Below, piece by piece: positions 1 to 35,098 of a stretch of DNA of 35,098 nucleotides. The position numbers and the translations under genes were made by a program. Source of the stretch: a virus. The stretch is from positions 1 to 35,098 of IMG/VR virus record IMGVR_UViG_3300037083_000027. One strand, written 5' to 3'. Below the pieces are notes generated by a model, which was given only the letters and a program-made list of their open reading frames with translations, searched no databases and was not told where the DNA came from. The first letter of the stretch is position 1, and the number at the start of each line of letters is the position of its first letter.

Positions 1-1
1 C

Positions 2-85
2 ATCTACAAGATGAGACGCGCCGGCATTTGCTGGAGCGAGATTAGGAAGAAGGTCATGCCAGCCCGCCCCTCGCCGGCAGGTTAG
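2..85 (+). CDS. C-terminal fragment of an HTH-like protein (5' truncated)
   Basis: An open frame enters from the left edge and stops at TAG 83-85. The visible 27 residues contain RRAGICWSEIRKKV, which looks like the end of a helix-turn-helix of the type 'RRAGxSWxEIA'. This would fit a small DNA-binding regulator or a terminase-like HTH protein, but the rest of the gene lies outside the window. The next gene starts 28 bases downstream on the same strand with its own ribosome binding site. The call rests on one short motif and an open frame. Confidence 0.4.
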   Translation: MYKMRRAGICWSEIRKKVMPARPSPAG

Positions 86-113
86 CTTCAAGTGAGAGAA
101 ACGGAGGCATTCA

Positions 114-365
114 ATGTCATGCCAAGAGAGGGTAGGTGGCACTAAGCGTGGTTTTGGCCGAGTATGCGGCTTGTCTGCGAGGAATACTGTACATACCAAG
201 CCTCGTCAGTTCGGCTACCACACTTATGTGGCGCCAGTTCCCGATGTGAAAGAGCCATCGCCTTATTGTCTTCGGCTTCAAACGATACGCAACGCCGCCG
301 CTGGAGAAGGCAGAAGCGTGGCTCTGATTGACCTAATCCAGCTGCTAATCGAGGAGGCCGAATGA
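114..365 (+). CDS. Small protein of unknown function (83 aa)
   Basis: I do not recognise this protein. The ATG at 114 follows GGAGG at a usable distance (about 7 bases), and the stop overlaps the next start as ATGA (362-365), which supports a real, translationally coupled gene. The N-terminal third is basic and rich in Gly, Arg and Cys. The C-terminal third looks helical (SVALIDLIQLLIEEAE). There is no signal peptide or membrane segment. Position upstream of the terminase genes suggests a small accessory or regulatory phage protein, but no function is claimed. Confidence 0.6.
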   Translation: MSCQERVGGTKRGFGRVCGLSARNTVHTKPRQFGYHTYVAPVPDVKEPSPYCLRLQTIRNAAAGEGRSVALIDLIQLLIEEAE

Positions 366-565
366 TGCGTGAATCCGCCGAGAAAAAACGGAAGCGGCTG
401 TGGCCAGTAGAAGGAGTGTGTCTCGCCCAGATCCTAGAGTGGCAACGGCGGGGCTATTTCATGGAGGAGGTACAAGCTGTAGCGGACGAAGCTGGGGTAT
501 CTCCTGAAATTATTCTGAGACGGCTTCGGAAATACAATCTTATGAGGGGGCCGCTGGAAACTTAA
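362..565 (+). CDS. Small HTH-like protein (67 aa)
   Basis: The start overlaps the previous stop (ATGA). After a basic N-terminus (about residues 5-12) there are two predicted helices and then DEAGVSPEIILRRLRKYNL, which has the look of a helix-turn-helix recognition segment (turn 'AGVS', recognition helix 'PEIILRRLRKYN'). Small basic HTH proteins just upstream of terminase genes are often late regulators or DNA-packaging accessories. That role is inferred from position. No other domain is visible. A short inverted repeat (GGCT/AGCC, 566-578) and a promoter-like site follow the stop. Confidence 0.6.
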   Translation: MMRESAEKKRKRLWPVEGVCLAQILEWQRRGYFMEEVQAVADEAGVSPEIILRRLRKYNLMRGPLET

Positions 566-580
566 GGCTTTCATAGCCCC

Positions 581-609
581 TTGACATGAGGCTGCCCGTT
601 TGTTACGCT
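581..609 (+). promoter_or_regulatory. Sigma70-type promoter candidate
   Basis: A perfect -35 box TTGACA (581-586) is followed by a 17-base spacer and TACGCT (604-609), which matches TATAAT at three positions including the key first T, the second A and the last T. It lies between a gene end (565) and a gene start (636) that has a strong ribosome binding site. It is the best promoter in the window and could drive the whole block downstream. The weak -10 suggests either a weak promoter or one helped by an activator. Confidence 0.55.
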
Positions 610-635
610 AGAGAGTGAGAAGAAAAGGAGGCTAC

Positions 636-767
636 ATGATCTATCGTCTGTTAGACCGAGCTTGGATGTTAGTTCTTCTGGGCGTGGTGATTGTAGCCGG
701 GATACTCTACATCCTCGACATGGAACACAGGCAAGGAGGCTACACATGGCAGAGATGGTTCCAGTGA
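636..767 (+). CDS. Small single-span membrane protein (43 aa)
   Basis: The ATG at 636 is preceded by AAGGAGG, and the gene is the first after the promoter-like site. The protein has a short N-terminus (MIYRLLDRAW), one hydrophobic segment at about residues 11-28 (MLVLLGVVIVAGILYILD) and a polar, Trp-containing tail. The topology fits an inner-membrane mini-protein. Holin-like, superinfection-exclusion and structural roles are all possible and none is shown. The last 22 bases overlap the next gene, which starts at 746 in another frame. Confidence 0.6.
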   Translation: MIYRLLDRAWMLVLLGVVIVAGILYILDMEHRQGGYTWQRWFQ

Positions 768-922
768 CTCGCAGGGAAATTCGGCAGATCAAGAGGGAAC
801 TTCGCAAGAAACAGCCCCTCGTGTGTCTCGATGCCGTGGCTTACGTCAAAACCTTGCTCATCGCTCAGGGGATGGTGCAACAGGGTGAGATGGTGATGGC
901 AAATATCAAGAAAGGATACTAA
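746..922 (+). CDS. Small basic soluble protein (58 aa)
   Basis: I place the start at ATG 746 because it has AAGGAGG eight bases upstream. A longer frame would begin at 662 but lacks such a site. The sequence is a basic helix (RREIRQIKRELRKKQ, about residues 9-23) followed by an amphipathic half ending MANIKKGY. I recognise no family. The basic helix could bind nucleic acid or a partner protein. It sits between two membrane mini-proteins and shares the same 12-base translation-start box as its upstream neighbour. Confidence 0.6.
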   Translation: MAEMVPVTRREIRQIKRELRKKQPLVCLDAVAYVKTLLIAQGMVQQGEMVMANIKKGY

Positions 923-924
923 CT

Positions 925-1038
925 ATGAAGACCGAGATTCGGGAACAACTAGCGGCGTGGTTCTTCTTCGCAATGTGTGTCGCAATACCGTGGGTTGGCG
1001 GACTGATTCTTTACGTGCTCAAAGAGGGTGCTCGATGA
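925..1038 (+). CDS. Small single-span membrane protein (37 aa)
   Basis: The ATG at 925 follows the previous stop directly, with AAAGGA about ten bases upstream. The protein has an amphipathic N-terminus (MKTEIREQLA), one hydrophobic segment at about residues 11-32 (WFFFAMCVAIPWVGGLILYV) and a short basic tail (LKEGAR). The stop overlaps the next start (ATGA, 1035-1038), so translation is probably coupled. Function is unknown; it is the second of three such tiny membrane proteins in the window. Confidence 0.55.
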   Translation: MKTEIREQLAAWFFFAMCVAIPWVGGLILYVLKEGAR

Positions 1039-1223
1039 CGATGGCCTCAGAGCGTGCCCTAAAACTACTCACCGATTGCTACAACTGTCACTTCGTAGCA
1101 ATAGCTGTGGCTGATGCTTATCTAGGGAAAGCTCAGGACGACGATGACCTCGATATGCAATCGTACTGGGCAGATATTGTGGCGAACTTGCTGCCCAAGA
1201 ATCAGGAGAACTATGATTCCTAA
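1035..1223 (+). CDS. Small acidic protein of unknown function (62 aa)
   Basis: The start at ATG 1035 is chosen for its ATGA overlap with the upstream stop; ATG 1041 is an alternative. The protein begins with a helical stretch holding two Cys (LTDCYNCHFV, about residues 13-22) and has an acidic cluster (DDDDLD) near residue 38. It contains no known motif beyond the CxxC pair. Charge and length suggest a soluble partner of the adjacent membrane mini-protein, which is an inference from coupling alone. Confidence 0.55.
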   Translation: MTMASERALKLLTDCYNCHFVAIAVADAYLGKAQDDDDLDMQSYWADIVANLLPKNQENYDS

Positions 1224-1269
1224 CGGCACAGCTTATCCCTGTGAATACAGCTACGAGGAAGAATACTGA
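1213..1269 (+). CDS. Very short possible leader-type ORF (18 aa)
   Basis: ATG 1213 is preceded by AGGAG (1204-1208) and encodes an 18-residue peptide ending in YSYEEEY. It overlaps the end of the previous gene by 11 bases. The stop TGA at 1267-1269 overlaps a CTG of the next open frame (1266). It could be a translated leader that feeds ribosomes into that frame by reinitiation or slippage, or chance. The only support is the ribosome binding site and the overlap. Confidence 0.25.
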   Translation: MIPNGTAYPCEYSYEEEY

Positions 1270-1400
1270 CTCTCTATCTGCAAATCTCTACGTTCTGCAA
1301 GTCCTGCGCTGACGCTAGACGCTTCTACGGCAACCGTACGCGACCGCCAGAACGTTGTAAAGCTCGAAGGTCTTGCGACAGTCTAGGCGGAAAGACGTGA
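1266..1400 (+). CDS. Possible zinc-finger-like mini-protein with non-ATG start (44 aa)
   Basis: The frame is open from 1245 and holds a coherent zinc-binding-like pattern: FCKSCADARRFYGN, then PERCKARRSC. The four Cys are spaced C-x2-C-x16-C-x5-C. There is no ATG, GTG or TTG. CTG 1266 has GAGGAAG just upstream and overlaps the preceding stop as CTGA, so a rare CTG start or a -1 slip from the upstream peptide would be needed. It may instead be the remnant of a gene that lost its start. The Cys pattern is visible; expression is speculative. Confidence 0.3.
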   Translation: MTLYLQISTFCKSCADARRFYGNRTRPPERCKARRSCDSLGGKT

Positions 1401-1486
1401 TAGACCAAGCCCGCAAAGGCCTAAAGCAGTATTACCCTAAACAGCGATTTCGGCTTGTTGTGGCACCTCGCACTACCCGCTTCTAA
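1397..1486 (+). CDS. Possible basic mini-ORF (29 aa)
   Basis: GTG 1397 overlaps the preceding stop as GTGA, and GGCGGAAAG lies a few bases upstream. The peptide is strongly basic (QARKGLKQYYPKQRFRLVV). The overlap pattern matches that of proven genes here, but the peptide is very short and unrecognised. With the two preceding frames it may be part of a decayed longer gene. Confidence 0.25.
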   Translation: MIDQARKGLKQYYPKQRFRLVVAPRTTRF

Positions 1487-1636
1487 CTCCTTTAGAATCA
1501 GCCACTTAGAAAATAGTTCTTCTCCTCTCTTATTCTCTGCTGCTATCTTCGTTGCAATTGACGCCTCCTTATGAGGTTACTCCTGAGCCAAACTCAGATG
1601 ACACTCTCAATGCGGCTACTCCATAGGACTTAATGT
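1487..1636 (+). other. Gene-poor stretch before terminase, pyrimidine-rich
   Basis: No gene with a normal start is visible. The + strand carries a strong pyrimidine run (about 1517-1553). One frame is open from 1510 to TAG 1624-1626 and would read as a hydrophobic leader (KIVLLLSYSLLLSSLQLTP) plus an acidic, Pro-containing tail, like a small exported peptide, but it lacks an ATG, GTG or TTG at its beginning. Packaging sites (cos or pac) often lie just upstream of the small terminase gene, so this is a candidate location. No palindrome or repeat proves it. Confidence 0.3.
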
Positions 1637-2248
1637 GTGGCTGGATCCCCTAAAAAGAGGATGCGTAAGCTTCTGGCCGCAATGGATGAAGAGGGTCTTA
1701 CTCCAGAATACCGCCGCTTCGTTGACTTCTACTGCCAGCATCTCGATGGGCACAAGGCTGTTCGTCAGGCATTCGACCGACCCCGCAGTCTTCAGAGTGT
1801 TATCAATAAGCCTGAAGTTATGGAGGCTATCAGTCGTAGGCAGAAAGCCACGTCTGATCGCTTTAAGCTCTCCAAAGAGTGGCTGGTTCAGGAACTGGTC
1901 TATGTGGTCGGGGCTCGCAGGAGGGACTTGTTTGACGAAGAAGGGAATTCCCTACCAGTCCCAGAATGGCCAGATTATCTCGATGCGGCCATCGCCTCTG
2001 TGGATTTTGAAGACCTCATGGAGAAAGACGAAGAGACTGGCAAGCGCCACAAGACTGGTAACGTTATCAAGGTTCGGTTTAATAGTAAGACGGAAGCCGG
2101 GTCTCTCCTCATGCGCCATCTCGGGATTGACCACATGCCCAGCGCTGAGGGGCGTGACCGCTTGAAGGAAGTGATGGCTGTGTTCCAGGCGGGTCCTGTA
2201 CCTAGAGAAACACCGGCTATTGAAGGTGAAGTAACCAAGAAAAAATAA
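1637..2248 (+). CDS. terS: Terminase small subunit
   Basis: Terminase small subunits recognise the packaging site on phage DNA and load the large subunit. The N-terminal region has the family pattern 'LTPEYRRFVDFY...G..AVRQAF...' (about residues 21-46) followed by a 'NKPEVMEAISRRQ' segment, as in the Terminase_2 family HTH part. The C-terminal half has the family 'DLFDEEGNSLP...' stretch and ends with a helix around 'LLMRHLGID'. The start is GTG 1637, forced by a stop at 1631-1633 and served by AGGA upstream. Length (203 aa) is typical. The large subunit starts three bases after the stop. The call is from recognised sequence pattern and gene order. Confidence 0.85.
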   Translation: MAGSPKKRMRKLLAAMDEEGLTPEYRRFVDFYCQHLDGHKAVRQAFDRPRSLQSVINKPEVMEAISRRQKATSDRFKLSKEWLVQELVYVVGARRRDLFDEEGNSLPVPEWPDYLDAAIASVDFEDLMEKDEETGKRHKTGNVIKVRFNSKTEAGSLLMRHLGIDHMPSAEGRDRLKEVMAVFQAGPVPRETPAIEGEVTKKK

Positions 2249-2251
2249 CGT

Positions 2252-3523
2252 GTGGACACTCTCAGCTATCTCTCCTCCGATTCTGTTCTCAAGCCTTTCG
2301 GTGAGAAGGCCTTCAATTTTGCGTTTCGTCACCCTAAAGATGATGCCAGAATTAACATTCTTGAAGGCGCTGTACGCTCAGCCAAGACTTGGTCAATGCT
2401 TCCGAAGCTTCTTCAGCTCTGCGAGTATGACGTACAAGGCTGGCGTGTTATCACAGGAGTGTCCAAGCAGACCGTCTACAACAATGTCCTCAATGATCTC
2501 TTCGATCTCATCGGCGCCAGAAACTACGACTACAACCGGCAGACTGGCGAACTCAACATGTTCGGCAGTCAGTGGTTGGTCATCGGCGCTAAAGACGAAG
2601 GTTCGGAAAAGTACGTTCGAGGCCTTACTGTTGGTGTGGCGTATGGTGACGAGGGAGTACTTCAGCCTCCGAGCTTTATTCGGATGCTCCTCAATCGTAT
2701 GTCGCCTTACGGGGCTCGGGCTTATTTCACCACCAACCCAGATTCGCCACATCACCCCTTCAAGGTTGAACTTCTCGACAACAAAGAGCTTCGCGCCAAC
2801 GGCAGTCTCTGGTCGGAACACTTCGATCTCGATGACAACCCGAATTTGGACCCGGCTTACAAGCGTCATCTCAAGGCTCTTTACAAGGGAGTGTATTACC
2901 AGCGTTTTGTTCTTGGTCTCTGGGTTGTGGCGGAAGGTGCAATCTACAAAGATTGCTGGGACGAGGATATCCTTTACGATGATTCGACCGCGCCGAAGCG
3001 CCTTCGAGGTGAACTCAAGGTCGAAGAGTACATCGGAGTGGATTGCGGTGTCGATCACCCGCAGGTTTATCTCTACGTTATTGATGACGGCACAACTCTC
3101 TGGGTGGACAACGAGTACTACTGGGACAGCCGAAAGGAAATGCGGCAAAAGACCGACCGGGAATATCGTGTCGACCTTGAAAAGTTCATGGCTGAGTCGG
3201 GTGGTAAGAACGCCCAGGTCATTATCCCACCAGAGTGCGCTTCCTTCGATGCTGAACTCACCCAGGCTGGCGTATGGCATATAGACGCCGACAACGATGT
3301 TACAGAGGGAATAAAGATCACTTCTTCTCTGATGGGACTTCGGCGGCTGCGAATTCACCGGGATCGCTGCCCACAGACTGTGAGAACAGTTCCAACCTAT
3401 GTGTGGGACCCGAAGAAGGCGCTTCGTGGCTTGGAAGAACCAATGAAGATTGATGACGATCCTCCAGACGCTCTGCGTTATGTGATTAAGACGAAGATCG
3501 CACCCTGGCGACTAGCGGCATGA
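2252..3523 (+). CDS. terL: Terminase large subunit (ATPase-nuclease)
   Basis: This is the DNA-packaging motor, which cleaves concatemeric DNA and pumps it through the portal. Visible motifs: a Walker-A-like loop EGAVRSAKT (residues 38-46), Walker B VGVAYGDEG with D133/E134, and a coupling segment FTTNPDSP (159-166). The C-terminal RNaseH-like nuclease shows YIGVDCG with D264, acidic residues at E328/D333, and DDPPDALRY with D406. The length of 423 aa is normal. The start is GTG 2252, and its Shine-Dalgarno is weak, suggesting coupling to the small subunit. The stop overlaps the zinc-ribbon gene (ATGA). The variant P-loop (A-x-R-S-A-K-T) is common in this family. Confidence 0.95.
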   Translation: MDTLSYLSSDSVLKPFGEKAFNFAFRHPKDDARINILEGAVRSAKTWSMLPKLLQLCEYDVQGWRVITGVSKQTVYNNVLNDLFDLIGARNYDYNRQTGELNMFGSQWLVIGAKDEGSEKYVRGLTVGVAYGDEGVLQPPSFIRMLLNRMSPYGARAYFTTNPDSPHHPFKVELLDNKELRANGSLWSEHFDLDDNPNLDPAYKRHLKALYKGVYYQRFVLGLWVVAEGAIYKDCWDEDILYDDSTAPKRLRGELKVEEYIGVDCGVDHPQVYLYVIDDGTTLWVDNEYYWDSRKEMRQKTDREYRVDLEKFMAESGGKNAQVIIPPECASFDAELTQAGVWHIDADNDVTEGIKITSSLMGLRRLRIHRDRCPQTVRTVPTYVWDPKKALRGLEEPMKIDDDPPDALRYVIKTKIAPWRLAA

Positions 3524-3747
3524 GTTCTTCTCCACAAATTGGGGTCGTTTACGAAGAACACACAGTTCCGCCGAACTCTGCCATTGTGGATGTAAAGTAC
3601 TGTGAGGGTTGTGGTTTGCCATTCGTTAGGAAGAATCGTGATCGAGTGTGTCGCCTCTGCCACTCGAATCCATTCTTCCCCGTAGTGCCGAAAAGTACAT
3701 TGGAAATTCTCCGAGACTTAGCCGAAGAAACACCCCTACCGCAATGA
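3520..3747 (+). CDS. Small zinc-ribbon protein between terminase and portal
   Basis: The protein has two CxxC knuckles, YCEGCG (C28, C31) and VCRLCH (C44, C47), with 12 residues between them. This is a classic zinc-ribbon arrangement. The C-terminus is a short acidic helix (LEILRDLAEETP). It overlaps both the terminase large subunit and the portal by ATGA, so it is made in step with the packaging machinery. I infer a role as a packaging or portal accessory, or as a small DNA-binding factor, from position only. No family name can be given. Confidence 0.7.
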   Translation: MSSSPQIGVVYEEHTVPPNSAIVDVKYCEGCGLPFVRKNRDRVCRLCHSNPFFPVVPKSTLEILRDLAEETPLPQ

Positions 3748-5678
3748 GTACTCAGCCCAATATCTATAAGCCTCGTATTACCGCCGATAAGTTCGAGGCC
3801 TGGCGTAACAGCGTAAATGAGCAGAGGCGTGCGGTTGATGCCTTTTCTAATATTGCCGCTCGACTAGGCGCTGGCTCCAACAATCTTCTTGAAGGTACGA
3901 ACTACCCGCTTACCCGCCTCTCCTTCAATTACATTCTGATGCAGTCGTTATATCGTAGCAATTGGATTATCAGGAAAGTGGTTGATGTACCCGCTGAGGA
4001 TATGACCAAGAATTGGATGGGTCTGGACACCGAGGCTTCTCCGAAGGAGATGAAGCGCTTTGAACAGGCTGTGACCAAGACCGGCACCCAGAATCAGATG
4101 CTTACCACATTGAAGTGGGCCAGACTGTTTGGTGGCGCTGGTGCTTTGATGGTCATTAAGGGAGATGAGAAGAGGCTCGATAAACCTCTAAATCTGGAGG
4201 ACATCGAGCTGGATTCTTATCGAGGCTTGATAGCCTTGGATCGCTGGTCTGGTATTACTCCCGGGGCTACTCTCTGTACCGACATCGAGAGGCCGCTTGA
4301 ATTCGGCCTTCCCGAGACCTACCGGGTTATTACCACAACGGGAAAGAATTTTGAGGTTCATGCCAGCCGCATCATCCGATTTATCGGACGAGATGTGCCT
4401 GTGTGGGAAAAGCAGGTCGAGCAGAACTGGGGGATCAGCGAAGTAGAGGTGATGTACGAGGAGTTAAAGAAGAGAGACAATACTTCCTGGAATATAGCCT
4501 CTCTCATCTTTAGGGCTAATATTGTGGCTCTGAAGAGTAAAGACCTCGCTGGTATGCTTTCCGGCGTCAATTCCAGCCCCGCGGCACAGCAGAGATTCTA
4601 TGCTTCCCTACAGGCTCAGTCCCAGCTCATGTCTAATCAGGGCATGATGGTTCTTCCCGAAGAAGGAGGCCTCGATGAACATCAGTATTCGTTTGGTGGT
4701 GTTGCCGATGTGTATGAGGCATTTCGAGAGGACATCTGCGGGGCTACTGGAATCCCCTACAGTCGTATGTTTGGAAGGACTCCAGGTGGCCTATCAACCA
4801 CCAACGAGGGAGAAGAACACATCTACTACGAAAGCATCGCGGCGAAACAACATCGGGAGTTGGATCCACAAGTAACGAAGCTCTTTCCCGTGATCGCCAT
4901 GAGTACTTGGGGTGAAGTACCCGACGATCTCGCTTGGAAGTGGAATCCAGTTGGGAGTCTCAGCGACCGTGATCGAGCGGAACTAGCTAAGTCCTACGTA
5001 GACTCTCTAGTGGCTTTGAATAACTCCGGTATCGTTAGTCCAAAATTTTGCGCTAAGGAGATAAAGCAGCAGAGCAGTATAACGGGCTTCGGGACTAACA
5101 TGACTGATGAGGATGTAGAGAAGACCTCTGACGATGTTCTTCCCGTTGCCGATGAAATGCTGATGGGAGGCATGGGTGGGGGTGAAGAAGTAGGCAAGAA
5201 GCCCGGAAAAAAGGACGAAAAGTCCGAGAAGAAACCCGAGAAAAAGAAGGCTAAGGACTCAGCCATCGAAGACGATATGCCGGGAGACATTCAGAATACC
5301 ATCATATTCGCAGGCATCGGGATCGCCATAGAGAACCCAATCGGCAGCGTTCGTAGCGGCGAGGGCTGGTCTGTGACAATGAAGCATCCGTACGGTCACG
5401 TTGTTGGCACTCTCGGCGTAGACGGCGATGCAGTAGATGTGTTTCTAGGTCCAGATGAGTTTGCCTCTAAAGTCTATGTGGTTCATACGCTCGACCCAGA
5501 GACGGGACGCTACGACGAAGACAAAGCCATGGTGGGATTCAGCTCGGCGTGGGAAGCTGCTCAGGCATTCAAGGATAACTACTCGTCCCCTGACTTCTTT
5601 GGCAGCATGGATGCGATGTCTATTGCGGCCTTTACGCGCAAGATATTCTCGCGCAAGATCGGTAAGAAAGTAGCCTGA
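3744..5678 (+). CDS. Portal protein (DUF1073 type) fused to a pyrophosphatase-like domain
   Basis: The portal ring is the DNA gateway at one capsid vertex. Residues about 1-470 match DUF1073 portals: 'WIIRKVVDVPAEDMTKNW', 'WARLFGGAGALMVIKG', 'FREDICGATGIPYSRMFGR', and 'STTNEGEEHIYYESI'. ATG 3744 is preferred over a longer frame because of the ATGA overlap. A Lys/Glu-rich linker (about 480-507) leads to an extra domain (about 515-644) resembling the InPase domain of phage polyvalent proteins. Its DGDAVDVFLGPD (from D560) nearly matches the inorganic pyrophosphatase signature D-x-D-x-x-D, followed by 'KVYVVHTLDPETGRYDEDK'. Whether this domain is active, and on what substrate, is unknown. The portal call is firm and the InPase call is strong by motif. 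Confidence 0.92.
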   Translation: MSTQPNIYKPRITADKFEAWRNSVNEQRRAVDAFSNIAARLGAGSNNLLEGTNYPLTRLSFNYILMQSLYRSNWIIRKVVDVPAEDMTKNWMGLDTEASPKEMKRFEQAVTKTGTQNQMLTTLKWARLFGGAGALMVIKGDEKRLDKPLNLEDIELDSYRGLIALDRWSGITPGATLCTDIERPLEFGLPETYRVITTTGKNFEVHASRIIRFIGRDVPVWEKQVEQNWGISEVEVMYEELKKRDNTSWNIASLIFRANIVALKSKDLAGMLSGVNSSPAAQQRFYASLQAQSQLMSNQGMMVLPEEGGLDEHQYSFGGVADVYEAFREDICGATGIPYSRMFGRTPGGLSTTNEGEEHIYYESIAAKQHRELDPQVTKLFPVIAMSTWGEVPDDLAWKWNPVGSLSDRDRAELAKSYVDSLVALNNSGIVSPKFCAKEIKQQSSITGFGTNMTDEDVEKTSDDVLPVADEMLMGGMGGGEEVGKKPGKKDEKSEKKPEKKKAKDSAIEDDMPGDIQNTIIFAGIGIAIENPIGSVRSGEGWSVTMKHPYGHVVGTLGVDGDAVDVFLGPDEFASKVYVVHTLDPETGRYDEDKAMVGFSSAWEAAQAFKDNYSSPDFFGSMDAMSIAAFTRKIFSRKIGKKVA

Positions 5679-5872
5679 TGCCTGAGTTTAAGTTTCATCA
5701 CGGCATTGGTTTTACGGCTCACGTTATGATGCTGTGCCGTTGTGGTTGGTTGATGCAAGATAGTGAAGGCGGGACTTATTGCGTTAACCCCGAATGCGAC
5801 TTGAAAACCCGGCTCTACAACATCAGTGTGGGAGTAGAAGAGGTGCCTGTGCCAAAAGGAGCGGCGGCATGA
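5678..5872 (+). CDS. Small putative zinc-binding protein (64 aa)
   Basis: ATG 5678 overlaps the portal stop (TGATG). The sequence has LCRCGW (C20, C22) and YCVNPEC (C35, C40), an irregular CxC-x12-C-x4-C set that could bind zinc. An N-terminal HHG adds further possible ligands. The tail is Val/Pro-rich. No family is recognised. It precedes a membrane mini-protein in the same pattern seen near the left end (small soluble plus small membrane gene). Confidence 0.6.
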   Translation: MPEFKFHHGIGFTAHVMMLCRCGWLMQDSEGGTYCVNPECDLKTRLYNISVGVEEVPVPKGAAA

Positions 5873-5979
5873 TAAGAGAGTGGGCTATGTTCACTCTTGC
5901 TGTGGCTTGTGGTGTCGTCATCGGCGCATTGGCCATCTATGGTCTGGATTACTTGTTCTTCGAGGTATGGCATCTATGA
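5869..5979 (+). CDS. Small single-span membrane protein (36 aa)
   Basis: ATG 5869 overlaps the previous stop (ATGA). One hydrophobic segment covers about residues 7-31 (MFTLAVACGVVIGALAIYGL) after a charged start (MIREW). The stop again overlaps the next start. It could be a holin-like or membrane-anchoring mini-protein, but a single short span is not diagnostic. It is the third of this kind in the window. Confidence 0.55.
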   Translation: MIREWAMFTLAVACGVVIGALAIYGLDYLFFEVWHL

Positions 5980-6176
5980 GAAAAGCTCACATGTACGCTC
6001 GCCGTCGTGCGGCGATTGCAAAAGCGAGGGCATTCCCAGCGCCGGCTTTCGTTCAACAGCCAATGATTGTAGCTTCCGTTGTCGCTGTTAAGCCTCTCGT
6101 TACACCACCGTTGAAACCGCTACCTGCTAAAGACTCGCCGATTAAAGATAAGGCGAAGGACCTAGAAGAGAAATGA
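5976..6176 (+). CDS. Small basic proline-rich protein (66 aa)
   Basis: ATG 5976 sits in an ATGA overlap with the preceding gene. The N-terminus is very basic (YARRRAAIAKARA), the middle is mildly hydrophobic (MIVASVVAVK), and the end is Pro/Lys rich (TPPLKPLPAKDSPIKDKAK). No signal peptide is clear. It overlaps the start of the MuF gene by four bases. Function is unknown; the charge suggests nucleic-acid or portal contact, which is only an inference. Confidence 0.55.
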   Translation: MRKAHMYARRRAAIAKARAFPAPAFVQQPMIVASVVAVKPLVTPPLKPLPAKDSPIKDKAKDLEEK

Positions 6177-7000
6177 AGCCACAAGACTGGAAACCTGGGC
6201 CGAGAGTCGAGCGCGAATATGCCTCTGACTTGTGGCAGGTTTTCAAGAAGTTCTTCGAGGAGTCGAAGCGTCACGGCGTAGCGGCTCATCTTCTGAGCGG
6301 CACCGAGTTCTTAGGGGCCTATGCGAAGCAGGCCGCACTTCGCATGATTACACATCTCTACTGGCACGGTGCTCGAACTTGGAGAGAGGCTGCACAACTA
6401 TCGGGGAAAAGTACTCTTATCTATAGGGCCTTACAACAGGAAATGTCGGGTCCCGTAGGTCAACGGGTTAGGGAATTGGTGCAGCAACAGGCTCACCTCA
6501 TCAGCACATTCCCGGAAAGCGTGGCCGAGTCGGTGGCTACTCGCGCCATGGCGCAGCAGCAGGCGGGTGGGCGATCTGCCGAGCTTGCGAGTTACGATGG
6601 CTTGCTGCTCCGTGTCGCCCGCTCGCAGGCGCTTCTCATCGCCAGAACTCAAGTGAGTAAATCCAGCACTGCTCTGACTCGCGCTAGAAGTGAGGAGTTG
6701 AATCTGCCGTGGTATATCTGGAGAGGTTCTCTGGATCAGAGGGAACGCCTGAGTCACCGAAGAATGGAAGATATTCTGTTCCGATTCGACACTCCTCCCT
6801 CCCCAGAGATGCTTGTAGGTTTGAAGTCTCAAGGTCACTACAACGCAGGAGACATCTACAACTGCCGCTGTTACCCCGAGACTTTGGTAAGATTCGATCA
6901 GGTTTCTTGGCCTCATCTAGTATACGATGGTGTCCGAATTCAACGCATGATCTTAGCTCAGTTCCGAAGACTCAATCAATTCCAACAGGAGGCAGCATGA
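6173..7000 (+). CDS. Minor head protein, MuF family (head morphogenesis)
   Basis: MuF-type proteins are minor capsid proteins encoded next to the portal and thought to act at the portal vertex during head assembly and DNA ejection. The N-terminal half (1-150) is helical and Gln-rich. The C-terminal half carries the family pattern: 'ARTQVSKSSTALTRARS' (about 160), 'WRGSLDQRERLSHRRMEDI' (about 182-200) and 'AGDIYNCRCYPETLV' (about 223-237), whose Cys-Arg-Cys is characteristic. It starts by ATGA overlap with the preceding gene, and its stop overlaps the next start. The length of 275 aa is normal. No toxin domain is fused to the C-terminus. Confidence 0.88.
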   Translation: MKPQDWKPGPRVEREYASDLWQVFKKFFEESKRHGVAAHLLSGTEFLGAYAKQAALRMITHLYWHGARTWREAAQLSGKSTLIYRALQQEMSGPVGQRVRELVQQQAHLISTFPESVAESVATRAMAQQQAGGRSAELASYDGLLLRVARSQALLIARTQVSKSSTALTRARSEELNLPWYIWRGSLDQRERLSHRRMEDILFRFDTPPSPEMLVGLKSQGHYNAGDIYNCRCYPETLVRFDQVSWPHLVYDGVRIQRMILAQFRRLNQFQQEAA

Positions 7001-7500
7001 AAAAGATTCTGCAAGCAACAGGTTTTGTGGTATGTTTGTTCGCTCTGATGGCGGTGGTGTCGTTCTTTGTGTCGCCTCAGGTTCACGCCGCAGTCAATGG
7101 CACCTACTACTTCATCACGGCGCAGGCTGGCAGTGACCCGTGCGAGAACCCGTCGGTTACTAAGTTCTCTGTTCCCGTGGCAATCTCTACGGCCACTACC
7201 ACAAATTTACTATCGGCGGTGACCGGCGACTATATCACCGTTTGCAAATATCAGTTCTCAGTGGTGGGGACTTCACCGACCGTACAGTTTGAATACGGAA
7301 CTACTGTAAGTACAGCCTGTGATACTGGCGCGGCGTCTCTCAGTGGTGCTATGTCTATCCCTACTACCACGACCGCTATAAGCATCGGGGCAGAGAGTAT
7401 GACTTTCCGGACTCCAGCGGGTGTGCAGCTTTGTCTGGTAACTGGCGGTACCACACCATCGGTTCAAGGTTACATTACCTACGTTCAACAGCCGTACTAG
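6997..7500 (+). CDS. Exported beta-rich protein with Sec signal peptide (167 aa)
   Basis: ATG 6997 follows AGGAGG. The N-terminus is a textbook signal peptide: KK, a long hydrophobic core (LQATGFVVCLFALMAVVSFF) and a probable cleavage site after 'VHA' near residue 31. The mature part is Thr/Ser-rich with likely beta structure and several Cys (for example DPCENP, VCKYQF, STACDT, QLCLVT), consistent with disulphides formed outside the cytoplasm. I know no family. It sits between the MuF and scaffold genes, where exported proteins are unexpected. It could be a surface-displayed accessory (moron) or a head-decoration protein. Confidence 0.75.
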   Translation: MKKILQATGFVVCLFALMAVVSFFVSPQVHAAVNGTYYFITAQAGSDPCENPSVTKFSVPVAISTATTTNLLSAVTGDYITVCKYQFSVVGTSPTVQFEYGTTVSTACDTGAASLSGAMSIPTTTTAISIGAESMTFRTPAGVQLCLVTGGTTPSVQGYITYVQQPY

Positions 7501-7538
7501 ATGAGCAGCCGCAAGGCAGAGAGTGAGGTGATCCCGTC

Positions 7539-9650
7539 TTGAGAAATAAACTAATACTGGCCGCAGTGCTTCTCCTATCTGGGGTGGCTTTCGGTCAGGC
7601 TGCGAATGTGCAGAACGGCTCCGGGGTTCTTACGGCAAGCGGTGGAACACTTTCTACTTGCTACCCTACGCAGAGCGCAGCGGGGGCTTGTGTCTTTGTG
7701 CCGAATCTCAATGGAGCCTATGGGATGGCTCTCGATGAAGTCCCATCTGGCTCTCCTACCGCAGTCAGTATTGTAGTTTATCCCTGCATGAGAGGGGGTG
7801 CCTGCGGGTCATCTATTGATACCAATAGTTCCACTTCGGAGGCGATTCGCCCGATCACAGCTACAGCGCCATATGATCTCTTTGTGGTTGTGGCTGTAAC
7901 TCTGACTGGCGGAACTAACCCGAAAGAGACCATCAACTGGAAACTGAGCACTGCGAACAGTCACTCGGGTACCTCGATTACTGGGACGGCCCCTATTGTA
8001 GTAACCGGGAGTGTTGTTTCCTGCCCTACCTGTGGGACTAGCACTGGTACAGTAACTAACGTCTCTGGCACAACTAATCAGGTGGACGTAGCGACAGGGA
8101 CTACGACACCTGTAATCTCGCTTGACCCCGCGATAATCCTACCGGGAAGTCTGACGGTGCCAACTGGTTCAAGCATTCTCGTGAGTGGATCGGGAACGAT
8201 TGCGGCTACCAGCGCTACCACGGCTACAAACATGGCAGGCGGAACCATTGGGCAGCTCCCATATCAATCTGCCGCCAATACTTCCCTGTTCCTAGCCGCC
8301 AACACAGCAGCCACAGATCAGGTGCTAGTGTCGCACGGCACCGGGTCAGCGGGACAAGCGCCGACGCTATCAAATGCGCCGGCCTTGAGTGCAGCGAATA
8401 TGACTAACTTACCGGCTGGCACCGTAACCAGCGTGTCGGTAACTACGGCTAACGGGGTGTCGGGGTCGGTTGCCACGCCTACGGTCACGCCTGCGATCTC
8501 CCTCACGCTGGGGGCAATCACTCCCACCAGTGTGAACGGGTTAACGATCACCTCCTCCACCGGTACTCTCACCATCCCGGCTGGCGTTACGCTCACCGGA
8601 CCAGCTTCCTCCGGCACGGCGCTCATCTCGGGCGGTCCGCTCGGCACTCCCTCCTCCGGCACCCTCACCAGCGCAACCGGACTCCCGCTCAACGGAGTGG
8701 TGACTCCGACCGGGGCGATCACTGAAATTCAGGATGGTAACAATCCGCTGGTGATCAGTTCGGCGCAAACCACGGCCGGACAAGTTGCCATTACTCTTGG
8801 CGAGCATACGGCGGCAACCTCCACTGGCACGCCTTATCAGGTAGAAGTAGACACTCTTGCCGGTTCAACCGCAACGCCTCTGGAAGTAGTGAACTCTCTC
8901 ACGGGTTCGCAGACACTCCCGACTATGCTAATTGCTCCAACGTGGAACACTTCCGGCATCCCGGATGCGGCTCTGGCAATTACCGTCACCAATACTGCAT
9001 CGGCTTCTGGCGGATTTGTTCTCGATACTAAACTGGGATCAACTGGGTTCTTTCAGTTGGTTACACAGTCAGCTACTCCGGCGACGGCTGCGCTTAAAGG
9101 GCCGACGATTCAGATCGGTGGTTCCGCCCCCCAGATGACCACGCCTGGGACAACTCCGTACCTCGGCATGAATACACTGATGAAGGGAGTCAAGAACACG
9201 TGTGCTCTCACATCGGCGGTAACACTGAGCGGAACTACTGCTGTCATCTGCATTTGGACATTTCCGAATACCGCATTAACTTGGTTCTATCAGTGCTTCG
9301 GAACATACTCGATCACCGCTGGCACTACGCCTGCACTTACGCTGCAAATGAACGCCTCTCAGGCTCCTACGAATGAAACGGCGCAGGCGGCAATCGGGAC
9401 ACTTACGGCATCGTCCACAGTGGCGCAAGTTTACCATACAAATAGCGGCACATCTTCGTCGGCTGGAGTTCAGACAATCATGGCTGATGGAACGACAACA
9501 ATCACTACACTGGCAAATACACCATGGTCAGTTTCAGGGAGTATCCAGTCGGCGACGGCCTCGGGAACATTTGCAATTCAAGCGCTGCTCTCTGGAACGG
9601 CCTCGCCGGCGGGAACTGTCAACGTCGGCTCTGGCTGCACGATTGAATAA
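7539..9650 (+). CDS. Large fibre-like protein with signal peptide (703 aa)
   Basis: The TTG start at 7539 has GAGGTG upstream. The N-terminus ([20 protein letters not shown]) is a signal peptide. The body is a Thr/Ser/Gly-rich, beta-structured repeat protein with phrases widespread in phage fibres, such as '[16 protein letters not shown]' (about residue 297) and '[16 protein letters not shown]' (about 370). The last 170 residues (from '[14 protein letters not shown]') look like a beta-sandwich tip with two Cys near its start (NTCALT, VICIW) and a last one near the end (GSGCTIE). It lies in the head module, so it may be a head fibre or exported adhesin rather than a tail fibre. Part of the gene (about 8440-8740) is more GC-rich, suggesting patchwork origin. 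Confidence 0.75.
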
Positions 9651-9651
9651 T

Positions 9652-9969
9652 ATGCCCTTAAAAGAAGGAGCCTCGAAAGAAGTAATCTCCAAGAACATCG
9701 AGGAGATGGTAAAGGCAGGTCACCCACAGAAACAAGCTGTGGCGGCTTCACTGCATAATGCTAAGGACGTGGGAGTCTCTGGTGTTGACGGCGTACTTAA
9801 CTGGGCCGCAGGAAATCATGTGATGACACCAACCGAAGCACCGAGCATCTACGGCGGGGAACAGATTGACCCGAAAAGCAATGCGTCTCCTCATATCACG
9901 GGTGTCGATAATGGGGAGTTCGGCGATGAAGCGGCGAAGTATCACGGGAAGCATATAACCAAGAGATGA
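9652..9969 (+). CDS. Small head-region protein with C-terminal shared motif (105 aa)
   Basis: ATG 9652 lies one base after the previous stop. The first 37 residues, from '[19 protein letters not shown]', match a short phage-associated module I recognise as widespread ('...[11 protein letters not shown]'). The rest is unrelated linker. The C-terminus holds F90[11 protein letters not shown]101, the motif also found in the protease/scaffold and in the gene at 15283. The stop overlaps the protease start (ATGA). I infer a capsid-associated or packaged small protein from location and the shared motif; no catalytic motif is seen. Confidence 0.7.
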
Positions 9970-11333
9970 TTCTGGAAGCACAAGACGCCTTTCTAGCTGA
10001 CCGCATCAGCGCCCATCGTGGCTATACGCCGGAGGGCTACTTGATCTGCTACGGCGTTCCCGTGGCTCGAACCGGAACTCAGACCTACAAAGCTTCGGAG
10101 ATAGACATAGACGGCAGCCTCAATCTTTCAGGTCTTGTGGATGTTTACCGTTCTCCTGACGAGGTATTTAAGCACGCTTCGATTGTCAGTTTTGAGGGTA
10201 AGTCAATTGTAAGTCCTCATCCGCCACAATTTCTGGATGCTAATAACGACTCCCTCTACTCAAAGGGTCATGGCCAGAACTTCAGAGCTGGTTCCCACCC
10301 AGAGACTGGTGCCTCCGTTCTATTGGCTGATCTGGTAATTAAGGACGCTACCCTTCGCGGTCTTATCGAAGACGGCCACAGAGTGGAAATTTCCGCTGGT
10401 TACAGATACGATCTGGACCGCGTAGACAACGAGTTCGATACCAGAGCCAAGTTTGTTCAAAAGAACATCATGGGGAATCATATCGCAATTGTTCCGACCG
10501 GTAGGGCTGGGTCGGATATAAGAGTTCTGGATGCTGAACCAGAGAAGGGAGAATCAATGGCAGAAGAAGCAAAAGTTGTACCCGCCGACAAGCCTGGGAT
10601 GTGGGCTGAATTTACCACATTTCTCAAGACTGGTGGCCTTCGTCTGGTTGCGGTAGACGAAGACCCAGGAGCCGTGGAACGTAATAAAAAGAAAGATGAG
10701 GAGGCGCTTACGAAAAAACTACGAGTGGAAGATGAGAAGGACGAGAAAATCGACAAGGAAGACAAGGGCGCCAAGGAGCCAGACAAGAAAGAAGAGGCTA
10801 AAGACACCAAGACGGCTACCGATGCTCGCCTTGACCGTGTCTGCGACCTCCTGGAAAGAGTCATCGCCAAAGACGCCAAAGCGGAAGACAAGTGCACCTG
10901 TGATGCCGAAGAGGGAGAGGAGCACAAGAAGAGTTGCTCCATGTTCAAGAAGGAGTCGGAAGACGCCGACCTGATCCCGATTCACAAGTTGCATGGAGAT
11001 GAGATTCCAAAGAACCCGATCCCTGGCGCCGATGCGGCTCTTGAGCATCTTCGCAAGATCAGGCCTCTGATCGCTAAGTCTGGCGACCGAGAAGCTATTG
11101 ACTCCTACAACAACGCGATGCGTCAACTGAAAGAGGGGCGCGATGGCGACGGGGAAGGAAATTACAGCGACTTCACCCAGCTCGCCAAGCCCGAAAAAGT
11201 AAAGGAAGCCGAACAACGTGCCAACCTTGGCACTGACTCCGGCTTCCATCGGGGCGGCGAGCAAGCTGGTTCGGATTTTGAGAAAGTGGCGGCAAAGTTT
11301 CACCGCAAGAACGCCAACGAAGTAGTACAGTAA
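9966..11333 (+). CDS. Prohead protease (DUF2213 type) fused to scaffold
   Basis: This enzyme matures the capsid by cutting scaffold and coat proteins. Residues 1-190 match DUF2213 proteases, with a probable catalytic His at H85 ([12 protein letters not shown]) and Ser at S143 ([10 protein letters not shown]). Residues about 198-455 form a highly charged, coiled-coil scaffold-like region (Lys/Glu/Asp-rich 240-285). It contains C310-T-C312...H320...C324, a possible CCHC metal site, and near the end F438[11 protein letters not shown]449. The stop is followed by a 51-base gap before the cement gene. An internal start at 10557 probably gives scaffold alone. The start is by ATGA overlap. The family call is by pattern; catalytic residues are assigned by analogy. 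Confidence 0.87.
10557..11333 (+). CDS. Probable separate scaffold protein from internal start
   Basis: Within the protease-scaffold gene, ATG 10557 (M198) is in frame and preceded by GAAGGGAGA at about six bases, a good ribosome binding site in the middle of a gene. The product of 258 residues starts with MAEEAKVV, exactly where the protease domain ends and the charged scaffold begins. This is the same nested arrangement as phage lambda C/Nu3 (established knowledge). Expression of the shorter form is inferred. Confidence 0.55.
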   Translation: MAEEAKVVPADKPGMWAEFTTFLKTGGLRLVAVDEDPGAVERNKKKDEEALTKKLRVEDEKDEKIDKEDKGAKEPDKKEEAKDTKTATDARLDRVCDLLERVIAKDAKAEDKCTCDAEEGEEHKKSCSMFKKESEDADLIPIHKLHGDEIPKNPIPGADAALEHLRKIRPLIAKSGDREAIDSYNNAMRQLKEGRDGDGEGNYSDFTQLAKPEKVKEAEQRANLGTDSGFHRGGEQAGSDFEKVAAKFHRKNANEVVQ

Positions 11334-11384
11334 CCGGAACTGATCCCGGCGCAGTAAATTAGAGAAAGAGGAGGATAACAAGAA

Positions 11385-11969
11385 ATGCCCGGCCAAACAA
11401 TTGGAGTTCAGATGAACGTCGGGTATCCGGGTCAGTACTCGCGTAATGGCGCTTGCATTATCGCCAATCACCCTGTGCGTTCTACGGATACCACGCTCCC
11501 TAACTTCGGTGATGCCTGTGTGATGAACTATGACGCCGCTGGCGACGTTAGTTCGGCTCAACAGTCTATCGCTAATAGCGTAAACCCCACAATGACTCAG
11601 GCCACCGCCGGCTGCTTCATGGGCGTATTCGCCCGTGAGGTAAAGACTCTGGTCTCCTTCGTTCCACAGCCTGGAGCTGTGGCAGTTCTCGCCGGTTATT
11701 CCGCAGGTCAAATTGCGGACATTATCGAGTGGGGCAATGTCACGGTACAGATTCAGAACCCTGCTCCCACAACCATCAAGGCATTCGGTCCAGTCTATCT
11801 TCGGTACTCGGCTAACGTCGGTTCCGTCCTGGGCGCATTCGAGCCTGCCGCTGACGCCGGTCACTCCATTCAACTCACCAACTGCTTCTTCACCACTGGT
11901 ATTACAAGCACCGATGCCAATGGCAACCTCGTGGCAGAGATTTGTATTCTCTCCCGCAATACCCCGTAA
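11385..11969 (+). CDS. Capsid cement/decoration-like structural protein
   Basis: The 194-residue protein sits between scaffold and major capsid genes, the usual place for decoration or cement proteins that stabilise expanded capsids. Its sequence begins 'MPGQTIGVQMNVGYPGQYSR' and is beta-rich with Gly/Thr/Val repeats, resembling the 'structural cement' family of other phages. A strong AGAGGAGGA lies about 10 bases before ATG 11385. There is no signal peptide or catalytic motif. Confidence is good on the role by position and moderate on the exact family. Confidence 0.75.
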   Translation: MPGQTIGVQMNVGYPGQYSRNGACIIANHPVRSTDTTLPNFGDACVMNYDAAGDVSSAQQSIANSVNPTMTQATAGCFMGVFAREVKTLVSFVPQPGAVAVLAGYSAGQIADIIEWGNVTVQIQNPAPTTIKAFGPVYLRYSANVGSVLGAFEPAADAGHSIQLTNCFFTTGITSTDANGNLVAEICILSRNTP

Positions 11970-12005
11970 TCGGGAAATCAACTGAAAGAGAGGAAATAAC
12001 CTAAA

Positions 12006-13112
12006 ATGCTGGAAGGATTCGAGAAATACCTTGCACCCAGTACGGCAGCGACGGAGGCACGTAATCCGGCCCTCTTTCGTGATTTCCAGGCGGGCGTATC
12101 CCGGCGAAAAGCCATGGATAGCGCAATCCGCTCGGGCAATTTGTCAGCCCTGACAGGCATCATGGGAATGGACGCCGCGGCTATCTCAGGCGGCTTAGCC
12201 TTCTTGGAAGCGGAGTTAGAGAAGCGTGACCCCAAGGTCCGCGAACCCCTTACCTCTGTAACTTGGATGCGTGACATCGTGGTAAAGTCCGGCGGGGGTT
12301 GGGTTGACTTCACCAGCTTCTTCTCGGCTAACTACGCCATCAGCGGGCCTAATCAATACGGCCTGACCGGCGGGCAAACCACAACGATCCCGATTGTCCA
12401 GACGGATATCGAGAAGGACATCTACCCGGTATACGCCTGGCAGAATATCCTGAAGGTAAATTTCATCGACATGCAGAAGTTGCAAGGCGCCGGTCGATCT
12501 CTCGATGATTTGCTGGACAAAGGTATCAAGCTGAACTGGAATAAGTCTCTCGACCTGGTTACCTATCAGGGATGGGGTGGCTTGCCTGGTTTGGTGAATA
12601 ACACAGCGGTCACCGCTGGCTCTGTCGCTAAGGGAGCGGGTGGCTTCACTGGGTGGTCAATCAAGACGCCAACCGAGATTCTGCTCGACGTTAACACCGC
12701 AATGGCTACCACATGGACAGCCAGCAACTACGATGTAACGGGCATGGCCTGTCACTTTCTGATTCCTCCGAATCAGTATGCCCTGCTCTGTCAGATCAAC
12801 AGCGCCGCGGGAGATGTTAGTGTCCTGACTTACTTGCTGGAGAATAACATCGGCAAGACTCAGGGGATCGACCTCAAGATTTTCCCCTCGCGCTGGTGCT
12901 CTGCTGCCGGTTCCGGCGGAACAGACCGCATGGTCTGCTACGTCTCGGACATCGACCGCGTCCGTCTCAATGTCACCGTGCCGATTCAGCGCGTGATGAC
13001 CACTCCTAACATCAGTGAAGGAGGAGGCGCTTATTTGACCCTGTACGCGGGTCAAATCGGCGTTCCCGAGTTCCTTTACCTTCAGCCCTTTTTATATCAG
13101 GACGGGATATAA
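12006..13112 (+). CDS. Major capsid protein (HK97-fold, DUF2184-like)
   Basis: This protein forms the icosahedral shell. The 368-residue protein starts with a helical, Ala-rich N-terminus (1-75) that may be trimmed by the protease. It continues with the family features 'DIEKDIYPVYAWQNIL' (about 137), a long helix 'GAGRSLDDLLDKGIKLNWNK' (about 162-181), 'YQGWGGLPGLVNN' (about 187), and the C-terminal 'RVRLNVTVPIQRVMTTPNIS'. The GAGAGGAAAT box lies about ten bases before ATG 12006. A terminator follows the stop within ten bases, as expected for the most strongly expressed gene. The pattern and position match DUF2184 capsid proteins. Confidence 0.87.
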   Translation: MLEGFEKYLAPSTAATEARNPALFRDFQAGVSRRKAMDSAIRSGNLSALTGIMGMDAAAISGGLAFLEAELEKRDPKVREPLTSVTWMRDIVVKSGGGWVDFTSFFSANYAISGPNQYGLTGGQTTTIPIVQTDIEKDIYPVYAWQNILKVNFIDMQKLQGAGRSLDDLLDKGIKLNWNKSLDLVTYQGWGGLPGLVNNTAVTAGSVAKGAGGFTGWSIKTPTEILLDVNTAMATTWTASNYDVTGMACHFLIPPNQYALLCQINSAAGDVSVLTYLLENNIGKTQGIDLKIFPSRWCSAAGSGGTDRMVCYVSDIDRVRLNVTVPIQRVMTTPNISEGGGAYLTLYAGQIGVPEFLYLQPFLYQDGI

Positions 13113-13118
13113 CTCGGC

Positions 13119-13145
13119 GGGCAGCCTAGCTAACTGCCCTCTTTT
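13119..13145 (+). terminator. Rho-independent terminator after capsid gene
   Basis: A six-pair GC-rich stem GGGCAG (13119-13124) / CTGCCC (13134-13139) with a nine-base loop is followed by TCTTTT. It lies six bases after the capsid stop and upstream of the neck genes. No promoter is obvious between it and the next gene, so it probably lowers, rather than ends, transcription into the tail genes. Confidence 0.65.
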
Positions 13146-13171
13146 ACAAATCCATCGTGAGAGGTGACATT

Positions 13172-13666
13172 ATGATTCAGGTTCTATCGAAAAAAGCCCT
13201 ACAGTTTCGTAATCCAGACAAGGCTCTGATAAATAAGAAAGCCACTCTGGGCCAACCCAATCAAATCAACACCACAAAGTTGGAAGAAGCTTTCTGTCGA
13301 GTTCCTCCAAACGTTGTGACCCGAGTCCCGGACTGGGTGAAGACTGACCCGATCTTCGACTGGTCTGTGGCGGACGGCGATCTTATGGAGATTGTCGTTA
13401 ACCCCGGCGCCCCAGCAAAGGGAGTCAATCTCCAGAGTCAGGGGCAACAGCAAGTAAACGACCAGAAGACAAAAGACGAAGAAGCCGAAGCTGCAAAAGA
13501 AAAGGCTGCTCTCCACGAGAAGCTAGCCGCCATGAACAAACAACAGCTGATCGACTACGCCGCCGAGAACCACGACTTGGAACTTGGCGCTGCCTTGAAG
13601 AAGGAAGATATTCTGGCTGCCATTCACGAAGCCGAAGCCGAGAAAGAGAAGGAGACGGCGGCGTAG
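13172..13666 (+). CDS. Head-region protein with C-terminal HeH/SAP-like domain (164 aa)
   Basis: I choose ATG 13172 over GTG 13157 because GAGGTG (13161-13166) is well placed before it. Residues 1-90 form an unrecognised domain with 'VPPNVVTRVPDWVKTDP'. A charged coiled-coil linker (about 100-122) leads to 'LAAMNKQQLIDYAAEN' and 'LKKEDILAAIHEAE', a helix-extended-helix pattern like HeH/SAP/LEM modules that often bind nucleic acid. The stop overlaps the next start (TAGTG). The neck-zone position fits a capsid or connector accessory; the domain call is by eye. Confidence 0.65.
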   Translation: MIQVLSKKALQFRNPDKALINKKATLGQPNQINTTKLEEAFCRVPPNVVTRVPDWVKTDPIFDWSVADGDLMEIVVNPGAPAKGVNLQSQGQQQVNDQKTKDEEAEAAKEKAALHEKLAAMNKQQLIDYAAENHDLELGAALKKEDILAAIHEAEAEKEKETAA

Positions 13667-14724
13667 TGAGCACTGGGATACAAGGCAGCATCTACAACCT
13701 GCTGGCTGAATGGTGGGGCTATACCGGGGGTTACTGTAACTTCCCGTGCGACCGCTCATTCAGCCCGTTGCAGGCTGCCAATCTGGTGGTAGGGGGAAAC
13801 CCCCCTTACCAGATTTCCGATTTCCTGAACGTCTACCCGAAATTCGGTACACAGCCGCAGAGTCTGGTTCAGGTGAATCCCGATACCGTATTCCCAGGCA
13901 GTGGCTATATTGTAAACGACCAGCTCACAGTAATCGGCCTAGATGCCTCAGGTGGTGTAGTTGTTGTGGCATCGGTAGGTGCCGGCGGTGTGCCAACCGC
14001 TTACACGATAGGAACGCCAGGGACTGGGTATCAAGTTACCCCGCAAGTCAATGCTATTGGGAGTCTGATCGTCACTCCTGGGCAGGGTGGTTTAGGCTAT
14101 CTCCTGAACGATCTTGCGGCCGTCAATCAACCAGGCGGAGGGGGTGGGGTCGCCCAAGTTAGCTCGGTTGACATCAATGGCTCCGTGCTTAGTCTTACTC
14201 TGGTAGAGGGCGGTACGGGATATGTGATAGGTGGTGACATTCCTTGCTCTGGCGGCAATGGCGCAGGCCTGTTAGTCAATATCCTGACTATTAACCCGTA
14301 TATCGGTTCTCAGACACAAGGAGGCAGCGGCAGTGGCGCCTCTGTGGATATTATCCAGATCAGTTCTCCAAACATCGTGTGTATTCCCCCGGCAGTACTT
14401 CAGATGTACATTAACCTTGCCACAGCCTGCTTGCAATCCGCTCGATGGTTTGAGTATTGGCCCATCGCTATGGCTTGGTTTGTAGCTCACTTCGTTACGC
14501 TTTATCTGCGAAGTGAGGGAAATGTCGGTACTACTGCGGGTCAGATCGCAGCCAGCGGAATTACTCGCGGAATCATGGTAACAAAGAGCGCGGGAAATGT
14601 GGCAGCTACAATCGAGGTTCCTCGCGGCTTAGATGATTGGGCAGCTTGGACCAGCACAGAATACGGGATACAACTGGCTACCGCGGCAAAAGCTGTGGGA
14701 ATAGGCCCGATGTACATTTGGTAG
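13666..14724 (+). CDS. Head-tail adaptor (DUF4054-like) with inserted repeat domain
   Basis: The N-terminal 'QISDFLNVYPKFG' (about residues 48-61) and the C-terminal 'AVLQMYINLATACLQSARW...MAWFVAHFVTLYLRS' (about 240-280) are the two halves expected of DUF4054-type adaptors, which sit below the portal. Between them (about 70-235) lies a large insert of Gly-rich repeats with the hallmarks 'GSGYIVND', 'GTGYQVTP', 'GLGYLLND', and 'GTGYVIGG'. DUF4054 proteins are usually about half this length, so the insert explains the 352 residues. The same repeat type is in the sheath gene. The GTG start overlaps the previous stop (TAGTG). Confidence 0.78.
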   Translation: MSTGIQGSIYNLLAEWWGYTGGYCNFPCDRSFSPLQAANLVVGGNPPYQISDFLNVYPKFGTQPQSLVQVNPDTVFPGSGYIVNDQLTVIGLDASGGVVVVASVGAGGVPTAYTIGTPGTGYQVTPQVNAIGSLIVTPGQGGLGYLLNDLAAVNQPGGGGGVAQVSSVDINGSVLSLTLVEGGTGYVIGGDIPCSGGNGAGLLVNILTINPYIGSQTQGGSGSGASVDIIQISSPNIVCIPPAVLQMYINLATACLQSARWFEYWPIAMAWFVAHFVTLYLRSEGNVGTTAGQIAASGITRGIMVTKSAGNVAATIEVPRGLDDWAAWTSTEYGIQLATAAKAVGIGPMYIW

Positions 14725-14725
14725 T

Positions 14726-15286
14726 ATGAGACCCGAAATCAAAGTTACGACCATTGTAGGCGTCGAGTCCGATCTGAAGAAGAGCCTCGCCTCTCTTCAG
14801 AAGAAGATGGTGTACGTTGGAGTTCCCGCCACTACGGCGCAAGAGCGTTTGAAAGACTTGGTTGGTCTGGCTGCTAAGTCTGCTGGGAAACGCAAGCAGC
14901 GGATACTTACTGTTGCCGCATTCAACGCCATCAACAATGCTCAGTTAGTGTACATCCATACTCATGGCAGCCCTTTGAAAGGGATTCCTCCTCGACCGAT
15001 TATCGAAGCCGCCATCACAGACAGAGATAATCTCGAATTGATAACTTCGGAGCTGAAATTAGCAGCCCAGGCTAGCCTATCGGGCAAGTCTGAAGACGTT
15101 ACGAAGTACTTAAAGCGTACATCTCTGCTTGCTGAGGGTCTGGTAAGGGCGTGGTTCACCAATCCCAAGAATCACTGGGCACCGAACGCCGCTAGTACGA
15201 TTGCGCGAAAAGGTTCTGATCGTCCGCTTATTGATACAGCGGAGTTAAGAAAGTCTATCATCGGCATAGTTACGGAGGGGCAATGA
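14726..15286 (+). CDS. Neck/tail-completion protein (HK97 gp10-like)
   Basis: The 186-residue protein has the general plan of tail-completion proteins found between adaptor and sheath genes. There is an N-terminal 'MVYVGVPATT' strand, 'HGSPLKGIPPRPIIEAAI' (about 75-93), a long helix, then 'ASTIARKGSDRPLIDTAELRKSI' near the C-terminus, where 'KGS-x-PLIDT' is typical. ATG 14726 is one base past the previous stop, and the stop overlaps the next gene (ATGA). The role is inferred from this pattern and gene order. Confidence 0.7.
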   Translation: MRPEIKVTTIVGVESDLKKSLASLQKKMVYVGVPATTAQERLKDLVGLAAKSAGKRKQRILTVAAFNAINNAQLVYIHTHGSPLKGIPPRPIIEAAITDRDNLELITSELKLAAQASLSGKSEDVTKYLKRTSLLAEGLVRAWFTNPKNHWAPNAASTIARKGSDRPLIDTAELRKSIIGIVTEGQ

Positions 15287-15927
15287 ATTTCGAGGACATG
15301 GCAAGTAAGTATCATCGGAAACACGTCTCTCTGAAAGCTACTGATGATGGCGAGGGAAAAACAGGTCTGCCCTCAGAAGGTCGAAGCAATGAAAAGAACG
15401 CCTCGGTGTTTGGAGGCGCGGCTGCTAAAGCAGCTAATTCACCGAGTGTGCCGGAGACTGCTCAACGCCTTGCTACTACCGCCGCTCACTTTGGGAGAAA
15501 CGTTCTCGGAAGAGATGATGAAGAATTCGGCGAAATGGCCAGTAAGTTTCACCGTAAACATATCTCAGCCAAAGCTTTCGATGTGGCTGTGCAAGACGGT
15601 ACTTTCGTTTCTCCCGAGAGCAAGATATGGCCCAAAGAGAGCAAAGACGGTCTTGCGGGTACGGTATCCGCAGCCGCATCGACTGGCGCCTATGTAGGCA
15701 GCTCAGTTGCCGAAGGAAATGTTGGAGCGCCTAAGCCCGATCACTCAGTAGGCAAGGGATTTGTGAGAGATGGCGAACCTCTTAGTGTGGAAGAGCGAGG
15801 TCACATGGGCGGAGTAAAAGGTGGCCCAGCTCGCGCTGAGATCCTAACAGGCGCCGAGAAAGAAAAGATTGCTCGAATGGGTGGGCACGCTCGTTGGGGC
15901 GAGGGAAAAAGCGAGAGAGACCGATAG
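15283..15927 (+). CDS. Doubly tagged head-region protein with Gly-rich basic tail (214 aa)
   Basis: I recognise no enzyme. Residues 3-14 (FEDMASKYHRKH) and 82-93 (FGEMASKFHRKH) are two copies of the motif also found at the ends of the protein at 9652 and the protease/scaffold. Between them is an Ala/Ser-rich linker. The C-terminus (from about residue 168, 'HMGGVKGGPARAEIL' and 'KIARMGGHARWGEGK') resembles KGG-type basic repeats common in small phage and bacterial DNA-associated proteins. The start is by ATGA overlap, and the stop overlaps the next GTG (TAGTG). A structural or packaged protein is inferred. Confidence 0.7.
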   Translation: MNFEDMASKYHRKHVSLKATDDGEGKTGLPSEGRSNEKNASVFGGAAAKAANSPSVPETAQRLATTAAHFGRNVLGRDDEEFGEMASKFHRKHISAKAFDVAVQDGTFVSPESKIWPKESKDGLAGTVSAAASTGAYVGSSVAEGNVGAPKPDHSVGKGFVRDGEPLSVEERGHMGGVKGGPARAEILTGAEKEKIARMGGHARWGEGKSERDR

Positions 15928-16292
15928 TGGCATTTGAACTACAAGACGTGGTGAATGACCCAGACCTCGCTGAGCCGTTTACCGTTCTTCGTCAACCTGG
16001 CTCTTTTCAACAGAATGGCTGGCAGACTTCCACACCTCAAACCATACAGGCATTCGGTGTGGTCACTGTGGCTACCCAGAAGGCTTTGCAGATGCTTCCC
16101 GAGGCTGATCGAGTAAATGCCGAAAGGATGTTCATCGCTGAATGCCCGATGTATGTGACCAGCGAAGATAACAGTATTACCTCAGACATCCTCATCTGGT
16201 GTGGGGTAAAGTATCGGGTCATGGTAGTAGGCGAATACGAGAATCGCGGCGGTTATTACTGCGCCGTAGCTACTCGGATGAAGGGAAATTAA
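15927..16292 (+). CDS. Head-closure/connector protein (121 aa)
   Basis: I choose GTG 15927 because it overlaps the preceding stop in the TAGTG style used elsewhere here. A TTG at 15894 would extend the protein into a basic stretch. The sequence shows the usual plan of small head-closure proteins: 'NGWQTSTPQTIQAFGVVTVAT', 'LQMLPEADRV', then 'DILIWCGVKYRVMVVGEYENRGGYY'. Such proteins seal the portal-adaptor channel after DNA packaging. The match is by overall pattern and order; exact family is uncertain. Confidence 0.7.
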   Translation: MAFELQDVVNDPDLAEPFTVLRQPGSFQQNGWQTSTPQTIQAFGVVTVATQKALQMLPEADRVNAERMFIAECPMYVTSEDNSITSDILIWCGVKYRVMVVGEYENRGGYYCAVATRMKGN

Positions 16293-16898
16293 GTGGCAAC
16301 GGCTCCCTTAGTTCCGCAGCAGATGAATGCCGTGATTCAGGCGATTACTCTGGCGATGGGACTTACTCTCACACCTGACCCTAACCCGAATAATCCTCAG
16401 CCACCAACCAACTACTACGGTGCTCGAATAGCTTGGCAGCAGAGAGGTCAGCCTCGACCCGACATAGAAGAGGATGTGGCATTCATTCGAGCCGTAGAAG
16501 TAGATGACGAATACAACCGCATCCGAGATGTGAGTTACGAGGTTACGGATGACGTATATACCAAAATCACCAACTACACTCGGGTGTGGGAAGCATCGTG
16601 GTATGTCTACGGTCCTAACAGTTTCGACAATTGCCGTAAGATTCGTACCCGACTTTTTGACCAAGACATACATGACCAGTTCGCGGCTTCTCAGCTCTAC
16701 CTAGTAACTGACCCGTCGGCCCCGCAGAGAGTACCAGAGCAAGAGAACGGTCAGTGGTGGGAACGAGTAGACTTCTCCGCAAGATTCAATGAAGAAGTTA
16801 CCGAAACCTACGAGACGCAGCCAGTGGAAATTGTTAGCGTCATCGTAGAAACCAGTCTGGGGCAACCAGTAGCTACCATACCGATTCAGGAGAGCTAA
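16293..16898 (+). CDS. Neck/tail terminator protein (201 aa)
   Basis: The GTG at 16293 follows the previous stop immediately. Residues about 25-65 are Pro/Asn-rich ('LTPDPNPNNPQPPTNYYG'). The core has 'YTRVWEASWYVYGPNSFDNC' (about 96-115) and 'NGQWWERVDFSARFNEEVTE' (about 152-171), the pattern of phage neck-terminator proteins that cap the tail tube. It sits directly before the sheath gene, as expected. Function by recognised pattern and order. Confidence 0.75.
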   Translation: MATAPLVPQQMNAVIQAITLAMGLTLTPDPNPNNPQPPTNYYGARIAWQQRGQPRPDIEEDVAFIRAVEVDDEYNRIRDVSYEVTDDVYTKITNYTRVWEASWYVYGPNSFDNCRKIRTRLFDQDIHDQFAASQLYLVTDPSAPQRVPEQENGQWWERVDFSARFNEEVTETYETQPVEIVSVIVETSLGQPVATIPIQES

Positions 16899-18302
16899 AT
16901 GTCCAGTCCAGCACTGCCTCTAACTCCTATTGCAAATGTAACCGTTCTGGCTGGTCCCGCTCTCGGAACACCCCCAGCTTTGAATCAGGGAATCATCATC
17001 GGCCCCAGCCCAAGAATCACTTATGCCAATCGTGTAGCTCAGTTTAGCGGCTTGGCTGCCATGCTGACTTACGGTTTCCAGATCACAGACCCAGAGTACC
17101 TACTGGCGCAGGCGCACTTCAGTCAATCCCCGGTACCACAATATGTGTGGATAGGCCTTCAGAATTCCAGTTCTTTGAAAACGATGAATCCTCACAGCGG
17201 TAACGCCGGGACTGGATACGCCGTTGGAGACATCTTTCTGGTGACCCAGGCTGGTGGAAGCCTCGGGTATGGGCAAGTTACTTCGATTACTACTGGTGGT
17301 GTAGTAACAGGTATTGTCCCCGTAACTCTACAAGATGGTACTGGTTACACTGTGGCTAACGGCTTGGTTGCTACGGCACAAGCGCCTAGCGTCGGCACTG
17401 GTCTTGAGGTAGACATTACTGCCATTGGCGAGACTCCTCTTGTGGCATTTACGAACTGCCGAGCAGCCAGCCCAGTGTGGTATGACGGGTTAGTGTGGAG
17501 TGCTACCGCGGCTGACCATGAAGCGATCTTCGCCTATGCTCAGGGAGTTAATTCTTCCGTGCCCACTTTCTACTATGGAGTAACTTCCGACGCAGGAGTT
17601 CCTCTGAACGAAACCACCGATGTGGCTTCTCTTCTTAAAGCTGCAATGTATACTCAAGGGGCATTGATCTACTCTACTACCCAAGGAGGCACTGCTCCAG
17701 GAAATGCTTACGCCGCAGCTGCCTTGATGGGAAGCGTAAATGGTCAAAACACGGGACAGCCCAACAGCTACTTTACAGAATGGGGCAAAGTTCTTGTTGG
17801 AATCACTCCGGAGCCTCTGACTCAGGCGCAGGTAAACATTGTCAACGGAAAGAATTGCAATGTCTACGTTGGTTATGTGGATCAGTATGAACTGGTGCAG
17901 TCCGGCATCACTCCCAGCGGCGTCTACATTGACCAGATTCTGAATCGAGCCATTCTGACCCTCTCGATTCAGTACTCCATTATGAATCTTCTGGTGAGCG
18001 TTCCCGTTGTGCCTCAGACTGACCCTGGAGAGATTCAACTGATTCATGCTGTGAACGAGGCTTGCCAAGCTGCCGTTGGTACTGGGTATCTAGCCCCAGG
18101 TACTTACGAAGGAATTCTACCTGTGGTAAATCTCGATCCCGGAGACCCGATGCCAGCGGGATACGTGAGCCAAGCTGCCTACCCATGGGCACAGGCCGCG
18201 CCTTCTCTAAAGTCTTCAAGACAGGCAATCCCGATCTATACCGTAATCAATGAAGCTGGCGCCGTGCAATCGGTAGTGGTCAGCGTGCTGGTAAATTTAT
18301 AA
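16899..18302 (+). CDS. Tail sheath protein (DUF3383-like) with inserted repeat domain
   Basis: The sheath contracts to drive the tube through the host envelope, so this gene defines the phage as a myovirus. The N-terminus 'IANVTVLAGPALGTPP...GIIIGPS' and later 'YGFQITDPEYLLAQAHFSQSP' match DUF3383 sheaths. After 'YVWIGLQ' an insert (about residues 100-180) carries 'GTGYAVGDIFLVTQAGG' and 'GTGYTVANG'. The family resumes at 'VWYDGLVWSATAADHEAI'. The C-terminal half includes 'PSGVYIDQILNRAILTLSIQY' and ends with 'VVVSVLVNL'. The insert belongs to the same repeat type as that of the neck adaptor. The start follows the previous stop without a gap. Confidence 0.88.
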   Translation: MSSPALPLTPIANVTVLAGPALGTPPALNQGIIIGPSPRITYANRVAQFSGLAAMLTYGFQITDPEYLLAQAHFSQSPVPQYVWIGLQNSSSLKTMNPHSGNAGTGYAVGDIFLVTQAGGSLGYGQVTSITTGGVVTGIVPVTLQDGTGYTVANGLVATAQAPSVGTGLEVDITAIGETPLVAFTNCRAASPVWYDGLVWSATAADHEAIFAYAQGVNSSVPTFYYGVTSDAGVPLNETTDVASLLKAAMYTQGALIYSTTQGGTAPGNAYAAAALMGSVNGQNTGQPNSYFTEWGKVLVGITPEPLTQAQVNIVNGKNCNVYVGYVDQYELVQSGITPSGVYIDQILNRAILTLSIQYSIMNLLVSVPVVPQTDPGEIQLIHAVNEACQAAVGTGYLAPGTYEGILPVVNLDPGDPMPAGYVSQAAYPWAQAAPSLKSSRQAIPIYTVINEAGAVQSVVVSVLVNL

Positions 18303-18311
18303 GGAGAACAC

Positions 18312-18779
18312 ATGTCCTCGCAATCGGCTACCTACAGCTTCAAAGACTTATCCGGGTCGATGACAAACCCGGTTCTCCTAGGCTCCCCTATTGTATTCGC
18401 CGGCGAGATCGGCATGGGAGAGATCATCGTCTCCATGCACACGGAACGTACGGCTCAGGACGTAGCTGCCGACGGGACTGTGATGGTGAGTTATCTTGCT
18501 GGCGATAACGGACAAGTCACCATTCAAATGCAACAGACCAGTCAACTTCATGCCGCATTACTGGGACTGTACAATATCCTGAAATCTCAGGCTGATAGCG
18601 GCAATGCTACCAACTGGGCTGCCAGCGCTTTGAGTCTGCTGAATACTGTGGACCTAAGCCAACACATTCTCACGGGAGTTAGTTTCTCGAAAATCCCAGA
18701 TAAGCCTTACGCCGCGCAAGGACAGAAGATTACTTGGACTCTTCCAGCGGCAAATGTCGTTAACATCACCCTGCTTTAA
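18312..18779 (+). CDS. Tail tube protein (DUF3277-like)
   Basis: The 155-residue protein directly follows the sheath gene, with AAGGAGA before ATG 18312. It reads as a DUF3277-type tube: 'TYSFKDLSGSMTNPVLL', 'GEIGMGEIIVSMHTERTAQD', 'AADGTVMVSYLAGDNGQVTI' and the C-terminal 'ITWTLPAANVV'. Tube monomers stack as hexameric rings inside the sheath. Length and position are normal. Confidence 0.88.
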   Translation: MSSQSATYSFKDLSGSMTNPVLLGSPIVFAGEIGMGEIIVSMHTERTAQDVAADGTVMVSYLAGDNGQVTIQMQQTSQLHAALLGLYNILKSQADSGNATNWAASALSLLNTVDLSQHILTGVSFSKIPDKPYAAQGQKITWTLPAANVVNITLL

Positions 18780-18793
18780 GAGAGGAGTACTTC

Positions 18794-19282
18794 TTGGAAG
18801 CCACCCGAGACGTACAAATTGGAGAGTATCGTTATCAGATCACGCGGTTCAATGCGCGTGACGGTAGTTGGTTAGTAGGCCAGTTTCTTACCAGAGGTTT
18901 GGCTCTTGCATTAGAGCCACAGGAACCTGGAAAACAACTAACAGAGCAGGAGCTGGCCGGGATGCTGGCTGTGTCTCTTCGCAGTTTCAGCGAGGAAGAC
19001 TATGAGAAAGTCAGGGTAAAAGCTCTGAGCGTAGTCCGTCGCTACGAGAATAAGACGGGTCAGGTTGAGGTGCCTATGCCTCTACTCATGGCGAACAATC
19101 TGAGTCGATGGGCAGTTACTCCGCCACCAGACATCGTAGATTCTACAGTTATTCTTCTGGCTTCTCTGTCCTTTAACTTACATTGTTTTTTCGCCCCAGG
19201 TGCTCTGGAGAAATTACTTCTGGTGTTTCCGGGTGGGAGCCAGTCAGCACCTGGATCGACGGGTACCTCCTCCGACCAGTAA
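18794..19282 (+). CDS. Tail assembly chaperone, short (0-frame) form
   Basis: This gene lies between tube and tape measure, the invariant place for lambda G/GT-like chaperones that coat the tape measure during tail assembly. The TTG start at 18794 has AGAGGAG upstream; no ATG is available. The 162-residue product is mainly helical, with 'RSFSEEDYEKVRVKAL' and, near the end, 'HCFFAPGALEKLLLVF'. A slippery T-TTT-TTC lies at 19186-19192, after which the -1 frame encodes a conserved-looking domain. The short and long forms share residues 1-133. Confidence 0.85.
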   Translation: MEATRDVQIGEYRYQITRFNARDGSWLVGQFLTRGLALALEPQEPGKQLTEQELAGMLAVSLRSFSEEDYEKVRVKALSVVRRYENKTGQVEVPMPLLMANNLSRWAVTPPPDIVDSTVILLASLSFNLHCFFAPGALEKLLLVFPGGSQSAPGSTGTSSDQ

Positions 19283-19410
19283 TTGCTGGTATCTGGAAAC
19301 ACAGAGATGTGGATGAACTTACTTTTTACCATCTGATTGAGGCACATGAACTCCTTGATGCGAAATACGAGAACGGAGAAAGAGCTAGGAAGAGCTTAGA
19401 AGATGCCTGA
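18794..19410 (+). CDS. Tail assembly chaperone, long form by -1 frameshift
   Basis: If ribosomes slip back one base at T-TTT-TTC (19186-19192), 72 residues from the -1 frame are added to the first 133, giving about 205 aa. The added part contains 'WIDGYLLRPVIAGIWKHR' and 'FYHLIEAHELLDAKYENG', resembling the DUF6889-type tail chaperone domain. It has no ATG or ribosome binding site of its own near its beginning. The tape measure starts at 19403, overlapping its end. Frameshifting at this position is a long-conserved feature of tailed phages; the site here is read directly. Confidence 0.75.
19186..19192 (+). promoter_or_regulatory. -1 ribosomal frameshift slippery site T TTT TTC
   Basis: In the chaperone frame the codons read TGT TTT TTC, so the heptamer T-TTT-TTC obeys the X-XXY-YYZ rule. 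It lies about 130 codons into the gene, close to the point where the -1 frame becomes coding. Just downstream CCAG (near 19196) can pair with CTGG to make a small hairpin; a stronger pseudoknot is not evident. Confidence 0.75.
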
Positions 19411-20815
19411 TTATCAGACTATCCGTTCCTATCTTGTAGGGCTTGGGTACAAGGTCGATGAGGTATCTTCCCGAAAGTTTGAAGACGCCCTAAAGCGATC
19501 TTCCGTAATGGCGGAGAGATTCGCTAAAGGTGCAGTTAAGGACTTCACTCTTGTTGGTGGGACATTCGCTGCCGCAGCTGCCGCAGTAGTAGCTGGAACC
19601 GCAGCGATGGCAACTTCTGTGGCTAATCAGGATTTGCAGTATCAGCTTCTAGCGCGCCGCATGTTTATGACTACAGATGCCGTGCGTAAGATGGACTTCG
19701 CTACGAAGGCCCTGGGATATACATTGCCAGAGATCATCTTTGGCCCCAAGGAACTTCAGGAGAGGTACCATATCCTCATTCAGGATGAAACCAGAATGCT
19801 GGGTATGCTCGGTGGAGATCAGGGAGAAACTGCCTTCCGTCGCATTCGAGACATTGAGTTCCAGTTCACTAGACTAGAACCAGCAATAAAGATTTTCGGG
19901 ATGAGACTGACTGAGGACATCATTAACAAGATGTTCGGTGGAACCGAATCTCTGGAAGTTCGGATGAAGCAATTCGTGGACTGGTTCGAGTCTCCGTCTG
20001 GGTTTGTTCGCATCAGTGACAAAATTTCCAATGTTTTAGTGCCTGCATTCGAGAAGATGGGAAGATGGGCGGCTTCCATATTCTCGGATAAGAATATCAA
20101 TTGGGTAGTAAACGTCACTACCAAAGTAGCCGATGATACTGGTCTCTTGAAGCAGTTTGTTGGTAGTGATAATAAGCTAGGGAAGATTTGGGACAAAGAT
20201 AAGTCTTTCAGCGAGAATATGAGTATCTGGGGAGATGCCTTTGGGTTAGGAACTTCAAAGGATGAACTCATCGGAAAAGCCGCTTACTGGGCTAAACAAC
20301 ATGGAGCTGATGCCAAAGGCGTATCAGAGTTTCAGGCTCTTATTGACCAAGAAACCGGCGGAAAGTGGAACATCAATGCCCAGAATCCTCGCACACATGC
20401 TTTCGGCCTTGGACAAGTTATGCCAAACAACTGGCCAGCAGGTAGAAATGGTGGAGACCCAGATACTCAGTTAGATGTAGCAGCAGGTATTTTCTTCGGT
20501 AATCTGGATAGAAGAAAAGGGGACTACTACAAGGCTGGTAAAGACTATTACGGCTGGGGTAAAGCTGGCCCAGGCGAACCTACGCCCGATGAGTATTACA
20601 AACAGTGGCAGGACAGAGTGAATAAGTTCAGCGGCAGTAGTGCCACAGTCCAACCACAGGCTTATCACAGTAATATGGGCGGGGTAACTATCCATATCAA
20701 TCAACCCAACGCCACAAAGGAAGAAATTCAGCGTGCCGTAAAAGACGGCATCAATGAGCACGAAACAAGTAAGGCGCAGCAGATGTTTGCACGCGCCCAA
20801 GGGGCTTACGCTTGA
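19403..20815 (+). CDS. Tape measure protein with lytic transglycosylase domain
   Basis: The tape measure sets tail length and passes into the host during infection. Residues about 50-74 form a hydrophobic segment (LVGGTFAAAAAAVVAGTAAM) as is usual. The C-terminal part has a lytic transglycosylase: ALIDQETGG with probable catalytic E317, 'HAFGLGQVMPNNW' (332-344) and 'DTQLDVAAGIFFGNLDR' (about 354-370). The final helix is charged. At 470 residues it is short; with about 0.15 nm per residue the tail would be near 70 nm. It overlaps the chaperone long form by eight bases, and the next gene overlaps its stop (TTGA). This is the only peptidoglycan-cutting enzyme seen. Confidence 0.85.
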   Translation: MPDYQTIRSYLVGLGYKVDEVSSRKFEDALKRSSVMAERFAKGAVKDFTLVGGTFAAAAAAVVAGTAAMATSVANQDLQYQLLARRMFMTTDAVRKMDFATKALGYTLPEIIFGPKELQERYHILIQDETRMLGMLGGDQGETAFRRIRDIEFQFTRLEPAIKIFGMRLTEDIINKMFGGTESLEVRMKQFVDWFESPSGFVRISDKISNVLVPAFEKMGRWAASIFSDKNINWVVNVTTKVADDTGLLKQFVGSDNKLGKIWDKDKSFSENMSIWGDAFGLGTSKDELIGKAAYWAKQHGADAKGVSEFQALIDQETGGKWNINAQNPRTHAFGLGQVMPNNWPAGRNGGDPDTQLDVAAGIFFGNLDRRKGDYYKAGKDYYGWGKAGPGEPTPDEYYKQWQDRVNKFSGSSATVQPQAYHSNMGGVTIHINQPNATKEEIQRAVKDGINEHETSKAQQMFARAQGAYA

Positions 20816-21483
20816 GTTCCCCCGCAATACCGGCACTAGAGACGTTTCTACTTACTACAGGTGCCTACAGGCCCCCTAGCTGGGGTCAACAGGCTCCTGT
20901 ATACTCTTTGACTTGCACTCTTCCCGCGAGTTCGCCGAATGCCAGTAGCAACAATCAGAACGCCACGAATACTGGGGGTACTCAATCGCCAACTACCTTC
21001 TTCTTCGATGCCATGTTTAGGGCAGAGCATGTTCAAGAGGCGATAGGAACGAGACATCCGGTTCAGGTTGGACCGGCTATTGTAGATCACATCTATCTCA
21101 ACCCATCTCGCGTAGTTCTGGAAGTCGGCTACTCCGATTCTATGCAGTCTTATCAGTCTGGGCAGTACAGCTCCTCAACAAGTCGAAGTGTGGCGGCTTA
21201 CCAGACCTTGAAACAGATTCAAGCCGCTAGAGTGCCAATTACCCTGAGCACTCGTCTAACCTCATATACGAATATGTGGCTTGCTGATGTCAGGGCTGTG
21301 GAAGATAACCGCACCAAGGCTTCTGCTAGAATTAGCCTCTACTTTGAACAGATCATTTCAGCTCAGGTAAATAATACGCCAACAAGTACGAGGCCGAGTA
21401 CCACCAATACTACGAATGAGGGAACGAAGTCGCCGACATCCGTACCGACAAGCATATCTTCTGAGATAGCGGGTGATCCATAG
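20812..21483 (+). CDS. Dit-like baseplate/distal tail protein
   Basis: The TTG start overlaps the tape-measure stop (TTGA), with AAGGGG upstream. The central pattern fits Dit-like N-terminal domains of myovirus baseplates: 'AEHVQEAIGTRHPVQVGPAIVDHIY', then 'SRVVLEVGYSDSM', 'AAYQTLKQIQAARVPITLST' and 'YTNMWLADVRAVEDNRT' (about residues 69-163). Both ends are Ser/Thr/Asn-rich and low in complexity (about 38-60 and 188-215). It probably joins the tube to the baseplate hub. The call is by pattern and gene order. Confidence 0.78.
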   Translation: MSSPAIPALETFLLTTGAYRPPSWGQQAPVYSLTCTLPASSPNASSNNQNATNTGGTQSPTTFFFDAMFRAEHVQEAIGTRHPVQVGPAIVDHIYLNPSRVVLEVGYSDSMQSYQSGQYSSSTSRSVAAYQTLKQIQAARVPITLSTRLTSYTNMWLADVRAVEDNRTKASARISLYFEQIISAQVNNTPTSTRPSTTNTTNEGTKSPTSVPTSISSEIAGDP

Positions 21484-21815
21484 TGCAGCAACTTATCCCT
21501 CTCGATAGTAGCCCCGGACAGGCATGGCAGGTAGCTGTGCTCATCAACGGTACCACAAGTCTATTCTTTGTGACTCTTCGGTACAACGAGATAGCTAACT
21601 ACTGGAACATGACTTTGCAGGACAGCAATCAGAACCTTCTGATTGATTCGCTGCCTCTTGTAACCGGGACGAATCTCTTTGGTCAGTTTGGTTATCTCAA
21701 TGTAGGAAGCCTTTATATCGTCAACGCCAGCAGTGTAGCTACGCCGAATTTTCCAAATAGCTCCGATCTGGGAACAGATTTCGTTATGGTATGGGGAGAC
21801 ACAGTAGCGGCATGA
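21483..21815 (+). CDS. Baseplate plug-like protein (110 aa)
   Basis: The GTG start overlaps the preceding stop (TAGTG) and the stop overlaps the hub gene (ATGA). The protein starts 'MQQLIPLDSSPGQAWQVAVL' and ends 'DLGTDFVMVWGDT', a beta-barrel-like plan that matches small baseplate plug proteins (DUF6983 type): 'iPl...p.Q...v.l.g.....l...yn' then 'F.y.n.gsL.i'. It has no Cys. Location between Dit-like and hub genes fits that role. Confidence 0.75.
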   Translation: MQQLIPLDSSPGQAWQVAVLINGTTSLFFVTLRYNEIANYWNMTLQDSNQNLLIDSLPLVTGTNLFGQFGYLNVGSLYIVNASSVATPNFPNSSDLGTDFVMVWGDTVAA

Positions 21816-22912
21816 GTGCCACATCTCTACCTCTGTTTGGAAGAAAGTGGCAACTCACAGTACAAGGGCCAGCCAACTCTTCTTCCCAGAACCAGAACAA
21901 GTTGGTCATAAGCTCATCGGATTTGCCTCAACCCTTGAAAGTCACTTTCGATGTGAGAACCAAGTGGTACCAGTGGTATTGGCAGGCCGATATCCGTATC
22001 TATAATCTGAGTGAAGATTCCTCACAGTGGCTTCTGAGTCAAGGCGGAACAGTTACCTCCACCACTGGTAATCTGTCCAGTGGCCCAAATGCGAATACTC
22101 AGTCTCCTCCGATACAGCAAGGAATGGAAGTTACCCTGCAAGCGGGTTATCAGCAGCCAGGGCAGTATGGAGTAATCTGGGGCGGGACAGTACTACAGGC
22201 TCTATTTAGCCGGGAGAATCAGGTTGACTTTGTGGTAACTCTTCGTTGTGTCGTGGGACTTAATGAAGATGCCAGAAACTTTATTAACCAAGTCTATGAT
22301 GCGGGGCTTGATCCGTCAATAATGGCTCAGCAGATGGCTAAGCAGTGTTTTCATACGATCCCCACAGGCCATATAACAAATTCCCTCTCTGGTAAACCGG
22401 CTCTCTCTTATCCCAAAGTAGCATTCGGTAATCCAGGAAAACACTTTACGGAGATGGTGCGAAGCTACAATATGCAGTGGTGGTTGGATGGTAAAGGATT
22501 CAATGTCGGCGATTTAGTTAAAGATTTTCCACAGACGGCGAAGTATACCTTTACTCCGGCTAATACCCCACCTGTTGGCAATAGCATTTCTTCCATTATA
22601 GGCACTCCCGTGCAGACGCAATTCGGAGTAAATTGCCGGCTATTGTTGAATCCCAATGTGTCGGTAAGTAATCCAGCCATGGCAATTGCCATAAATAATG
22701 TTGTTATCCAGCAACTTCAGAGGCAGATTGGTGATATTACTTCAATAGGTATTTTGGCTCAGAATGGGACTTATGGGGTAATAGGTGTTCGCCATATCGG
22801 CGATACTCGCGGGACTGAGTGGTATACCGATGTATCTGGCTGGCTAGGTCAGGGATACTTGGCGGCTCTGGCTAATTTCTTGGGATCAACACCTCCCTTG
22901 TTGGACAGATAA
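21812..22912 (+). CDS. Baseplate hub protein (gp27/gpD-like)
   Basis: ATG 21812 is chosen by its ATGA overlap; an earlier ATG (21791) would read through the previous gene's end. The N-terminal part ('RKWQLTVQG', 'LKVTFDVRTKWYQWYWQADI', 'RIYNLSEDSSQWLL') and the following 'GMEVTLQAGYQQPGQYGVIW' are typical of hub proteins that make the base of the central spike. The middle carries 'FTEMVRSYNMQWWLDGKGF' (about 217-235). The length of 366 aa fits. The spike gene starts in its stop (TAATG). Confidence 0.8.
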   Translation: MSATSLPLFGRKWQLTVQGPANSSSQNQNKLVISSSDLPQPLKVTFDVRTKWYQWYWQADIRIYNLSEDSSQWLLSQGGTVTSTTGNLSSGPNANTQSPPIQQGMEVTLQAGYQQPGQYGVIWGGTVLQALFSRENQVDFVVTLRCVVGLNEDARNFINQVYDAGLDPSIMAQQMAKQCFHTIPTGHITNSLSGKPALSYPKVAFGNPGKHFTEMVRSYNMQWWLDGKGFNVGDLVKDFPQTAKYTFTPANTPPVGNSISSIIGTPVQTQFGVNCRLLLNPNVSVSNPAMAIAINNVVIQQLQRQIGDITSIGILAQNGTYGVIGVRHIGDTRGTEWYTDVSGWLGQGYLAALANFLGSTPPLLDR

Positions 22913-23694
22913 TGCCACAACCACAACCCAATTTTCTCAATCTTTCCACTCTGCTCGGCATAGAGCAAGCGGCTTGGGATGAGATGTTGTGGCAACTTCG
23001 TTGCGCTTTGCGAGTGTGCCTTCCGGCTGTGGTAGTTAGCTTTGATGCTGTTAACCAGTTGGTAACGGTGCAACCTGCCATACAAGAAGCCATTAAACTC
23101 AATTTGATCCCTACTCCTACAAGTCTGCCTCAGCTACCTCAACTTCAAGTTGGGATGTTTAGAGGCGGCGGTTTTGCTATTACTCTACCGTTACAAGCGG
23201 GAGACGAAGGCTGGGTAATCTTCAATGATTTCTGCATTAACGCTTGGAAGAAAAGTGGCGGAACTCAGAATAACCAGGAAGAGCGACGAAGGCACGACTT
23301 GTCGGATGGGTGGTTCTTACCTGCCGGCTGGTCTAAGCCGCGCAACCTCAGCGCCTATTCTACGACGGGTCTACAGATTCGATCCGACGATGGAACAACC
23401 TCTGTAACTGTGAGTGATGGTTCTATCGTAGCTACTCCAGATAGTGGCACTACTAAGATTACCCTAGTGCCCGGAGTAGCGACTCTCAAGGCTGCCTCTA
23501 TCGTATTTAACGGACCAGTTACTTTTGATGACGCCGTGATATTCGACAATGACGTAACTGTGGACGGTACTATTACTGCCACAGGTGATGTGAATGCACC
23601 AGACTTCAACGCCGGTGGGGGAGTCAGTCTAACCACTCATATACATGGCGGAGTGCAGAACGGTAGCGGAGTAACCGGGGGAGCGTTCGGATGA
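22912..23694 (+). CDS. Baseplate spike (Gp138 N-terminal type) with iron-binding-like tip
   Basis: This protein forms the central needle. Residues about 30-150 match the Gp138 OB-fold spike domain ('VVSFDAVNQLVTVQPAIQ', 'GDEGWVIFND', 'RRHDLSDGWFLPAGW'). The C-terminal part (about 155-240) is a beta-helix with short repeats such as 'TFDDAVIFDNDVTVDGTI', and the tip has THIHGG with H243 and H245. A His-x-His tip is known to hold a metal ion in P2-like and phi92 spikes. The length of 260 aa is normal. The next gene overlaps the stop (ATGA). Confidence 0.88.
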   Translation: MPQPQPNFLNLSTLLGIEQAAWDEMLWQLRCALRVCLPAVVVSFDAVNQLVTVQPAIQEAIKLNLIPTPTSLPQLPQLQVGMFRGGGFAITLPLQAGDEGWVIFNDFCINAWKKSGGTQNNQEERRRHDLSDGWFLPAGWSKPRNLSAYSTTGLQIRSDDGTTSVTVSDGSIVATPDSGTTKITLVPGVATLKAASIVFNGPVTFDDAVIFDNDVTVDGTITATGDVNAPDFNAGGGVSLTTHIHGGVQNGSGVTGGAFG

Positions 23695-24074
23695 GTACTT
23701 CTCCGTCCATCACCGTGCTGAATGTAGTAAATGGCGAAGTGCAATGGGATGCTCCTATCTATGATCTAGCCGCAGTGACCCAGATCATCTATGAGCGGCT
23801 TCTCATGTTTCAAGGTGAGTGGTGGGCTTCTACGGCTGATGGGTTACCTCTGTGGCAATCAATACTCGGTCAAGGTGCCAGTATCTCCTCACAGCAACAG
23901 ATGGAAACTCTTATCAGTCAGAGAATTCTAGGAACACCCTTTGTGATAAGTTTGAGTGCCGTGGCTATCTCATTTAATCAGCAGACTAGACAGTTCTCCT
24001 ATTCCGCTCAGGTACAAACTCAATTTGGAGTAGTACCTCTTAGCAACGTACCTATTCCCGGAGATTTGCAATAA
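23691..24074 (+). CDS. Baseplate wedge protein (gp25-like)
   Basis: The 127-residue protein has the gp25/DUF2634-like plan: 'DLAAVTQIIYERLLMFQGEW' (about 25-44), 'TADGLPLWQSILGQG', and a C-terminal beta part 'AVAISFNQQTRQFSYSAQVQT'. These proteins lock the sheath's first ring to the baseplate. It overlaps the spike stop (ATGA), and its own stop overlaps the next start (TAATG). Position just before the gpJ-like wedge gene is canonical. Confidence 0.82.
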   Translation: MSTSPSITVLNVVNGEVQWDAPIYDLAAVTQIIYERLLMFQGEWWASTADGLPLWQSILGQGASISSQQQMETLISQRILGTPFVISLSAVAISFNQQTRQFSYSAQVQTQFGVVPLSNVPIPGDLQ

Positions 24075-25336
24075 TGGGAAGCTACGCTCCTCCGTCAATT
24101 GGCTCAGCCGGCCTTACTACGCCGAGCTATCAGTCCATCTTGTCTTTCTACATCTCCTCTTTCCTTGCTATCTATGGTCAAAATTTCAATCTGGGTAATT
24201 CGTCCCCGGTCTATCAACTTCTCAGCATTCTTGCTTTAGCCGCAAGTGATGCGAATAACTGCCTCCAGCAAACCTACAGTAATATGTCACCAGCTACAGC
24301 CATAGGTGCTGGTCTAAGTCTTCTCGTACTGCTCAATGGCCTACAGAGAATGTCTCCGAGTTACTCTACCTGCCTTGTTACTCTAACTGGTACAGCGGGC
24401 GCAGTAATTTCTAACGGCCTACTTTCCAACTCAGTGACTGGGGATTTGTGGGCTTTGCCCGCTTCTGTAACTATCGGTTTGGGAGGGACCGTCACAGTCA
24501 TAGCTACGGCTCAAGTAATCGGTTCAATAAATGCCCTAGCCAATCAACTGACAGTGATTGTTACTCCACAGTTTGGTTGGGATAGTGTGACTAACGGCAG
24601 CAATGTGCCATCAGTGGGAACTTCTGCCGAGACAGACTCAGCTCTTCGGGGCCGACAGCAGGTAAGTACTGAGCTGCCCTCGGAGACTTTATTAGCTGGC
24701 ACTATTGCAGCGGTACTAGCTGTACCTGGAGTTACTCGAATTAATAACAGCCCAGTGTTGGGTGGGAGTGGAACTCCGAGTATAAATAATCCTACTGGGT
24801 CAACTGATAGCTGGGGGAATCCGGCACATTCGATTACTGTAGTAGTTCAAGGTGGTACTGCGGCTGCCGTAGCTCTAGCCATATACAACAATCGCGGTAT
24901 AGGCGCACTCACAAATGGGAATGTGAGCGGTTCGCCTGTGTCTGGGACTCAGACTGTGAATATCACTGACCCAAACAGCGGCATAGTTACCCCGATCAGT
25001 TTTATACAGCCCCCGACTTCAGTACCTATCTTCGTCATTATAAATGCCCACCCGACTGCTGGCGGAACTCTGAGTGCCGGACAGATTCTCGCCATTCAAA
25101 CTGGTGTGGTTAATTATCTAAATGGTCTTCAGATCGGTGAGACTGTGAGCTTCGGCGAGATGGTACAAGCGGCATCGACAGCAGTAAATCCAAACCCGCT
25201 GGTACCCGTTGTATCTATCAGATCGCCATTTTATTTTGCAATTACACCTTCCCCTTCTTCGAGTACCGACATAACTATTCCGTTTTACGAGGTGGCTTCC
25301 GGCGTCATTGGAAATATCATAGTAAACTCCGTATGA
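24074..25336 (+). CDS. Baseplate J-like wedge protein
   Basis: The 420-residue protein follows the gp25-like gene, as gpJ follows gpW in P2-like phages. The first region (about 20-110) is helical ('SILSFYISSFLAIYGQNF'), then a beta-rich domain with 'GTAGAVISNGLLSNSV'. 'TETDSALRGRQ'-like sequence appears at about 187-196 as 'AETDSALRGRQQVSTEL', followed by 'TIAAVLAVPGVTRINN' (about 212), both characteristic of the family. The C-terminal part includes 'IQTGVVNYLNGLQIGETVSFGEM'. Role: baseplate periphery that contacts the sheath and fibres. Confidence 0.88.
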   Translation: MGSYAPPSIGSAGLTTPSYQSILSFYISSFLAIYGQNFNLGNSSPVYQLLSILALAASDANNCLQQTYSNMSPATAIGAGLSLLVLLNGLQRMSPSYSTCLVTLTGTAGAVISNGLLSNSVTGDLWALPASVTIGLGGTVTVIATAQVIGSINALANQLTVIVTPQFGWDSVTNGSNVPSVGTSAETDSALRGRQQVSTELPSETLLAGTIAAVLAVPGVTRINNSPVLGGSGTPSINNPTGSTDSWGNPAHSITVVVQGGTAAAVALAIYNNRGIGALTNGNVSGSPVSGTQTVNITDPNSGIVTPISFIQPPTSVPIFVIINAHPTAGGTLSAGQILAIQTGVVNYLNGLQIGETVSFGEMVQAASTAVNPNPLVPVVSIRSPFYFAITPSPSSSTDITIPFYEVASGVIGNIIVNSV

Positions 25337-26655
25337 GCACTTCTCCTTCTACTCTCTACGTTCCTCAGCCTCTCTCGATAGTCAACTATGACTTTGAGGC
25401 CTCACCCGGGACTCTTCCGCCTACTGGGTGGCAGGCTGGGGGTATGAATCTCGCCGCCGCCGTACTGAGCTACGACACTACGACGCCCTACGAGGGCTCG
25501 AACAGCCTGATTCTAACGGCGTCCGCGCAGTTTCAGGGAGCTTCCAGCATAGCGACATTTCCAGTCATTGCAGGTCAGGTATGGAGCATCTCTGCGGCGA
25601 TTAAGTCTATTTTTGGCGATCCGGCATACGTGCAGTTGACTTGGTTTACTGCCGCTGGCGGTTTTGTGTTACCGGCAGTAGGATCACTTCCGTCCGCTTC
25701 TACTTCGGCAACTAGCTGGGAGGTAGTGTCGGCTCAAGGTACGGTTCCGGTCGGCGCGGCCTATGGTCAGATACAACTATTCATGGCTGGAGTAAGTGGG
25801 GGTATTGGGGAGTTTGACGTGATTGAGCCGACTCTGCTTAGTTCTGCTATCCCGGCTTATCTAAGTTTATTTACCAGCGAATACCAGAATTCGCCGAATC
25901 TCAAAGCCCTTGCTACTGCACTGATGCAGCCCTTTATTGATGTAGCCATGTGCACCTCAGGTATGAATGCAGCATTTAGTCTAGCTACGAGCGACCCAGC
26001 TATAGGACCTCAACTTGATACGCTAGGTGTCATTTTAGGTGTAAGCCGGCAGTTGCCGTTTAACCCGGTCGGTGTGAATGCGCTAACCACTGAGGCTGTG
26101 TCTGCTACTGGTCTACAGACTGTAACTACCAACAACACAACCTACATGCAGATCAATGTGCCACAGAATATCGGAGGGGCAAGCCCAGAGGGAGTTATCC
26201 CGACGGCAATTGTACAAGGAGTATCTTTTACTGCAGTATTTAATCATACCCACTTATCTGGCGTTAGTGTGACTACGCCAGCACCTAGCTCTACTTTGGG
26301 AGATGCTGACTACCTTGTGTTATTGCAAGCGAAGGTCATTCAGAATCAATTCAATGGCCAGTACCAAGGTTCCAATTCTACGTTGTGGCAGGATTGGCAG
26401 TCTATATTTCCCGGCTGGCAAATCTACATTACGGATAATCAGAACATGACTGCCACCGTGTTTTTAGTAGGAGAGTTTACTATCTTGCAGCAGCAGATGA
26501 TTCTCAACCATTTGATTGTTCCAGAGGCCGAAACAGTGGAATTTATCTACGAATTCGCTACGTTTCCCATATTTGGCTGGGGCAGTTTGAATCCAACATT
26601 CGTGGCAGGTTGGGGTACTGGCAGCGGAACATACCCCGGAGGAAACTGGGCATGA
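25333..26655 (+). CDS. DUF2612 baseplate protein with N-terminal jelly-roll-like domain
   Basis: Residues about 15-165 look like a carbohydrate-binding-type jelly roll ('VNYDFEASPGTLPPTGWQAG', 'PYEGSNSLILTASAQFQGAS'). From about 172 the DUF2612 pattern begins: 'AYLSLFTSEYQNSPNLKALA', 'AIGPQLDTLGVILGVSRQLP'. Around 248-325 an unusual Thr/Val-rich insert occurs before 'LGDADYLVLLQAKVIQNQFN' and 'LWQDWQSIFPGWQIYITDN'. DUF2612 genes sit between gpJ and the fibres, as here. The extra domains could bind surface sugars, which is inferred. Starts by ATGA overlap. Confidence 0.8.
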   Translation: MSTSPSTLYVPQPLSIVNYDFEASPGTLPPTGWQAGGMNLAAAVLSYDTTTPYEGSNSLILTASAQFQGASSIATFPVIAGQVWSISAAIKSIFGDPAYVQLTWFTAAGGFVLPAVGSLPSASTSATSWEVVSAQGTVPVGAAYGQIQLFMAGVSGGIGEFDVIEPTLLSSAIPAYLSLFTSEYQNSPNLKALATALMQPFIDVAMCTSGMNAAFSLATSDPAIGPQLDTLGVILGVSRQLPFNPVGVNALTTEAVSATGLQTVTTNNTTYMQINVPQNIGGASPEGVIPTAIVQGVSFTAVFNHTHLSGVSVTTPAPSSTLGDADYLVLLQAKVIQNQFNGQYQGSNSTLWQDWQSIFPGWQIYITDNQNMTATVFLVGEFTILQQQMILNHLIVPEAETVEFIYEFATFPIFGWGSLNPTFVAGWGTGSGTYPGGNWA

Positions 26656-27275
26656 GCGGAAGTACCGATCTCTCGCAATTTAACCCTGGAGCGGCAAATA
26701 TAGAAAATGATGCTACTTACCAGACCGATACTTTACGAACTGGCGGGGCGGTAAGCGGTCCTTGGCCGCCGCAATCAGCTAATAAGACCCTCTATCAGTT
26801 TTCGACCTTCATGCGGGCTTTCGCCGTAATGATGGCGAATAAGAACTACAGCATGGTAGATGGGACTAGCCCATTCCAGGCGGATGCCAGCTCGAATGCG
26901 GCGGTGACAGCCATGGCCACAGTGCTGGCGAATGTTATAACAAATTTTGACCTGACAACCATACTGGCCTCGCTGCTTTCTGCTTACTCATTCTCTCCCA
27001 CCCCGAGAGGTTACGTTAAATTCAGTTCGGCTATACAAGGGTTAATTCTTCAGTGGGGTACCACGGGTAGCGGTACCGCTAACACCCCTCAGACCATTAC
27101 TTTCACGGCTAGTGACGGAATAGCGTTCCTGAATAACCCGCCTGTAGTGATTATGATGCCTACTGCGTCTTCGCCGGCGGCTTACTATCTCATCTCAACG
27201 TCCCTCACTAACTTCATATATGAGTTTGGCGGGAGTTCTGGGCAGACATTCTTCTGGTTCGCAATCGGTAACTAA
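26652..27275 (+). CDS. Tail fibre-like protein with gp53-like tip domain
   Basis: ATG 26652 overlaps the DUF2612 stop. The first part (to about 120) is helical and Ala-rich, possibly binding the baseplate. The C-terminus (about 120-207) has the gp53-like pattern seen at the ends of many fibres: 'GYVKFSSAIQGLILQWGTTG', 'TITFTASDGIAFLNNPPVV' and 'SGQTFFWFAIGN'. Such tips are thought to bind receptors. The length of 207 aa is short for a full fibre, so it may be a connecting or short fibre. Confidence 0.78.
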   Translation: MSGSTDLSQFNPGAANIENDATYQTDTLRTGGAVSGPWPPQSANKTLYQFSTFMRAFAVMMANKNYSMVDGTSPFQADASSNAAVTAMATVLANVITNFDLTTILASLLSAYSFSPTPRGYVKFSSAIQGLILQWGTTGSGTANTPQTITFTASDGIAFLNNPPVVIMMPTASSPAAYYLISTSLTNFIYEFGGSSGQTFFWFAIGN

Positions 27276-27276
27276 A

Positions 27277-30200
27277 ATGAAAAAACTTCTCTGGTTGTTG
27301 CTTCTGTCCATTCCCGCTGAACTTTGTAACCGTTACGGCGTCTTCAATTTACAGCGGCAACGGTAATCATCTGCTCCCGTCGGGAACCATCAGTTTTCAG
27401 GCTGTAAATTCAGCTAATCAGCCTATCAGTTTCCAAGCAGGCGGCGGTGGCCCAGTATTGCGTTCCCCTACCGTATGTTCTATATCTAACGGGGTCATTC
27501 AAATTGGTTGTCTGTTAGCCAACTCCGCTCTCACTAACCCATTGAATGTGTGCTTTTCCGTGACTGTGAAGAATAGCAACGGTCAAGTTGTTCTTGGTGG
27601 AGAATCCGTAGCAGGATATACCTGCGCTCAAACGGCCGCGAACAACTCATGGTGTTCTTCAGGGACCTGTGACTTCGATCATTTCGTGCCGAATATAGCC
27701 GGGATTCCCATTGTAGCTTTGCCATTTCCATCGCTAGCTACTCTTGGGGGTATCTTCAGCGGGCTGTGTCCGATAGTTGGCGGGTCTCAACAAGTAGTGG
27801 ATGGCTATCTATCGACTGGTCAGCCCAATTGTGTATCCGGTGGAGCGGGCGGCGGTGGGAATGTAAGTACTGGCAGTACGCCGGCCACCAGCGGCCAATT
27901 TGCTCAATGGACCGGTCCCAACAATATTCAAGGAGTAGGCTCGACGGGCAGCGGCCCACTGGTGGTGACCAATATCAGCCCAACCATAGTCACCCCAGTG
28001 TTCAGCGGCCTGGCCAATGGAAGTATCAGCGGTAATTCTGGAACAACCACCGCTTTTGCTACTCTCCCTAACCCGTGTCCATCGAATCAATTCTCAACTG
28101 GTAACGATGTGTTTGGAAATGCCCTCTGCACTACACCGCCTGGTGGGGGCAATGTCAGCAATGTCAACACCCCATCGAATGGTCAAGTAGGTATATGGAC
28201 TGGGGCAACCACTCTTCAAGGTCTCAATATCTTACCCGCCGCTAATCTACCAGCGCTGACTGGTGACGTAACCAGTACAATCGGTTCAGCCGTCACTTCT
28301 GTGGTTAAGATCAATGGCTCTACCGTGCCTCCGCTTAACACCACTGGTCTCATGTACGACACCATTGGGTTTTTAAGTATACAGAGTCTATTACCTGTAG
28401 GGGCTATACCAGCTTTTAGTGGCGATGTGACGAACTCCGCTGGCTCTGCCACATTAACAGTTACAGGAACTGGAGGTGTGGCATTCGCGCCATCAGCAAC
28501 TATCAATGCCCTCAATGCGTCCAACATCTCCAGCGGCACACTAAACCCAGCGCGACTTGGTGCTATCCAGCTTCCAGTAACTCACGGCAATGGCCCAGTT
28601 TATGACGGCAGCACCGCTTCTCCTTCTCTCGTGGTTGAATCCCAGCCAATTGACGTTGGGCCTAATTCTTCTATCGCTGGCACAGGTTTAGACGGGAAGA
28701 TAAATACGGCATGTCTAGCTACCTACTCGGGGCCTGGCACTGTTCCTGTGCTAGACGCCAGAGGATACCCAACAGGCAGTAGCGTATTGATGTTGACCAA
28801 TCCATACGATAACTGCAACAAGAGTGTTGACCTTCTACTCGGCGCGGCAATCTACATCCAGTGCGTACCGTGGGTTACTCCTCATCTTCCAGGCTTAATT
28901 CAAGGAGTAGGGATATCACAAGCAGCGAACCCAACTACCGGGACTGTGATTCGAGCAGGCACTGTCTCCGATGGCTGCCCGACGAATTTCCCAGGTACTA
29001 ATGGGGCAGTCATTAACTGGACTGCTAGTGGCTTCTTAGGGGCTACTTTTGGGCATGGGCCATGGAATTGGTATACAACCCTCGGCGGATTTAACAACTC
29101 TGGTACTACTGTAGTCGCACAAATTTACCCTGGCGCGATGACTACTGGGACTAACTCACTTGACTGGACTCAGAACAGTTTCGGCTTTCAACTCAGCCAC
29201 GTTACATTGAACGGGAACGGACTTGCTAACTTCGGGATATTTACGGCTTCTGAGGAGGAACACACTGAGCTGGATGACGTGATATTCAATAGTCAGGGAC
29301 TTGGTAATGGCATTGTGGTTACTCAGGTCACCGGAGGTTCTTCAGCAGTTGCTGGGACTTTTCCTTACCCCAAGTTGCTGGTTGGTAATCTGATTTATCT
29401 CAATAACGTCCCGGCAGTCGTAGGGTCAGCTACCACTTCGAGTCTCACTCTAGTTGGCACTTACTCAGGCACCACTAGCTCTACTGTTACTTTCGCTTGG
29501 GCGGGAGCCACAGCACAGGCTGTATTTGACCGTATGTCCAATAATGGCTGTGCTGGGACGCAGGCACTTGTTAGTGGGGTAGTTACCTGCACCCCAAGTG
29601 GGTCTCTTACTACGCCAACGCAGTCAGGCCCTGGGAACACATATATCCATTCTATTCAGAGTGCCCAAAATAGTGCCTATGTAGGAGTACAGACTGGCAC
29701 TGCTTATGGCCTGGTTTATATCGGTTATGGCCTAGAAATCTACATCTGGGACGCATCGGGGGCTGGAAGCGGGGCAAGAGCCTATGCCACCGTAGCAACC
29801 GGCGGAGCGGTGGGCACACCTACGGTAAGCTACGGCGGTTCCGGCTACGCAGCAGCTGGTGGTGGAGGAACACAGTGCGCCTTCTATTCCCCAATGTCAA
29901 ATCGCGTGGCTGGATTGACCTGTACCCCAATAGTTACAGCAGGGGTAGTAACTGCTATTGCTCTCGGAGGAACGAACTTACAGTGGGCGGTAGGGGCGAA
30001 CGCCGTAACGGGACCTGTAATCGTAAGCGGCGGGTGGGGCGAGGCCGGGAATAACCTCAACACCCACCCATCATTCGCGGATGATTACTATATCGCTGGC
30101 GTAACCAGCATGACTTTGCTAGGAAAACAATGCCAAGGACTTTACGGGACTTGTTCCTCAGGACCCCTAGGTTCTTCTTGTGTACACATCGGTGACGGCA

Positions 30201-32323
30201 GCGGTCTGACTTATGGCGGTCTTGTGTCGGGGGTTCAGGCCGCGAACGAGTACGCTGCAAGCGGAAGTCCCTGTACAGTGCATATTGCCGCCGATTTAGA
30301 CCAGCAGCTTTTCCTAAATAACATTAACCAGCAAACCAACAGCAGTGGCCGGCCGATCATTCTAGATGACCGATTTAATCCCCCTGTTAGTATCTTATCA
30401 ACCCCAACATGTGAAGGAGTGGCTCGATACACTTACGGGGAGTATGAACAGTGTGGGGTAATCACCCACCAAGTCCCAATAACTGTAGTAGCCGGGACTG
30501 AAATTGCACCTTCTGTAATCGGGCCAAGCGGCGGGGGGTTATGGTTCTCTGGTCTTATTCCATGTATTGGTCCCGGCATTCTGGACGACTCACTTTGTGA
30601 GCCTTCAACTGGTCCACGAGTTGGGAATGGTTCAAGTTATTCGTGGAGTGCTACAGCACTTCCTACAGGTAGTCAAATTGCGGGTATCAGCTTCAGCACC
30701 CCTACTATCAGTTTCGATTCCAGTACCAGAGGGAATGGCTCAGCTAATATAGTCGCCTCAACTATCACAGCCTCTGCCGCGGTGGTTACGCCGTCAGGAG
30801 AGCAATCCATTGCTGTAGATACCACCTCCGCTCACCCTATTACCAATTTCGCCGTAGTCTGGAACGGCGCTAGTCCCCAGGCGGTTAGAAACGCTCTCAC
30901 TACCAGCACTAGCGATGTGATTGGTATCTGCCAGTCTGGATGCAATACCACTGGTCCAGCTATCATCGCCAGGTCAGGTACCGCTATAGCTTCTTTCGAC
31001 GGCGCAGCCACGGCCAATGATTATGTTCAGATCAGCGCCAATGCTGGACAACTCCATGATGCCGGGGCAACATGCCCTACTAGCGGTCAGACTATAGGGA
31101 CGATAAGTACTACTATAGGGTCAGCTGGAACCACTGGGATGGATGTGAATTTTGGCATCTGCCCAAGCGCTGGCGGCGGGTCATCAATTGGAGCAAACTA
31201 CTCGGTACAGTACGGTAATGGCTCTGGTGGCTTTGTAGCTATCCCACCACCCTCTTCACCAGCTGGAGTAGCACAGAACTACGTCATTACCCCAGGTTCC
31301 GCTCCTACTACATCTGTTTCAGGTGTGCCGGGTAGAGCTATAACAGGAACTACTTCGACTGACACTATCGCATCCACAGATTGCACGAATCGAGAAGAGT
31401 ACAACGGGTCAGTTTCGGTCGCCGTATCACTACCTACGGCTACCACACTAGCTGTTCCTAAGTGCGTCACTAAGCTAGTTAACAATACAACGGGGTCGAA
31501 TACAACTCTGACGGTCACACCCGCCACTTGGACTATTAACGGGTCGGCTACTCTTACTGTCTATCAGGGACAGATCGCCAACATCTATGTGGACCCGGGC
31601 AATTCCACTAACTGGGTAGCTGACAAGACCGAACAGGGTATTAGCGCCGGTACTAACATCACTCTAACTCGCTCCTCTACAGGGTTGAATATTGCCAGTA
31701 GCGGCGGGGCGTCTTATCCGGGCGCTGGTGTACCAGTTTCCACTGGGTCGGCTTGGGGCACGTCGCTCACTGAGTTTGGCGCAGAAGCTGGCATAGCCAC
31801 CTCATCTGACCCTGGTGTAGTGACTGGCATCCTGATGGTGGCTGATGGATCACATGGTATTAAACCTTTAACAAATATTGGAGTAGACTCCTCTGGAAGA
31901 ATTGCAACCTATAAGGGAAACGGAACCTCAGGCTCTGGTGTACCTGCGGAGTATTTTGGAGCTTTGGGTACAGGTCTTACCGCAAATTACAACTCAGGCT
32001 CTCCTGCCACTCTCGTTACTCCCGCAATAGCTAACTCGGCATACCGCATCTGCTACTTTGAGGCAGTTACCCAGGTCGGGACCGTGAGCGGCACAGCCCC
32101 TTCTGGGACAATAGGCTATACGGACTCAGGCGGAATAGCCAGAACCCAGCAGTTGTTCGCCACTAATTCGACAAACACCACAGCCACTGTGGCTGGCCAG
32201 GGCTGCACCGTAATAGCTACAAATTCAAGTACTCCAGTTACCTTTACTGGGGCTGGGTATGCTACAAGCGGAGCAGCCTCGTTAAACTACGAACTTATGA
32301 TTGTGTTGGAGCAGCTACAGTGA
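27277..32323 (+). CDS. Giant fibre-like protein with out-of-frame signal peptide
   Basis: ATG 27277 begins a signal-peptide-like sequence (MKKLLWLLLLSIPA) whose frame ends at 27366. The next frame is open from 27281 to the stop at 32323 and encodes over 1,650 residues from 'NFVTVTASSIYSGNG' onward. A net +1 shift near 27310-27322 would join them. The conservative start TTG 27458 (1,621 aa) would drop about 50 coherent residues and has no clear ribosome binding site. The body has fibre phrases ('GQFAQWTGPNNIQG', 'LPALTGDVTSTIG'), a pectate-lyase-like beta-helix region (about nt 28660-29330), a GxGY segment (about 29750-29990), and a C-terminal beta domain. It is host-recognition-like. Reading error, decay and programmed shift are all possible. 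Confidence 0.6.
27310..27322 (+). other. Apparent +1 frameshift between signal peptide and fibre body
   Basis: In the ATG 27277 frame the codons are ATT CCC GCT GAA CTT. Removing one base here puts 'AAC TTT GTA ACC GTT' (NFVTV) in line with the signal peptide, giving SIPA-NFVTVTA. The CCC run is a known kind of place for +1 slippage or sequencing errors. The sequence alone does not say which applies. Confidence 0.5.
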
Positions 32324-35098
32324 GAGTGACTTCCAAACTTGCTCTGCTGCTGGTTCTCAGCATCCCCGCATCGGCGGCAACGTATTACGTGTCGGCCGCG
32401 GGAGCCGATACGAACGCTGGCACGGCTACCACGACCTCATGGCTGCACGCGCCGGGAATGCCGAACTGCTCCAACACTTGCGCCTCGACTACAATCAACC
32501 CCGGCGATTCGATCATTCTGCGCGGCGGCGATGTCTGGCACGCGAACCTGAACACCGCCGTCTACATGGGCGGTAACTGGAACTTCACCACGGCTGGGAG
32601 TTCCGGCAGCCTGATTTATATCGGCGCGCAAAAGAACTGGTACACGGGCGCGTCGTGGGTGAAGCCGGTGGTCACCGGCGACAATCCCGTGTTCAACGGA
32701 ACCAGCTTCCCCGCGTCCTGCACCTACGATTACGGAACTCCGACACAAAAGTTCCTGATCCAGATCAGCCAGTACAATACGTTCGACAACATCGCATACC
32801 TTGGCGACTGCTGGAGTGGCAGCGCGAGCGGCTTCCCCGGACAGCTCTACGCCCCCGGCAATGACACCCTGACGAACCTCTACTGCCACGGCTGGACGCT
32901 GACCTCCACCTCCTCGGATGCCGTTCCCTGCATTGCCTCGCAAGGCTCGAACAACATCATCGAGTACAACGTGTTCGACGGTAGTGATGCTCCGAGCGGA
33001 GCAGCGGGAAGTGCGTTCTGTACGAACTCTCCTGCGGGAGCCCCATGTACCACCGGCATAGGTATCTATGATGCGGGGGCTGTTGTCGCATTCAACGTCT
33101 TTCATCAAATCCGCGTAGGCGGCGTGCTGGTGGACAGCGAACTGGTCCACGACAACACCTTCGAGTACATGGCCCCCGCCCCGATCAGTTCGATGGGCGT
33201 CCAGCACGATGACGCGATCATGTACTACCACGGGGGAACGTCGGCCTCGGGAGTGACTGAGTATCTTTACAATAACGTCGTGCGGCACAACTGGATTAAC
33301 GAGCAGTTTTATATCCCGGTGAGCGGTGGCTCAACCGCCTACATTTTCGGCAATGTCTTCTACGATAACCACAATGCGGCGGTGGGCAACTGTATCCAGT
33401 TGAACGCGCAGAGCAGCGGCACTCAAACGCTAATGCTCTACAACAACACCATCGACCAGGACACCGACAACTCCAGCGGCAACACGAACGGCTGTAAGAT
33501 CACCTTTTGGGGTACGACAGGCGGAAACTCTTTCGGCATCCCGTGGACCGGGCCAGTCTTCACCGCAAACAACCATCTGATCGGGTTAAGCACGATAGGG
33601 TCACTGTTCGGCAGCAATTCCGGCGCAACCTACACAGTCACCCAGAACGGCGGCGATCTCTTGCAGCCAACCGCGACTGCTCGCGCGCAAGGCTACACCG
33701 AAACGGACAACCCAATCGGTGACAGCCCACAGCAGGGATGCACTCCTGCCACTTGCTCCACCGTGCAGGCCGGGACGAACCAGTCGGCACAAATCCTCAC
33801 GTTATCGCCCGACACCTTCGGCTCTTACAGTTATGCGACCAGCGGCGGCGCCGCGCTGGTGAGCGAGTTCGGTGGCTTGCAGGCGGTCTATCCGGCCATC
33901 TACCAGAACCCGCGCCCCGCCACTTGGGATGTGGGCGCGTTCCAGTACGCACAGATCCAAACTTTCGCCTTTAACGCGGACAATCTCTATTGCCCAACCG
34001 TGGGCTGCACGCCGTCCTGGGGAGCGACCGATGGGCCTGCAACGCTGCCCATAGCCGCGATAAACACGGCCAACACTCCCTCTCCGGGGAGTGTCATCAG
34101 CGTGGGGCCGACGACAGCGGCTTTAACCTCGGCTCTCGCGGCGGCAACCTGCGGCGAGACTCTGCAACTGACGGCTGGCGCATCTTACGGCAATATCACA
34201 TGGCCCACCCTGAATTGCTCGCAATCGAACTGGCTGCGCTTGACCGTAGCTGGCGCATCGACCAACTTGCCGCCACAAGGCACGCGGATCACCCCCGCTT
34301 ATTCCGGCGTGACTTCACTGCAAGGCCGACCCCCCTACGCTCAGCCGAGTGCGCCCGGAACCTACACGGCGCAAATCGGCACATCCTCAACCACGTCGCC
34401 CATCACATTCCACTCCGGCACGTCTTACGGGATCATCGGCCCCGGCATCGAGATCACCAACAACTCCAGCGGATACGTGAATGCCCTCATCAACATTGGG
34501 CAGATCGGCGGCATCTCGAACATTATTCTCGACCGCGTTTGGTGTCATGGGAACGAGAACGTATCCGAGACGCAGCGCTGCCTGGATGTGAGTTCTACCA
34601 CCACCGTGGCCGTGATCGACAGCACCCTTACCGATTTCGTTTGTTATACTCTCGGCACCTGCTCCGACGCTCAAGGCATCCTTGGCGGGGAGAATTGCGT
34701 CAACTCGAACCCCGAGGGGCCGTATAAATTCGTCAACAACTTCATCGAATCCACTGGCGAGAATACTCTTTTCGGTGGTGGGTGCGGCCTCACCGTACCA
34801 GCCGACATGGAAATTCGGCTGAACACGTTCTTTAAGCCCCGCTGGTGGAACGCTTTTGATCCGAGCTACGTGCCAGCCGCGAATGGCCACTCTTACGAGA
34901 TTAAGAATCTGTTCGAGTTGAAGAACGGGAACCGCGTGCTCTTTGAGGGCAATACGCTCCAAAACTCGTGGGCATCAGCACAAAATGGTTCCGCCTTTCT
35001 GCTCACCGCAGTCAATCAAGGCGGATTGTGCCCGCTCTGCGCGGACTACAACATCACGGCGCGCTACAACACGATCAACACCTCCTGCACGCCGTTCG
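32320..35098 (+). CDS. Exported right-handed beta-helix protein (3' truncated by window)
   Basis: The GTG at 32320 overlaps the preceding stop (GTGA). The frame is open to the right edge (at least 926 aa). The signal peptide is 'LALLLVLSIPASA' (cleavage near residue 20), then 'ATYYVSAAGADTNAGTATTT' and 'INPGDSIILRGGDVW', the usual opening of secreted right-handed beta-helix proteins in soil bacteria. Asn-rich helix turns follow, such as 'NNIIEYNVFDG' and 'HNWINEQFYI'. A second helix begins about 570 residues in ('GPTTAALTSALAAATCGETL'). The codons end mostly in G or C, unlike the upstream fibre genes, which suggests recent transfer. Role: fibre/depolymerase-like surface protein or captured host adhesin. 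Confidence 0.75.
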   Translation, partial: MRVTSKLALLLVLSIPASAATYYVSAAGADTNAGTATTTSWLHAPGMPNCSNTCASTTINPGDSIILRGGDVWHANLNTAVYMGGNWNFTTAGSSGSLIYIGAQKNWYTGASWVKPVVTGDNPVFNGTSFPASCTYDYGTPTQKFLIQISQYNTFDNIAYLGDCWSGSASGFPGQLYAPGNDTLTNLYCHGWTLTSTSSDAVPCIASQGSNNIIEYNVFDGSDAPSGAAGSAFCTNSPAGAPCTTGIGIYDAGAVVAFNVFHQIRVGGVLVDSELVHDNTFEYMAPAPISSMGVQHDDAIMYYHGGTSASGVTEYLYNNVVRHNWINEQFYIPVSGGSTAYIFGNVFYDNHNAAVGNCIQLNAQSSGTQTLMLYNNTIDQDTDNSSGNTNGCKITFWGTTGGNSFGIPWTGPVFTANNHLIGLSTIGSLFGSNSGATYTVTQNGGDLLQPTATARAQGYTETDNPIGDSPQQGCTPATCSTVQAGTNQSAQILTLSPDTFGSYSYATSGGAALVSEFGGLQAVYPAIYQNPRPATWDVGAFQYAQIQTFAFNADNLYCPTVGCTPSWGATDGPATLPIAAINTANTPSPGSVISVGPTTAALTSALAAATCGETLQLTAGASYGNITWPTLNCSQSNWLRLTVAGASTNLPPQGTRITPAYSGVTSLQGRPPYAQPSAPGTYTAQIGTSSTTSPITFHSGTSYGIIGPGIEITNNSSGYVNALINIGQIGGISNIILDRVWCHGNENVSETQRCLDVSSTTTVAVIDSTLTDFVCYTLGTCSDAQGILGGENCVNSNPEGPYKFVNNFIESTGENTLFGGGCGLTVPADMEIRLNTFFKPRWWNAFDPSYVPAANGHSYEIKNLFELKNGNRVLFEGNTLQNSWASAQNGSAFLLTAVNQGGLCPLCADYNITARYNTINTSCTPF

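Follow-up and report, generated by a model that had tools for sequence, protein, structure and literature searches.

The window, a 35 kb viral record analysed over its whole length (IMGVR_UViG_3300037083_000027; 35,098 nt), carries a run of head, neck and tail genes. Two of these, encoding a head-tail adaptor and the tail sheath, each contain a glycine-rich insert, at about 13864-14370 and about 17193-17429 respectively, where the preliminary description had located them. The inserts are made of one kind of domain, here called the unit, of about 75 residues and built of two similar halves. The features are listed below.

13666..14724, + strand: head-tail adaptor gene, DUF4054 family / PHROG 302 by profile matches, 352 aa, insert-bearing
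13864..14064, + strand: adaptor unit 1, first part (aa ~67-133), strands 1-4 and the start of the second half; unit profile positions 5-61
14065..14304, + strand: adaptor unit 2 (aa 134-213), a complete predicted barrel nested in unit 1; HMM positions 2-73, E 7e-22; aligned with T4 gp18 98-188
14305..14370, + strand: adaptor unit 1, closing part (aa ~214-235); profile positions 57-73, weak alone (E 0.0055)
14377..14688, + strand: DUF4054 core of the adaptor (aa 238-341); Pfam PF13262, E 1.6e-12
16293..16898, + strand: tail terminator gene; Pfam PF23961
16899..18302, + strand: tail sheath gene, DUF3383 / PHROG 205 by profile matches, 467 aa, insert-bearing
17193..17429, + strand: sheath insert, a single unit (aa ~99-177), six-stranded barrel in the AF2 model; homology to gp18 domain I

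Both proteins had been described as split by the insert, and the profile matches agree: DUF4054 matches adaptor residues 238-341, the PHROG 205 match spans the whole sheath, and uninterrupted relatives exist. The sheath core matches PF11863 and PHROG 205 with E values of 1.5e-33 and 4.7e-56. The model of the adaptor core aligned discontinuously (aa 45..345) with the E217 connector (8fvh_G, Z 9.2) and gave Z 7.4 against XM1 7kln. We also note a small gene between neck genes (15283-15927), whose product has the motif MASKxHRKHxSxKA twice and a tail resembling GHMGGxKGG.

A shared unit, nested in the adaptor

The GxGY turns that first drew attention to the inserts are enriched in both, with four in the adaptor against 0.17 expected from shuffles and three in the sheath against 0.14 (0 of 2000 shuffles were as high). 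An alignment of 55 diverse units has conserved G and Y positions. When scored with a profile of adaptor units alone, the sheath insert reached 55.3 bits; the best of 5000 composition-matched shuffles of the sheath insert itself reached 11.7. Scanning the whole record with the unit profile gave matches in the adaptor and sheath genes and in no others. Convergence of glycine-rich, low-complexity sequence could in principle make the two inserts look alike, both being Gly-rich and a masked tblastn search of phage records with single units having returned no match (the low-complexity masking is probably responsible), but the shuffle test rules out a chance likeness of this kind and the predicted folds of the two inserts match, leaving that explanation scarcely credible.

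A shorter related stretch had also been reported in the giant fibre (GGSGYAAAGG, 29834). This stretch aligned weakly with half a unit, scoring 4.4 bits over 39 columns, and the two GxGY motifs of the fibre are not an unusual number (p 0.085). We have therefore rejected it as an unproven copy; it is possibly a remnant of a unit.

The adaptor insert (aa ~67-235) consists of two units, the second of which lies inside the second half of the first. Along the adaptors of the window and of L007, L008, L093 and L094 the unit profile is matched in the order 4-61, then 2-73, then ~54-73. The closing stretch of unit 1, weak on its own in the window, has an E value of 0.0003 in L007 and recurs in relatives. 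In the adaptor model one barrel alignment spans residues 63..233, with ~77 residues aligned. The sheath of L028 and a tail protein of L022 have a nesting pattern similar to that of the adaptor. Two further arrangements were observed. In three sheaths (L050:5042-6736, L041:5692-7218 and L028:5707-7323) the unit is interrupted, either by a second unit or by a different domain, and in L033, L046 and L048 (proteins of ~500 aa), as well as L039 and L051, the second half of the unit precedes the first, as in circular permutation.

Insertion and mobility among virion proteins

A fecal phage (MT837395) whose MCP is 52% identical has an adaptor of 161 aa and a sheath of about 370 aa, both insert-free, and five contigs (L070, L072, L085, L086 and L089) likewise have both proteins bare. 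The uninterrupted sheaths of relatives are 370-384 aa long. In the adaptor, the N-terminal motif and the core are mostly 23-33 aa apart in bare proteins; this spacing is about 93-95 aa where another module is present, about 110 for a single unit and 193-201 for a pair. In the sheaths of L004 and L006 an unrelated domain occupies the site at which the window's sheath has the unit. Relatives without the insert have intact cores, and the inserts are therefore true insertions, not a part of the core in all relatives. It could be argued that they belong to the normal core of these families, as DUF3383 sheaths usually have some extra domain here and the L006 match extends over the full Pfam model with such a domain. 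The uninterrupted sheaths and bare adaptors among relatives, together with a unit sequence that varies independently of the core, led us to reject this reading as very improbable.

The adaptor site that otherwise holds the unit can also be filled by an unrelated module of ~62 aa (GQ..xGxPxGTxI...TLSxxATASG), which is present in the adaptors of L013, L014, L026, L035, L042, L044, L052, L054, L080 and others. The same module is found in the terminators of L035, L044 and L054 and interrupts the unit in the sheath of L041. A search with its profile gave a match to a phage decoration protein of solved structure (8eci, E 7.9e-6).

The proposal that the unit is a mobile domain of unlike virion proteins is borne out by its many hosts, its absence from some relatives and its swapping. 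Among relatives it is found in tail terminators (L003 and L018; the window's own terminator, 16293-16898, has no unit), in a head-closure-type protein (L031), in siphophage-type major tail proteins (L011 and L024), in a PHROG 376 tail protein (L022), in a fibre J protein (L029), in a nozzle-type protein and in ~500-aa probable capsid proteins (L033, L046 and L048), a name given from reading their sequence. With relatives carrying it in these other head and tail proteins, the unit therefore behaves as a movable virion surface ornament.

Unit and core histories are discordant in both directions: for L002 and L008 the values are 73% for the sheath core and 41% for the unit, and for L008 and L094 they are 55% and 80%. 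On the tree of units, few forks of which are well resolved, 12 changes suffice for the host label, compared with 19.2 after shuffling; on the sheath-core tree the occupancy states need 10 changes. Each copy in the window has its nearest relatives among units from genes of its own kind, and the two copies are not mutual nearest relatives. Recent copying between the adaptor and sheath genes of this phage is therefore not supported. A decorated adaptor (any module) accompanies 22 of the 26 decorated sheaths and none of the seven bare ones. We do not claim coordinated decoration of the two proteins, because only 1-3 of the pairs are phylogenetically independent. A scan of genome contigs with the sheath alignment gave a single match, to one distant prophage. 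This only bacterial genome match (L112, a contig of Dyella mobilis) is a prophage-like locus syntenic with the window; its adaptor is bare and its sheath has a different insert.

Predicted fold and relation to T4 gp18 domain I

The AlphaFold model of the sheath insert (55 units) is a six-stranded barrel with a pLDDT of 93.8. The adaptor insert is modelled with twelve strands at a pLDDT mostly of 80-95; the model of the whole adaptor is weaker (mean pLDDT 72). Structure prediction thus gives both inserts the same compact beta fold, as the preliminary description had anticipated.

A Foldseek search of the PDB with the sheath insert placed T4 chains (the portal-neck-tail complex and gp18) at ranks 1-8, with E values of 0.23 and above and a TM score of 0.57. 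Using VIA-align, the sheath unit was superposed on residues 101-191 of gp18 (3fo8; Z 6.0, rmsd 3.7) and adaptor unit 2 on residues 98-188 (Z 6.2, rmsd 3.0, 74 residues), although a Z of ~6 by itself could reflect a common barrel. In the literature gp18 domain I is delimited at residues 98-188 (PMC3004832). Profile searches point the same way. Gp18-type sheaths were the best matches among 177,635 PDB sequences (E 0.015), and in a ten-sequence set the gp18 proteins of T4 and four other Straboviridae matched at ~100-145 with E values of 1e-5 to 4e-9. HHalign of the unit profile against gp18 domain I (PF22639) gave a probability of 95.5 and P 1.4e-8. Single sequences matched the PF22639 Pfam model weakly (7 of the 55 units, best E 0.012), and the window's own unit had no match to it. 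In sequence, the homology lies for the most part in the first half of the domain. By sequence profile and by fold alike, the sole strong solved match of the unit is T4 gp18 domain I. Our assignment of homology relies on the agreement of independent methods, no single score being overwhelming. Foldseek with the whole adaptor returned mostly EF-Tu-type barrels and some connectors, which we do not read as kinship.

Like the unit, gp18 domain I (PF22639; 3fo8, 3foa) forms a barrel of six strands (~80-90 residues) that interrupts a contractile sheath protein. The two have a GxGY-V-x-D start in common, and the models of both the sheath and the adaptor copies can be aligned with domain I over the whole unit. 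They differ in setting. In T4 domain I is inserted into domain II of gp18 and has an additional helix, whereas in the window the unit sits directly in the DUF3383 sheath core and also in a neck adaptor, where it is nested in itself.

The preliminary description compared the inserts with the Ig-like domains of other phages, but the unit is not Ig-like. Ig-like domains (Big_1, Big_2 and others) are also mobile beta domains on sheath and tail-tube proteins, with a proposed role in adhesion, but no Ig family was matched at E <= 1 by the 55 units (Pfam, profile level) and the barrel fold is a different one, the relative being gp18 domain I. A parallel in location is the insertion domain (InD) of the XM1 sheath gp6, also an extra domain; the sheath whose N-terminal domain it interrupts can be aligned in sequence with the window's. 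The InD fold resembles FliD D3, unlike the window unit, and the related Adele domain combines a seven-stranded sandwich with a helix. Domains of the InD type have been reported from sheaths, from the nozzle of podoviruses, and from auxiliary capsid proteins and flagellar proteins (PMC12846349). Additional sheath domains, often Ig-like, are well described, with both adhesion and stability proposed as roles (PMC9230969). Mobile decoration of virions is therefore known in general. In the literature searched, most subscription papers aside, no gp18 domain I is described outside sheaths. As far as that literature shows, what is new is the gp18 domain I family as a mobile non-sheath module, and its nesting.

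Position and possible function

We consider it likely that the insert is a self-contained, mobile barrel, homologous to gp18 domain I and placed in permissive loops of virion proteins. It most likely points outwards, as T4 gp18 domain I suggests by analogy, together with the tolerance of the unit in so many hosts. Each sheath subunit would carry one copy and each neck adaptor subunit a nested pair, and outward-pointing copies would stud the exterior of the sheath and neck.

In T4, domain I protrudes, lies outside the intersubunit contacts, and contacts the baseplate and docks the retracted tail fibres; the domain I mutations G106S, S175F and A178V block fibre retraction (PMC3004832). Numbered without the initiator Met, the T4 sequence has G, S and A at 106, 175 and 178, in agreement with the publication. 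In the alignment G106 falls on the first Gly of GxGY, an invariant column in the alignment of 55 units; S175 and A178 are near the closing strand by position only. Given the retraction mutants and the correspondence of G106 with the first GxGY glycine, docking is the first hypothesis: the unit could, tentatively, be a knob on which, as in T4, other parts of the virion dock, for example the baseplate rim or tail fibres in their folded-back state. Conservation of the glycine may be merely structural.

We regard it as possible, if rather doubtful, that the unit instead stabilises the particle, mechanically or colloidally, for instance through neighbouring subunits, or is a near-neutral passenger of exposed loops. 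The site may be bare or hold the unit, an unrelated module or an ordinary DUF3383 domain, as such a reading would allow; stabilisation has been offered as an alternative role and the additional domains of T4 are thought nonessential (PMC9230969). Against this, the conserved G and Y positions in 55 units and the retention of the unit in many lineages suggest selection, although the fold alone could require such conservation, and the position of T4 domain I away from the intersubunit contacts (PMC3004832) speaks against stabilisation. Weak adhesion to capsular or other cell-surface polysaccharide appears unlikely. For the Ig-like additional domains of sheaths and tail tubes, weak carbohydrate binding has been proposed without proof (PMC9230969, PMC8718954), and the display of one or two units on each subunit, being multivalent, would be in keeping with weak binding. 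Among carbohydrate-binding families the 55 units gave only CBM_5_12, at E 0.35 in two of them (Pfam, profile level), so that neither these nor Ig families are significantly matched, and the best-matching characterised domain, T4 gp18 domain I, is documented in protein docking.

Returning to docking, the same knob on sheath and neck might form a track that holds folded-back fibres in phages unrelated to T4, the unit being a general docking module traded among sheath, neck, head-closure and tail-tube genes and sometimes inserting into itself. We offer this extension as speculative and, as it stands, improbable.

Until now T4 gp18 domain I has been seen as belonging to one sheath family. Relatives that are removable, nestable and swappable in neck, head-closure and tail proteins provide an evolutionary explanation for it. 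The comparison also identifies insertion-tolerant loops of virion proteins, which are useful for display, and the role of the T4 fibre-retraction loop becomes testable in other phages.
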